Below are positions 1 to 53,948 of a DNA stretch of 53,948 nt, piece by piece. Location of the stretch: the NCBI RefSeq assembly GCF_003149475.2, contig NZ_QFWV02000004.1:567691-621638 (forward strand). The letters are read 5' to 3'. Each line of letters opens with the position of its first letter. The stretch's first letter is position 1. The position numbers and the translations under genes were made by a program. The notes beneath the pieces are model-generated. The model did not search any database, had not been told where the DNA came from, and saw nothing but the letters and a program-made list of their open reading frames with translations. The DNA comes from Oceaniradius stylonematis (GTDB lineage Bacteria > Pseudomonadota > Alphaproteobacteria > Rhizobiales > Rhizobiaceae).

Positions 1-363
1 GGGCAAGTATGGGGGAGGGTGGAGGCGGTTGGATAAGTTTTTATGGGCATGCCGCACAAGAATTGCGCCACTAACGGGTCGCTTCCGGCCGTGGACCGCG
101 GCACCGCAGGGCCATCGGCCCTTCACGGGCGCCCTGCCGGCGGGTTCTCGCAGTTCAATACCGGTTTCGGGCGGTGAAGGAGTGCCGGGCCTCAGAAACG
201 GACGAAGTGGACATCAGCGCGAAACCGTCTAGACTTCGTATCGGTCCAAAGCGTTCGCGCCCGGCTGCGCGTCAACATGCTGATTGACCAGCCGGCACCT
301 CTGCGGCGCGTGCGTTACGGGCTGCTGGTCCTCGTGAAGACATGACATGATTGGAAGAGGACC
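1..363. other. Left-edge intergenic stretch, no gene recognised
   Basis: No reading frame here looks like a known protein. A 67-codon plus-strand frame (29-232) has no recognisable motif and no clear ribosome binding site. The minus-strand frame reaching into this area from the next gene is an antisense shadow. An AGAGGA ribosome binding site for the downstream oxidoreductase lies at the right end. Confidence 0.5.
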
Positions 364-1338
364 ATGAGGGCCATTCAGTTCCATCGCTTTGGCGGGCCCG
401 AGGTCTTGCAGCTGGATGAGGTGCCGGATCCGGCGCCGGGGCCGGACGATGTGATCATTGCGGTGAAGGCGGCGGGTGTGAACCCCGCCGACACCTATAT
501 GCGCAGCGGCACATACCGCATCCAACCGGAACTGCCCTGCATTCCGGGCGGTGACGCCGCTGGCGACGTGGTAGCGTTGGGCGAAAATGTCACCGGCTTG
601 AAAATCGGCGATCGCGTCTTTTCGGGCGTCGCGATGGGGCTGGATTTTACCGGCTGTTATGCCGGGCTGGTCAAACGCCCCGCAAAACATGTGCTGCCCA
701 TCCCCGAAGGGATCAGCTATGCCGAGGCCACAACGTTTGGCGTCTCCTACGCGACCGCCCACTACGCCCTTTTTGCGCGTGGCGGCGCCAAAAGTGGCGA
801 AACAGTCTTCATCCATGGCGCGAGCGGTTCGGTCGGCACATCTGCGATACAGCTGGCGAAACGCGCCGGTCTAAAAGTCATCGGCAGCGCAGGTTCGGAG
901 GCCGGGCTCGCCCTGCTGCGCGGTGAGAACGTTGACCACGCTGTCAATCACAGAGAAGCGAACTACCTCGACGCCGTCAAACAAGCTTGCGATGGCGGCG
1001 GCCCCGATCTGATCCTGGAAATGCTGGCCAATGTGAATCTCGCCGCAGACATGGAAATTGCCGGACAGAATGGCCGGATCGTTGTGATCGGCAACCGGGG
1101 CGAGATCGAGATCAGCCCGCGCATGGCGATGATGAAGGAGCTCGATATCCGGGGCATCATGCTTTGGAATGCAACGGAGGTACAGCTCAGCGACATCATG
1201 GCGGACATTCTGGCCGCGGCGGCGGAAGGCGCCATCAAGCCCAAGGTGGGGCACCAGCTGCCTCTGGGCGAGGCGGCCAAAGCGCACGAACTCGTCCTTC
1301 AGCCGGGTAATGCGGGCAAGATCGTACTGATCCCGTAA
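364..1338 (+). CDS. NADPH:quinone oxidoreductase, zinc-independent MDR superfamily
   Basis: This 324-residue protein is full length for a quinone oxidoreductase of the medium-chain dehydrogenase/reductase superfamily. The N-terminal GroES-like half contains the segment GGDAAGDVVALGENV. The Rossmann half contains HGASGSVGTSAIQLAKRAG, the NADPH-binding glycine motif. The zinc-ligand cysteines of alcohol dehydrogenases are not apparent, so a zinc-free quinone or enone reductase (QOR) is the best reading. It probably passes electrons from NADPH to quinones or activated alkenes in the cytoplasm. The ATG follows an AGAGGA ribosome binding site. A cupin gene starts 14 bases after the stop, so the two are probably co-transcribed. 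The substrate cannot be told from sequence. Confidence 0.88.
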   Translation: MRAIQFHRFGGPEVLQLDEVPDPAPGPDDVIIAVKAAGVNPADTYMRSGTYRIQPELPCIPGGDAAGDVVALGENVTGLKIGDRVFSGVAMGLDFTGCYAGLVKRPAKHVLPIPEGISYAEATTFGVSYATAHYALFARGGAKSGETVFIHGASGSVGTSAIQLAKRAGLKVIGSAGSEAGLALLRGENVDHAVNHREANYLDAVKQACDGGGPDLILEMLANVNLAADMEIAGQNGRIVVIGNRGEIEISPRMAMMKELDIRGIMLWNATEVQLSDIMADILAAAAEGAIKPKVGHQLPLGEAAKAHELVLQPGNAGKIVLIP

Positions 1339-1352
1339 CTTGAGGAGGCTTC

Positions 1353-1688
1353 ATGAACTATCCAGATTTCATTCAATCTCAACCGTCTCTGGATATCCCC
1401 TTCCCGGAAGACGCCGTCACAACGTCGGCGGTGCGCTCGGACGGTGCGCTGGTGGTCTTCTTCCATGTGCACAAGGATGTGGAAGTGCCCGAACACCAAC
1501 ACGGAGCCCAGTGGGGAACGCTCGTTCATGGCAGTCTGGAGCTGACCGTCGATGGTCACACCCGCATCTGCGGACCGGGCGACAGTTGGGACATTCCCGC
1601 CGGGACCCCACATGCCGCGATCTTGACGGCAGGCAGCCTTGTGATCGACGTGTTCGAAGAGACGGACAGATATCCCCTTAAAGACTGA
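1353..1688 (+). CDS. Small single-domain cupin protein
   Basis: The 111-residue product is one cupin beta-barrel. Motif 1 is visible as VPEHQHGAQWGTLVHG, with two metal-ligand histidines and Gln where Glu is usual. Motif 2 is PAGTPHAA, with the third histidine. A strong GAGGAGG ribosome binding site precedes the ATG. It lies directly behind the quinone oxidoreductase and ahead of a terminator, so the two genes form a short operon. Cupins of this size are metal-binding enzymes or small-molecule binding proteins; nothing here fixes the ligand. The Glu-to-Gln change in motif 1 may alter metal preference, which is inference. Confidence 0.85.
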   Translation: MNYPDFIQSQPSLDIPFPEDAVTTSAVRSDGALVVFFHVHKDVEVPEHQHGAQWGTLVHGSLELTVDGHTRICGPGDSWDIPAGTPHAAILTAGSLVIDVFEETDRYPLKD

Positions 1689-1724
1689 GGCCAATCAAGA
1701 ACCAAGAATGGCAGAAAGCAAAAA

Positions 1725-1752
1725 AACCCGCCGGTGTTTCCACCGGCGGGTT
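1725..1752. terminator. Bidirectional intrinsic terminator
   Basis: A 12-bp perfect stem (AACCCGCCGGTG / CACCGGCGGGTT) encloses a TTTC loop. It has an A-run on the left and a T-rich tail on the right. It sits between the convergent cupin gene and acnA and can serve both strands. Confidence 0.85.
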
Positions 1753-1782
1753 TGTTCAATTCAGCGCTGTGGGCGGTAAGGC

Positions 1783-4473
<2,691 letters not shown>

Positions 4474-4565
4474 GATGACTGACCTCCGGTTGGCCCGGCG
4501 CGTGGGCGCCCGGCGCCGCCGCTGCCGACCCTTTCGGCCCGATCAAGCTGGCGGTGAAATTGTTG

Positions 4566-4589
4566 GCGATTGCGCATTGCAGCAATCGC
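4566..4589. promoter_or_regulatory. Dyad between acnA and ccmA, candidate operator
   Basis: The arms GCGATTGC and GCAATCGC are perfect reverse complements separated by 8 bases (GCATTGCA). They lie in the divergent acnA-ccmA intergenic region. The position and symmetry suit a dimeric regulator. The factor is not known, and the site is called from symmetry only. Confidence 0.35.
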
Positions 4590-4711
4590 AGCGTCACGGC
4601 TTGTGAATAGATACAAATCGGTCAGGTTGAAAGACCAACCAAGGTCAAAAAGCGCGGGCGATTGCGCGCGGCGGCCATTGTGTGCCAATCAGCGCGCAAA
4701 CGGGGAACGCC

Positions 4712-5326
4712 ATGAAGCTTGTAGCGGACGGGCTCGCCGCCCGGCGCGGCAACGAGATGGTCTTCGAGGGCGTCGGCTTCGCGCTTTCGGCGGGCGAGGG
4801 CATGGCGGTCACCGGGCCCAACGGGGCCGGCAAATCGACATTGCTTCGGGTTCTGGCCGGGTTCCTGCGTCCCGTCGCCGGCGCAGCGGCGATGACCGGC
4901 GCGCCCGGCGGCATCGCCGAGATCGCCGCCCATGCCCATTTCCTGTCGCCGCTCAACGCGATGAAGCCGGCGCTGACCGTGCGCGAGAACCTGAATTTCT
5001 GGCGCGCCTTCGGCGAAGCGCGCGCCGCAATGCCGGAGGAAGCGCTCGAACGGGTCGATCTGGGCCATGCGATCGACGTGCCGTTCTCGGACCTGTCGAC
5101 CGGCCAGCGCCGCCGCGCCGCCATCGCGCGGCTGTTCGTCAATCATCGGCCGGTCTGGCTGCTGGACGAGCCGACATCGGGGCTCGACGCGCGCACTGAG
5201 GCCGCGTTCGCCGGCATCATCGCCGGTCACATGTCCGATGGCGGCATCGTCATCGCCGCCACGCACCTGCCGATCGAGGTGGCGGGCATGAAGAAGCTGC
5301 GCTTCACCGACGGGGGGGATGCATGA
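4712..5326 (+). CDS. ccmA: Heme exporter ATP-binding protein CcmA
   Basis: CcmA is the ATPase of the CcmABCD complex, which releases holo-CcmE in System I cytochrome c maturation. The protein has Walker A GPNGAGKS, the ABC signature LSTGQRRRAAIAR and Walker B VWLLDEPTSGLD. About 204 residues is normal for the family. I chose the ATG at 4712 because GGGGAA lies just upstream and homologues begin near the MKLVADGL segment; an in-frame GTG at 4682 would add ten residues. The stop overlaps the ccmB start (ATGA), indicating translational coupling. Confidence 0.95.
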   Translation: MKLVADGLAARRGNEMVFEGVGFALSAGEGMAVTGPNGAGKSTLLRVLAGFLRPVAGAAAMTGAPGGIAEIAAHAHFLSPLNAMKPALTVRENLNFWRAFGEARAAMPEEALERVDLGHAIDVPFSDLSTGQRRRAAIARLFVNHRPVWLLDEPTSGLDARTEAAFAGIIAGHMSDGGIVIAATHLPIEVAGMKKLRFTDGGDA

Positions 5327-5988
5327 TCGCGCTGATCCTCCGCGACGTGAAGCTGGGCGTTCGCGCCGGGGGCGGCGCGCTGATCGGCATCCTGTTCTAT
5401 CTGGCTGTCGTCACGGTTGCGCCGTTCGCGATGGGGCCGGATCTGAACCTTCTGGCCCGGATCGGCCCGGCCATCCTGTGGACCGGGGCGCTGCTGGCAT
5501 CTCTGCTCGGGCTTGAGCGGTTGTTCCAGATCGACCATGAGGATGGAGCGCTCGATCTTCTGGTGATTGCCCGGCACGAAACGCCGCTGGCGCTGACGGT
5601 GTTCGCCAAATGCGTCGCCCACTGGCTGGTGACCGGGCTTCCGCTTGTGCTTGTAACGCCGCTGCTGGGACTCCTTTTGAACATGGACGCGACCGCCATC
5701 GGCGCCACCGCGCTGACATTGCTGGTCGGCACGCCGGCGATCACCTTCATCGGCGCGGCGGGCGCCGCGGTCGCCGTCTCGCTGCCGCGCGGCGGGCTTC
5801 TGGTCTCGGTGATCATCCTGCCCTTCACCATCCCCGTCCTGATCTTCGGGGTGATGGCGACGCTGGGCGCGGTCGAAACCTTCGCGCCGTTCCTCCAGCC
5901 GTTCACGTTCCTTGCCGCGCTGACGCTGTTTTTTGCCGTGCTCGGCCCGTTCGCTGCTGCGCTCGCTCTGAAAGGGCTGCAGGATTGA
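5323..5988 (+). CDS. ccmB: Heme exporter membrane subunit CcmB
   Basis: The 221-residue integral membrane protein has about six hydrophobic segments and starts MIALILRDVKLG, typical of CcmB. It forms the membrane partner of CcmA in the heme-handling ABC complex. The start overlaps ccmA by four bases. In most alphaproteobacteria ccmC follows at once. Here about 1.16 kb carrying a toxin-antitoxin pair and an SRPBCC gene separates it from ccmC. Confidence 0.95.
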   Translation: MIALILRDVKLGVRAGGGALIGILFYLAVVTVAPFAMGPDLNLLARIGPAILWTGALLASLLGLERLFQIDHEDGALDLLVIARHETPLALTVFAKCVAHWLVTGLPLVLVTPLLGLLLNMDATAIGATALTLLVGTPAITFIGAAGAAVAVSLPRGGLLVSVIILPFTIPVLIFGVMATLGAVETFAPFLQPFTFLAALTLFFAVLGPFAAALALKGLQD

Positions 5989-6000
5989 GCAGCCGATGTA

Positions 6001-6031
6001 TTGCAAAAATGGTATATTGCAGTTATGGTAT
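6001..6031 (+). promoter_or_regulatory. Tandem 15-bp repeat over the toxin start: candidate autoregulatory operator
   Basis: TTGCAAAAATGGTAT (6001-6015) is repeated as TTGCAGTTATGGTAT (6017-6031), 12 of 15 identical at a 16-base period. The second copy covers the toxin ATG at 6025. TATATT at 6013-6018 sits exactly where a -10 box would be if transcription began at that A, giving a leaderless mRNA. Antitoxins with XRE helix-turn-helix domains commonly bind such repeats to repress their own promoter. The operator role is inference. Confidence 0.5.
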
Positions 6032-6348
6032 GGACAGTCGAAACGCTTGATCAACGGGTTGATGACGAACTCGGGGCACTGCCAAATGACATGCGGGCCA
6101 AGTTCGTCTGGATTGCCGAGTTGATCGAAGCGAAGGGGCTGCCGAACGTCCGTGAACCTTACGTAAAACCCTTGGAGCGCGGGCTGTGGGAGATCCGCAT
6201 GAAGGGCCGGGACGGGATTGCGCGTGCGATCTATGTCACGGCTCGATCGGAGCGGGTCATTGTCGTTCGGGTGTTCCGGAAGAAGTCGCAAAGGACACCA
6301 CGCAGTGAAATCCGATTGGCGCTGGAGAGAGCAGCAGAAGCGAAATGA
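6025..6348 (+). CDS. RelE/HigB-like toxin, phage Gp49-like family
   Basis: The product of about 107 residues resembles phage-derived Gp49-like (PF05973) toxins. These are RelE-superfamily ribosome-dependent mRNA interferases. The central LERGLWEIRMKG and the following AIYVTARSERVIVVRVFRKKSQ match the family pattern of a basic beta-sheet with a C-terminal FxKKxxxTP-like segment. I chose ATG 6025; an in-frame TTG at 6001 is possible but lies in the repeat. The stop overlaps the antitoxin start (ATGA). The gene sits inside the ccm operon, which suggests insertion. Confidence 0.85.
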   Translation: MVWTVETLDQRVDDELGALPNDMRAKFVWIAELIEAKGLPNVREPYVKPLERGLWEIRMKGRDGIARAIYVTARSERVIVVRVFRKKSQRTPRSEIRLALERAAEAK

Positions 6349-6650
6349 CCAAACTCAAAGACCTGAAGGCCAAATGGTCCGAGGACCCCGAATTTCGCGC
6401 CGAGTATGATGCGCTGGAGGAGGAGTTCACCCTGGCGGCGGCGATGATCGAGGCGCGCATGCGAGCGTCCATGACACAGGAGCAGATCGCCAAGGCGATG
6501 GGCACCACGCAGGCGGCCATTGCGCGGCTCGAGAGTGGCCGTGTTCCACCTTCCACGCGCACGCTGCAGCGTTTCGCCGCGGCCACCGGCACGAAGTTGC
6601 GCATCCTTTTTGAGCCCGATGCCGACAATCGAACTGACCACCCATCTTGA
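6345..6650 (+). CDS. HigA-like XRE-family antitoxin
   Basis: The 101-residue protein has a helix-turn-helix at about residues 43-75 (TQEQIAKAMGTTQAAIARLESG). This is the XRE fold typical of HigA-like antitoxins paired with Gp49-like toxins. The N-terminal helical part (EDPEFRAEYDALEEEF) is also characteristic. It should neutralise the upstream toxin and repress the shared promoter through the tandem repeat. Its start overlaps the toxin stop. Its 3' end overlaps the predicted start of the next gene by 32 bases, in another frame. Confidence 0.88.
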   Translation: MTKLKDLKAKWSEDPEFRAEYDALEEEFTLAAAMIEARMRASMTQEQIAKAMGTTQAAIARLESGRVPPSTRTLQRFAAATGTKLRILFEPDADNRTDHPS

Positions 6651-7083
6651 TGCCGACCAGGCGACCGTCCGCGCGCAGGTCATGCGTCCGGCCGTGCTGC
6701 CGCATGTTTCCGCGCCGCTGCTCCGCTTTCGGCCGATCGAACCGTCGGTCCTGCCGGACATTTGGCAAGGCGGAGACTGTCGGCTCGGCATGTCCTTGTT
6801 CGGCATCGTGCCGCTCGGTTGGCAGATCGTCGGGATCGAGCCGCAGCCGATGCGCGATGGCATCTGGTCGATCCGCGACAATGGCCGCGGCCGGCTGATC
6901 CGCACCTGGGATCACTGGATCGAGGTCGCGCCGGAGAGCGAGGGCACCCGCTACACCGACCGCGTGACGGTTGATGCCGGTGTGCTGACACCGTTCGTCG
7001 CCCTGTTCGCGCGCATCTTCTATGCCCACCGGCAGCGGCGTTGGCGGCGGCTCGTGGCGAACGATTTCCACCTCGATCGATAA
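6619..7083 (+). CDS. SRPBCC (START/Bet v 1-like) ligand-binding family protein
   Basis: The protein of about 154 residues begins MPTIELTTHLDADQATVRAQV and ends RRWRRLVANDFHLDR. The alternating beta-strands and the closing helix with a YAHRQRRWRRL segment are like SRPBCC polyketide-cyclase/dehydrase proteins. No catalytic residues can be named. An upstream in-frame start at 6520 would run through the antitoxin gene and was rejected. It is part of the insert between ccmB and ccmC. Whether it belongs with the toxin-antitoxin pair or with the ccm genes is not known. Confidence 0.65.
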   Translation: MPTIELTTHLDADQATVRAQVMRPAVLPHVSAPLLRFRPIEPSVLPDIWQGGDCRLGMSLFGIVPLGWQIVGIEPQPMRDGIWSIRDNGRGRLIRTWDHWIEVAPESEGTRYTDRVTVDAGVLTPFVALFARIFYAHRQRRWRRLVANDFHLDR

Positions 7084-7152
7084 CGCGCACGTGTGCGACC
7101 GATTGTCCGAGATCAATTGCGCGGCCACAATTGCCGCTCTAAGAAGACAGCC

Positions 7153-7938
7153 ATGAGTGACGCCGCCGCATCCAAGCCGGGATTCTGGACATCTTTGGCC
7201 AATCCGACCCGCTTCATGGGCCTGTCGGCGTCGATGTTGCCATGGCTGTGGGCGATCGCCGGGGTGCTGACGATCGGCGGCCTTGCGTGGGCCTGGAACG
7301 CACCGCAGGACTATCAGCAGGGCGTCACCGTCCGCATCATGTACATTCATGTGCCGGCGGCATGGCTGGCCATGTTCGCCTACGCCGTGATGGCCGCATC
7401 GGCGCTCGGCACGCTGATCTGGCGCCATCCGCTGGCCGACGTCTCGATCCGCGCCGCCGCGCCCATCGGCGCCGCCTTCACGCTGATCTGCCTGATCACG
7501 GGCTCCCTCTGGGGGCGCCCTATGTGGGGCACATGGTGGGTCTGGGATGCGCGGCTGACCTCGGTGTTCGTTCTGATGCTGATGTATCTGGGCATCATCG
7601 CGCTGCAGCGCGCGATGGACGATCCGGCAAAAGCCGCACGGCCGGTGGCGATCCTCGTCCTGGTCGGTTCGGTCAACATTCCGATCATCAAATTCTCGGT
7701 CGATATCTGGAACACGCTGCACCAGCCCGCGTCTGTCATCCGCTTCGACGGGCCGACGATCCATCCGACCATGCTTTGGCCGCTTCTGGTGACGGCGATC
7801 GGCTTCATGGGGCTGTTCGCCGCCATGCACATGCTGGCCATGCGCAACGAAATCCGCCGCCGCCGCGCCGCCGCGCTGCGCCGCGCCGGCGCGCGCGGCC
7901 CGTCCGCCGCCCCGGCGACGGCCGTTCTGGAGGGCTGA
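7153..7938 (+). CDS. ccmC: Heme lyase/exporter subunit CcmC
   Basis: CcmC loads heme onto CcmE in System I cytochrome c maturation. The protein of 261 residues has six membrane segments and the tryptophan-rich heme-handling motif (WGRPMWGTWWVWDARLT). I chose ATG 7153, which follows AAGAAGACAG; a GTG at 7093 is in frame but adds an atypical N-terminus. The Ala/Arg-rich C-terminus faces the cytoplasm. ccmD follows four bases later. This gene shows that the operon resumes after the toxin-antitoxin insert. Confidence 0.96.
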   Translation: MSDAAASKPGFWTSLANPTRFMGLSASMLPWLWAIAGVLTIGGLAWAWNAPQDYQQGVTVRIMYIHVPAAWLAMFAYAVMAASALGTLIWRHPLADVSIRAAAPIGAAFTLICLITGSLWGRPMWGTWWVWDARLTSVFVLMLMYLGIIALQRAMDDPAKAARPVAILVLVGSVNIPIIKFSVDIWNTLHQPASVIRFDGPTIHPTMLWPLLVTAIGFMGLFAAMHMLAMRNEIRRRRAAALRRAGARGPSAAPATAVLEG

Positions 7939-7942
7939 CACG

Positions 7943-8116
7943 ATGCTCAGCCACTCCGCCTTTGTTCTGCTCAGCTACGGGGCGGCCGCCGCCGTGCTCG
8001 GCGCGGTGCTGGTCTGGCTGTTCATCGACCGCGCGGCGACCATGGCCGAGCTGGACCGGCTCGAACAGGCGGGCCTGAAGCGCCGTTCGGCTTCGGGAGG
8101 CGACGAAAGCCGATGA
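7943..8116 (+). CDS. ccmD: Heme exporter small subunit CcmD
   Basis: A 57-residue frame begins MLSHSAFVLLSYGAAAAV, continues through one hydrophobic helix (to about residue 28), and ends in a charged tail with AELDRLEQAGLKRR. This is the standard CcmD architecture: one membrane helix and a cytoplasmic Arg/Glu-rich tail. CcmD is needed to release holo-CcmE from the CcmABC complex. The stop overlaps the ccmG start (ATGA). Confidence 0.92.
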   Translation: MLSHSAFVLLSYGAAAAVLGAVLVWLFIDRAATMAELDRLEQAGLKRRSASGGDESR

Positions 8117-8709
8117 ACAGCACGGACGCGCCGACCCGCCGGTCGGGCATTTCCTGGCCGATCATGATCGCGGTGATCGTCTTCTTCGCGCTGGCTGGCG
8201 TCTTTGCCTACATGCTGGTGCTGCCCGACCGGGTGGCGTCGACCGTGCCGTCGGCCCTGATCGGACGCGACGCCCCGCAGACGCCGCTGCCGGCGGTCGA
8301 AGGCATGACGACCGAGGCGGGCGATCCGATGCCCGGCTTCGATCCGGCCATGCTCGAGGGCAACATCTCGCTCGTCAACATCTGGGGTTCCTGGTGCGCG
8401 CCCTGCCGCGAGGAGCATCCATGGCTGATGGAGCTGGCCAACGATCCGCGCATCCGGCTGATCGGCTTCAACTACAAGGACAAGCCGGAGAACGCGATCC
8501 GTTTCCTGCGCCAGCTCGGCAATCCCTATGATGCGGTCGGCGCCGACGGCAATGGCCGCACGGCGATCGAATGGGGCGTCTATGGCGTGCCGGAGACCTT
8601 CATCGTCGGCCCGGACGGCGTGATCGCCTACAAGCATGTCGGCCCGATCAGCCAGGACATCATGACCCGCAAGATCGTGCCGGAGATCGACCGGCTGGCG
8701 GCGGATTGA
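8113..8709 (+). CDS. ccmG: Thiol:disulfide interchange protein CcmG (DsbE)
   Basis: The 198-residue protein has one N-terminal membrane anchor (about residues 15-37) and a periplasmic thioredoxin fold. The active site is WCAPC in NIWGSWCAPCREEHPW. The family-typical YGVPETFIVGPDG with cis-proline follows. CcmG reduces the apocytochrome CXXCH cysteines, directly or through CcmH, before heme attachment. It is the last gene of the ccm cluster here; no ccmE, ccmF or ccmH is in the window, as expected in rhizobia where they lie elsewhere. Confidence 0.96.
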   Translation: MNSTDAPTRRSGISWPIMIAVIVFFALAGVFAYMLVLPDRVASTVPSALIGRDAPQTPLPAVEGMTTEAGDPMPGFDPAMLEGNISLVNIWGSWCAPCREEHPWLMELANDPRIRLIGFNYKDKPENAIRFLRQLGNPYDAVGADGNGRTAIEWGVYGVPETFIVGPDGVIAYKHVGPISQDIMTRKIVPEIDRLAAD

Positions 8710-8723
8710 ACCTTGGTGCATTT

Positions 8724-8749
8724 CCCTCGCCCCGCTTGCGGGGAGAAGG
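8724..8749. repeat. GC-rich palindromic element downstream of ccmG
   Basis: CCCCGC-TT-GCGGGG (8730-8743), flanked by CCCTCG on the left and AGAAGG on the right, has the form of the short dispersed palindromes common between genes in Rhizobiales. It lies 14 bases after the ccmG stop. It may act as a terminator or mRNA stabiliser, although it lacks a T-run. Confidence 0.55.
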
Positions 8750-8837
8750 CAGCGCCGGCACCACACGATAGCGCTTCCCATTCTCCGCCCGCACGCCTAT
8801 ATGCGGCGCAACAACAGCCGCTTTTCCGAGACATTCA

Positions 8838-10658
8838 ATGGCCCTTCGCAACATCGCGATCATCGCGCATGTCGACCATGGCAAGACGACGCTGGTCGAC
8901 GAACTTCTCAAACAGTCCGGCGTCTACCGCGACAATGAGCGCGTCGAGGAGCGCGCGCTCGATTCCGGCGACATCGAGAAGGAGCGCGGCATCACGATCC
9001 TTGCCAAGGCCACCTCGGTGACCTGGCAGGATACGCGCATCAACATTGTCGACACGCCCGGCCACGCCGATTTCGGCGGCGAGGTGGAGCGCATCCTGAA
9101 CATGGTGGACGGGGCGATCGTGCTGGTCGATGCCGCCGAAGGGCCGATGCCGCAGACCAAGTTCGTCGTCGGCAAGGCGCTCAAGGTGGGCCTCAGGCCA
9201 ATCGTCGCCGTCAACAAGATCGACCGGCCCGACGCGCGCCCGGACGAGGTGATCAACGAGGTGTTCGACCTGTTCGCCGCGCTCGACGCCGATGACGAAC
9301 AGCTCGATTTTCCGATCCTGTACGGCTCCGGCCGGGACGGCTGGATGGCCGCCGGACCGGACAAGCCGTCAGACGCTTCGCTTGCGCCGCTGTTCGACCT
9401 GGTGCTCGACCACGTGCCGGAACCATCGGTGGGCGACGGCCCGTTCCGGATGATCGGCACGATCCTCGAGGCCAATCCGTTCCTGGGCCGCATCATCACC
9501 GGCCGCATCCATTCCGGTTCGGTCAAGCCGAACCAGACCATCAAGGTGATGGACGGGGACGGCAAGACGCTGGAAACCGGCCGTGTCTCCAAGATCCTCG
9601 CCTTTCGCGGCCTCGAGCGCCAGCCGATCGACGAAGGCCGGGCCGGCGACATCGTCGCCATTGCGGGCCTTTCCAAGGGCACGGTGGCCGACACGTTCTG
9701 CGACCCGTCGGTGACCGAGCCGCTTCCCGCGCAGCCGATCGACCCGCCGACCGTGACGATGAGCTTCATCGTCAACGATTCGCCGCTCGCGGGCACCGAA
9801 GGCGACAAGGTGACCAGCCGCGTCATCCGCGACCGGCTGATGAAGGAGGCCGAGGGCAATGTGGCCCTTAGAATCGAGGATTCCGAGCAAAAGGACGCCT
9901 TCCACGTCTCCGGCCGGGGCGAGTTGCAGCTTGCGGTCCTGATCGAGACGATGCGCCGCGAAGGGTTCGAACTGGCGGTTTCGCGGCCGCGGGTCGTCAT
10001 GCAGACCGGCGAGGACGGCGCAACGCTCGAGCCGATCGAAGAGGTCGTCATCGATGTTGACGAGGAGCATTCGGGCGCCGTCGTCCAGAAGATGAGTGAA
10101 CGCAAGGGCGAGATGATCGAGCTCAAGCCGTCCGGCGGCGACCGGGTGCGGCTGGTCTTCCATGCGCCGACGCGCGGGCTGATCGGCTACCAGTCCGAGC
10201 TTCTGACCGACACCAAGGGCACGGCGATCATGAACCGGCTGTTTCATGAATATGCGCCGTTCAAGGGCACCATCGCGGGCCGCAACAATGGCGTTCTGAT
10301 CGCCAACGAGCCGGGCGAGGCGGTCGCCTATGCGCTGTTCAACCTCGAGGACCGGGGTCCGATGGTCATCGATCCGGGCGTCAAGGTCTATCAGGGCATG
10401 ATCGTCGGCATCCACACGCGCGACAACGATCTGGAAGTCAACGTGCTCAAGGGCAAGAAGCTGACCAATGTGCGTGCCGCCGGCAAGGACGATGCGGTCA
10501 AGCTGACCCCGCCGGTGAGGATGACGCTGGAACGCGCCCTGTCGTGGATCCAGGACGACGAGTTGGTCGAGGTGACGCCCAAGTCCATTCGCCTGCGCAA
10601 GCTCTATCTCGATCCGCACGAGCGCAAGCGCTTCGAAAAGACCCGCGCCAGCGCCTGA
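8838..10658 (+). CDS. typA: Ribosome-associated GTPase TypA/BipA
   Basis: The 606-residue protein is a translational GTPase. G1 [11 protein letters not shown]3 [14 protein letters not shown] and G4 NKIDRP are all present, and the C-terminal part contains [11 protein letters not shown] and [11 protein letters not shown], typical of BipA. BipA binds the 70S ribosome in its A-site region and supports 50S assembly, mainly under cold and other stress. The length is standard. No strong Shine-Dalgarno sequence is visible before the ATG. The gene stands alone between ccmG and an acetyltransferase gene. Confidence 0.97.
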
Positions 10659-10761
10659 CCGGCGGTCGACCGCCGGGCACGTCAACAGGATGTGAAATTG
10701 ATCGGCGCGGGGGCAAAACGCTCTTGCCCGACGCGGCGCGCTGGCTCATGGTTAACAAATC

Positions 10762-11268
10762 ATGACCGCGCTGACGATCGACATACGCCCCGCAGACCCG
10801 CGCGATGCGCCCGGGATCGCCGAGGTGCATGCCGAAGCGTGGCAGAACGCCTATGCGGGCATCATCCCCCACACATCGCTGCGCGGCATGATCGGCCGGC
10901 GCGACCATCGCTGGTGGCAGCGCGCGATCCGGCGCGGCACGTCGGTGATGGTGCTCGATCTGGGCGGCATGATCGCCGGCTATGTCACCTACGGTCTCAA
11001 CCGGGCGCGCGCCCTGCCGCAGGATGGCGAGGTCTACGAGATCTATCTGCGCCCCGAATATCAGGGCGTCGGTTTCGGCAGCCGCCTGTTCGCCGCCGCG
11101 CGCGGCCAGCTCGCGAGCCATGGCTGCAAGGGCCTGGTCGTGTGGGCGCTGGCGGAAAATATCGGCGCGACGGACTTCTACCGCGGCCAAGGCGGCCAGC
11201 CTGTGGCCGAAGGCGCCGAGGTGTTCGACGGCCGCAAGCTGGCCAAGATCGCCTACGTCTGGAACTGA
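10762..11268 (+). CDS. GNAT family N-acetyltransferase
   Basis: The 168-residue protein has a single GNAT fold. The acetyl-CoA pyrophosphate-binding loop is YQGVGFGSRLF, followed by helix alpha-3, and the final part has ENIGATDFYRGQGG, typical of the family. It transfers an acetyl group to an amine; the acceptor cannot be predicted. It lies about 100 bases after typA on the same strand and is probably transcribed separately. Confidence 0.88.
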   Translation: MTALTIDIRPADPRDAPGIAEVHAEAWQNAYAGIIPHTSLRGMIGRRDHRWWQRAIRRGTSVMVLDLGGMIAGYVTYGLNRARALPQDGEVYEIYLRPEYQGVGFGSRLFAAARGQLASHGCKGLVVWALAENIGATDFYRGQGGQPVAEGAEVFDGRKLAKIAYVWN

Positions 11269-11287
11269 GCGGCGCTCGCCCTCGGTC

Positions 11288-11521
11288 CTACGCCTTCCTC
11301 ATCCGGTCGTAGGCTTCCTTCATTTTCAGACCAAGCTCCTTGGCGGCCTCGCCAACCTCTTCGGCCGATTTGTCGAACTGCGCGCGACTGGCAAATCTGT
11401 CCCAGTCCTTCATCAGTTCGTCCCACTCGTCTTCGGCTTCGCGTGCGCCAAGATGCAGTTGAAGACGCAGCTCATCCCGCATCCTTTTCAGGTCGTCGGT
11501 CCAGTCCGCGTTGTCGGCCAT
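11288..11521 (-). CDS. Small charged coiled-coil protein
   Basis: This 77-residue frame begins MADNADWTDDLKRMRDEL and is almost wholly helical and rich in Asp, Glu, Lys and Arg. The ATG at 11521 is set by a GGAGG site six bases upstream; a TTG at 11533 is in frame but lacks one. The sequence looks like a soluble amphipathic coiled coil and has no signal or membrane segment. It is convergent with the acetyltransferase gene, 19 bases away. No family could be named. Confidence 0.6.
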   Translation of the reverse strand: MADNADWTDDLKRMRDELRLQLHLGAREAEDEWDELMKDWDRFASRAQFDKSAEEVGEAAKELGLKMKEAYDRMRKA

Positions 11522-11675
11522 CGCCGCCTCCAATTGCTGGTATCATCGCACCGGCTCCGGCCCACTATGAAGGATCCCCGGCTCAAAACATAGGACGGCT
11601 TTGCGTGCGAACCGAGCTGGACGCGCAAATCCGCGATCTGACGGCGCCGTGCCGCGCACTCCACCCTATAACGGA

Positions 11676-12566
11676 CTATCCGGCCAAATTTTTCACGGAA
11701 TGCCCCGAATTCCGTCGCAAGGTCCGCGTGGCGGCGAGACGTAGAAGCCGCCGGTCCCGGTCCAGGCCGGCGTTGCGCGCCGCAACCGGTCCGACAAGGC
11801 CGCGCGGACTGATTCCCAGCGCCTGCCGAAACATGTAGCTGAATGCGCTTGGCGATTCATAACCCATGTCGAGGGCGACTGAAGCGACCTTCTCGCCGGC
11901 GGCAAGCCGCGAAACGGCGTGCAGAATGCGGACTTGCCGCAGCCATCGCGATGGCGGCATGCCGGTCTCGGCGGCGAACAGGCGTTCGGCGGTCTTGCGG
12001 CTGGCCGGGGCGGCGGCGAGCCATTCGTCGACGGACGCAATCCGGCCGGGATCGTCAAGCGCGGCCTGCGCGACACTGGCTATTCGCCTGTCCTCCGGCA
12101 TGGCGACGGACAATGGCACTTCCCTTGCCGCGACGAGTTCATGCAGCAGCAGATCATCGATCGCCTGGCGGTGACCGTCGGCGCGGCCATTTGCATTTTC
12201 CGGCATGGTCGCCGAGATCAGTGCCGCCAGGAGCGGCGTCATCGCCACGATGCGGCAGTCACCGCCGAGCCTGGCCGATTCGGTCCGGTTCACGTCGACA
12301 TAGAGCATCTCGTTGTTGGAACCGTAGCGCATCCAGTGATCGACATCGGGCGGGATCCAGACGGCCATGGCCGGGCTCAGCAGGAGAACCCGGTCCGGCG
12401 TGCCCACATACATGGAACCGGATGCCGCCGAGATGAGCTGGCCGAACCCATGGCTGTGCCAGCCATAGCTTTCGCCCGTGGCCGGGCGGATCGTCTCGCC
12501 CGAATAGCGCGGCCTTCCGCCATCTTCGGGCGGGTCCTGCATTTCATCGCTCTGAATGCGCGTCAT
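11676..12566 (-). CDS. AraC family transcriptional regulator
   Basis: The 296-residue protein has an N-terminal cupin-like sensor (YGWHSHGFGQLISAASG, PDVDHWMRY) and a C-terminal double helix-turn-helix (RRIASVAQAALDDP... and VASVALDMGYESPSAFSYMFRQALG). This is the NimR/YeaM-like layout, in which the regulator usually controls a divergent MFS efflux gene. An MFS gene is divergent here with 121 bases between them, and a composite dyad lies in that gap. The inducer is unknown. Confidence 0.9.
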   Translation of the reverse strand: MTRIQSDEMQDPPEDGGRPRYSGETIRPATGESYGWHSHGFGQLISAASGSMYVGTPDRVLLLSPAMAVWIPPDVDHWMRYGSNNEMLYVDVNRTESARLGGDCRIVAMTPLLAALISATMPENANGRADGHRQAIDDLLLHELVAAREVPLSVAMPEDRRIASVAQAALDDPGRIASVDEWLAAAPASRKTAERLFAAETGMPPSRWLRQVRILHAVSRLAAGEKVASVALDMGYESPSAFSYMFRQALGISPRGLVGPVAARNAGLDRDRRLLRLAATRTLRRNSGHSVKNLAG

Positions 12567-12569
12567 GTC

Positions 12570-12614
12570 TGACGATTTCTCGATGCTCTTCGGCTTTGCG
12601 TCGATATTACGTCA
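12570..12614. promoter_or_regulatory. Composite inverted repeat between the AraC regulator and MFS genes
   Basis: The left half-site is TGACG-N5-TCGA (12570-12583) and the right is TCGA-N5-CGTCA (12601-12614), with 17 bases between them. The spacing inside each half is identical. It lies in the divergent promoter region, so it is a good candidate for the operator of the adjacent AraC regulator. Confidence 0.5.
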
Positions 12615-12687
12615 TAGCGGCGCGGGCTAGCAATAGCCAGACAGAGCGCCGCGATGTCCGCGCCAGCGCCAAGCCGGGTTTGCCGCC

Positions 12688-13869
12688 ATGCCGAAGCGCA
12701 CCCTCCTGACATGGTTCGTCCTGGGTCACCTCGCCAATGACTGGCCCATCGCGTCGCTATGGCTGATCGTTCCGGTGGCCGGTATGGCGACGGGCTTGAC
12801 GCCGGCCGAAGTCGGACTGCTGTTCACCGTGTTCAATGTCGGTGGCGCGCTGGCCTATCTGCCCGCCGGCATTCTCGCCGATCATGTCTCGAACAGGGGC
12901 CGGCTTCTGGTCGCCACGTTCTGGTGGGTAGCTGCGGGATATGGCCTTGCAGCACTGGCGAGCGGCTTCTGGAGCCTTGCGCTGCTGCTGGCGCTGGCCG
13001 GCATGGGCAATGCGGCCTGGCATCCGATCGCCACCGGCGTGCTCACCCATGACAGCCGGGAACGGCGTGCCCAGGCGCTGGGCGTGCACGCCATCGGCGG
13101 GTCGCTGGCGGAAGTCTGCGCGCCGCTTGCTGCCGGCATTCTTCTTGCCCATCTGGACTGGCGCAGCGCGCTGGCCGTGTCGGTCGTCCCGACCGTTCTG
13201 CTGGGTGTGTGCTTCATCGGGGCGGCCCGCGCAATTCCGCGGGTTCAGGCAAAGACGGTCCGCGGCGAGGAATTGCTCGGACTGCTGCGCCAGTGGCACG
13301 GCGGCGACGGTCTGCGCATCGTTGCGATGATCTGTCTGTACAACATGGCGCTGATCGCCATGTTGAGCATGATTCCGCTCTATCTGGCCGACGCGCACGA
13401 TATGACGCCGGCAGCCATCGGCATCGTCTTCTCGGCGCTTCTCGTCGCCGGCGCGCTGATGCAGCCATGGGTGGGCCTGGTGTCCGACAGGGCGGGCCGC
13501 AAGCCGGTTCTGACGGCGGGCAATCTGGTCGCCGGGCTCGCCTGCGTTGTTTTGTGCTTCGGACCGGCATTCTGGCCGATGCTGATCGCCATGGCCGTTG
13601 CCGTCGCGGCGCTGGATGCGATCCGCGCGGCGATGCTGGCGGCGGCGGTCGACCAAACGGGCCGCAGCGAGGGCACGACGCTGGGTCTCGCCTTCGTCCT
13701 GATGGACGGCATCGGCGCGCTGGGCGCCGTTCTGGCCGGCCTTGCTGCGGGGTTTTCATGGCCGCACATGTTTGCCCTCGCCGCATTGCTGTCGATCGGG
13801 TCTGCGGTTTTGGCTGCCGCCGGTCGCTCCCCAAACCGGCGTTGCGCCCGGGGCGGTTTTCGATTGTGA
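12688..13869 (+). CDS. MFS transporter, Fsr/efflux type
   Basis: The 393-residue protein has about 12 membrane helices, begins with HLANDWPIASLWLIVP and has a duplicated MFS loop (GILADHVSNRGRLL and GLVSDRAGRKPVL). The HLxND start resembles fosmidomycin-resistance (Fsr) family exporters. It lies divergent from the AraC regulator, which probably controls it. Substrate assignment is open. The next gene starts eight bases after its stop. Confidence 0.86.
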   Translation: MPKRTLLTWFVLGHLANDWPIASLWLIVPVAGMATGLTPAEVGLLFTVFNVGGALAYLPAGILADHVSNRGRLLVATFWWVAAGYGLAALASGFWSLALLLALAGMGNAAWHPIATGVLTHDSRERRAQALGVHAIGGSLAEVCAPLAAGILLAHLDWRSALAVSVVPTVLLGVCFIGAARAIPRVQAKTVRGEELLGLLRQWHGGDGLRIVAMICLYNMALIAMLSMIPLYLADAHDMTPAAIGIVFSALLVAGALMQPWVGLVSDRAGRKPVLTAGNLVAGLACVVLCFGPAFWPMLIAMAVAVAALDAIRAAMLAAAVDQTGRSEGTTLGLAFVLMDGIGALGAVLAGLAAGFSWPHMFALAALLSIGSAVLAAAGRSPNRRCARGGFRL

Positions 13870-13876
13870 TGGCGCC

Positions 13877-14470
13877 ATGATCACCCGCCGGACGGCGCTC
13901 GGTCTTGTTGGAGCGGGCGCCGCCATCGCCAACCCCACCGGAGCCGCCATGGCCGAGACCCAGGCCGTCATCGACGATTTCAGCCGGCCCGGACCGCTGG
14001 CCTCGAACGGGGCCACATGGCGCTATGCCGCCGACGGGGTGATGGGCGGGGTTTCGCGCGGAGCGATGACGTGCGAGGCGATCGAGGGCCGGCCCGCCCT
14101 GCGTCTGACCGGGCAGGTCAGCCTCGACAACAATGGCGGCTTCATCCAGCTCTCGCTCGATCTTTCGGACACCGGCGCTGCGGTCGATGCGAGCGGTTTC
14201 GCCGGCATCGCGGTCGATGCGAACGGCAATGGCGAGCGCTACAATGTGCACCTGCGCACCGACGATCTGCGCCAGCCGTGGCAGTCCTACAGGCAAGGCT
14301 TCCATGCCGGGTCCGGCTGGCGGACATGCCGGCTGCCTTTTGCCGGCTTCGAGGGCCATCGGACCCCGGCGCCGCTCAATGTCGCCCGGCTCCGCCGCAT
14401 CGGCATAGTCGCCATCGGCCGCGAGTTCGGCGCCGATATCGCGGTTGGCGGAGTACGCTTCTTTTCCTGA
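13877..14470 (+). CDS. Tat-exported CIA30-like protein
   Basis: This 197-residue protein resembles complex I intermediate-associated protein 30 (CIA30, a galactose-binding-like fold). MGGVSRGAMTCE, NNGGFIQLSLDL and YNVHLRTDDLRQPWQSYRQGF match the family. The N-terminus has TRRTALGLVGAGAAIA, a twin-arginine signal, with probable cleavage after AMA near residue 26, so it is probably periplasmic. I chose ATG 13877; a longer frame from 13742 overlaps the MFS gene. In bacteria this family's role is poorly defined, and a complex I function should not be assumed. Confidence 0.8.
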   Translation: MITRRTALGLVGAGAAIANPTGAAMAETQAVIDDFSRPGPLASNGATWRYAADGVMGGVSRGAMTCEAIEGRPALRLTGQVSLDNNGGFIQLSLDLSDTGAAVDASGFAGIAVDANGNGERYNVHLRTDDLRQPWQSYRQGFHAGSGWRTCRLPFAGFEGHRTPAPLNVARLRRIGIVAIGREFGADIAVGGVRFFS

Positions 14471-14636
14471 CCGTTGCGTTCGCCATGGCGCTTGGAACGG
14501 GCGGGGCGGCATGCATGCGATTTCGCTGTATCGGGACGCGCGGTATGATAGGCGTTGACGCCGCGTCAGCAAAATGGCGCACGCCGCGCCGTATTGTCGA
14601 AGAACCGAGCGACCGGAGACGACCACCGTGCAGATC

Positions 14637-15818
14637 ATGACCGCGTTTTCTCAATACATGCCGCATGGCATGTGCCTCTCGTGGCAGCCCTGGCTTGTCA
14701 TCTTGTGGGCAGGGTCCGACTTGCTGATCTTCATCTCCTATTTCGCCATACCGCTGGCTCTGCTCAGCGTGCTGCGCCAGCGGCCGGACCTGAAACATCG
14801 CGGTCTGGTCGGACTTTTTGCCGGGTTCATCATGCTGTGCGGACTGACCCATGCATTGTCCATCGTCACGCTCTGGATCCCGATTTATCCGCTGCAGGGC
14901 TATGTGAAGCTGGCAACGGGTCTGGTCTCGGCGGCGACCGCGATCGTCCTGTTCCGCCTGGTGCCGACGCTGATCACGATTCCGACACCCAGCGAGCTTC
15001 AGGAGGCGAACCAGAACCTGAAACGGGAGATCGCGGCGCATGAGGCCACGCTGGCGAAGTTGCGGCAGGCCCAGCACAATCTTGAGGCCGAGGTCGAGGA
15101 GCGAACGGCGGAACTGAAGCGCGCGAACGCCCAGCTTGCCATTTCGACGCGCGAGGCGGTTCATCGCAGCCGGAACCTGATCGCCGTGGTTTCCTCGATC
15201 GCGCGGCAGAGTGCGCGCAGTCATGGCGATGCCGGCGGTTTCATCGATACCTTCATCGGGCGGCTCAATGCGCTGGCCGATGCGACATCGATCGTCATGA
15301 AGGGCGAAACGCGGACCTCGGCCGATCTGGGTCAGGTGGTCAGGACGCAGTTAGAGCCGGTTCTGATGACATATGGCGACCGGATCAAGGTCGAAGGCCA
15401 GCCGATCGATGCCGGCTCGGAGGCTGCCCAGCAGATCAGCCTGGCGCTTCACGAACTGGCCACCAACTCCCAGAAATACGGTGCGCTTTCCGCCGATGCC
15501 GGAGCGATCAGCGTGTCGTGGACAAAGCGGGCGGCCGATGGCGACGACGCCGAGCGTCTCGTGCTGCGGTGGGACGAGGAAATCTCCGAGGCGGCAGCGC
15601 GATCTTTCGCGGATGCGGGATCGGGCGGATTTGGAAGCCGCTTGCTGACGAAGATCGTTCCGACCGTTCTTCGCGGCAGTGCGCGACGCGAGGTGGAGGA
15701 CAGCACGCTGACCTATGAGCTCATCTTGCCCCTGTCGGCATTGAAGGACAATGTGAACCGCGACGGCGATGCGGATCTGGCGGCGCGCATCGTCGACAGG
15801 GATTTCGGTTTGGCCTGA
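14637..15818 (+). CDS. Ethylene-receptor-like (ETR1) sensor histidine kinase, HWE family
   Basis: From ATG 14637 the protein has 393 residues. Three membrane helices (about 19-47, 57-80, 86-113) form an ETR1-type sensor. D28, Y35, I38, P39, C68, H72 and K91 match the ETR1 residues needed for copper and ethylene binding (D25, Y32, I35, P36, C65, H69, K91 in Arabidopsis numbering). A coiled coil (about 118-168) leads to an HWE-type kinase: phospho-acceptor H176 in HRSRN, N-box HELATN at 272-277, W312-D-E314, and a glycine box GSGGFGS. No receiver domain is attached, and no response regulator lies nearby. A longer start at 14574 is possible. It is convergent with the thiaminase gene. Confidence 0.88.
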   Translation: MTAFSQYMPHGMCLSWQPWLVILWAGSDLLIFISYFAIPLALLSVLRQRPDLKHRGLVGLFAGFIMLCGLTHALSIVTLWIPIYPLQGYVKLATGLVSAATAIVLFRLVPTLITIPTPSELQEANQNLKREIAAHEATLAKLRQAQHNLEAEVEERTAELKRANAQLAISTREAVHRSRNLIAVVSSIARQSARSHGDAGGFIDTFIGRLNALADATSIVMKGETRTSADLGQVVRTQLEPVLMTYGDRIKVEGQPIDAGSEAAQQISLALHELATNSQKYGALSADAGAISVSWTKRAADGDDAERLVLRWDEEISEAAARSFADAGSGGFGSRLLTKIVPTVLRGSARREVEDSTLTYELILPLSALKDNVNRDGDADLAARIVDRDFGLA

Positions 15819-15843
15819 AGACCCATAGCGGGCCGACCTGTGC

Positions 15844-15898
15844 CCGGGCAGACTGCCCGGCCTTTCGGCGGCGGATGGGCTGTTCCGGCATCCGCCGC
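15844..15898. terminator. Two hairpins between the kinase and thiaminase genes
   Basis: CCGGGCAG-A-CTGCCCGG (15844-15860) is followed by CCTTT. A second inverted repeat, GCGGCGGATG / CATCCGCCGC (15868-15877 and 15889-15898), lies next to it. Both are in the gap between convergent genes and probably end transcription from both sides. Neither has a long T-run. Confidence 0.55.
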
Positions 15899-15932
15899 AC
15901 CGTGCCGCTGCGCGCCGGACCGTCCGGTCCGG

Positions 15933-17435
15933 TCAGTTCCGGTGGTAGCGCCGCAGCTCCGGGCCGGACGTGATCATCGCCGAGGGTTCGTCCGCACCGG
16001 CAGGCAGCGGCGTGTCGGCGGTGCACTGGGCGCATCCGCAGGCCGAATAGCCCGGCCAGGCCGGCGGCGACCGGTTGGTCCACGAACCGATCCACCCGCC
16101 GCTGCTCGCGCACAGCGGGTTGCAGATGGCCGGCGCTTCGGCGTCGGAGCCGGGAAATGTCGTGCTCTCCAGATCGCAGCTTCCGCTGAAGGCGCCCCTG
16201 ACGGCGGTTTCGACGGTGCCGCCGAACGTGTGGAACGCATCCCGGTCGGTCGTCGGCATGTTGACGAGGATCGCGTCGTTTCCGGTCAGCACCGCCTTCA
16301 TCTGGGCATAGAGCGGGTCCTGCGCGCTCAGCGCATCCAGGATGCTGGTGCGGGCCGGGAACAGATAGGACAGATCCCCGGACGGTGGCGCGATCGCGTT
16401 CTGGACGACGGTCTGTTGCGTCATCAGGTTGGCCAGCGTGAAGGGAAGCGTGCCGCCGCCCGCAAGGAAAGTCGAATTGCTGTTCACGCCGACCACGTCG
16501 GCATAGAACATGTTCGGCACACCGGTGTCCTTGCTCCATGGAAAGGCGCGCAGCTTGAGCATCCCGCGCGTCGCATCGGACATCTGCGACATGCTTTCCG
16601 AAAAGCCGATCGACGTCCGGCCATAGCCTTCGCTGAAATAGCCGGCGCGGACATACTGATCCTCCACGCCCGGCAGCGACGGGATGGCGCCGGTCAGCGC
16701 ATTGTACCAGCTCGCGCTTTCGGAAAGCCTGGCCAGCGCATCGACGATCGACTGGTCGAGCGGGTTCATCGACGGCCACGCGCCATTGTCCAGAAGCCCC
16801 TTGACCATGTAGTCGACGGCGATCGTCGTCTTGCCCGATATGTTGAGCATGGCGCCGGTCCGGTCGAACGGCACCGGGCTGATATAGACGCCGGCCGGGT
16901 TGACCGACAGGAATTCGGGCAGCGTGCTCACGCCGTCCATGTCGGTATCGCCATCCCGGTAGAACATGATGTTGGTACAGCCCAGCATGGGCAGGGCGAA
17001 CATGCTGCCGTCGTTCCGGGTCAGCGCCTTCTGCGCATATTCGACGAAATCGGAGGCGTCGGAGATCGAGCTGGCGGGCACCGGCGTCGTCTGCGTCTTC
17101 CAGTAATCGAGATACATCGCGTCAAAGACGAACACGTCGATGGGGGCCTGCGTCCCGCTGCCATTGGTGTAGACCGGGTCGGACGAATAGCCGCCGTCCC
17201 AGACATTGCCGTCGGTGATCAGGTACAACTTTTCGGTCTGGCCTGCCGCCGCCCATGCCGAGCAGATGGACGACGCGAAGGCATCGATGTCCGGAACATA
17301 AGGGTAAAGCCCGGCGGCGATGCATTGCTCGCCGTCGGTGCAGGGGGTGCCGCAGTTCTGCGCCAGCGCCCTCTGGGACGGAGCGAACGGGACAAGCAAC
17401 AAGGCCAGCGCACAGGCTCTTGCGAACAGTTTCAC
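15933..17435 (-). CDS. Secreted thiaminase I (thiamine pyridinylase)
   Basis: The protein of about 500 residues resembles bacterial thiaminase I (EC 2.5.1.2), which cuts thiamine by swapping the thiazole for another nucleophile. Landmarks are LYPYVPD at the start of the domain, FALPMLGCTNIMFYRDGD carrying the nucleophile Cys (about 153), and YVRAGYFSEGYGRTSIGFSESM carrying the catalytic Glu (about 280). A Sec signal peptide (KLFARACALALLLVPFAPSQRALA) exports it. GTG 17435 is set by GGGAGGTG five bases upstream. Unusual are Cys-rich additions: NCGTPC after the signal peptide and a C-terminal tail with SACGCAQC, perhaps for disulfides. No thiamine genes are nearby. Confidence 0.88.
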   Translation of the reverse strand: MKLFARACALALLLVPFAPSQRALAQNCGTPCTDGEQCIAAGLYPYVPDIDAFASSICSAWAAAGQTEKLYLITDGNVWDGGYSSDPVYTNGSGTQAPIDVFVFDAMYLDYWKTQTTPVPASSISDASDFVEYAQKALTRNDGSMFALPMLGCTNIMFYRDGDTDMDGVSTLPEFLSVNPAGVYISPVPFDRTGAMLNISGKTTIAVDYMVKGLLDNGAWPSMNPLDQSIVDALARLSESASWYNALTGAIPSLPGVEDQYVRAGYFSEGYGRTSIGFSESMSQMSDATRGMLKLRAFPWSKDTGVPNMFYADVVGVNSNSTFLAGGGTLPFTLANLMTQQTVVQNAIAPPSGDLSYLFPARTSILDALSAQDPLYAQMKAVLTGNDAILVNMPTTDRDAFHTFGGTVETAVRGAFSGSCDLESTTFPGSDAEAPAICNPLCASSGGWIGSWTNRSPPAWPGYSACGCAQCTADTPLPAGADEPSAMITSGPELRRYHRN

Positions 17436-17801
17436 GGCAACACCTCCCACGCTCCGCCTGCATGGCAAACGAAAGCATTTCCAAAATCTACTTTGTCAAA
17501 AACGGCTTACCATGTGACTATAAAAGAAACAGTCTCATGCGAAATTGATTGTGTCATATATAAAACTGCATTGAAAGGCTTTCCTCGAAATTATGTTTTG
17601 ACGATATTGCTGTAGTATATTCGAAGACCACTATCCGACTGGACCCGCCGGCGGGCCGCGTCCCGCCGCCCCACGCCCAAGGTCGTGTTGCGGTGCGGTG
17701 GGCGCGCGGCTATCAACGGGCGGCGATTTCATGTTTTTTGTCGCGCTTTCGAACCGCAGGGCGGCCAGCCCGTGGCCGAGGCGCTCCGAGCGGAGACCCC
17801 C
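17436..17801. other. AT-rich intergenic region between thiaminase and ppa
   Basis: The stretch at about 17470-17630 is markedly AT-rich in a GC-rich window and contains several TATA-like runs. It includes TTGACA on the minus strand (17494-17499) and TTGACG on the plus strand (17598-17603). No -35/-10 pair with normal spacing could be fixed. It must hold the thiaminase promoter. No TPP riboswitch core was recognised. Confidence 0.5.
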
Positions 17802-18329
17802 ATGCGCATCGACGCCATTTCCATCGGCGACACGCCGCCGCACGATGTCAACGTCATCATCGAGGTGCCGCTGGGCGGCCATCCGATCAAATATGAGCTG
17901 GACAAGGACGCGGGCACGCTGGTCGTCGACCGGTTCCTCTATACGCCGATGGCCTATCCGGGCAATTACGGCTTCGTGCCGCACACGCTGTCCGACGATG
18001 GCGACCCGATCGACGTTCTGGTGTGCAACACGCGGCCGCTTATCCCGGGCTGCGTGATCAATGTGCGGCCGATCGGCGTGATGCTGATGGAGGACAATTC
18101 GGGACAGGACGAGAAAGTCATCGCCGTGCCCTCGCCCGCGCTGACCAAGCGTTATGACGGCGTCAAGGACTATACCGACCTGCCGGAGATCACGCTGCAG
18201 CAGATCGAGCATTTCTTCGAGCACTACAAGGATCTCGAGCCCGGCAAGTGGGTCAAGCTGGGCGGCTGGCAGAACCGGGACACCGCCGAGAAGCTGATCG
18301 TCGAGGCGATCGAGCGGGCCAAGGGCTGA
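17802..18329 (+). CDS. ppa: Inorganic pyrophosphatase, family I
   Basis: The 175-residue enzyme hydrolyses pyrophosphate to phosphate in the cytoplasm and pulls biosynthetic reactions forward. The signature DGDPIDVLV supplies three metal-binding aspartates, and [17 protein letters not shown] is the standard active-site strand. The length is exactly that of bacterial hexameric enzymes. The ATG at 17802 follows CGGAGA; an in-frame extension from 17685 has no conserved sequence. It is convergent with the aldo/keto reductase gene. Confidence 0.97.
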
Positions 18330-18354
18330 TAGCGGGCGACGCCGGCCCGGCGGC

Positions 18355-19407
18355 TCAGCCTTGCAGCCGCCTCCAGACATCGATCCCCGACCAGTCCTCG
18401 AGGAACCTGTAGGGATAGGCCGGCAGCGGAGCCGATGACACCTCGCCCAGCGCGCTGAGATCATCGGGTTCCAGCGCCAGATCGACGGCGCCGAGATTGC
18501 CTTCGAGCTGTTCGGCGGTGCGTGCGCCCAGAAGAACGGTGGCGACGCCGGGACGCGCCAGCAGCCAGGCAATCGCGACATGCGCCGGCGGGCGCCGGTA
18601 GCGCGCGGCGATCGACCGAAGCACGTCAAGGATTGCGTGGGTGCGCGCGGTGTTGCGCAGCTCATAGGCCTCCACGCCCCTGTCCGGATCCTCGCCCAGC
18701 CGCGTGGCGCCGGCGGGGCGCCGGTCGGCCCCGTACTTGCCGGTCAGCCAGCCGCCGCCAAGCGGCGACCAGGGCACGACGCCGATGCCGGCCTCCAGCG
18801 CGCATGGCAGCACTTCGATCTCGATGCCGCGCTCGAGCAGGTTGTATTGCGGCTGGAGGGCGACCGGAACCGGATAGCCGCCGGCGCGGGCCGCCGACAC
18901 GATCTTCTGCAACTGCCACCCGGCGACATTGGACCAGCCGACAGCATGGACCTTGCCGGCGCGCACCAGATCGCCGAGCGTCGCCAGCGTCTCCTCCACT
19001 TCCGTGTGCCGATCCCAGCCATGGACGTAATAGAGGTCGATGGCCTCGACGCCGAGACGCTTGAGACTTGCATCGACCGACCGGACAAGCGCCCGCCTTG
19101 ACGCTCCATGGCTGCCGGGCGGCGGGGCGAAGCGCCCCTTGGTCGCGACGATCAGGTCGTCAACCCCGCCGCGCTGGCGCGCCCAGTTGCCGATGATCCG
19201 CTCGGACGCGCCCTTGCCATAGACATCGGCCGTGTCGATGAAGGTGCCGCCGCGGTCGACGAAGAGGTCAAGCTGGCGGAACGCCTCCGCCTCGTCGGTC
19301 TCGACCCCGAAGGTCATGGTGCCCAATGCCAGTTGCGACACGACGGGGCCGCCGCGGCCCAACTGTCGGACCGGCATGGCCATCTGGCTTGCGGTGCGCT
19401 GCGTCAA
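18355..19407 (-). CDS. Aldo/keto reductase
   Basis: The 350-residue protein is a TIM-barrel NADPH-dependent oxidoreductase. The catalytic tetrad is visible: Asp and Tyr in DTADVYGKGASE, Lys in LIVATKGRF, and His in YYVHGWDRHTE. It belongs to the Tas/YajO-like group acting on aldehydes or ketones. The start is uncertain: a TTG at 19407 has GGGGAG upstream, while ATG at 19383 lacks a good site. The length and C-terminal cofactor region (LLGARTAEQLEGNLGAVD) are typical. Confidence 0.92.
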   Translation of the reverse strand: MTQRTASQMAMPVRQLGRGGPVVSQLALGTMTFGVETDEAEAFRQLDLFVDRGGTFIDTADVYGKGASERIIGNWARQRGGVDDLIVATKGRFAPPPGSHGASRRALVRSVDASLKRLGVEAIDLYYVHGWDRHTEVEETLATLGDLVRAGKVHAVGWSNVAGWQLQKIVSAARAGGYPVPVALQPQYNLLERGIEIEVLPCALEAGIGVVPWSPLGGGWLTGKYGADRRPAGATRLGEDPDRGVEAYELRNTARTHAILDVLRSIAARYRRPPAHVAIAWLLARPGVATVLLGARTAEQLEGNLGAVDLALEPDDLSALGEVSSAPLPAYPYRFLEDWSGIDVWRRLQG

Positions 19408-19544
19408 TCCCTGTCTCCCCTCGGTGGCGGAGGCGCCGGCATGGTCGTCCGATCGGCGCCAGCGGCAATGTCAGACGCTGGCTTTCCGGCGCGCAAGGGC
19501 GCGTTCTGAAAAGCGCTTTTCACATTTGGGCGACCGCGGACGCG

Positions 19545-20060
19545 CTAGGCCGCCGTCTCGCCGGCCTTCAATCGCTCGACGAGCGCAACGACCGGTCCGA
19601 TGCTGTCCTTGTCCATGAAGTCGAAGCCGTGCAGTTCCTCGCGTGCCGCCTGCCTGTCCCGGTTCATCAGGCTTCCGATGATCAGCATCATCCGGTCATA
19701 ACGGGTCAGTTCCCTGGGGTCCTGCCGTCCGCGCAGCGCCACATGATGCATCCTGTCGATCAGGTCCTGCGGCAGGCTTTCGGCGATCCAGCCGTCGAGC
19801 TTTTCGCCCGCCGAGACGCCAGACACGGTGAACACGATCACCGGCTTTTCGACAATTGTGTCGAGATGGCGCCGCACCCATTTCCAGAACATCAGCTTGT
19901 GATAGATGACCGGGCTGCCAAGGACAAGAAAATCGAAATCCCCGATCGATGCCCCGCCGGCGTCGATGTCGTATGCGTCGAGCCCCGTCGCCTCGGCGAT
20001 CCACCGCGCATACTGGCCGGTGCTGCCATATCTGGTGGCGTAGAAGATGGCACCCTTCAT
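19545..20060 (-). CDS. Flavodoxin-domain protein, HemG-like
   Basis: The 171-residue protein begins MKGAIFYATRYGSTGQYARWIAE, where ATRYGSTGQ is the FMN phosphate-binding loop of flavodoxins. LVLGSPVIYHKLMFWKW and VFTVSGVSAG complete the cofactor site. It resembles the menaquinone-dependent protoporphyrinogen oxidase (HemG) group. That function is only one possibility, because many flavodoxin-domain proteins in this class have no known role. I chose ATG 20060; the longer frame has no supporting site. It is divergent from the DUF418 gene. Confidence 0.8.
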   Translation of the reverse strand: MKGAIFYATRYGSTGQYARWIAEATGLDAYDIDAGGASIGDFDFLVLGSPVIYHKLMFWKWVRRHLDTIVEKPVIVFTVSGVSAGEKLDGWIAESLPQDLIDRMHHVALRGRQDPRELTRYDRMMLIIGSLMNRDRQAAREELHGFDFMDKDSIGPVVALVERLKAGETAA

Positions 20061-20250
20061 GACATCACCGTGTGCTGGGACATGCGTGGAACCTAGCGGA
20101 ACGGCCCCGCTTCGCATTGATCGGTGTTAACGCGAGAAGCGCCCGGCCGACTTTGCAATCGATGCCCTGGCGGGTTAAGGCCGATGGCAACCCGCCCCGG
20201 CGCATCCGCGCGCAACGGTGGCCTGGTCCCACCGATGCCGGAGCCGATCG

Positions 20251-21369
20251 ATGACCACAGACCGCGCCCTGATGCCAGACTATCTGCGCCTGTTCGCGCT
20301 GTTCGGCATCGTCGTCGTCAATGTCCAGTTCATGGCCTATCCGATCGAAGAGGGCTTTGTCGGCGCAACGCAACAGAGCCCGGCCGATGCGGTGGCGGCA
20401 TGGCTGGTCGGCGGGCTGGCTCTTCTGAAGAGCTACGGGCTCTTTTCCTTCATGTTCGGCGTCGGGCTGGCCTTCCAGATGCGCTCGGCGGAGAAGCGGG
20501 GCCTGGTCTTCGGCCAGTTCTACCGCAACCGAATGATGGGCCTGGCCCTGTTCGGGCTGGCCCACGGGCTCCTGTTCTTTCCCGGCGACATTCTGGTTGC
20601 CTATGCGATCACCGGCGCGATCCTCTACCGAGTTCGCACCTGGCCGGCCGGCCGCCTCATCCGGCTGGGTACCATCCTTCTGGTCGTGCAGCTCGTTTTG
20701 ACCATGGCGATGATCGCCGCGTTTCCGACCGCGCCGGCAGAAGCCGCCGCGCTCGAACGCTACATCATGACCGAAGGGTCCTTGGCGCAGGTTCTGGGCT
20801 TCCGGGCGGTGATGTTCGTCATCGCCTTCATCTTCGTGCTGCTGGCACAGGGCATGGCGGCGCTTGGCTGGTTCTGCCTTGGGCTGGCGGCGGTCAAGTC
20901 CGGGCTGATCGACGCGCCGGGCCATCCGGTCTGGCAGAAGGCGCGGCGCTGGTGCCTTGTGCCCGGTCTGGCCCTCAGCCTTTCGGCGGCGGCGATCTGG
21001 CAGTGGCACGACCCCCTGATGGGAGAGTTGCTGGTCGTGCTCGTCGCGCCGTTGACGACGCTCGGCTATCTGGGCCTGATCGCAGCGCTGGCCCGCCCGC
21101 CGGGACCCTTCATGGCGCGGCTCCTGACCGCCGGCGGTTCCAGCCTGACCATCTATCTGGGCCAGTCGATCCTTCTGTCGACGATCTTTGCGCCCTACGG
21201 GCTCGGCCTTTGGGACGCTGTCGGTCCGGCCGCCGCCGTGCTGATCGCAATCGGCGTGACGATCGCGCTGATCGTGCTTGTCGCCCTGTGGCGCATGCGT
21301 TTCGCATTGGGCCCGTTCGAATGGGCGTTGCGGTGGATCAGCCGGCGCGGCGTTGCAGGCGCAGCCTGA
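20251..21369 (+). CDS. DUF418 family membrane protein
   Basis: The protein of about 372 residues has roughly nine membrane helices. It begins with DYLRLFALFGIVVVNVQFM, and its C-terminal domain contains GSSLTIYLGQSILLSTIFAPYGLGLW, which is the hallmark of DUF418 (YeiB-like). These inner-membrane proteins are of unknown function, possibly acyl transfer or transport. ATG 20251 follows GGAGCCGATCG. It is convergent with the YggT gene, with only four bases between stops. Confidence 0.88.
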   Translation: MTTDRALMPDYLRLFALFGIVVVNVQFMAYPIEEGFVGATQQSPADAVAAWLVGGLALLKSYGLFSFMFGVGLAFQMRSAEKRGLVFGQFYRNRMMGLALFGLAHGLLFFPGDILVAYAITGAILYRVRTWPAGRLIRLGTILLVVQLVLTMAMIAAFPTAPAEAAALERYIMTEGSLAQVLGFRAVMFVIAFIFVLLAQGMAALGWFCLGLAAVKSGLIDAPGHPVWQKARRWCLVPGLALSLSAAAIWQWHDPLMGELLVVLVAPLTTLGYLGLIAALARPPGPFMARLLTAGGSSLTIYLGQSILLSTIFAPYGLGLWDAVGPAAAVLIAIGVTIALIVLVALWRMRFALGPFEWALRWISRRGVAGAA

Positions 21370-21373
21370 GGCG

Positions 21374-21667
21374 TCAGATAATCGCCGGGGCCAGCACGTT
21401 GCGGACGATCTGGCCGACGAAATAGATGCCGATGAACAGGACGATCGGCGAGATGTCGATGCCACCCAGATCGGGCAGGAAACGCCGGATCGGCCGCAGC
21501 AGCGGTTCGGTCGCCTTGTAGAAAAACTCGCCCAGCATCGAGACGAAGCGGTTCGACGAATTGACCACGTTGAAGGCGTAGAGCCACGAGAAGATCACCG
21601 CGCCGATCACGATCCACGTGTAGATGTTGAGCGCAAACAGAAGTGTGTTGATGATCGTCAGGCCCAC
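21374..21667 (-). CDS. YggT family membrane protein
   Basis: The 97-residue protein starts from GTG 21667, set by AGGAGA upstream, and reads VGLTIINTLLFALNIYTWIVI. Two membrane helices flank a loop with TEPLLRPIRRFLP, the YggT signature. Members are linked to membrane or cell-division functions and to osmotic tolerance. The larger frame from 21850 is upstream non-coding sequence. The length is normal for the family. Confidence 0.92.
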   Translation of the reverse strand: MGLTIINTLLFALNIYTWIVIGAVIFSWLYAFNVVNSSNRFVSMLGEFFYKATEPLLRPIRRFLPDLGGIDISPIVLFIGIYFVGQIVRNVLAPAII

Positions 21668-21798
21668 GCTCGTTCTCCTTTTCGCCGGGACGCCCTCACA
21701 TAGGCGCACCGGGCCCGATCGGCAAGCGTGGCGGCACCCTTGCGCTCCCGGACAAAAAAGCCTTTGTGCCGGCCGGCCAAAACGCCTATCGCCGCGCG

Positions 21799-23046
21799 AT
21801 GAGCGATGATGGTGCAACCGGCGAGCCGGCTCCGGGGCGTTTCGAGGCATTCGCCTATCCGGCCTATGTCAAATACTGGACGGCGCGGTTCGCCACCACG
21901 TTCGCCACCTATGTGGTGGCGGTCGCGGTCGGCTGGCAGGTCTACGACCTGACGCGCGATCCGCTCGATCTGGGCATTATCGGACTGGTGCAGTTCCTGC
22001 CGCTGCTGCTTCTGGTGCTGGTCACCGGCACGGTGGCAGACCGCTATGGCCGGCGTACGGTGATGGCCGCGTCGACCGCTTTGGCATTCCTGTGCGCCTT
22101 GGCGATCCTGTACTTTTCCTGGCGCGGGCTGACCTCGCCGATGCCGATCTTTGTCGCCCTGTTCGGCTTCGGCATCGCGCGGGCCTTCTTCGCGCCGGCC
22201 TCGCAGTCGCTGGTCGTCAATCTGGTGCCGCAGCGTGTCTTTCCCAATGCGGTGGCGTGGAATTCCTCGGCCTGGCAGACCGCGTCCATTCTCGGTCCGG
22301 TCGCCGGCGGTCTTCTTTACGGCATCGGCGCGACCTTCACCTATGCGGTCTCGGCGCTGATGCTGGCGGTGGCCACCGCGCTTGTCCTGACGATCCCCAA
22401 GCCGGCCGAACGCTCCCACATCACCAAGGTGACGTTCGATTCGCTGTTTGCGGGCCTGCGCTACATTCGCGACCAGAAGGTTGTGCTGGGCGCCATCTCG
22501 CTCGACCTGTTCGCCGTGTTCCTGGGCAGCGCCGTCGCGCTTTTGCCGATCTTCGCGCGCGACGTTCTCGACGCGGGGCCATGGGCGCTTGGCATGCTGC
22601 GCGCGGCGCCCGGCGTCGGCGCGGTGCTGATGGCGGTCTTTTTGGCGACCTCGCCGGTGCGCGACCATGCCGGCCGCATCCTGCTCGTTTCGGTCGGCCT
22701 GTTCGGCGTCTTCACGATCGTCTTCGGCCTGTCGCAGCTCGCCTGGCTGTCGGTGATCGCGCTGGCGCTGATCGGCGCCTTCGACATGATCAGCGTCTAT
22801 ATCCGCGAGACGGTGCTGCAGATATGGACGCCCGATGAGGTGCGCGGCCGGGTCAATGCGGTCAACATCGTGTTTCTGGGCGCCTCGAACGAGTTGGGCG
22901 ACATGCGCGCCGGTTTTGTCGCCGCCTGGATCGGCGCCGTGCCTGCGGTGGTCATTGGCGGCATCAGCTCGGTTGCCGTCGCCGCCGGCTGGGCGCTGCT
23001 CTTCCCGCAATTGCGCGACGTGCGGCGTCTCGACCGGCAGGAATAG
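21799..23046 (+). CDS. MFS transporter, EntS/TMS-like exporter
   Basis: The protein of about 415 residues has 11-12 helices. FATYVVAVAVGWQVYDLT near the N-terminus and GTVADRYGRRTVM in the first cytoplasmic loop are typical of the EntS-type drug or siderophore exporter subfamily. ATG 21799 begins MSDDGATG; an earlier in-frame start lies in the intergenic region. It ends one base from the convergent amidotransferase. Its substrate is unknown and no siderophore genes are nearby. Confidence 0.86.
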   Translation: MSDDGATGEPAPGRFEAFAYPAYVKYWTARFATTFATYVVAVAVGWQVYDLTRDPLDLGIIGLVQFLPLLLLVLVTGTVADRYGRRTVMAASTALAFLCALAILYFSWRGLTSPMPIFVALFGFGIARAFFAPASQSLVVNLVPQRVFPNAVAWNSSAWQTASILGPVAGGLLYGIGATFTYAVSALMLAVATALVLTIPKPAERSHITKVTFDSLFAGLRYIRDQKVVLGAISLDLFAVFLGSAVALLPIFARDVLDAGPWALGMLRAAPGVGAVLMAVFLATSPVRDHAGRILLVSVGLFGVFTIVFGLSQLAWLSVIALALIGAFDMISVYIRETVLQIWTPDEVRGRVNAVNIVFLGASNELGDMRAGFVAAWIGAVPAVVIGGISSVAVAAGWALLFPQLRDVRRLDRQE

Positions 23047-23047
23047 A

Positions 23048-23809
23048 TCACCGGGCGGCTGCGGTTTCCCGCTCGAAGACGATGTCCAGAAAGTCGGCCA
23101 GCCACCGGCGCACGGCGTGGTCGTGGTGCAGGCGTCCATGCAGATGGTCGCGCCCGATCTGCGCGCCCGGCAGCTCGAACCGGTGCGCGCCGCGCACCAC
23201 CCAGCGCTGCATCATCGCCTGGGTCAGTTCGGCATGGAACTGCACCCCCCAGGCATTCTCGCCATAGCGGAAGGCCTGGTTGGGATAGGCATCGGCGGTC
23301 GCCAGATGCTCGGCGCCCGATGGCAGCGAGAAGCCCTCACGATGGAACTGATAGATCATGTCGGGCCAGTCCATCAGCGCCTTGCCGGCCTCGGTCGGCT
23401 CGATCGGATACCAGCCGATCTCGACAAGGCCGTCGTCGCGCCCGGCAACCGTGCCACCCAGATGGTTGACCAGCATCTGCGCGCCCAGACAAATGCCGAA
23501 AAACGGCTTGTTCTCCCTCAATGGCACGGCGAGCCAGTCGGTCTCGCGCTTGACATAGTCTTCGGGATCGTTGGCACTCATCGGGCCGCCGAACATCACC
23601 GCGCCGGCATGGTGTTGGAGCGTGTCGGGCAGCGGGTCGCCCATGGGAGGCCGGCGGATGTCGAGCGCGTGTCCGCGCGCCTCGAGCATCTGGCCGACGC
23701 GGCCGGGTGACGATGTCTCCTGGTGCAGGATGACCAGAACGGGCTTTTTGGCGTTGCCAGCGTCGTGCCCGGTTCCGGCTGCCGCGCTTGTGGTGCCGTC
23801 AGCCTTCAT
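23048..23809 (-). CDS. Class I glutamine amidotransferase
   Basis: The 253-residue protein is a stand-alone class I amidotransferase of the GMP-synthase-like type. The nucleophile Cys lies in FFGICLGAQML, the catalytic His in WGVQFHAEL, and the oxyanion region is in AVMFGGPMSAND. Such proteins may release ammonia for a partner or act as gamma-glutamyl hydrolases; none of these can be chosen. The start overlaps the end of the upstream TerB-like gene by 11 bases, suggesting co-transcription. Confidence 0.9.
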   Translation of the reverse strand: MKADGTTSAAAGTGHDAGNAKKPVLVILHQETSSPGRVGQMLEARGHALDIRRPPMGDPLPDTLQHHAGAVMFGGPMSANDPEDYVKRETDWLAVPLRENKPFFGICLGAQMLVNHLGGTVAGRDDGLVEIGWYPIEPTEAGKALMDWPDMIYQFHREGFSLPSGAEHLATADAYPNQAFRYGENAWGVQFHAELTQAMMQRWVVRGAHRFELPGAQIGRDHLHGRLHHDHAVRRWLADFLDIVFERETAAAR

Positions 23810-24278
23810 CGCCGCCTTCGATGCCGAGCCGCTCCTGCACGCGCTGACGCATCAGCACCCGGTCGCGTCCGCTGACGCCGAGCAGTTCGGAGATGCGCCA
23901 GACCACATTGTCTTCGAGCTCGTGGCGTACGCCGTCGGCATAGACCATCTCCCACAGGATCTCGATGAAGCCGATCCGGTCGGAGGCGCTCATCGTGTTC
24001 ATCAGGATCGAGGTAAACCGGTAGAGATCGACCGCTTCGCCATCGGCCTGGCGCGCTGCCTTGATCAGCGTTTCAAGTTCGGTCTTGTCGAGCGAATATT
24101 CTTCGCCGAGCACCGCGGCAAACCGCTCGCGCTCGACCGGGCGAAGCACGCCGTCGGCCTGGATGACGTGATACATCAGCGCCGCAGCCGCAAGTTGCGG
24201 GCTGTCGGGTTCGGCGGCGGCCGCGCCATCCGCACCATCGACAAGTTCCCTGACAAACGACCGGAACCGGTCCAGCAT
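23799..24278 (-). CDS. TerB-family protein
   Basis: The 159-residue helical protein has the TerB (tellurite-resistance-like) pattern. AAALMYHVIQADGVLRPVERERFAAVL and WEMVYADGVRHELEDNVVWRISELLGVS are two repeats with the typical ADG acidic loops. No other ter genes are present. This single-domain protein often sits beside hemY in rhizobia; its function is not known. It lies 91 bases downstream of hemY on the same strand. Confidence 0.85.
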   Translation of the reverse strand: MLDRFRSFVRELVDGADGAAAAEPDSPQLAAAALMYHVIQADGVLRPVERERFAAVLGEEYSLDKTELETLIKAARQADGEAVDLYRFTSILMNTMSASDRIGFIEILWEMVYADGVRHELEDNVVWRISELLGVSGRDRVLMRQRVQERLGIEGGDEG

Positions 24279-24369
24279 GACATCGCCCCATCTGTTGTCG
24301 GCCCAAGAGCCCGTCCGCGCCGAACGGACCCCGGCGCGCCGCTGGCCTCCAATCTAGACCGAATCCGCC

Positions 24370-26271
24370 CTAAAACAACCGGAAGCGGCGGGGCTTGTCC
24401 GGCTCGCCATCCTCGACGCCCGGATCGTCCGGGATAGGCGGCTTGAGCGGCGCTTGCTCCCCGGTATCAGCATCTGCCTTGACGCCGACGTCCGGTTTAT
24501 CGGCCGGCTTGGCGGGCGGGTCGGCGGCCGGCGCGGCGGGCGCAGGTTCCGCCGGCGGCTGCGATGTGCCGGCCTGCGCCCTTGCGGGGTCATTGGCGCC
24601 GGCCTTGCCGTTGGCCATCGCTGCAGAGGCCGCCGCCGCGGCGGCCATTTCGATGGCGGGTGCGGGCTTGGCCTTGTCCTCGGTGCCCCGGTCCTCGTCC
24701 ATCCCGGTCGATTCGGGAGCGGTTTCGGTGTCGGCGGCTGGCGTTTCGTCGGACGCGTCGCCCGCAGCCCTGGTCCGCTCCTCGCGCGCCGCTTCGACCC
24801 GGGCAGCCAGATCGACCGGCTCGCCGATCGTCTTGACCGGCGCGGCATCGGCTTGCGGCTCGGGCTGTGCGTCCACGACCGGCAGGGCCGGTACGACCGT
24901 TTCCTCCGCGTCGACGGACGGGCCGGCATCGGCAGGCGTGCCCGGCACCATCGGGTCGAGATCGTTCTCGATCAGCGCGCCGGTGCGTTCGACCGGCACC
25001 TTCCATTCAAACGCATCGATCCGCCCGGTGACGGGCGAGAAGGGTGACCATTTCTCGGCGACGATGCCGTCGGCCGTCCAGGCCGGATCGCGCGCGGCAC
25101 GCACGGCCCGCGACAGCCATTCGCGCACCTTGCCCTGATCGCCGGTCTCGGCATCCTCAATGTCGGCCATCAGCATGAAGGCGCTTTCGCGCGGCTGGTT
25201 GCGCAGGACCGCGGCGACCGATTTTCGCGCCTGCTCGAACTCGCCCGCCTCCAGCGCCATCTGCGCGACGATGAGCGAGGATTCGGTGGTGTTGGGCTTG
25301 ATCGCCTCCAGCCGCCGCGCGCGCTTGAGCCGGTCGAGCGCCGAATCGCCCGGACGCGCATTGACGTAGGCGAGCGCCACGTCCGGATGGGGCGCCTTGC
25401 GCCAGCAGGTTTCCAGCACCTTGACGCCGCGCCGCATCTCGTTGAGGCGGAAGGCGGCTTCGGCGGCGGTGACGGCGGCGGGCGCGAAACCCGGCGCCAG
25501 ACGGTGCGCTTCCAGCGCCGCCTGTTTGGATTTGGCCGGATCGCTTTCGGCATTGTCCATCGCCAGCGCCGTCAGCAGCACGGCGCGCTTGCGGTCGGCA
25601 TCCTCGCGCGCGACATGCTTTGCGGCCTTTTGCTTTTCGAGCAGGCGGATCGCGCCGTCCCAGTCGCCCGAGGCCGTCTTCAGGTCGATCGCCGCCTTGC
25701 CGGCCCAGATCAGTTGCGGACCGAGTTCGGCGGCCTTTTCCGCATAGTGCTTCTGGGCTTCCCGGTCGCCGAGCCGTTGCGCCTCCATGTAAAGCCCGCG
25801 CAGGCCCAGAAGACGCAGTTCGGGGTCTTCGAGCATCGCCTCGAACTTCTGCCGCGCATCGCCATGCTTGCCTTCGAGCAGGGTTGTCTGCGCGTCGAGC
25901 AGCTGGATCAGCGGCTCGGTGGTCTCGTTCAAAAGCCCGCCCGCCTGCTTGAGCATGCGCCGCGAGGTGGCCGGATCGCCCGATCCGGCGGCAATGATGC
26001 CGGTCGACAGCGACTGGTAGCCGCGGTCGCGCTTGCGCGCGCGGAAGAAGCGGTTGAGCCGTTCGGGCGAAGTGAAGACGACGCGGATGATCCACCAAGT
26101 CAGCATGATCGCCGCGACGATTGAAACGACGCCGACGGCGGCGACCATCAGTGAGACATGGATGAGCTGGTCACCCACGGTGACGGCGACATCACCGGGC
26201 ATGTCGGCGAGCCAGGCAAAGCCGAAGCCGAGCGCGAAAACCAGCGCGATGAAGATGAGCACCTTGATCAT
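24370..26271 (-). CDS. hemY: HemY-like tetratricopeptide membrane protein
   Basis: The 633-residue protein has two N-terminal membrane helices (about 3-21 and 38-63) and a HemY_N domain with FTSPERLNRFFRARKRDRGYQSLSTG. TPR-like helical repeats follow. The family is found beside hemC/hemD and is assigned to late protoheme synthesis by linkage, not by known activity. A long C-terminal tail of about 190 residues, rich in Ala, Pro, Glu and Asp, is probably disordered. It follows the mitofilin gene by 12 bases, which makes an operon. Confidence 0.9.
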   Translation of the reverse strand: MIKVLIFIALVFALGFGFAWLADMPGDVAVTVGDQLIHVSLMVAAVGVVSIVAAIMLTWWIIRVVFTSPERLNRFFRARKRDRGYQSLSTGIIAAGSGDPATSRRMLKQAGGLLNETTEPLIQLLDAQTTLLEGKHGDARQKFEAMLEDPELRLLGLRGLYMEAQRLGDREAQKHYAEKAAELGPQLIWAGKAAIDLKTASGDWDGAIRLLEKQKAAKHVAREDADRKRAVLLTALAMDNAESDPAKSKQAALEAHRLAPGFAPAAVTAAEAAFRLNEMRRGVKVLETCWRKAPHPDVALAYVNARPGDSALDRLKRARRLEAIKPNTTESSLIVAQMALEAGEFEQARKSVAAVLRNQPRESAFMLMADIEDAETGDQGKVREWLSRAVRAARDPAWTADGIVAEKWSPFSPVTGRIDAFEWKVPVERTGALIENDLDPMVPGTPADAGPSVDAEETVVPALPVVDAQPEPQADAAPVKTIGEPVDLAARVEAAREERTRAAGDASDETPAADTETAPESTGMDEDRGTEDKAKPAPAIEMAAAAAASAAMANGKAGANDPARAQAGTSQPPAEPAPAAPAADPPAKPADKPDVGVKADADTGEQAPLKPPIPDDPGVEDGEPDKPRRFRLF

Positions 26272-26283
26272 GGCAACGCTCCC

Positions 26284-27888
26284 TTACTGCGTCGCGCCGG
26301 CCGGGGGCGCGGAGGGACGCGCCGCCGACATGGCGTTGGCGAGAGCGCCGGCGACGAGCTGATCGACGGTCTGGCGCGCGCGGACCCTGTCCATGAAGTC
26401 CGCCGAGGCGGCCTTGGCCGGATCGGGGAGCGTCTCCCATTCGGCCAGCGCGCCTTCGAGATTGCCGTCCTTGAGCCGGGTTTCGACGCGGGCGGCGATG
26501 GCGCCGGGCGTGTCGCCTTCGGCCTCGCCGACCGGACGCACCTGCACCAGCGACCGGGCGCTCGACATCAGCCGGTCGCCGAGCGAGGCGTTTTCGTCCA
26601 GGCCCTGGCCGGTGGCGACGATCCGGTTGGCAACGGCGGCGAAACCGTCGGAGAGTTGCGTGACCGTCGGCACGCCGGAGGCGGCGAAATCGCGCAACTG
26701 CGCCACGGTCTCGTCTTCGCCGGCGACCGAGGCATAGGCTTCGAGCTCGGTCGCAAAGGCGCTGCCGCGATCGATGGCCGATTTGAGGCCGGCCGCCGCG
26801 ATGGCCCGCGCGACGACGGTGGAATCCGCGCCACCCTCGGCCAGCCGGTCCTGCGCCTCCGACAGCGCCGCTTCGTTGGCGTCGATGCGCGCTGCGAGCG
26901 CGGCCAGCCCGTCACTGACCGTCGTTTCCATGCCCTGAACGCTGTCGCGCACGGTGCCGACGTCGCCGGCCAGCGTGTCGAGATCGCCGCGCAGCGCATC
27001 AAGGTCGCCCTGCACTGCGGCGACGGTTTCGCCGAGCGCCTGCATCGCCTCGGCGCCGGCGGCGTCCGCGCCGCTTGCGGAAAGGTCCGCCATCTGTGCG
27101 GTCATGCCCGTCACCTGCGCCTCGATCTGGTCGAGACGGCCGGAGAGGGTTTCAAGTCCTGCGCCTTCGCCGGCGGCGCCCGACGACATGGCCGAGCGCA
27201 ATGCGTCGATATCGGCGGTCAGCGTCTCGATGGCGGACAGCGCGCTGCCGCTGTCGGCCTGTGCGCTCCGGGCCGCTTGTGCCGCCGCTTCGATCTGGCC
27301 GGCCAGTTCGGCGGGCACGGCCGCTTCGCCCGACGCGGGCGCTGCGGCCATCTCGTCGAGACGCGCCTGCAACTGCGCGATCTCGGACTGGACCGGTGCC
27401 AGATCGACGGTCTCGGCGGGTGCCGAACCGAAGGAGGGCAAAAGACCGGTCCATTGCAGTCCTGCGCCGGCGACGAGCGCGATCACGCCGCCGATGATGC
27501 CACCGGCGATGGCGCCCGAACCGCCGCGCCGCGCGGGCGCGGGAGGGGTCGGTGGCGCTGCACGATGGGTGCGAGGCGTGTCTGCGTCGCCGCTTCTGTC
27601 GGTTCCGCCCGGTTGGGCTTTCTCCGCCTTTCCGTCTTCTCCGGCTTTGGCGAATGGCGAAGCTTCATTGCCGGTGGCTGAAGCCTTGTCCCCGGCGGTC
27701 GAAGCCCTGGCGCCTGGCTTGGCGGCCTGCTCCATGGCCACCGGTTCCGCCGCCTTGGGCTTCGCAGCCTTTTCGGCCGACGATTTGGAGGCACCGCCGG
27801 CGGTCTTCTCCGCCTCGAGATCGATGGTGACGGGCTTGCGTGTGCCGCCTCGTCCCGTGCCTCGCGACGGTCTTGCGCGCTGTGCCAT
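26284..27888 (-). CDS. Alphaproteobacterial mitofilin (Mic60) homologue
   Basis: The 534-residue protein has a Lys/Ala/Glu-rich N-terminal region of about 125 residues, then one membrane helix (GAIAGGIIGGVIALVAGAGL). A long coiled coil follows, in which SALSAIETLTADIDAL and similar heptads alternate, and it ends in a mitofilin-like C-terminal domain (VQVRPVGEAEGDTPGAIAARVETRLKDG). Alphaproteobacterial Mic60 homologues are encoded next to hemY and are implicated in shaping intracytoplasmic or cell-envelope membranes. The context here fits. The orientation is probably Nin with the coiled coil in the periplasm. Confidence 0.85.
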   Translation of the reverse strand: MAQRARPSRGTGRGGTRKPVTIDLEAEKTAGGASKSSAEKAAKPKAAEPVAMEQAAKPGARASTAGDKASATGNEASPFAKAGEDGKAEKAQPGGTDRSGDADTPRTHRAAPPTPPAPARRGGSGAIAGGIIGGVIALVAGAGLQWTGLLPSFGSAPAETVDLAPVQSEIAQLQARLDEMAAAPASGEAAVPAELAGQIEAAAQAARSAQADSGSALSAIETLTADIDALRSAMSSGAAGEGAGLETLSGRLDQIEAQVTGMTAQMADLSASGADAAGAEAMQALGETVAAVQGDLDALRGDLDTLAGDVGTVRDSVQGMETTVSDGLAALAARIDANEAALSEAQDRLAEGGADSTVVARAIAAAGLKSAIDRGSAFATELEAYASVAGEDETVAQLRDFAASGVPTVTQLSDGFAAVANRIVATGQGLDENASLGDRLMSSARSLVQVRPVGEAEGDTPGAIAARVETRLKDGNLEGALAEWETLPDPAKAASADFMDRVRARQTVDQLVAGALANAMSAARPSAPPAGATQ

Positions 27889-27980
27889 GAACGCTCTCCC
27901 TTGAACCAGCGGACCAGATGTTGCCCGGTTCTAGCACGGCGGTGCGGAATCAAAAGCCGTCATTGGTCAAGTGCCGGCAA

Positions 27981-28724
27981 TCAGGACGAAAAATGTCGCC
28001 GCACCGTCTCGACGAGCGCGTCGTCACGCGGTGCCGGCGCGGCAACGATCGACGCCTGCGCAAGCCTTTCAAGGGGCTCGCCGGCGCGCTCGGAAATCAG
28101 AAAAAGCGTTGTGTTCTCAAGCAATTGTTGGCGACCCGTTGCCTCAAGGGCATCGGCGAGCAGCCGGGCGGACATGCCGGAGTGCAGCAGCATACCCTCG
28201 AGATCGGCGCTTTTTAGTGCATTCGTGATTTTGTCAGTCAAGTGACTGACTTTTTGTATTGTGTAGGTCTCGATCAAGGTGACCTTGCGTCCGGTTTCCG
28301 ACAGGCGCCGCTCCAGTTCGCCCGTCCGCACGCGGCCGCACAGATAGGCGACGGGCGCATCGGCGGGGATGGCATGGCCGACCAGTCCGGCGAGCGCGAT
28401 GGCGTCGCCGTCGGCGGACCTGACATCGACCATGCCTGCCTCTCGCGCGGCGCGCGCGGTTGCATCGCCCACCGCAAAGACCGGCATGGCGCGCACGGCA
28501 TCGACCAGCGCCGGCGGCGCGTGGATTATTGCCTTGGCGCTGGTGACGGCCGCCGCGGCACTGCGCCCGGCTTCGGCAATCGTTGCATCCTTCACCGGCA
28601 GGTCTACGCTTTCGGTGAACGGGCAGATGATGGCTTCGATGCCGGCCTCACCCAACGCGGCGGCGGTGCGCGATGCGCCCGGCTCGGGCCGCGTCACCAG
28701 AACGCGCGGGCGGCGTCCCGTCAC
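27981..28724 (-). CDS. hemD: Uroporphyrinogen-III synthase
   Basis: The 247-residue enzyme cyclises hydroxymethylbilane to uroporphyrinogen III. The family is poorly conserved; [21 protein letters not shown] at the N-terminus, [15 protein letters not shown] and [11 protein letters not shown] are the usual landmarks. It starts three bases after the hemC stop, so the two are co-transcribed. A strikingly AT-rich patch (about 28190-28270) encodes [15 protein letters not shown] with codons unlike the rest, and contains a perfect palindrome. Confidence 0.9.
28233..28250 (+). terminator. Perfect palindrome with T-run inside hemD (antisense terminator-like)
   Basis: GTCAGTCA-AG-TGACTGAC has 8-bp perfect arms and is followed on the plus strand by TTTTT. 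That is the form of an intrinsic terminator antisense to hemD. Its flanks are AT-rich within a GC-rich gene. It could equally be a protein-binding dyad or chance. Confidence 0.35.
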
Positions 28725-28727
28725 CGG

Positions 28728-29663
28728 TCAGGTCCAGCTTTCGAAAAAGCCGGCGCCGGCACGGGCGCGCAATTCGTCGCCCGCCGTCCGCCCGAGCGTT
28801 TCGGGATCGCCGGCGGGGCCGCTCGACGCGATGTCGTGCGAGACCGTGCCGTCCGGCGTCAGGATGGTGCCGAAAAAATCGATCGTATCGCCGTCGATCC
28901 GGGCATGGCCGGCGATCGGCGTGCGGCAGGAGCCGTCGAGCGCGGCCAGAAAGGCCCGCTCGCAGGTGAGCGCGGTTTCGGTCGCGATGTGCTTGAGCGG
29001 CGCGACCAGCGCGTCGGTGCGCGTGTCGCCGGTGCGGCCTTCGATGCAGATCGCGCCCTGGCCCGGCGCCGGCGGGAAGACGTCCATCGCGATCAGATCG
29101 GTGATCACATCGGCCATGCCAAGGCGCCTCAGACCCGCATTGGCGAGCAGCGTGGCGTGCGCGACGCCGTCCTCGAGCTTTTTCAGCCGCGTCTGCACAT
29201 TGCCGCGAAAGCCGACCACTTCGACATCTGGGCGCGCGCGGCGCACCAGCGCCTGGCGCCGCAGCGAGGAGGTGCCGACGATGGCGCCCCTGGGCAGCGC
29301 GTCAAGCGTCGGCGCCGCCTTGCCGATGAAGGCGTCGCGCGGGTCCTCGCGCTCAAGGAACGCGGTCAGCGCCAGACCTTCGGGCAGTTTGGTCGGCATG
29401 TCCTTGGACGAATGCACCGCCAAATCGATATCTCCGGACAGGAGCTGCGCCTCGATCTCCTCGGTGAACAGGCCCTTGCCGCCGATTTCCTTGAGCTCGC
29501 GGTCCTGCACGCGGTCGCCCTTGGTCGAGATAACGACGATCTCGATCGCCTCGGGCGCCATGCCATGGGCGGCGACGAGCCGGTCGCGCACCTCGTGCGC
29601 CTGCGCCAGCGCCAGCGGGCTGCCCCGCGTTCCGATCCTGACCGTCTCCGACCCCTGTGCCAC
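28728..29663 (-). CDS. hemC: Hydroxymethylbilane synthase (porphobilinogen deaminase)
   Basis: This protein of about 311 residues joins four porphobilinogens to hydroxymethylbilane. [17 protein letters not shown] opens the domain, [15 protein letters not shown] is the substrate site, and [14 protein letters not shown] holds the cysteine that carries the dipyrromethane cofactor. I chose GTG 29663 ([14 protein letters not shown]); the longer frame up to 29930 overlaps tsaD and has no homology. The gene is divergent from tsaD, a conserved rhizobial arrangement. Confidence 0.95.
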
Positions 29664-29759
29664 GGTTTGCTTGCTCCCCGATCCATGATAGGCGACCTGT
29701 TCCCTAACCTGTCTGGCCGAGGGCGGCAATCGACCCTTCGCCCTATCGGAATTTGCGCC

Positions 29760-30842
29760 ATGCCGACCGTGCTGGGCATCGAGACGAGCTGCGACGAAAC
29801 CGCCGCCGCCATCGTGCGGGCCGGCGCCGGCGACGCGCGCGGCGAGATCCTGTCGAACATCATCTACAGCCAGTTCGGCGAGCATGCCCGCTATGGCGGC
29901 GTCGTGCCGGAGATCGCCGCCCGCGCCCATGCCGACAAGCTCGACCGGGTGATCAAGGCCGCGCTTTCAGAAGCGGGCACCGATTGGGACGCGATCGACG
30001 CGATTGCGGCGACCGCCGGCCCCGGCCTGATCGGCGGGCTGATCGTCGGCACGATGACCGGAAAGGCGATCGCGCTGGCGCGCGGCAAGCCGTTTCTGGC
30101 GGTCAACCATCTGGAAGGCCATGCCCTGACCCCGCGCCTGACCGACGGCCAGCCGTTCCCCTATCTGCTGCTGCTGGTCTCGGGCGGGCACACGCAGATG
30201 GTCCTGGTGCGCGGCCTTGGCGACTATGAGCGCTGGGCGACGACGATCGACGACGCGCTCGGCGAAGCCTTCGACAAGACGGCCAAGCTGCTGGATCTGG
30301 GCTATCCCGGCGGGCCGGCGGTCGAGAAGATGGCCAGCACAGGCGATCCCGACCGGTTCGCACTGCCAAGGCCATTGAAGGGCGAGGCGCGGCCGGACTT
30401 TTCGTTTTCCGGCCTGAAGACCGCGCTGCGCAAGACGGCGACCGATCTGGGCGCGCTGACCGACCGGGACGTCGCCGACCTTTGCGCCGGTTTCCAGAAG
30501 GCGGTAACCGAGACGCTGGAAGACCGGGTGACGCGCAGCCTGGCGCGCTATCGCGCCGAGATCACCGACATCTCGCCGACGCTGGTCGTCGCCGGCGGTG
30601 TCGCGGCCAACAAGGCGATCCGCGCGATGCTGGAACGGGTCTGCGCCGAGCATGGCTTTGCCTTTCTCGCGCCGCCGATGGAGCTTTGTTCGGACAATGC
30701 GGCGATGATCGCCTGGGCCGGGCTCGAGCGGTTCCGGCGCGGCGAATCCGACCCGCTGGATATTGCGCCGCGCCCGCGCTGGCCGCTCGACGGCGACAGC
30801 GCGCCGCGGATCGGCTCGGGCCGCAAGGGCGCCAAGGCATGA
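29760..30842 (+). CDS. tsaD: tRNA N6-adenosine threonylcarbamoyltransferase TsaD
   Basis: The 360-residue protein transfers threonylcarbamoyl to A37 of ANN-decoding tRNAs with TsaB and TsaE. It begins [19 protein letters not shown] and has the metal-ligand motif HLEGH, the LLVSGGHTQ segment and the C-terminal [11 protein letters not shown] with the third metal ligand. ATG 29760 is the family start. A much longer open frame reaching back to 28242 is an artefact of the antisense hemC/hemD codon pattern. gpsA follows 30 bases downstream. Confidence 0.97.
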
Positions 30843-30872
30843 GGGACGCCAAGGCATGAGGAGCGCGAGACG

Positions 30873-31856
30873 ATGAGCGTGGCGGTGGTCGGCGCCGGCG
30901 CGTGGGGCACGGCCCTGGCGGCGGCCATGGCGCGGAACGGACAGCGCGTTGCGCTGTGGGGCCGCGATGCCGGCGTCGTCGGTGAGATCAATACGCGGCG
31001 CCGCAACCGCTTCTATCTGGGCGATGCCGATCTGCCCGAGGCGATCGATGCCACGACCGATGCGGGCACAGCGCTGGCCGATGCCGACATGGTGCTGCTG
31101 GCGGTGCCGGCCCAGACGATGCGCGCGGTGCTGACCATGATGGTGCCGCATCTTCATCCGCACATGCTGCTCGTCTCCTGCGCCAAGGGCATCGAGCGCG
31201 GCTCGGGCGCGCTGATGACCGAGGTGATGGGCCGGACGGCGCCCGCCAACGCCAATGCCGTCCTGTCGGGGCCGAGCTTTGCGGCCGATGTGGCGCGCGG
31301 CCTGCCGACCGCCGTGACGCTTGCGATGTCGGACGAAGCGCGCGCGCTCGCCGCCTGCCGGGCGCTTGCCCGTCCGGGACTGCGGCTTTATGCGAGCGGC
31401 GATGTCGCCGGCGTCGAATATGGCGGCGCGCTGAAGAACGTGCTGGCGATAGCCGCGGGCATCGTCGCGGGCCGGGGCCTTGGCGCCAGCGCGCAGGCGG
31501 CGCTGACGACGCGCGGCTTTGCCGAGATGAGCCGGCTTGCGGTGGCGCTCGGCGCACAGTCCGAAACGCTCGCCGGGCTTTCCGGCCTTGGCGACCTGAT
31601 CCTGACCTGCGGCTCGGACCAGTCGCGCAATTTCGCCCATGGCAAGGCGATCGGGCGTGGCGAGGACACGTCCGGGCTCAAGCTTGCCGAGGGCGTTGCG
31701 ACAGCAGGCACCGCCGCGCGCATTGCCGGCGACCATGGCATCGAGGCGCCGATCATCGCCGCCGTCGCGGCGATCGTCGATGGCACCCTTGACGTCGATG
31801 CCGCGATCACCACCCTTTTGTCGCGGCCCATCAAACCCGAAACCGAAAAAGGCTGA
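30873..31856 (+). CDS. gpsA: Glycerol-3-phosphate dehydrogenase [NAD(P)+]
   Basis: This 327-residue enzyme reduces dihydroxyacetone phosphate to sn-glycerol-3-phosphate for phospholipid synthesis. The Rossmann motif is GAGAWGTALAAAMARNG. GPSFAADVARGLPTAVTLA and GGALKNVLAIAAGI (with the catalytic lysine) are diagnostic. It follows tsaD closely and precedes the EVE gene by two bases, so the three probably form an operon. Confidence 0.97.
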   Translation: MSVAVVGAGAWGTALAAAMARNGQRVALWGRDAGVVGEINTRRRNRFYLGDADLPEAIDATTDAGTALADADMVLLAVPAQTMRAVLTMMVPHLHPHMLLVSCAKGIERGSGALMTEVMGRTAPANANAVLSGPSFAADVARGLPTAVTLAMSDEARALAACRALARPGLRLYASGDVAGVEYGGALKNVLAIAAGIVAGRGLGASAQAALTTRGFAEMSRLAVALGAQSETLAGLSGLGDLILTCGSDQSRNFAHGKAIGRGEDTSGLKLAEGVATAGTAARIAGDHGIEAPIIAAVAAIVDGTLDVDAAITTLLSRPIKPETEKG

Positions 31857-31858
31857 CC

Positions 31859-32290
31859 ATGTCCAATTACTGGCTCTTCAAATCCGAACCCTTCAAATGG
31901 TCCTGGGAGCAGCAAAAGGCCAAGGGCGAGGCCGGCGAGGAATGGGACGGCATCCGCAACTATCAGGCGCGCAACAACATGCGGGCCATGAAGCTGGGCG
32001 ACAAGGCGTTCTTCTACCATTCCAACGAGGGGCTGGAGATCGTCGGCATCGCCGAGGTCTGCGCCGAAATCCACCCCGATTCGACCACCGACGATCCGCG
32101 CTGGGAGTGCGTCGACATAAAGGCGGTGTGCGACATGCCGCAGCCGGTGACGCTCAAGGACGTCAAGGCCAACGCGAAGCTGGCGGACATGGCGCTTGTC
32201 ACCTCGATGCGCCTGTCGGTCCAGCCGGTCACCAAGGATGAGTGGCTGGAGGTCTGCCGCATGGGCGGGCTCGACAACCCGCCGCTCTGA
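31859..32290 (+). CDS. EVE domain-containing protein
   Basis: The 143-residue protein is a single EVE domain (PUA-like fold). It begins NYWLFKSEPFKWSWEQQ and continues WDGIRNYQARNNMRAMKLGDKAFFYHS, the family core. EVE proteins are thought to bind modified nucleobases in DNA or RNA. Linkage with tsaD and gpsA is common in Rhizobiales. It starts two bases after the gpsA stop. Confidence 0.93.
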   Translation: MSNYWLFKSEPFKWSWEQQKAKGEAGEEWDGIRNYQARNNMRAMKLGDKAFFYHSNEGLEIVGIAEVCAEIHPDSTTDDPRWECVDIKAVCDMPQPVTLKDVKANAKLADMALVTSMRLSVQPVTKDEWLEVCRMGGLDNPPL

Positions 32291-32375
32291 GCCCTCGAAG
32301 GGCCGGCCATGTCTCAAAAAAGCCCGGATCGCGGGCGACATCGGGCGAAAAAAACGGGTGCCAGAGCGTTCCAAC

Positions 32376-32975
32376 ATGACGGGTCGATCGTTCAAACGCT
32401 GGCTGGCGCGTGTGCGCCAGGGCCGGGCCGGCATCACCGGCCTGTTCTGGCTGTCGGCGGGCGAAACCACGATTTTGCCCATGCCGGTCGAGATCGTTCT
32501 GATCCCGTTGATGCAGTATGCGCGCGACCATGTGTGGCGCATGGCAACCAGCGTGACGCTTGGCGCCGTTGCCGGCGCGGTTGCCGGTTATCTCGTCGCC
32601 TATTTCTTCATGGAAGCGGCCGGCAACAGCTTCGTTGCCCTGGCCGGCTGGCAGGACGAGCAGGCCCGCTTCGCCGAACTGTTCGACCGCTACGGCTTTC
32701 TGGCCATCGTTCTGGTCGGCATGTTGCCGCCGATCCCGTTCCAGCTTGCGATCGTGTCGGCCGGCGCGACGGGCTATCCGTTCGCGCTGTTCGTTCTGGC
32801 AACGCTCATCGCGCGGGGCATCCGCTATTTCTTCCTTGCGGCGGTCGTCCGCCTTTTTGGTGACCATGTCGCGACCGCCTATCAGAACAACCGTGCGCTG
32901 GCGCTGACGGTGCTGATCGCGCTGTTCTTCGGCGCGGTCGGCCTGATCGTCTATTTCGAACGCGGCTTTGCGTAA
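32376..32975 (+). CDS. YqaA/DedA-like (VTT/SNARE-associated) membrane protein
   Basis: The 199-residue protein has four or five membrane segments. It contains FWLSAGETTILPMPVEIVLIPLM and YGFLAIVLVGMLPPIPFQLAIVSAGATG, matching the YqaA branch of the DedA superfamily. Such proteins are implicated in lipid flipping or proton-coupled transport. I chose ATG 32376. It is followed by a strong terminator. It lies 85 bases after the EVE gene. Confidence 0.86.
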   Translation: MTGRSFKRWLARVRQGRAGITGLFWLSAGETTILPMPVEIVLIPLMQYARDHVWRMATSVTLGAVAGAVAGYLVAYFFMEAAGNSFVALAGWQDEQARFAELFDRYGFLAIVLVGMLPPIPFQLAIVSAGATGYPFALFVLATLIARGIRYFFLAAVVRLFGDHVATAYQNNRALALTVLIALFFGAVGLIVYFERGFA

Positions 32976-32987
32976 CCCGAAAAGCAG

Positions 32988-33010
32988 ACGGCCCGCCAAT
33001 GGCGGGCCGT
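32988..33010. terminator. Intrinsic terminator between yqaA-like gene and acs
   Basis: A 10-bp perfect stem (ACGGCCCGCC / GGCGGGCCGT) with an AAT loop is followed by TTTCGGTTTT. It lies between convergent genes and can end transcription from the left; reading from the right is also plausible. Confidence 0.85.
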
Positions 33011-33034
33011 TTTCGGTTTTGCCGATCGGGCCGG

Positions 33035-34990
<1,956 letters not shown>

Positions 34991-35174
34991 CGAAAACCTC
35001 CACTTGGTTCGCGGGCACGCCGCCTTCACTCCCTGATGCGACGGACGGCTGGGCCGCCCGCGCGGGTCGGCACGGGTGTAGCGCGAAGTCTTCGTTGGCG
35101 TAAATTAGACCATGGATAGCGCAACGCCCGCTGCGGCCGTGCGGCGTATCCGACATTGGGCGAAGACGGGCGGC

Positions 35175-36113
35175 TTATGCGCCGCCCAGCGCCTGTGCGG
35201 CGACCGCTTCGGCAAGCGCCGTCTCCAGCGGCGTGTGCGGCTCGGCGCCGATCAGCGCCTCAAGACGGCTGTTGTCCAGCGAATGGGGCGTGTCCCACAG
35301 ATAGCGCATCTTGACGACTTCGCGCACCAGCGGGTTGAACAGGCCGATCACCCGCATGATCGCCCAGGGCGCGGCGCCCTTCCTGAGCGGCCGGCCGACA
35401 GCGGTCTCCATGGCGGCATGAAACGCTTCTCCCGTCACCGTGTGGCCGGCAAAGTGCAGCCGGGCAAACGACGGGAGCGTCTCGCGCCTGTCCGCCACCA
35501 TGACGAAAGCGCGGGCAAAATCGGGCATAAAGGCGAAGGCGTGGTCGATATCGCGCCGGCCCGGCCAGACGACGCGGCCCTTCTTCAGATCCTTGGCGAT
35601 GACCAGGTCGAACCAGCTTCCGTCCACCGGTCCGCCGAAAAAGTCGCCGGCGCGCAGCACGACCGACCGCAGGCCGGTCTCGCTTTCGGCGCGCAGCCGA
35701 TCCTCGATGGCGACGCGGATGCGGCCTTTTTCGGTGTCGGGCGCCATCGGCGTGTCCTCGGTCAGTCCGGGGCGGACCGCGGTACCGTAATTGTAGACAT
35801 TGCCGGGCAGCATCACGGTCGCGCCGGCGGCCCGGGCGGCGGCGATGACGTTTTCGGCCATCGGCATGGCGAGCTCGTCCCATTTGTCATAGGGCGGATT
35901 GAGCGCGTGCAGGATGACGTCCGCGCCGGCGCAGGCGGCGATCATGGCCTCGCGGTCCATGGCGTCGGCCTCGACCGGTTCGACGCCGGCGGGCAGCCGG
36001 CCGAGCTTGGCGCCGCGGGCGATGCCGCGAACGGTCCAGCCGGCCTCGATGAAAGCCTCGGCGGCGGCGTGCCCGATCCGTCCGGCCGCGCCGGCAATAA
36101 CGATTGTGCTCAT
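35175..36113 (-). CDS. NAD-dependent epimerase/dehydratase family protein (extended SDR)
   Basis: The 312-residue protein begins MSTIVIAGAAGRIGHAAAEAF, the GxxGxxG dinucleotide-binding motif of extended short-chain dehydrogenases. DVILHALNPPYDKW and VYNYGTAVRPGLTED (YNYG where YxxxK is usual) mark it as an atypical or NmrA-like SDR. The ATG at 36113 has AGGAG eight bases upstream. It is divergent from a LysR regulator that probably controls it. Substrate unknown. Confidence 0.85.
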   Translation of the reverse strand: MSTIVIAGAAGRIGHAAAEAFIEAGWTVRGIARGAKLGRLPAGVEPVEADAMDREAMIAACAGADVILHALNPPYDKWDELAMPMAENVIAAARAAGATVMLPGNVYNYGTAVRPGLTEDTPMAPDTEKGRIRVAIEDRLRAESETGLRSVVLRAGDFFGGPVDGSWFDLVIAKDLKKGRVVWPGRRDIDHAFAFMPDFARAFVMVADRRETLPSFARLHFAGHTVTGEAFHAAMETAVGRPLRKGAAPWAIMRVIGLFNPLVREVVKMRYLWDTPHSLDNSRLEALIGAEPHTPLETALAEAVAAQALGGA

Positions 36114-36172
36114 CGGTTGCATCTCCTCAATCCTGATGATGCGCCATGATCGGCCATCGCCAGATGAATGAA

Positions 36173-36194
36173 TAGACAAGAGTTCGACTGTCTA
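36173..36194. promoter_or_regulatory. LysR-type dyad TAGACA-N10-TGTCTA
   Basis: A perfect 6-bp inverted repeat with a 10-base spacer lies in the divergent SDR-LysR gap, 15 bases before the LysR ATG. LysR-family operators are usually such short dyads in the divergent region. A second short dyad (ATTC-N6-GAAT) lies just downstream. Confidence 0.5.
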
Positions 36195-36208
36195 ATATTC
36201 ATTTTCGA

Positions 36209-37114
36209 ATGGATGGAACGCGCTTCGACTGGAACCTGATCCGCAGTTTTCTGGCGGTGCTCGACGCCGGCACGCTGAGCGGCGCGGCGCGGCAGTCGGG
36301 CATTTCGCAGCCCACTCTGGGACGGCATGTGGGCGAGTTGGAGGCGCAGACGGGCCTTGTCCTGTTCGAGCGGGGCCGCGCCGGGATGATGCCGACCCAG
36401 GCTGCCTTGCGGATCGCCGACGAGGCGCGGGCGATGCGCGACAGCGCGGCGGCGTTTTCGATGGCGGCGACCGATCAGGAAACGCGCGTCGAGGGCACGA
36501 TCCGGCTCACCGCCAGCCGGGTGATGGCGACCTTCGTGCTGCCGCCGGTGCTGACGGCGCTGCGCGCGGCCGAGCCCGCGCTTGCCATCGAACTGGTGGC
36601 GAGCGACGGCATCGAGAACCTTTTGGCGCGCGATGCCGACGTCGCCGTGCGCATGGTGCGGCCGACCCAGAACGATCTGATCGCGCGCAAGATCAACGAT
36701 TTCGTCATGGGCGCCTATGGGCACGAGGACTATCTCGCCCGCGCGGGCACGCCGCGGACGATCGACGATCTCTACCGGCACACGCTGATCGGCTATGACC
36801 GGACGGATTTGATCGAGCGTGGCATGCGCGCGCTGACGGGCGGCTATGACCGCGATGCCTTCCAGATCCGCACCGACGACCAGATCGCCTATTGGGCGAT
36901 CGTCGAGGCGGGCGCCGGCATCGGGTTCGGGCCGCGCTTTGTCGCCCGGAGGAACCCGGCCCTGCACAGGGTTCTGCCCGATCTGCAGATCGCGCCGCTG
37001 CCGGTCTGGCTCGCCTCGCACCGCGAATTGCGGCACAGCGCCAAGGTGCGGCGGGTCTATGACTTCCTTGCCGACACGCTGTCGGCGCTGCCGCTCGACC
37101 GGGACGGCAAATAG
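36209..37114 (+). CDS. LysR family transcriptional regulator
   Basis: The 301-residue protein has an N-terminal winged helix-turn-helix (DWNLIRSFLAVLDAGTLSGAARQSGISQPTLGRHVGELEAQTG), then a substrate-binding domain. It is a standard LysR regulator and probably controls the divergent SDR gene. Its 3' end overlaps the convergent MFS gene by 58 bases, so both stop codons lie inside the neighbour. Confidence 0.95.
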   Translation: MDGTRFDWNLIRSFLAVLDAGTLSGAARQSGISQPTLGRHVGELEAQTGLVLFERGRAGMMPTQAALRIADEARAMRDSAAAFSMAATDQETRVEGTIRLTASRVMATFVLPPVLTALRAAEPALAIELVASDGIENLLARDADVAVRMVRPTQNDLIARKINDFVMGAYGHEDYLARAGTPRTIDDLYRHTLIGYDRTDLIERGMRALTGGYDRDAFQIRTDDQIAYWAIVEAGAGIGFGPRFVARRNPALHRVLPDLQIAPLPVWLASHRELRHSAKVRRVYDFLADTLSALPLDRDGK

Positions 37115-38301
37115 CCGATGACGAGGCTGCTCGCCCCGACCGCCAGAACGATCAGCGACCAGCCGGTGAAGACCAGCGCCAGCGAGAATGTTTCGGCGAG
37201 AGCGCCGACGAAGGCGGGCATGAACAGCAGACCGGCATAGCCGAAGGTGGTGATCACCGCGATCGCAACGGCCGGCGGAAGGCCGGGATAGGCGCCGGCG
37301 GCGGAAAACAGGATCGGCACCATGTTGGCCATGCCGAGACCGGCGATGAAGAAGCCGGCGCAGGCGACGAGGAAGCCGGGTGCCGTGCCGGCGATGGCCA
37401 GCCCGGTCGCCGCTACCGCAGAACTGGCAAGGAAGATGCGCCGGTCGCCGAAACGGGCGCGCAGCCCGTCGCCCAGAAACCGCACGGCGGCCATCGTCGC
37501 CGAGAACGCCGCGAACGCATAGCCGCTGACGACCAGCGGCGCGCCCAGCTCGTCGCGCAGATAGAGCGCGCTCCAGTCGATCACCGTGCCTTCGGGCGCA
37601 AACGCCAGAAGCGTCAGGATGCCGAGCCCGTAAATTCCCGCCTCGCGCGGGATGCCGGTCCGACGAGGCGTGCGGGCCTCGCCGGTTTCACTTGCGTCGA
37701 CGCCGAATTCGTCGGGCCGGTATTGGCGCCATGCCCACAGCGCAACGGCCAGGCCGATCGCGCCGACCGCCAGCGCATGGCCCATCTCGCCGAGCGTGAC
37801 GATCATCGCGCCGCCGGTCAGTCCGCCGACCATGCCACCGAGCGACCAGAAGCCGTGAAACGAGGACATGGCGGGCCGGCCGGCGGCCTTTTCGACGCCG
37901 ATGCCGTTGGCGTTCATCGCATTGTCCATCGCGCCCAGAAACGTGCCGAGCCACAAAAGCGCCAGCGCGGCGGCCGGCAGCGAGGGCGCGAGCGTCAGAA
38001 GAACCAGCGAAGGTGCCAGAAGCACCGACGTCCAGCGTACCACCGCGACCGAACCCAGCCGCGTCACCATCCAGGCGCCGCCGATCAGTGCGATCACCGC
38101 GCCGATGCCGAACAGCACGATCAGCCGTCCGAGCACCGCCTCGCTGATGCCGAGCCGTTCGACGAGCACGGGGATCTTGGTCGCCCAGTGGCCGACCATG
38201 AAGCCGTTGACGAAGAATGCCGCAAAGACGGCCAGCCGTGCCAGTTTCAGGCGCCTGATGTCGGGCGGCATGCCGCTTGCGCTGGTTTGAACGGTCGACA
38301 T
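37057..38301 (-). CDS. MFS transporter, YbjJ-like
   Basis: The 414-residue protein begins MSTVQTSASGMPPDIRRLK, has about 12 helices and contains GHWATKIPVLVERLGISEAVLGRLI, typical of YbjJ-like MFS proteins related to sugar transporters. I chose ATG 38301 over an upstream frame. Its last 58 bases overlap the LysR gene on the other strand. The substrate is unknown. Confidence 0.87.
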   Translation of the reverse strand: MSTVQTSASGMPPDIRRLKLARLAVFAAFFVNGFMVGHWATKIPVLVERLGISEAVLGRLIVLFGIGAVIALIGGAWMVTRLGSVAVVRWTSVLLAPSLVLLTLAPSLPAAALALLWLGTFLGAMDNAMNANGIGVEKAAGRPAMSSFHGFWSLGGMVGGLTGGAMIVTLGEMGHALAVGAIGLAVALWAWRQYRPDEFGVDASETGEARTPRRTGIPREAGIYGLGILTLLAFAPEGTVIDWSALYLRDELGAPLVVSGYAFAAFSATMAAVRFLGDGLRARFGDRRIFLASSAVAATGLAIAGTAPGFLVACAGFFIAGLGMANMVPILFSAAGAYPGLPPAVAIAVITTFGYAGLLFMPAFVGALAETFSLALVFTGWSLIVLAVGASSLVIGYLPSRSSGSADSVSARKS

Positions 38302-38373
38302 GACGGCTCCGCAAAGAACAGCTTTCCTTAGAGCGGTTTCCGCGCTTCTCAAAGCGGTTTGAGAGCAGGGGCG

Positions 38374-39252
38374 TCAGAAGCCGTACAATTGCGCCGGATT
38401 GTCGACGAGAATGCGCTTGCGCGTCGCCGCGTCGGTGACGACGCGCAGCAACGCATTGAGCAGGACACCCGCGTCGGGCATCTGTGCATCGGCCAGCATC
38501 AGATGCGGCCAGTCGCTGCCCCACAGGCACCGTTCGGGATTGGCGGCCACCAGCGCGGCGACGAGCGCATCCGTCGCTTCATAGGGCGCGCCGGCGAGAC
38601 GGTAGAGGCCGGACAGCTTGACCCATGCCCTGCCGCCTGCGAGCAGCGCAAGGAGGCGCTGGAAACCCGGTTCGTCCGGTCCCGCCGCGACATCGGGCCA
38701 GCCAATATGGTCGAAGACGACATCGACCGGCATGGAGCGCACGCCGTCATCGAGTTCGGCCATGTGGCGGTGCGTGTTCATCAGCATCTGGACATGCAGG
38801 CCGCGCGCCTTCAGCCGGTCGGCCATGGCGGTCACGCCGGCCCAGCTCAGGACACCGCCATGGACATAGTTGAGCCGCACGCCCGACAGGCCCGCTTCGG
38901 CGAGCGCGTCCAGTTCGGCGTCGGTGGCTGCATCGGTGACGAGCCCGATGCCGCGCGCCCGGTCGCGCCCGAGCCGGGCGACGGCGGCCTTGGTCACCGC
39001 ATTGTCGGCGCCATAGAGGATCGAATGGACGATGACGACGCGGTCGAGGCCGAGCGCGGCCATGTGCCGTTCATAAAGCGCGATCCAGCCCTCGAAATCG
39101 AGGTCCGGCGCGGGGTCCTCGACGCGACCGTCCCAGAGGTCGAACTCGCCCGGCGCCGCGACCATGTGGATGTGGGCGTCGCAGGCGCCCGGCGGCAGCG
39201 GCCGGTCCGGGCTTTGGGGAACGGCGACGGGCATTTCGGCATGGGGCTTCAT
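38374..39252 (-). CDS. Amidohydrolase 2 family, PDC-lactonase-like (COG3618)
   Basis: The 292-residue protein is a TIM-barrel metal-dependent hydrolase. DAHIHMV at residues about 25-31 is the HxH metal site, VVFDHIGWPD is strand 5 or 6, and CLWGSDWPHLMLAD gives the catalytic aspartate. These features match the 2-pyrone-4,6-dicarboxylate lactonase and L-fucono-lactonase group. No aromatic-degradation genes lie nearby, so the substrate is open. It lies 73 bases upstream of the MFS gene on the same strand. Confidence 0.88.
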   Translation of the reverse strand: MKPHAEMPVAVPQSPDRPLPPGACDAHIHMVAAPGEFDLWDGRVEDPAPDLDFEGWIALYERHMAALGLDRVVIVHSILYGADNAVTKAAVARLGRDRARGIGLVTDAATDAELDALAEAGLSGVRLNYVHGGVLSWAGVTAMADRLKARGLHVQMLMNTHRHMAELDDGVRSMPVDVVFDHIGWPDVAAGPDEPGFQRLLALLAGGRAWVKLSGLYRLAGAPYEATDALVAALVAANPERCLWGSDWPHLMLADAQMPDAGVLLNALLRVVTDAATRKRILVDNPAQLYGF

Positions 39253-39403
39253 GGCAGGTCCGGTGCAAAGGCGGTTGACGTCGGCGGCCGGCTTAACGCG
39301 TTTGCGCCGTCACGCACAGGTGCCGACCGTCATGTTTGCGCCGCACAATGCGAACCGCTAAAGAATGGTTGCGCCCTTCCACCCTTGTCCGGGAATTCCT
39401 GCC

Positions 39404-42400
39404 TTGACCATCACCAAACTGCTCGTCGCCAACCGCTCCGAGATCGCCATCCGCGTGTTCCGCGCCGCCAACGAGCTTGGCATGACAACCGTCGCGATAT
39501 GGGCCGAGGAGGACAAGCTGGCGCTGCACCGGTTCAAGGCCGACGAGAGCTATCAGGTCGGCCGCGGCGGGCATCTGGACAAGGATCTCGGCCCGATCGA
39601 GAGCTATCTGTCCATCGAAGAAGTGATCCGCGTTGCCAAACAGTCGGGCGCCGATGCGATCCATCCCGGCTACGGGCTTCTGTCGGAAAGCCCCGAATTC
39701 GTCGATGCGTGCGATGAAGCCGGCATCATCTTCATCGGGCCGCGCGCCGACACGATGCGCGCGCTCGGCAACAAGGTCTCGGCCCGAAACCTCGCCGTCG
39801 AGGCGGGCGTGCCCGTGGTGCCGGCGACCGAGCCGCTGCCCGACGACATGGACAAGGTGCGCGCCATGGCCGCCGAGATCGGCTATCCGGTGATGCTGAA
39901 AGCGTCCTGGGGTGGGGGCGGACGCGGCATGCGCGCCATCCGCTCCGAGGACGATCTGGAACGCGAGGTGACCGAGGCCAAGCGCGAGGCGATGGCGGCG
40001 TTCGGCAAGGACGAGGTCTATCTGGAAAAGCTCGTCGAGCGGGCCCGCCATGTCGAGGTGCAGATCCTCGGCGACACGCACGGCAATGTCGTTCATCTGT
40101 TCGAGCGCGACTGCTCGATCCAGCGGCGCAACCAGAAGGTCGTCGAACGCGCGCCGGCGCCCTATCTCGACAATGCGCAACGCGCCGAACTGGCCGAACA
40201 TGCGATGAAGATCGCCCGCGCCACCGACTATGTCGGCGCCGGCACGGTCGAATTCCTGATGGATGCGGATACCGGCTCGTTTTACTTCATCGAGGTCAAT
40301 CCGCGCATCCAGGTCGAGCATACGGTTACCGAGGAAGTGACCGGCATCGACATCGTCAAGGCGCAGATCAGGATTCTCGAGGGCGAAAGGATCGGCGATC
40401 CGGCATCGGGCGTGCCGGCGCAGGAGGACATCGCGCTGCACGGCCATGCGCTGCAGTGCCGTATCACCACCGAAGATCCCGAGCAGAACTTCATTCCCGA
40501 TTATGGCCGGATCACCGCCTATCGGGGCGCGACCGGCTTCGGCATCCGGCTCGATGGCGGCACGGCCTATTCGGGCGCGGTGATCACGCGCTTTTACGAC
40601 CCGCTTCTGGAAAAGGTGACGGCCTGGGCGCCGACGCCCGAAGAAGCGATCCGGCGCATGGACCGGGCGCTGCGCGAGTTCCGCATCCGCGGCGTCGCCA
40701 CCAACCTGACCTTCCTTGAGGCGATCATCGGCCATGAGGATTTCAAGGCCAACCGCTACACGACCAAGTTCATCGACACGACGCCGGAGCTGTTCGCCGC
40801 CGTCAAGCGCCAGGACCGGGCGACCAAGCTCCTGACCTATCTGGCCGACGTCACCGTCAACGGCCATCCCGAGACCAAGGGCCGGCCGAAGCCGCCCGCC
40901 CATGCGGTGCCGCCGGAACCGCCCTTCGTCGGCGGGCCGGTGCCCGAAGGCGGCACCAAACGGATGCTGGACGAGATGGGGCCGGCGAAGTTCGGCCAAT
41001 GGCTGCGCGAACATGATCCGGTGATGATCACCGACACGACGATGCGCGACGGGCATCAGAGCCTGCTCGCAACGCGCATGCGCACCTACGACATGGGACG
41101 GATCGCCGGGACGTATGCGCGCGCGCTGCCGAACCTTCTGTCGCTGGAGTGCTGGGGCGGGGCGACCTTCGATGTCTCGATGCGGTTCCTCACCGAGGAC
41201 CCGTGGGAGAGGCTGTCCGTCATCCGCGAGGCGGCGCCGAACATTCTGTTGCAGATGCTGCTGCGCGGCGCCAACGGCGTCGGCTACACCAACTATCCCG
41301 ACAATGTGGTCAAGCACTTCGTCCGGCAGGCGGCGAGCGGCGGCATCGACCTGTTCCGCGTCTTCGATTGCCTGAACTGGGTGCCGAACATGCGCGTCGC
41401 CATGGACGCGGTCGCCGAGGAGAACAAGATCTGCGAGGCGGCGATCTGCTATACCGGCGACATCCTCAATTCGGCACGGCCGAAATACGATCTGAAATAC
41501 TATGTCGGCATGCTCAGGGAACTGGAAGCGGCCGGCGCGCACATGATCGCGGTCAAGGACATGGCGGGCCTTCTCAAGCCGGCCGCCGCGACGGTGCTTT
41601 TCAAGACGCTGCGCGAGGAAACGGATCTGGCGCTGCATTTCCACACGCACGACACGTCCGGCATCGCGGCGGCGACGATCCTTGCGGCGATCGATGCCGG
41701 CGTCGATGCGGTCGATGCCTCGATGGACGCCCTGTCGGGCCTGACGGCGCAGCCCTGCCTTGGTTCGATCGCCGAGGCGCTGACCGGCACCAAGCGCGAT
41801 CCGGGGCTGGACCCCGAATGGATCCGGCGCATTTCCTTCTACTGGGAAGCGGTCCGCGCCCAGTACGCCGCCTTCGAGAGCGATCTGAAGGGGCCGGCGT
41901 CGGAGGTCTATCTGCACGAAATGCCGGGCGGGCAGTTCACCAATCTGAAGGAACAGGCCCGCTCGCTCGGCCTCGACACGCGCTGGCACGAGGTCGCCCG
42001 CGCCTATCACGACGTCAACATGATGTTCGGCGACATCGTCAAGGTGACGCCGTCCTCCAAGGTGGTCGGCGACATGGCGCTGATGATGGTCAGCCAGGAT
42101 CTGACGGTCGCCGATGTCGAGAACCCCAAAAAGGACATCGCGTTCCCGGACTCGGTGGTCTCGATGATGCGCGGCGATCTGGGTCAGCCGCCGGGCGGCT
42201 GGCCGGAGGGCATCCAGAAAAAGGTGCTCAAGGGAGAAGAGCCCTACACCGACGTGCCTGGCTCTCTGCTTCCGCCGGAGGATCTGGACGCACGTCGCGC
42301 CGAAATCGAGGACAAGCTCGGCCGCGAACTGAACGAATATGAGTTCGCCGCCTATCTGATGTATCCCAAGGTGTTCACCGACTTCGCGCTGGCGCAGGAC

Positions 42401-42880
42401 AAATACGGGCCGGTCAGCGCGCTGCCGACACCCAACTATTTCTACGGTCTGCCGGCGGCCGAGGAGGTTTTCGTCGACATCGAAAAGGGCAAGACGCTGG
42501 TCATCCGCTGCCTTGCCGTCGGCGAGCCGGACGACAAGGGCATGGTGACGGTGTTCTTCGAGCTGAACGGCCAGCCAAGGCGCATCAAGGTGCCAGACCG
42601 GGTGCACGGCGCCGAAAGTTCGGTCGCCCGGCGCAAGGCCGAGGACGGTAACGAGGCCCATGTCGGCGCACCGATGCCGGGTGTCGTCTCGACCGTCTCG
42701 GTGGCCGGCGGCCAGGAGGTCAAGAAGGGCGACGTGCTGGTGTCGATCGAGGCGATGAAGATGGAAACCGCACTGCACGCCGAACGCGACGGCACGGTGT
42801 CCGACGTTCTGGTCAAGGCCGGGGACCAGATCGACGCCAAGGATTTGCTGGTGATTTACGCCGCCGGCCAGGCGGAATGA
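39404..42880 (+). CDS. pyc: Pyruvate carboxylase
   Basis: This biotin-dependent enzyme carboxylates pyruvate to oxaloacetate. In order it has biotin carboxylase (ATP-grasp, KASWGGGGRGMR), carboxyltransferase (ITDTTMRDGHQSLLATRMR; metal site VKDMAGLLKP and HFHTHDTSG) and the C-terminal biotin carrier with EAMKMET, its lysine about 40 residues from the end. The sequence is very close to the rhizobial enzyme. Start: TTG 39404 gives the family N-terminus TITKLLVANRSEIAIRV; ATG 39365 adds 13 residues. Its biotin importer operon follows directly. Confidence 0.97.
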   Translation: MTITKLLVANRSEIAIRVFRAANELGMTTVAIWAEEDKLALHRFKADESYQVGRGGHLDKDLGPIESYLSIEEVIRVAKQSGADAIHPGYGLLSESPEFVDACDEAGIIFIGPRADTMRALGNKVSARNLAVEAGVPVVPATEPLPDDMDKVRAMAAEIGYPVMLKASWGGGGRGMRAIRSEDDLEREVTEAKREAMAAFGKDEVYLEKLVERARHVEVQILGDTHGNVVHLFERDCSIQRRNQKVVERAPAPYLDNAQRAELAEHAMKIARATDYVGAGTVEFLMDADTGSFYFIEVNPRIQVEHTVTEEVTGIDIVKAQIRILEGERIGDPASGVPAQEDIALHGHALQCRITTEDPEQNFIPDYGRITAYRGATGFGIRLDGGTAYSGAVITRFYDPLLEKVTAWAPTPEEAIRRMDRALREFRIRGVATNLTFLEAIIGHEDFKANRYTTKFIDTTPELFAAVKRQDRATKLLTYLADVTVNGHPETKGRPKPPAHAVPPEPPFVGGPVPEGGTKRMLDEMGPAKFGQWLREHDPVMITDTTMRDGHQSLLATRMRTYDMGRIAGTYARALPNLLSLECWGGATFDVSMRFLTEDPWERLSVIREAAPNILLQMLLRGANGVGYTNYPDNVVKHFVRQAASGGIDLFRVFDCLNWVPNMRVAMDAVAEENKICEAAICYTGDILNSARPKYDLKYYVGMLRELEAAGAHMIAVKDMAGLLKPAAATVLFKTLREETDLALHFHTHDTSGIAAATILAAIDAGVDAVDASMDALSGLTAQPCLGSIAEALTGTKRDPGLDPEWIRRISFYWEAVRAQYAAFESDLKGPASEVYLHEMPGGQFTNLKEQARSLGLDTRWHEVARAYHDVNMMFGDIVKVTPSSKVVGDMALMMVSQDLTVADVENPKKDIAFPDSVVSMMRGDLGQPPGGWPEGIQKKVLKGEEPYTDVPGSLLPPEDLDARRAEIEDKLGRELNEYEFAAYLMYPKVFTDFALAQDKYGPVSALPTPNYFYGLPAAEEVFVDIEKGKTLVIRCLAVGEPDDKGMVTVFFELNGQPRRIKVPDRVHGAESSVARRKAEDGNEAHVGAPMPGVVSTVSVAGGQEVKKGDVLVSIEAMKMETALHAERDGTVSDVLVKAGDQIDAKDLLVIYAAGQAE

Positions 42881-42927
42881 GGGCCGCGCCCCGCGGTGAA
42901 TGCGACCTTCGGCACTTTTGGTTCGTC

Positions 42928-42953
42928 ACCACTTACCTTATTATGTGAGTGGT
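42928..42953 (+). promoter_or_regulatory. Dyad overlapping a -10-like box upstream of bioY
   Basis: ACCACTTAC and GTGAGTGGT form an inverted repeat (8 of 9 pairs) around CTTATTAT. The TATTAT at 42939-42944 is a good -10 element, with TTGGTT at 42918-42923 as a weak -35. A repressor on this dyad would block the promoter of the bioYMN operon. It is not the known BioR motif (TTATCTATAA-like). Confidence 0.5.
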
Positions 42954-43134
42954 TGCTTACTGAAAAGCGCCGGCCGGTCACCGGCACGGCGCGACCGGGC
43001 TTGAGCGGCGGGCAATGCGCCCTTGGCGTGACGGGGCGAATTGGCCTAAACCGCATCCCGAACGATGGGACGTCGCTCGGAGATGGGGCATTCCGCCCGC
43101 CGGGTCTCCTCGCATTCAGGATCACAAAGCTCAG

Positions 43135-43689
43135 ATGACCAACGAAAAAACCCGCGACATCGTCCTGATCGCACTTTTTGCCGCGATCATGGCCGTGCTC
43201 GGCGTCTTCCCGCCGATCACGCTGCCGCTCGTCGGCGTGCCGATCACCGCCCAGTCGCTTGGCGTGATGCTGGCAGGCGGCATATTGGGCGCACGGCGGG
43301 GCGCGCTCGCCATGGTTCTTTTCCTGGTGCTGGTCGCTGCCGGCCTGCCGCTCCTGTCCGGCGGCAGGGGCGGTTTCGCGGTCTTTCTGGGGCCAAGCGG
43401 CGGCTTTCTGGTCGGCTGGATCGTCGCCGCCTTCGTCGTCGGTCTGATGGTCGAACGGTTCTGGCCGCGGCTCGGCCATGTCAACGCGTTCGCCGCCTGC
43501 GTCTTCGGCGGTATCGTCGTCCTCTATGCGATCGGCATTCCGTGGATCGCGTTCGCCGCCGAGATTTCGATCGCGCAGGCCTTTGTCGGCTCGATGCCGT
43601 TCGTGCCGGGCGATGTGATCAAGGCGGTCATCGCCGCGACCGTCATCGTGACCGTGGCGCGGTCCTACCCGGTCATCGTGTCGCGCTAG
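43135..43689 (+). CDS. bioY: Biotin transporter substrate-binding subunit BioY
   Basis: The 184-residue protein is the S-component of a biotin ECF transporter. It has six membrane helices, with LVGVPITAQSLGVMLAGGILGARRGALAM and GGRGGFAVFLGPSGGFLVGWIVAAF being the BioY core. It binds biotin with high affinity and is energised by BioM and BioN encoded next to it. It follows pyc, the main biotinylated enzyme in this window. ATG 43135 has only a weak ribosome binding site. Confidence 0.96.
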   Translation: MTNEKTRDIVLIALFAAIMAVLGVFPPITLPLVGVPITAQSLGVMLAGGILGARRGALAMVLFLVLVAAGLPLLSGGRGGFAVFLGPSGGFLVGWIVAAFVVGLMVERFWPRLGHVNAFAACVFGGIVVLYAIGIPWIAFAAEISIAQAFVGSMPFVPGDVIKAVIAATVIVTVARSYPVIVSR

Positions 43690-43722
43690 CGGACCCATCT
43701 TGCACGCGGGAAGGCGCAGCCA

Positions 43723-44403
43723 TTGATCCAGCTTGAAGGGGTGACCGTTCGCAAGGGCGATACGCTCATACTAGACGCGATCTCGGTGACGCTCACCGAA
43801 CGGCGGATCGGCATTATCGGGGCGAACGGATCGGGCAAGAGCACGTTCGCGCGGCTGCTCAACGGGCTGGAACGGCCGACCACAGGCACAGTCCGGGTCG
43901 ACGGGCAGCCGACGGACCGGAAATCGCCGCTGGGCAAGGTGGGCTTCGTTTTCCAGAATCCCGACAACCAGATCGTCATGCCGCTGGTCGATGAGGATCT
44001 GGCGTTCGGTCTTCGAAAATCCGGCCTGTCGAAGTTCGAGATCGGTGCGCGCGTGCGTAGCCATCTGGACCGGTTCGGGCTCACCCACCTGAGCGAGCGG
44101 CGCACCCACGAACTGAGCGGCGGCGAAAAGCAGCTTGTCGCGCTGATCGGCGTTCTGGTGATGGAGCCGGCGATCATCGTGCTGGACGAGCCGACCACAT
44201 TGCTCGACCTGCGCAACCGGCGCATACTGGTCTCGTTTCTGGACAGGCTCGACCAGACGCTGATTGTGGTGAGCCACGATCTGGAGCTGATGGCGTCGAT
44301 GGACCGTCTCATCTGGATTGACGAGAGACGGATTCGCGGCGACGGCGATGCCGGCGACATTGTGCGCGCCTACCGGGAGGCGATAGCGACCGAACCATGC
44401 TGA
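43723..44403 (+). CDS. bioM: Biotin ECF transporter ATPase BioM
   Basis: The 226-residue ATPase drives the BioMNY importer. Walker A GANGSGKSTF, the signature LSGGEKQLVA and Walker B IIVLDEPTTLLDL are present. The start codon is TTG 43723, after GGGAAGG. It overlaps bioN by 7 bases and follows bioY by 33. An early FQNPDNQIVMPLVDEDLAFGL segment is typical of ECF ATPases. Confidence 0.95.
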   Translation: MIQLEGVTVRKGDTLILDAISVTLTERRIGIIGANGSGKSTFARLLNGLERPTTGTVRVDGQPTDRKSPLGKVGFVFQNPDNQIVMPLVDEDLAFGLRKSGLSKFEIGARVRSHLDRFGLTHLSERRTHELSGGEKQLVALIGVLVMEPAIIVLDEPTTLLDLRNRRILVSFLDRLDQTLIVVSHDLELMASMDRLIWIDERRIRGDGDAGDIVRAYREAIATEPC

Positions 44404-45032
44404 CAAGCGATTACGTCCCCGGAGACAGCGCCGTTCATCGCGCCCGGCCGCTGATCAAGGTCGGCCTGCTGTTCGTCTTCTGTACATGGCTTTTCTTGCA
44501 GGAGGGCTGGCTGTCGCTGAGCGTCGCCGGGATGGCACTGGCGGCGCTCCTTGCTGTCGCGCGCATTCCGCCGAGGATGGTTTTTGCCGCCGTCCGTCCG
44601 GCCCTGTGGGTGCTTGGCCTGATCTTCCTGGCGCAGCTCTTTCTCGCCGACTGGCGTTTCGCCGGCTTCGTCGTGCTGCGCTTTGCCGTGATGATCCTCG
44701 CCGCGTCGCTTTTGACGCTGACCACGCGGACGAGCGATCTGGTCGAGGCCATCGAAGGCGCCTTGAGCCAATTTCTTCCGCAAAGATCGGCCGAAGCGAT
44801 CAGCCTCGCCCTGTCTTTGTGCCTGCGCTTCATCCCGAGGGTCCGCGACATCTTCGATGAGGTGAAGAATGCGCAAAGGGCGCGGGGGCTGGGGACGAGC
44901 TGGCGGGCGCTGGTCACGCCGACCATCGTCCGGGCGCTCAAGTCGGCCGACGAGATCGCGCGGGCCATCGTGGCGCGCTCGCCTGGCCCCGCCGACGGAC
45001 CGGCAATGCCGGATGGCCGCCATGTCCGGTGA
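44397..45032 (+). CDS. bioN: Biotin ECF transporter transmembrane subunit BioN
   Basis: The 211-residue T-component has about four or five membrane helices and the cytoplasmic coupling motif QRARGLGTSWRAL (the Ala-Arg-Gly signature of EcfT). It joins BioY to the BioM ATPase. It overlaps bioM by 7 bases and the next gene by 11, in a tightly coupled operon. Confidence 0.93.
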   Translation: MLTSDYVPGDSAVHRARPLIKVGLLFVFCTWLFLQEGWLSLSVAGMALAALLAVARIPPRMVFAAVRPALWVLGLIFLAQLFLADWRFAGFVVLRFAVMILAASLLTLTTRTSDLVEAIEGALSQFLPQRSAEAISLALSLCLRFIPRVRDIFDEVKNAQRARGLGTSWRALVTPTIVRALKSADEIARAIVARSPGPADGPAMPDGRHVR

Positions 45033-45723
45033 CGACGCGACCGAAGCGGACGCCGGGCAGTTCGCCGATCTGGTCCGCAAGCGCCGGTCGGTGCGCGCCT
45101 ATCTCGACACCGATGTCAGCCGCGCGCAGATCGAAGCCATCCTTGACATGGCACGCCACGCGCCGAGCGGCGGCAACATGCAGCCATGGAATGTCCATGT
45201 GCTCGGCCGGCAAACGATCGGCGAGTTGGGCGATGCGATCCGGACGGCGCTCGCCGAGCCCGACTACGTCGAGACAGGCGATTACCGCTACTATCCGGCA
45301 CGACCCGTCGCGCCCTATGGCGACCGCATCCGGCAGGCGGGCCACGATCTTTACGAGGCGCTGGGGATCGGCCGCCGGGACGTGGCCGCGCGCCGCGAAC
45401 AGAAGCTGAAGAATTTCGATTTTTTCGGCGCGCCAGCCGGCCTTCTGGTGACGATCGATGCGCGGCTGGAGCGCGGAAGCTGGATCGATGTCGGCCTGTT
45501 CCTCAACGCGCTGTCGCTGGCGATCGTCAGCCAGGGGCTCGGATGCTGCCTGCAGGCCAGCTTTTCGAGCCATGGCGATGCGGTGCGGCGGGTGCTGGGC
45601 CTTGAGCGCGATGCGCTGGTCGTCTGCGGCGTCGCCGTCGGCCATGCCGACGAGACCCATCCGGTCAACCGGCAGCCGCTGCGCCGTCAGGACGTTGCCG
45701 AATTTGTGCGGTTTCACCCATGA
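45022..45723 (+). CDS. Nitroreductase family protein
   Basis: The 233-residue protein binds FMN through RKRRSVRAYLDTD and GLGCCLQASF. It belongs to the nitroreductase fold and may reduce nitro compounds, quinones or flavins; a BluB function is not supported. ATG 45022 (MSGDDATEADAGQ) lies inside the 3' end of bioN. It overlaps the next gene by four bases. Its place in the biotin operon suggests a linked role, which is inference. Confidence 0.85.
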   Translation: MSGDDATEADAGQFADLVRKRRSVRAYLDTDVSRAQIEAILDMARHAPSGGNMQPWNVHVLGRQTIGELGDAIRTALAEPDYVETGDYRYYPARPVAPYGDRIRQAGHDLYEALGIGRRDVAARREQKLKNFDFFGAPAGLLVTIDARLERGSWIDVGLFLNALSLAIVSQGLGCCLQASFSSHGDAVRRVLGLERDALVVCGVAVGHADETHPVNRQPLRRQDVAEFVRFHP

Positions 45724-46142
45724 TCGAAATTCGCGGCCATCATCTGCTGTGCGCCGTAACCTTTGTCGGGCGGGGCTATTCGCGCCGGTTCGAACGCGAT
45801 TACAGGCGCGTCATCGCGCGCATGAACGACAATGAGGAGATGGTCATCGTTGGCGGGCCCGACGCGATATGCGCGTCGGTAAAGGATTGCGCGGGCAGCC
45901 ATTGCCATGAGGAGCGGATCGTCGCCCGCGACCGGGCCGCCCTGGCCGCAATATCGGCGCTGACGGGACGCATGCTGACGGTCGGCTCGCGGATCATGCC
46001 GCACGATGTCTTCACCGCGCGCCACCGGGCGGCGTTTCGCGATGGGACGATCCGCGCCGCCTGTGCCGATTGCCAATGGTCGGACCTGTGCGACCGGATC
46101 GCCGCCGACGGCTTTCAGACGACTTTGCTGGACCGGCGGTGA
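45720..46142 (+). CDS. DUF1284 Cys-rich protein
   Basis: The 140-residue protein matches DUF1284. It begins MIEIRGHHLLCAVTFVGRGYS and contains two clusters of cysteines: CASVKDCAGSHC and CADCQWSDLC. These spacings suggest an iron-sulfur cluster or zinc site. No function is known. It overlaps the nitroreductase by four bases and is followed by the acyl-CoA ligase after 14 bases. Confidence 0.82.
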   Translation: MIEIRGHHLLCAVTFVGRGYSRRFERDYRRVIARMNDNEEMVIVGGPDAICASVKDCAGSHCHEERIVARDRAALAAISALTGRMLTVGSRIMPHDVFTARHRAAFRDGTIRAACADCQWSDLCDRIAADGFQTTLLDRR

Positions 46143-46156
46143 GGGGATCGGCGGTC

Positions 46157-47602
46157 ATGGCGTCGCGCATTGCATTGTCGATCCTTGAACATCTGCGCAC
46201 GCGCCCCGGCGCGCCGGTCCTGCATTTCGGAACCGGGACGATCAGCGCCGGCGATCTGGCGGACAGGATCGACCGGCTGTCGCGCGGGCTGCGGTCGCTG
46301 GACCGGCATGGGCGCATCGGGATCGCGATGGAGACGGCGCCGGACACGCTGGCGCTGTTCATCGCTTCGCTGATCGCCGCGCGCGAAACCTTCGTGCTCG
46401 ATCCGTCCTGGCCGGAGGCGACGATCGCCCACGTCACGGCCAGCACCGGGCTCGATGCCGTCGTCGCCCAGATGGACGCAGCGCCCGCCGGGGCGATCGG
46501 CGCCGAAACGCTCGCCCGGATGGGTGCCGACGCGCAGGTGCCCTTCTCGATGGATGAGGATGCGGCCGAACCGCTCTTCACCCTCTTCACCTCCGGCTCC
46601 ACGGGCATGCCCAAGGGCTGCCGGCGCACCGAAACCTCCTGGTTGAGAAGTTTCGAGGCCGACCGCGCGCTCGCCGATCTTGAGGGGCGGGACCTGGTGC
46701 TGGTTCCGGGCAATCTGGCGCATTCGCTGTTTCTCTATGCGGCGGTGCGTGGCCTGTGGGCCGGCTGCGCCATCGCGCTCTTTCCCCGCTTTCGTCCGGA
46801 CCGGGTGTTGGCGCTTGCCGACCGGTTCGGCGATTGCGCCATGTTTGCCGTGCCCACCCAGTTGAGCGCGCTTTGCGCGGCGGCCGAGCGCCGGCATCCG
46901 GGCGTCAAGCGCGTGCTGCTCACGGGCTCCAAGCTGCCTTCCGCGGTCGCCGGACAGGCGCGGCACACATTTCCCGGCGCGGCCCTCATCGAGTTCTACG
47001 GCACGACCGAACTGAGCTACGTCGCCGCTCGTCATGTCGATGCCAACGATCCGCCCTCGCTGGTCGGCAAGCCGCTTGCCGGCGTCGATGTGATGGTCGT
47101 CGACGATGCGGGCGCGCCATGCCCGCCCGGCGCCAGGGGCCGCGTTTTCGTCCGGAGCGGCATGGCGTTCGACGGCTATGTCCGGAACGGGCGCTTCGAG
47201 CCGGCAGAGGCGTCGATCGGCGTCGGCGACGCGGGATGGCTGGACGAAGAGGGCAACCTGCATCTGGACGGGCGGATCGACCGCATGTTCCAGTCGAGCG
47301 GACGCAACATCGTCCCCGAAACCATCGAGGCGGCGCTTGCGGCGATGGAGGGCATCGAGGCCGCGGCCGTGTTCGGCATCCCGGACCCTGTGCGCGAGCA
47401 TCGCATCGTCGCGGTGCTCAAGGCGCCGGTCGCGTCCGGCCGGTCGGCGATCGTCGGCGGCCTGAAGAAGAGCCTGCCGCCCTATGCGATCCCCGGACAC
47501 TATTTCGAATGCGGCGACTGGCCGCTGACCGTTTCGGGCAAGCCGGATCTGGTCACGCTGCGCGAACGGCTCGACGGCGGAACGCTGGAGCCGCTTGCGT
47601 GA
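46157..47602 (+). CDS. AMP-dependent acyl-CoA synthetase-like protein
   Basis: The 481-residue enzyme is of the ANL superfamily. The phosphate-binding loop is FTSGSTGMPKGCRRT, the adenylate motif is EFYGTTELSY, the hinge is DGRIDRMFQSSGRNI, and the C-terminal lysine is in VSGKPDL. It should activate a carboxylic acid as acyl-AMP and acyl-CoA. ATG 46157 follows GAGGGG. Its stop overlaps the thiolase GTG (GTGA). Its place behind bioYMN and before a thiolase resembles Bacillus yhfT-yhfS next to a bioY paralogue, so the acid may relate to biotin or pimelate. Confidence 0.85.
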   Translation: MASRIALSILEHLRTRPGAPVLHFGTGTISAGDLADRIDRLSRGLRSLDRHGRIGIAMETAPDTLALFIASLIAARETFVLDPSWPEATIAHVTASTGLDAVVAQMDAAPAGAIGAETLARMGADAQVPFSMDEDAAEPLFTLFTSGSTGMPKGCRRTETSWLRSFEADRALADLEGRDLVLVPGNLAHSLFLYAAVRGLWAGCAIALFPRFRPDRVLALADRFGDCAMFAVPTQLSALCAAAERRHPGVKRVLLTGSKLPSAVAGQARHTFPGAALIEFYGTTELSYVAARHVDANDPPSLVGKPLAGVDVMVVDDAGAPCPPGARGRVFVRSGMAFDGYVRNGRFEPAEASIGVGDAGWLDEEGNLHLDGRIDRMFQSSGRNIVPETIEAALAAMEGIEAAAVFGIPDPVREHRIVAVLKAPVASGRSAIVGGLKKSLPPYAIPGHYFECGDWPLTVSGKPDLVTLRERLDGGTLEPLA

Positions 47603-48735
47603 GCGGCGCGGTGTGGATGGCCGGCGCCCGCCGGACCCCGGTCGCCCCGCGCGGCGGCGCGTTCGCAGGGCTCGACGCGCACCGGATCGGCGCGGCGCCG
47701 ATCACGGCCCTTGTCGATGACCTCGGCCTTGCCGGCGATGCTGTGGGCTGCGTCATTTTCGGAAACGGCGTTTATGGCGGCGGCAATCCGGCCCGGCTGT
47801 CGGCGCTCGCCGCCGGCCTGCCCGAAACCGTTCCGGCGATGACCATCGATACGCAATGCTGCGGCGGGCTGGACGCGATCCATCTCGCGCACAGCCTCGT
47901 CGCCTCGGGCGCGCACGAATTCGTTCTTGCCGGCGGCGTCGAATCCTACAGCGCCGCGCCGCGCCGCTTCCGGCGTTCGGCGGCGGGAGAAGCGGATGTC
48001 GAATATCAGCGGCCGCCCTTTTCGCCCTGGCCCGGGCGCGATCCGGACATGCTCGAAGCGGCCGCGCTTCTGGCGCGGCAGATGGGAATTACGCGAGCGG
48101 AACAGGAGGCGTTCGCCTGCCGCAGCCATGCCGATGCGCTCACCGCGCGGGAAAGGCTCGCCGCCGAATGCGTGCCGCTCGGCGGTCTTGCCCATGACGC
48201 GTTCACCCGGCGGATCGGCCCGAAGCTGTGCGCGCGGCTGCCGGTCCTGGCCGGCGATGATGCGCACGGGCTGACCACGGCGACCACGGCTGTCGAAGCC
48301 GATGCGGGCGCGGTCTGCGCGATCGTCTCGGACGGTTTTTTGGCGGCCCATCCGCATCTCAAACCGCGGGCGATCCGGGTCGCCGGCGGCCTGTCGCTGG
48401 GCGACGATCCCGCCATGCCGGCACTGGCGCCTGTGGCGGCGGTCCGCGAGACGCTGGCTCGCTTTTCCTTGGCGATGGATGGGTTCGACGTGTTCGAACT
48501 GATGGAGGCGTTCGCCGTGCAGGCGATTGCGTGCATCCGGCTGGCCGGCTTTGCGCCGGAGCGGACCAATCTGGGCGGCGGCGCGCTTGCGCGGGGTCAT
48601 CCGGTCGGCGCATCGGGCGCGACCAACGCGGTGCGGCTCTACCATGAAATGCTGGTTCGGCCCGAGGCCGGCAAGGGCCTTGCCGCGATCGCCGGCGCGG
48701 GCGGGCTCGCCGCAACGCTAGTGCTTGCGCGGTAA
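47599..48735 (+). CDS. Thiolase-like protein lacking the second catalytic cysteine
   Basis: The 378-residue protein has the two-domain thiolase fold. The nucleophile Cys87 lies in TIDTQCCGGLDAIHLA, and the histidine motif is GGGALARGHPVGASGATNAV. The usual C-terminal cysteine (in LATLCIGGGxG) is replaced by Ala365 in LAAIAGAGGLAATL, so normal claisen or thiolysis chemistry may be changed. The GTG start overlaps the ligase stop. It is the last gene of the bioYMN operon. Confidence 0.83.
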   Translation: MSGAVWMAGARRTPVAPRGGAFAGLDAHRIGAAPITALVDDLGLAGDAVGCVIFGNGVYGGGNPARLSALAAGLPETVPAMTIDTQCCGGLDAIHLAHSLVASGAHEFVLAGGVESYSAAPRRFRRSAAGEADVEYQRPPFSPWPGRDPDMLEAAALLARQMGITRAEQEAFACRSHADALTARERLAAECVPLGGLAHDAFTRRIGPKLCARLPVLAGDDAHGLTTATTAVEADAGAVCAIVSDGFLAAHPHLKPRAIRVAGGLSLGDDPAMPALAPVAAVRETLARFSLAMDGFDVFELMEAFAVQAIACIRLAGFAPERTNLGGGALARGHPVGASGATNAVRLYHEMLVRPEAGKGLAAIAGAGGLAATLVLAR

Positions 48736-48742
48736 GGCCGGA

Positions 48743-48758
48743 CCCGCGCCGACGCGGG
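48743..48758. terminator. Short hairpin between convergent thiolase and deacetylase genes
   Basis: CCCGCG-CCGA-CGCGGG is a perfect 6-bp stem with a 4-base loop, in the 46-base gap between convergent genes. It has no T-run, so it is a weak terminator candidate. Confidence 0.4.
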
Positions 48759-48781
48759 ACGGTTTGCGGCAGCCAGCGCCG

Positions 48782-49834
48782 TCACATCAGCTTGAAGGGC
48801 ACACCCGACAGCAGCGCCTCGACATAGCGCTTCTTCTGAAAGTGGCCGTTCAGCGAGACGCGCGGCATCGCCGTCGGGTTTTGGAGGCATGCGGCATTCA
48901 GCACGCCGGGCTGTGTGGTCACGGCGGCGGCGAAACCGGCATCGGCCACTGCCTTCACCTCGCGCGCGCCGACCGCTTTGGTCCAGCCATAGGGATAGGC
49001 AAACGACTGTGGCCGGCGGCCCGCATAGGCTTCGACGGCAGCCCTCGATTGTTCGATCTCGGCGTTCAGCCGTTCGTCGCTGACGCGGCGCAGATTGACA
49101 TGGGTCATGGTGTGCGCGCCCAGATGCACCAACCGATCTTCGGCCAGTCGGCGCAGTTCCTCCTCATCCATGACAAGCGAATCGACGATGGCCATCGGGT
49201 CGATATTGTGAACCTGGCGCGCGACGTCATCGATCCTTTGCACCGCTTCGTCCTCGTCGATCGACTGGACGAAGGCTGCAAAGCGTTCGAAGGCAGCGAA
49301 CTTGCGGGCCGTCGTTGTGGCCCGGAGGGTTTCCGGCCCGTCGCCGAAATCGAAGTCGATCCTGTCGGCCTTGCGGGCGATGGCGGCGGCGGTCTCCCAC
49401 CATATGGAGCGTGTACGTTCGACGAAGCCGGGATTGATGAAGATCGTGTAGGGTACGCCGTGCCTGCGGAAGACAGGTGCCGCGAACTCGGCATTGTTGC
49501 GGTAGCCGTCATCGAGCGTGAACGCGACGAAGCGGCGCTGGTCGCCGGGCTCGGCGAGTAATGCCGGCAGGTCGTGCAGGTGAACCGGCGTCAACCCGCT
49601 TTCGAGCGCGGTCTCGACGGCCTGCTCGAGAAATTCCGGCGTTACGGACAAAAGTGCGTTGGGCGAGAACCTGGTGGTCTCCTGTTCAGGGCGGACGTGA
49701 TGAAGCGTGAAGATCACGCCACGGCCGGCGGCGGATGGAAACAGCGACCGGACACCAGGCAGGGCGACGGCTTCCAGCCCGGCGCGGATGATGCCGTATT
49801 TCAGGTAACGCTTGGCTGTTGCACGCGCTGCCAT
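48782..49834 (-). CDS. Polysaccharide deacetylase family protein
   Basis: The 350-residue protein has a NodB homology domain. FTLDDGYRNNAEFAAPVFRRHGVPYTIF carries the two catalytic aspartates, and LGAHTMTHVNL the metal-binding histidines. It should remove acetyl groups from an N-acetylated glycan. ATG 49834 follows GGGAG; the longer frame overlaps the upstream gene. It lies 20 bases downstream of the truncated ATP-grasp gene. Confidence 0.9.
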   Translation of the reverse strand: MAARATAKRYLKYGIIRAGLEAVALPGVRSLFPSAAGRGVIFTLHHVRPEQETTRFSPNALLSVTPEFLEQAVETALESGLTPVHLHDLPALLAEPGDQRRFVAFTLDDGYRNNAEFAAPVFRRHGVPYTIFINPGFVERTRSIWWETAAAIARKADRIDFDFGDGPETLRATTTARKFAAFERFAAFVQSIDEDEAVQRIDDVARQVHNIDPMAIVDSLVMDEEELRRLAEDRLVHLGAHTMTHVNLRRVSDERLNAEIEQSRAAVEAYAGRRPQSFAYPYGWTKAVGAREVKAVADAGFAAAVTTQPGVLNAACLQNPTAMPRVSLNGHFQKKRYVEALLSGVPFKLM

Positions 49835-49854
49835 TTGTCCGCAAGCTCCCTTCG

Positions 49855-50631
49855 TCAGGTTTGGTGACCGGCTTTGAGGATTCGCCTGGTCAGGACCCGC
49901 CCGCCTGTCAGCGGCAGATCGATCAGGCCCGGCCTGGGATCGTTGCGGGCAAAGGTGGCGCAGGCCCGGACCCGTCCGAACGAGCGCAAATCGCCGCCAA
50001 GGCCGATGTCCCTGCGGGCCATCAGGCTGGTGGCCGCGACGGCATCGCGGGCCAGATACATCCACGCCGTCCCAGGCGTTGCCGCGGCGGGCGCATTGGG
50101 CTGATCGTTGGCAAGCCGCCACAGCATCGTGCCAAGATCGATGCCGGCGGTCGAGCACAGGCCGAACCATGACCAGGGGCGCGGAATGACGTCCAGCAGC
50201 CTGAGCGAACCATCCCTTTGGTCGCGCTTGAACTCCACTTCGACCAGACCATGGTGGCCGAACGATGCGAGGATTGTGCGGGCCGCTTCGACAACGCCCG
50301 GCTCCTCGACGATCTCGACGAATGTGCTCTTACAGCCGAAATCGACCGGATACTGCCGGGTGCGGCGGGCGGTGAACTCGGCGACCGGCTTTCCATTGTC
50401 CCAGAGGGCGGCGTAGGAGAACTGGTCCTCTGCGGCCTTGAAGAGAAACGGGATGGCGCCTTCATCGAGCGGCCCGGGCCAGCCGATCTGGTGCTTTACA
50501 TGGCGCAACGAGCCGGGGAGGGGGGAATCGTTGCTGATATGGGAAACCGGGACGCCGGACGCGCCCAGACTGCGCGCCAGGGCCAGCGCGCCATGCGCAC
50601 CACCCAGAACGAATGCGCCTCGTTTGTCCAT
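49855..50631 (-). CDS. ATP-grasp protein with a large internal deletion
   Basis: The 258-residue frame joins an N-terminal GGAHGALALARSLGASG to a C-terminal VEVEFKRDQRDGSLRLLDVIPRPWSW, which is the metal-binding part of an ATP-grasp enzyme. Full-length relatives have about 400 residues, with an ATP-binding lobe in between. Here that lobe is missing, between LFKAAED and QFSYAALWDNG. The reading frame is kept. It is most likely inactive as a ligase. It precedes the polysaccharide deacetylase. Confidence 0.7.
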   Translation of the reverse strand: MDKRGAFVLGGAHGALALARSLGASGVPVSHISNDSPLPGSLRHVKHQIGWPGPLDEGAIPFLFKAAEDQFSYAALWDNGKPVAEFTARRTRQYPVDFGCKSTFVEIVEEPGVVEAARTILASFGHHGLVEVEFKRDQRDGSLRLLDVIPRPWSWFGLCSTAGIDLGTMLWRLANDQPNAPAAATPGTAWMYLARDAVAATSLMARRDIGLGGDLRSFGRVRACATFARNDPRPGLIDLPLTGGRVLTRRILKAGHQT

Positions 50632-50880
50632 CGTCAAGAGTTCCCCAAAACCTCACGTCAGGTTAGCTGGGAATCACTAAGAAAGAGCTATGGGTGGCCG
50701 TGCCGATTGCGCGCGTTTCTTCGCCGGGCCGCCGAGGACATCGGCCGCACTGGCCGGGGCCGCCGCCAAGGCCATGATCGGGCCGGATTTCGGTCTCGCC
50801 AAAGGCATGGCACAGCCATGCCCGCGCCCTGCGCATTGCCGCACAGCGTGCCGAAAACCGTCAGTGTCGGTCTGGAATTT

Positions 50881-50926
50881 TGGAGCGGGCGATGAGATTC
50901 GAACTCACGACCCCAACCCTGGCAAG
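50881..50926 (-). pseudogene. 3' fragment of tRNA-Gly(GCC), candidate attachment site
   Basis: On the minus strand this reads from the anticodon region (CTTGCCA) through the T-arm (GTTCGAATC) and acceptor stem to CCA. It matches the 3' 46 bases of the alphaproteobacterial tRNA-Gly(GCC) I recall, with one mismatch. The 5' part of the tRNA is absent. Such 3' fragments mark one end of an element integrated into the tRNA gene. Confidence 0.85.
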
Positions 50927-51002
50927 CGTGAGATTGCGAAATGCAGAACCGGCCCTGTTGAACACAAAACGGAACGAAACGGCACGAAATTGATGATCTT
51001 GA

Positions 51003-51041
51003 GCCGCCAATCGGCCCAGTCGCTGTTGGCCGATTGGCGGC
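51003..51041. repeat. Inverted repeat with 14-bp perfect arms
   Basis: GCCGCCAATCGGCC (51003-51016) and GGCCGATTGGCGGC (51028-51041) flank an 11-base loop. It lies 77 bases beyond the tRNA fragment and has no T-run. It could be a terminator, or a recombination or DNA-binding site. Confidence 0.7.
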
Positions 51042-51197
51042 ATTAATCGAAATGTGCTCGATCGTGCAGGTCCAGGCTCGGTCACCGCGCTGGAACCGCA
51101 CTTTCTCCAGAGCGTGACCTCAGGAGGCAACTGCATCTTCAATTCGCTGATGAGGCCCAGAGAGCCGCCACCGACCAAAGGCTGCCGTGACCTGCAC

Positions 51198-51638
51198 TCA
51201 GGCGTTCAGGCCGGCGGCGCATGCGCGAAAGTCTTGCACTGCTGGAGCTGCGCCATCGAGTGAAACAGGAACGGACCTGTCGCCAAGAAGAGCTGTTGCG
51301 GTGTGGTTGAACTCGAGGCCGTTTAGTACGTTGCCGAAGCCGCTGTCAGTGACCGTTAGGGACCGGCCTTCATCCGAGGCAATGTGGCGGTCTGTCGTGA
51401 TGGTAAGCCCTCTCGGGCCATCGAAACGCATGGCAAAGATCGGGCCGCCAGGCCAGGGCTCCACCGTTCTGACCTCGATTGCGTATTCTGCTATCGCGGG
51501 ATCGTACGTCACGCGGACGAAAGCGTTTTCACCGTCGTGAATGAGTTCGCAAACTCGGCCAGGCCTGGTCTCCCAGGCCAATGCAGGCGTCGCGCTCAGC
51601 AAGATGACCGCAATCGCGCGCGAGAATCGGATCAGCAT
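51198..51638 (-). CDS. Small secreted protein of unknown function
   Basis: The 146-residue protein begins MLIRFSRAIAVILLSATPALAWE, a Sec signal peptide cleaved after ALA. The mature part contains CELIHDGENAFVRVTYDPAIAEYAIEV and FAMRFDGPRGLTITTDRH and ends with FRAC, leaving two cysteines that might pair in the periplasm. The sequence looks real and conserved in style, but I could not name the family. ATG 51638 gives the cleanest signal peptide. The gene lies just inside the proposed island. Confidence 0.7.
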   Translation of the reverse strand: MLIRFSRAIAVILLSATPALAWETRPGRVCELIHDGENAFVRVTYDPAIAEYAIEVRTVEPWPGGPIFAMRFDGPRGLTITTDRHIASDEGRSLTVTDSGFGNVLNGLEFNHTATALLGDRSVPVSLDGAAPAVQDFRACAAGLNA

Positions 51639-52214
51639 TTGGGCTCTGACGCCTCCGCGTATCAAGACCGTTGCTTGATGGAGATGGAGCAAAGCGAGGG
51701 GCCGTCAATTGGGCAATGGCGGCCCAGACAGTCCAAACTGCTGGTAGCGCGTTTTCGAGCCAGAGCTGCCGTTGGCGGGCGAAGTCCGGTTTCGGCCCAA
51801 TGCTGGCCTTCGAGTTCAGCACGGGCAACGTCTGCAATTGGTGGCAGACCCGACATTAGATGTTTGGTCCCGGTACTGTGGCCGATCACCGTGCTTCGGT
51901 TATGGATGTGGCCAGACCAAAAAACGAACGTCCAATTGATCGTTTCGCACTACATTCGAGTGACTGGAAATTACTGTCTTTACTTGTTTAGGACTTGGTC
52001 CAAAGTCGGCGCTATCTTTTTCATGTCATAACCTTCCGAATAAAGGAAATGCCCTGGGCCCGGTGGCCGAAATTTTGCAACATGCTTGCGAACTTCGCCT
52101 CGGCGGTTGCTTTCTCAGTTTCTGTGGCATCCCGGACCGCAAGTGCCAACTCGGCGAGGTGATGAGCTTTCCACCGACCTGGTGTGTCCACGGTTCTATG
52201 AAGGTTTAGGGCGT
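51639..52214. other. Non-coding or degenerate stretch before the IS element
   Basis: No recognisable gene is present. A minus-strand segment reading SGLPPIADVARAELE is like the spurious frames of a repeated intergenic sequence in Rhizobiales. The right part (about 51900-52060) is AT-richer. It ends at the IS left terminal repeat. Confidence 0.5.
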
Positions 52215-52238
52215 TGAGCTGCTGCCGGTTTGATGGAC
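52215..52238. repeat. Left terminal inverted repeat of the IS3 element
   Basis: It starts TGAGCTGCTGCCGGTTTGAT and pairs with 53471-53494 with only a few mismatches. Confidence 0.88.
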
Positions 52239-52244
52239 GGCTGA

Positions 52245-53141
52245 TTAAGCTCCCATAGCTCGTTTTTCGTATGCCATTGGGCTCATGTAATCCAGCGTCG
52301 AATGACGACGCCGGGGATTGTAGAAGCGCTCGATGTAGTCGAACACGTCGGCCCTGGCCTGATCCCTCGTACGATAGACCTTACGGGCGGTCCGCTCGGT
52401 CTTCAGCGACGAGAAGAAGCTCTCCATGGCCGCATTGTCCCAGACATTGCCCGACTGGCTCATCGAACAGGTGATGCCGTGATCGGCCATTAGGCGCTGG
52501 AACTGCTCGCTCGTGTACCGGCTTCCCTGATCGCTGTGGTGCAGCAGTTCGTCGGGCTTGCCGCGTCGCCAGATCGCCATGACAAGGGCGTCGGTGACCA
52601 GATCGGCGGTCATCGCATTCTTCATCGACCAGCGGACAACGCGCCGGGCGAACAGGTCGAGCACCACCGCAAGATAGAGCCAGCCTTCGGCGGTCCAGAT
52701 GTAGGTGAAATCCGCGACCCACTTCCGGTTCGGCCCATCCGCCGCAAAGTCACGCTCAAGCACGTTCGGTGCGATGACAGAGCGTACGCCGGTATCCTTC
52801 GGAAGCTGGCGGCGGCGAGGCCGGGCCCGAAGGCCATGAAGTCGCATCAACCGTTCGATGCGATGCAGGCCGCAGACGAAGCCTTCCTCAAGCATGTCGC
52901 GCCAGACACGGCGGGCGCCATAGGTCCGATCCGAGAGCAGGAAGCTTGCCCGGATGCGTTCAGTCAGGCTCGCATCGGCTCTGGCCCGTGCGCTGGGCGA
53001 CCGTGTCAGCCAGGCAGGGAAACCGCTTCGCGAGGTGCGTAGCACGAGCGCCCCGCACATCCAACTGATCCTGCTGCCCGTCAGGCGATGCTTGCATCGC
53101 CGAGAGGGGCCAGATCCCCCGGTGTTTCGCAATGAAGGCAA
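52245..53141 (-). CDS. IS3-family transposase OrfB (DDE integrase), damaged N-terminus
   Basis: The integrase core is complete: D in VADFTYIWTAEG, D in HHSDQGSRYTSEQF, and E in NAAMESFFSSLKTE, ending FYNPRRRHSTLDYMSPM. The N-terminal part is wrong: the expected MFAFIAKHRGIWPL is encoded at 53145-53104 in another frame, and the orfA-to-orfB frameshift frame meets a TGA at 53147-53145. The 5' end of this frame (PSLRNTGGSGPSRRC) is thus out-of-frame filler. An in-frame ATG at 53060 could give a shortened protein. Confidence 0.85.
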   Translation of the reverse strand: MPSLRNTGGSGPSRRCKHRLTGSRISWMCGALVLRTSRSGFPAWLTRSPSARARADASLTERIRASFLLSDRTYGARRVWRDMLEEGFVCGLHRIERLMRLHGLRARPRRRQLPKDTGVRSVIAPNVLERDFAADGPNRKWVADFTYIWTAEGWLYLAVVLDLFARRVVRWSMKNAMTADLVTDALVMAIWRRGKPDELLHHSDQGSRYTSEQFQRLMADHGITCSMSQSGNVWDNAAMESFFSSLKTERTARKVYRTRDQARADVFDYIERFYNPRRRHSTLDYMSPMAYEKRAMGA

Positions 53142-53434
53142 ACATCACGCCTGGTCCTTTGCGAAGTAGGCCGCGGCTTTTTTAGAATGTCGCGCTCGGC
53201 CTTCAGCTTGGCCACCTCACGCCGCAGCCGGCGCACCTCGTCATCGGCTGGCGTCATCTGCCCCTTGCCGGGAAACGCTTCGGCAGGATCGTTCCCATAT
53301 TGCTTGATCCAGCGACGAAGTACTGTCGCATGGACATCGAGGTCGCGGGCGGCCTGCGTCACACTCACGCCACGCATCGTCACCAAGTGAACCGCTTCCG
53401 TCTTGAATTCGCGGCTGAACTGTCGTCTCGACAT
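53081..53434 (-). CDS. IS3-family transposase OrfA (helix-turn-helix)
   Basis: The protein begins MSRRQFSREFKTEAVHLVTMRG and has the HTH (SVTQAARDLDVHATVLRRWIKQYG) and the leucine-zipper region (DDEVRRLRREVAKLKAERDILKK). The CTAAAAAAG sequence after the zipper is the -1 frameshift site of the family; the shifted frame reads KKAAAYFAK. It binds the terminal repeats and makes OrfAB by frameshifting. Confidence 0.9.
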   Translation of the reverse strand: MSRRQFSREFKTEAVHLVTMRGVSVTQAARDLDVHATVLRRWIKQYGNDPAEAFPGKGQMTPADDEVRRLRREVAKLKAERDILKKPRPTSQRTRRDVCLHCETPGDLAPLGDASIA

Positions 53435-53470
53435 GTCTGATCTCCAGTTTCAAAAACACCCTAACTCGGT

Positions 53471-53494
53471 GTCCTCAAAACCGGCAGCAGCTCA
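53471..53494. repeat. Right terminal inverted repeat of the IS3 element
   Basis: Read on the minus strand it is TGAGCTGCTGCCGGTTTTGA followed by GGAC, matching the left end. Confidence 0.88.
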
Positions 53495-53546
53495 CAAAGC
53501 CGCCATCGGCAGCAGTGCCACGAGGGATCCAAAAAAGGTCGGGAGA

Positions 53547-53668
53547 TGACATGCTCCCCTGAATGTACCCATTCATAGGTTAGCCCTGTTCACGTTGTGG
53601 TCCGCTTCGGACCGGGTTGCAAACTCGTTCGGTGTGAGCCCGTCGAGGCTCGTGTGTGGCCGGTGCCC
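53547..53668 (-). pseudogene. Remnant of a second IS3-type transposase, C-terminal end
   Basis: The minus strand reads GHRPHTSLDGLTPNEFATR and then ends in NVNRANL and TGA (53575-53573), a typical IS3 OrfB C-terminus. The outer end of the element is probably near 53547, where TGACATGCTCCCC begins. The rest of the element is missing. It is fused to the truncated DUF1611 gene at about 53658-53668. Confidence 0.75.
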
Positions 53669-53948
53669 ACCATGACCGTCTTGATGCCACGATCATTGAG
53701 GGCGCGCGCCAGAATTATCGCCGTCGCCCGTTTGCCGACGGCGCAAACGGTGCCGAGGACCGCGATGCGTGGACAGGTGACGTCATGGATCTGGCCGCTG
53801 AACGGGCGCCGATCTTTCTTGTCACGCGGCCTGCGGACATCGACAATGCCGACCTTGTTGGCGACGCAAGCCGCCGCGAACATCGGATCGTCGTTGAGGA
53901 ATTCGTGCATCCCGCTGACGATGTTGAAGCCGTGGCTCATGGCCTCGA
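53663..53948 (-). pseudogene. DUF1611 (DgcN-like) gene fragment
   Basis: The frame runs in from the right edge of the window and reads FNIVSGMHEFLNDDP, then VGIVDVRRPRD, then the P-loop-like GTVCAVGKRATAIILARAL. These match DUF1611, the family linked to D-amino-acid or D-glutamate metabolism. After VMVGTG the homology stops, and the frame runs into IS sequence and ends at 53590. Both ends are thus missing: the start lies outside the window and the 3' half is lost. Confidence 0.75.

Follow-up and report, generated by a model that had tools for sequence, protein, structure and literature searches.

The window, a 53,948-nucleotide stretch of Oceaniradius stylonematis DNA, carries at 43135-48735 a seven-gene operon, read on the plus strand in the order bioY, bioM, bioN, nitroreductase, DUF1284, acyl-CoA ligase and thiolase. 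A sequence-only reading had described seven tightly packed genes here, and open reading frames, Pfam matches and the raw sequence bore out both the operon and its coordinates. The successive junctions measure +33, -7, -11, -4, -4 and -4 bp if the ligase begins at GTG 46139, in which case the 33-bp space is the sole gap and all other neighbours overlap; with a start at ATG 46157, the DUF1284-ligase junction becomes a 14-bp gap. Two congeners (G001 and G004) conserve the full seven-gene set and its order, with 81-92% protein identity and downstream of pyruvate carboxylase in both genomes. Given this conserved order within the genus, the arrangement is more than chance. Two other genomes of the genus (G002 and G003) gave no thiolase match at E 1e-40.

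The first three genes encode a predicted ECF biotin importer. The substrate-binding S component, BioY (43135..43689, +; PF02632, 132.8 bits), keeps the PGDxxK motif, as do the other BioMN-type BioY proteins aligned. The ATPase gene bioM (43723..44403, +; PF00005, ABC_tran) has a TTG start, and its closest NCBIfam models are ECF ATPases, with scores under their cut-offs; bioN (44397..45032, +; PF02361 CbiQ, 48.5 bits) encodes the transmembrane T component. S component, ATPase and T component, which define a BioMNY system, are therefore found together. A second bioYMN set lies elsewhere in this genome (C18:5235-7080), and there the ligase-thiolase pair does not directly follow.

Next comes a nitroreductase-family flavoprotein (45022..45723, +; PF00881, 107.9 bits), a proposed reductase of C=C bonds in enoyl thioesters. 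Six NCBIfam models, those of BluB and malonic semialdehyde reductase among them, matched it at E 1e-5, all under cut-off, the best being BluB with 42.8 of 150 bits. DUF1284 (45720..46142, +; PF06935, 59.7 bits) is a Cys-rich protein of a BioY-linked family, with six cysteines invariant across 12 sequences (alignment A5), and a search for a solved structural relative returned nothing credible (best E 0.14). Its gene adjoins bioY in 7 of the 8 other alphaproteobacterial genomes in which DUF1284 genes were found. The earlier suggestion that DUF1284 and the nitroreductase are redox partners found no support; DUF1284 is tied to BioY itself.

The AMP-forming acyl-CoA ligase (46139 (GTG) or 46157 (ATG)..47602, +; PF00501, 163.9 bits) resembles YhfT, with NF005797 as its top NCBIfam match at 235 bits, well under the cut-off of 518; models of fatty-acid CoA ligases matched it too. 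The thiolase-fold enzyme (47599..48735, +, GTG start; PF00108/PF02803) resembles YhfS, the second-best NCBIfam match being NF005212 at 201 bits, again well under its cut-off (498). We take NF005797 to be the YhfT model and NF005212 the YhfS model, as backed by a Fictibacillus bioY-ligase-thiolase operon that exceeds both cut-offs. The likeness to YhfTS thus rests on these models and that operon.

Upstream of bioY, an inverted repeat at 42928..42953 (no strand assigned; ACCACTTAC/GTGAGTGGT, 8-nt spacer) is a possible operator, and a congener locus (L023) has TGGTAAGTGATTAC/GTGATCACTTACCA in a similar place, at 4789-4832. The BioR box has the consensus TTATMKATAA. None was found upstream of bioY in the window, with one mismatch tolerated, or in the loci, and control by BioR was rejected on that ground. 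No Rfam element, riboswitches included, reached the gathering score between 42700 and 49000.

Linkage of the ligase-thiolase pair with bioY

In the window the ligase immediately precedes the thiolase and the two are linked to bioY, the arrangement that defines the YhfT/YhfS pair. That such pairs accompany BioY in distantly related bacteria too had been part of the sequence-only reading, which also put forward a gene-neighbourhood survey as a check; in the survey the linkage held well outside this clade. A bioY gene lies within 6 kb of 43 of 60 ligase-thiolase loci versus 0 of 74 control thiolase loci, close relatives being included in these and all other counts over the two sets. The comparison omits a locus with a thiolase and an SDR in which the ligase was not found (L097), five thiolases without such a neighbouring ligase (L027, L029, L030, L032, L033) and short loci, those from carriers being replaced by wider stretches; L164 was retained as a control despite a ligase-like gene within 6 kb. 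Among the loci listed in the order survey, the ligase adjoins the thiolase in 30/30.

The pair was found in Alpha- and Betaproteobacteria, Actinomycetota and Bacillota, and the core in Alphaproteobacteria, one betaproteobacterial MAG, Microbispora, Mycetocola and Fictibacillus. It also sits on named Azospirillum plasmids and, with bioY not nearby, on named Rhizobium plasmids. The Bacillota form is presumably yhfTS, under BirA control. A search for further shared neighbours gave only synteny among close relatives, shadow frames and, in four loci, bioN-type proteins overlooked by the reference.

The gene for the last step of biotin synthesis, bioB, was not found over cut-off in 49 of 57 carriers searched for it, one of them the window genome, and is present in the other 8, which include Fictibacillus and Microbispora. 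In the order survey it occurs in 6/38 carriers versus 133/359 non-carriers (Fisher p 0.011, kinship ignored). Three genomes (G001, G004 and G016) have the linked BioY as their single BioY hit and no bioB over cut-off, and for these reasons they probably depend on what that BioY imports. Since bioB was not found, pimeloyl-CoA should not become biotin in most carriers, and the earlier idea that the operon makes pimeloyl precursors was judged unlikely for this organism. Supply of pimeloyl-CoA to de novo biotin synthesis would suit the carriers that do have bioB, but given how few these are, and that carriers have the gene less often than non-carriers, we regard it as highly improbable.

Thiolase active site and partner genes

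The window thiolase keeps Cys87 and His334, while the catalytic Asn is replaced by Met302 and the second Cys by Ala363. The acylated Cys and the His of canonical thiolases are present in 60/60 paired thiolases; the second catalytic Cys (CxG motif) is present in none of the 60, versus 71 of 72 control thiolases, the remaining one not being aligned at the motif. At the NEAF Asn position, Met stands in the window protein and in 42/60 altogether, and Asn in 15/60 versus 72/72 controls. In a tree, a 100/100 branch divides the paired thiolases from the ordinary thiolases. Any condensation by these enzymes is doubtful because the catalytic Asn is so often Met.

Three kinds of partner gene are enriched at pair loci: nitroreductases (11/60 versus 0/74 controls), MDR reductases (9/60 versus 1/74) and thioesterases (7/60 versus 0/74). 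The nitroreductase is a recurrent partner, in support of the sequence-only reading; it adjoins the ligase or thiolase in L079, L087, L216, L222, L224 and L233, and two further occurrences (L081 and L082) are fusions to the ligase N-terminus. Linked nitroreductases form two separate supported groups in the tree, which suggests repeated recruitment; the same tree also permits a single gain with later losses. The unlinked nitroreductases found fall outside both groups, and co-occurrence of unlinked nitroreductases with the pair was negative (5/28 carriers versus 7/22 non-carriers). Neither nitroreductase nor MDR lies within 6 kb at 40/60 loci, and no locus of the 60 has both, a mutual exclusion that is not significant (p 0.14). 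MaoC-type dehydratases, which adjoin the thiolase in Afipia and Fictibacillus, are not enriched (2/60 versus 1/74), and SDR genes, present for instance beside the pair in L025, are rarer than in controls (3/60 versus 14/74, p 0.019). Both counts weigh against a complete local pathway.

One way to read the altered active site is that formation of a CoA thioester would serve to trap or trim what has been imported, either biotin or an analogue that is longer or unsaturated: the ligase would make the CoA ester, the thiolase-fold protein would be an acyl transferase or a shortening enzyme, and the reductase would remove double bonds, for example from dehydrobiotin. The ligase-reductase fusions and thioesterases fit, as they require no condensation. 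However, Cys and His are kept throughout and MaoC genes adjoin two pairs, and we consider this reading distinctly unlikely.

Proposed rebuilding of biotin from a shortened form

Our preferred reading, to which we give a probability of about 0.4, is that the cell would take up a shortened biotin, activate it with CoA, lengthen it by two carbons, reduce it and set biotin free. Bisnorbiotin, a biotin whose side chain lacks two carbons, is a known product of biotin catabolism. BioYMN would import biotin and biotin-like acids, bisnorbiotin among them, and the ligase would convert bisnorbiotin to its CoA thioester. The thiolase-fold enzyme, in which the acyl-accepting Cys is present and the second Cys for deprotonating acetyl-CoA absent, would lengthen the chain by two carbons, perhaps with decarboxylation in the manner of KAS III. 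Ketoreduction and dehydration would fall to housekeeping enzymes, or to a local SDR and MaoC at a few related loci; the nitroreductase (in relatives, the MDR reductase) would saturate the double bond and a thioesterase would free biotin. We infer the substrate, the direction and every catalytic step, as well as the role of DUF1284. Salvage of biotin breakdown products, as the sequence-only reading had it, is retained here, read as building of the chain and not as oxidation of the side chain. The wider proposal is more doubtful: bacteria unable to make biotin would rebuild it from BioY-imported bisnorbiotin with a ligase, a KAS III-like thiolase devoid of the second cysteine and the nitroreductase as enoyl-CoA reductase, and DUF1284 would be another biotin factor linked to BioY.

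Regulation in Bacillota bears on the direction. BirA, together with biotin and ATP, binds the yhfU operator of B. subtilis; in S. aureus, yhfS-yhfT are repressed by BirA with biotin (PMC4016012, PMC6391492). The portions of these papers at hand count yhfT and yhfS as members of the biotin regulon in both species and give them no demonstrated biochemical role. On this account yhfTS would be made when biotin is short, which is ill-suited to biotin degradation. Beta-oxidation of the biotin side chain, for carbon or to dispose of an excess, could equally employ a ligase, dehydratase, SDR and thiolase. Yet, besides the repression, the enriched partners are MDR, nitroreductase and thioesterase (the oxidoreductases could run in either direction), and the 49/57 carriers without detected bioB would destroy a vitamin they must import; we hold it to be very unlikely.

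The main rival is a biotin-sparing fatty-acid metabolism, for when biotin is short and acetyl-CoA carboxylase fails. The ligase and thiolase would activate scavenged fatty acids or lengthen acyl chains without malonyl-CoA, and a shared response to biotin shortage would be the sole reason for the link to BioY. Such a metabolism would serve prototrophs as well as auxotrophs and agrees with the matches to fatty-acid CoA ligase models, the generic chain-elongation character of the partner genes, the BirA control described in the portion of PMC4016012 at hand and the 17/60 pairs without bioY inside 6 kb. On the other hand, thioesterases beside the pair would reverse the activation of acyl groups, the second Cys, which serves in acetyl-CoA condensation, is missing from the thiolase, and the operons with the importer are very tight. 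We therefore consider it rather unlikely.

For rebuilding from bisnorbiotin, the points in favour are the BioY linkage, the multi-phylum core, the bioB-less carriers, the enriched partners and fusions, the MaoC and SDR genes beside a few pairs, BirA control and the thiolases without the second Cys. Points against it are the MaoC and SDR counts, Met for Asn, the loci without a reductase (40/60) or bioY (17/60), the 8/57 carriers with bioB, the unlinked nitroreductases that do not co-occur with the pair, the p of 0.14 for nitroreductase/MDR exclusivity, a nitroreductase tree that also permits a single gain, and the presence of close relatives in the enrichment counts. If this reading is true, biotin catabolites would be a usable vitamin source for bacteria. 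The survey outlines a BioY-linked module that spans phyla, lies mostly in genomes where bioB was not found, and is set apart by its thiolase active site and by reductases that recur; it turns the yhfT/yhfS annotation puzzle into a few concrete assays.

Comparison with known systems

The window set is like ECF BioMNY in having all three components and the conserved BioY motif. To our knowledge, ordinary bioMNY sets come without a ligase or thiolase; unlike them, this one is joined to both. Ligase, thiolase and reductase recall reverse beta-oxidation, and some related loci add MaoC, SDR or thioesterase. The full enzyme set, however, occurs at none of the 60 loci, the thiolase lacks the second Cys, and a vitamin importer is linked.

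BioZ, an enzyme resembling KAS III, takes part in biotin synthesis in Alphaproteobacteria. Like BioZ, the window thiolase would lengthen an acyl thioester by two carbons within biotin metabolism. BioZ belongs to KAS III and feeds de novo synthesis, whereas the window protein is of the thiolase family, and paired thiolases occur mostly in genomes without detected bioB.

Finally, the window differs from B. subtilis yhfUTS in its nitroreductase, DUF1284 and bioMN, none of which is named with yhfUTS in the source portions at hand, and its thiolase motif reads MEAF rather than NEAF. Like yhfUTS, it unites BioY, a YhfT-type ligase and a YhfS-type thiolase in one operon.

The seven-gene operon and its congeners

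The plus-strand operon at 43135-48735 holds bioY, bioM, bioN and genes for a nitroreductase, a DUF1284 protein, an AMP-forming acyl-CoA ligase and a thiolase. It had been read from sequence as tightly packed with mostly overlapping ends, and this holds if the ligase starts at the GTG at 46139: the 33 bp between bioY and bioM are then the only gap and the remaining junctions overlap by 4-11 bp. A start at the ATG at 46157 would leave a 14-bp gap between DUF1284 and the ligase. The complete set is kept in two congeners (G001 and G004; 81-92% identity), downstream of pyruvate carboxylase, and the single BioY match in each is that of this operon; a second bioYMN is present elsewhere in the window genome. 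In two other congeners (G002, G003), no thiolase match was found at E 1e-40.

The operon is preceded, in the same direction, by the gene for the biotin enzyme pyruvate carboxylase (39365-42880 in the window), and this holds for both congeners too. Two members of the genus have an inverted repeat upstream of bioY (42928-42953 in the window; 4789-4832 in locus L023), with (G)TAAGTG/CACTTA(C)-like arms flanking an AT-rich stretch. It is a possible operator for some regulator.

Linkage to BioY and biotin synthesis in carriers

We compared 60 ligase-thiolase loci with 74 control thiolase loci, which are not independent as several are congeners, for genes within 6 kb of the thiolase (Fisher tests). 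Partner genes were assigned by BLAST against references drawn from these same loci, so that distant forms can be missed. bioY was found at 43/60 pair loci versus 0/74 controls (p 2e-21), which bears out the sequence-only reading that the pair recurs with BioY in distant bacteria. Among the best 80 of 588 named-genome matches, a bioY-linked pair occurs in Afipia, Oceanicella, a Rhodobacter MAG, a betaproteobacterial MAG, Microbispora, Mycetocola and Fictibacillus, and Palleronia has the pair without bioY. Two Azospirillum plasmids carry bioMNY-ligase-thiolase; on a Rhizobium phaseoli plasmid, thioesterase-ligase-thiolase stands beside a divergent alcohol-dehydrogenase-family gene, in a stretch lacking bioY. 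The closest further matches among 81 relatives include bioM-bioN-bioY-ligase-thiolase (L025) and ligase-thiolase-bioM-bioN followed by the contig end (L024).

At E 1e-110, a profile of the paired-type thiolases had matches in 38 of the 397 genomes from the order; the ligase adjoins the thiolase in all 30 order loci returned, and in wider stretches for the remaining ones. The survey of 385 genomes of the class scored up to four candidates per genome and considered matches above 350 bits, so its counts are lower bounds: at least 10 thiolase matches, and the pair in at least 8 genomes, the window's counted. At two of these matches (L083, L084) such a ligase is absent.

An MFS transporter gene lies 3' of the thiolase on both Azospirillum plasmids (L276 10568-11803; L277 10426-11675, there listed as two genes). 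Four loci of one genus (L205, L207, L208, L223) have tandem bioY genes ahead of the ligase, one copy in each reading PGGxxK in place of the usual PGDxxK, as does the single bioY of L226; this substitution hints at a second ligand.

DUF1284 is a BioY-linked family, with or without the ligase pair, as its genes lie with bioY at most of the loci inspected. It occurs in 9 of 190 alphaproteobacterial genomes, with bioY as neighbour in 7 of the 8 besides the window's (none was found near it at L269). Ten plasmid records match DUF1284, those of Rhodovulum and Niallia among them. Of the other eight, five have a BioY feature that overlaps the match, and on an Agrobacterium vitis plasmid bioY immediately precedes it; the plasmid stretches from Methylobacterium indicum and Azospirillum thermophilum yielded no bioY. 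The two genes directly adjoin at L267, L268 and L271-L275 (about 1.5 kb seen on each side) and at plasmid loci L279 and L282. A literature search on the word DUF1284, with subscription papers mostly outside its scope, returned no paper.

bioB exceeded the cut-off in 139/397 genomes of the order and 132/385 of the class. It was present in 6/38 pair carriers versus 133/359 others in the order (p 0.011) and in 0/8 versus 132/377 in the class (p 0.055), both uncorrected for relatedness. With further carriers added, 49 of the 57 checked, some of them MAGs, lack bioB; de novo biotin synthesis is therefore not the expected role of the pair in most of them.

Thiolase active site and partner enzymes

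In thiolases, a second Cys is the base that activates acetyl-CoA, and its loss removes that base. This Cys is present in 0/60 paired thiolases versus 71/72 controls, and when the 60 are placed in a tree with 24 control sequences, a 100/100 branch splits the two sets. The acyl-accepting Cys and the His are present in all 60; the catalytic-Asn position holds Met in 42, Asn in 15, Val in two and His in one. KAS III enzymes use a Cys-His-Asn triad. As the thiolases of the NEAF clade, named for the motif with the catalytic Asn, keep these three residues, decarboxylating condensation is a reasonable guess for them; the chemistry of the window's clade (MEAF) is less certain because the Asn is lost too.

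Beside the pair, nitroreductase (11/60 versus 0/74; p 8e-5), MDR reductase (9/60 versus 1/74; p 0.005) and thioesterase genes (7/60 versus 0/74; p 0.003) were enriched and, together with bioY, support a BioY-linked, reductive, releasing module. MaoC (2/60 versus 1/74; p 0.59) and SDR, rarer than in controls (3/60 versus 14/74; p 0.019), do not support a full local pathway set. At L024, a thioesterase-like gene (2476-2991; 32% match) lies between thiolase and bioM.

Two genomes encode nitroreductase and ligase as a single fused protein (717 and 700 aa); in others the nitroreductase is adjacent. In a tree of 26 nitroreductases the linked ones form two separate supported groups (100/99; 99/97), and well-supported branches force two label changes, so that repeated recruitment appears likely and a single gain followed by losses less so. 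The only sequence tagged as unlinked within a linked group, that of L088, sits some 7 kb away from its thiolase. MDR reductases occur at nine other loci, and the two were together in 0/60 (p 0.14). In Afipia (L085 635-4255), genes for a fumarate-reductase-like flavoprotein and a CCG-domain protein precede bioMNY-ligase-thiolase-MaoC on the same strand. We infer that nitroreductase, MDR and the Afipia flavoprotein set may all serve the same step, the reduction of a C=C bond. The Afipia stretch also holds, as judged by eye, a probable iron-sulfur subunit. At L284, L293 and L283, related nitroreductases lie amid genes resembling, by eye, those for acyl-CoA enzymes (a hydratase, a hydroxyacyl-CoA dehydrogenase and a lyase).

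A proposed bisnorbiotin route and control by biotin

In the proposed route, BioYMN would import bisnorbiotin, the ligase would join it to CoA, the thioester would be extended by two carbons, and reduction followed by release would yield biotin. If so, a biotin auxotroph would gain from the conversion. One report puts bisnorbiotin in human 24-h urine at 13-23% of biotin (PMC9106636). Our literature search on bisnorbiotin, bacteria and salvage, with subscription papers mostly outside its scope, found nothing, which leaves novelty unproven.

Alternatively, BioY and the pair may be linked through a common response to biotin shortage and not through a shared substrate, in which case the pair may supply fatty acids when acetyl-CoA carboxylase is short of biotin. 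This is the chief weakness of the bisnorbiotin reading, and sequence alone does not separate the two. The passages cited here from PMC4016012 and PMC6391492, and from the related PMC7235819 and PMC11089781, demonstrate no biochemical function for the yhf genes. In the presence of biotin and ATP, BirA of B. subtilis binds to the operator of yhfU (PMC4016012), and S. aureus BirA with biotin represses the yhfS-yhfT promoter in a reporter assay (PMC6391492). Such repression by biotin in Bacillota fits the proposed rebuilding of biotin from bisnorbiotin.
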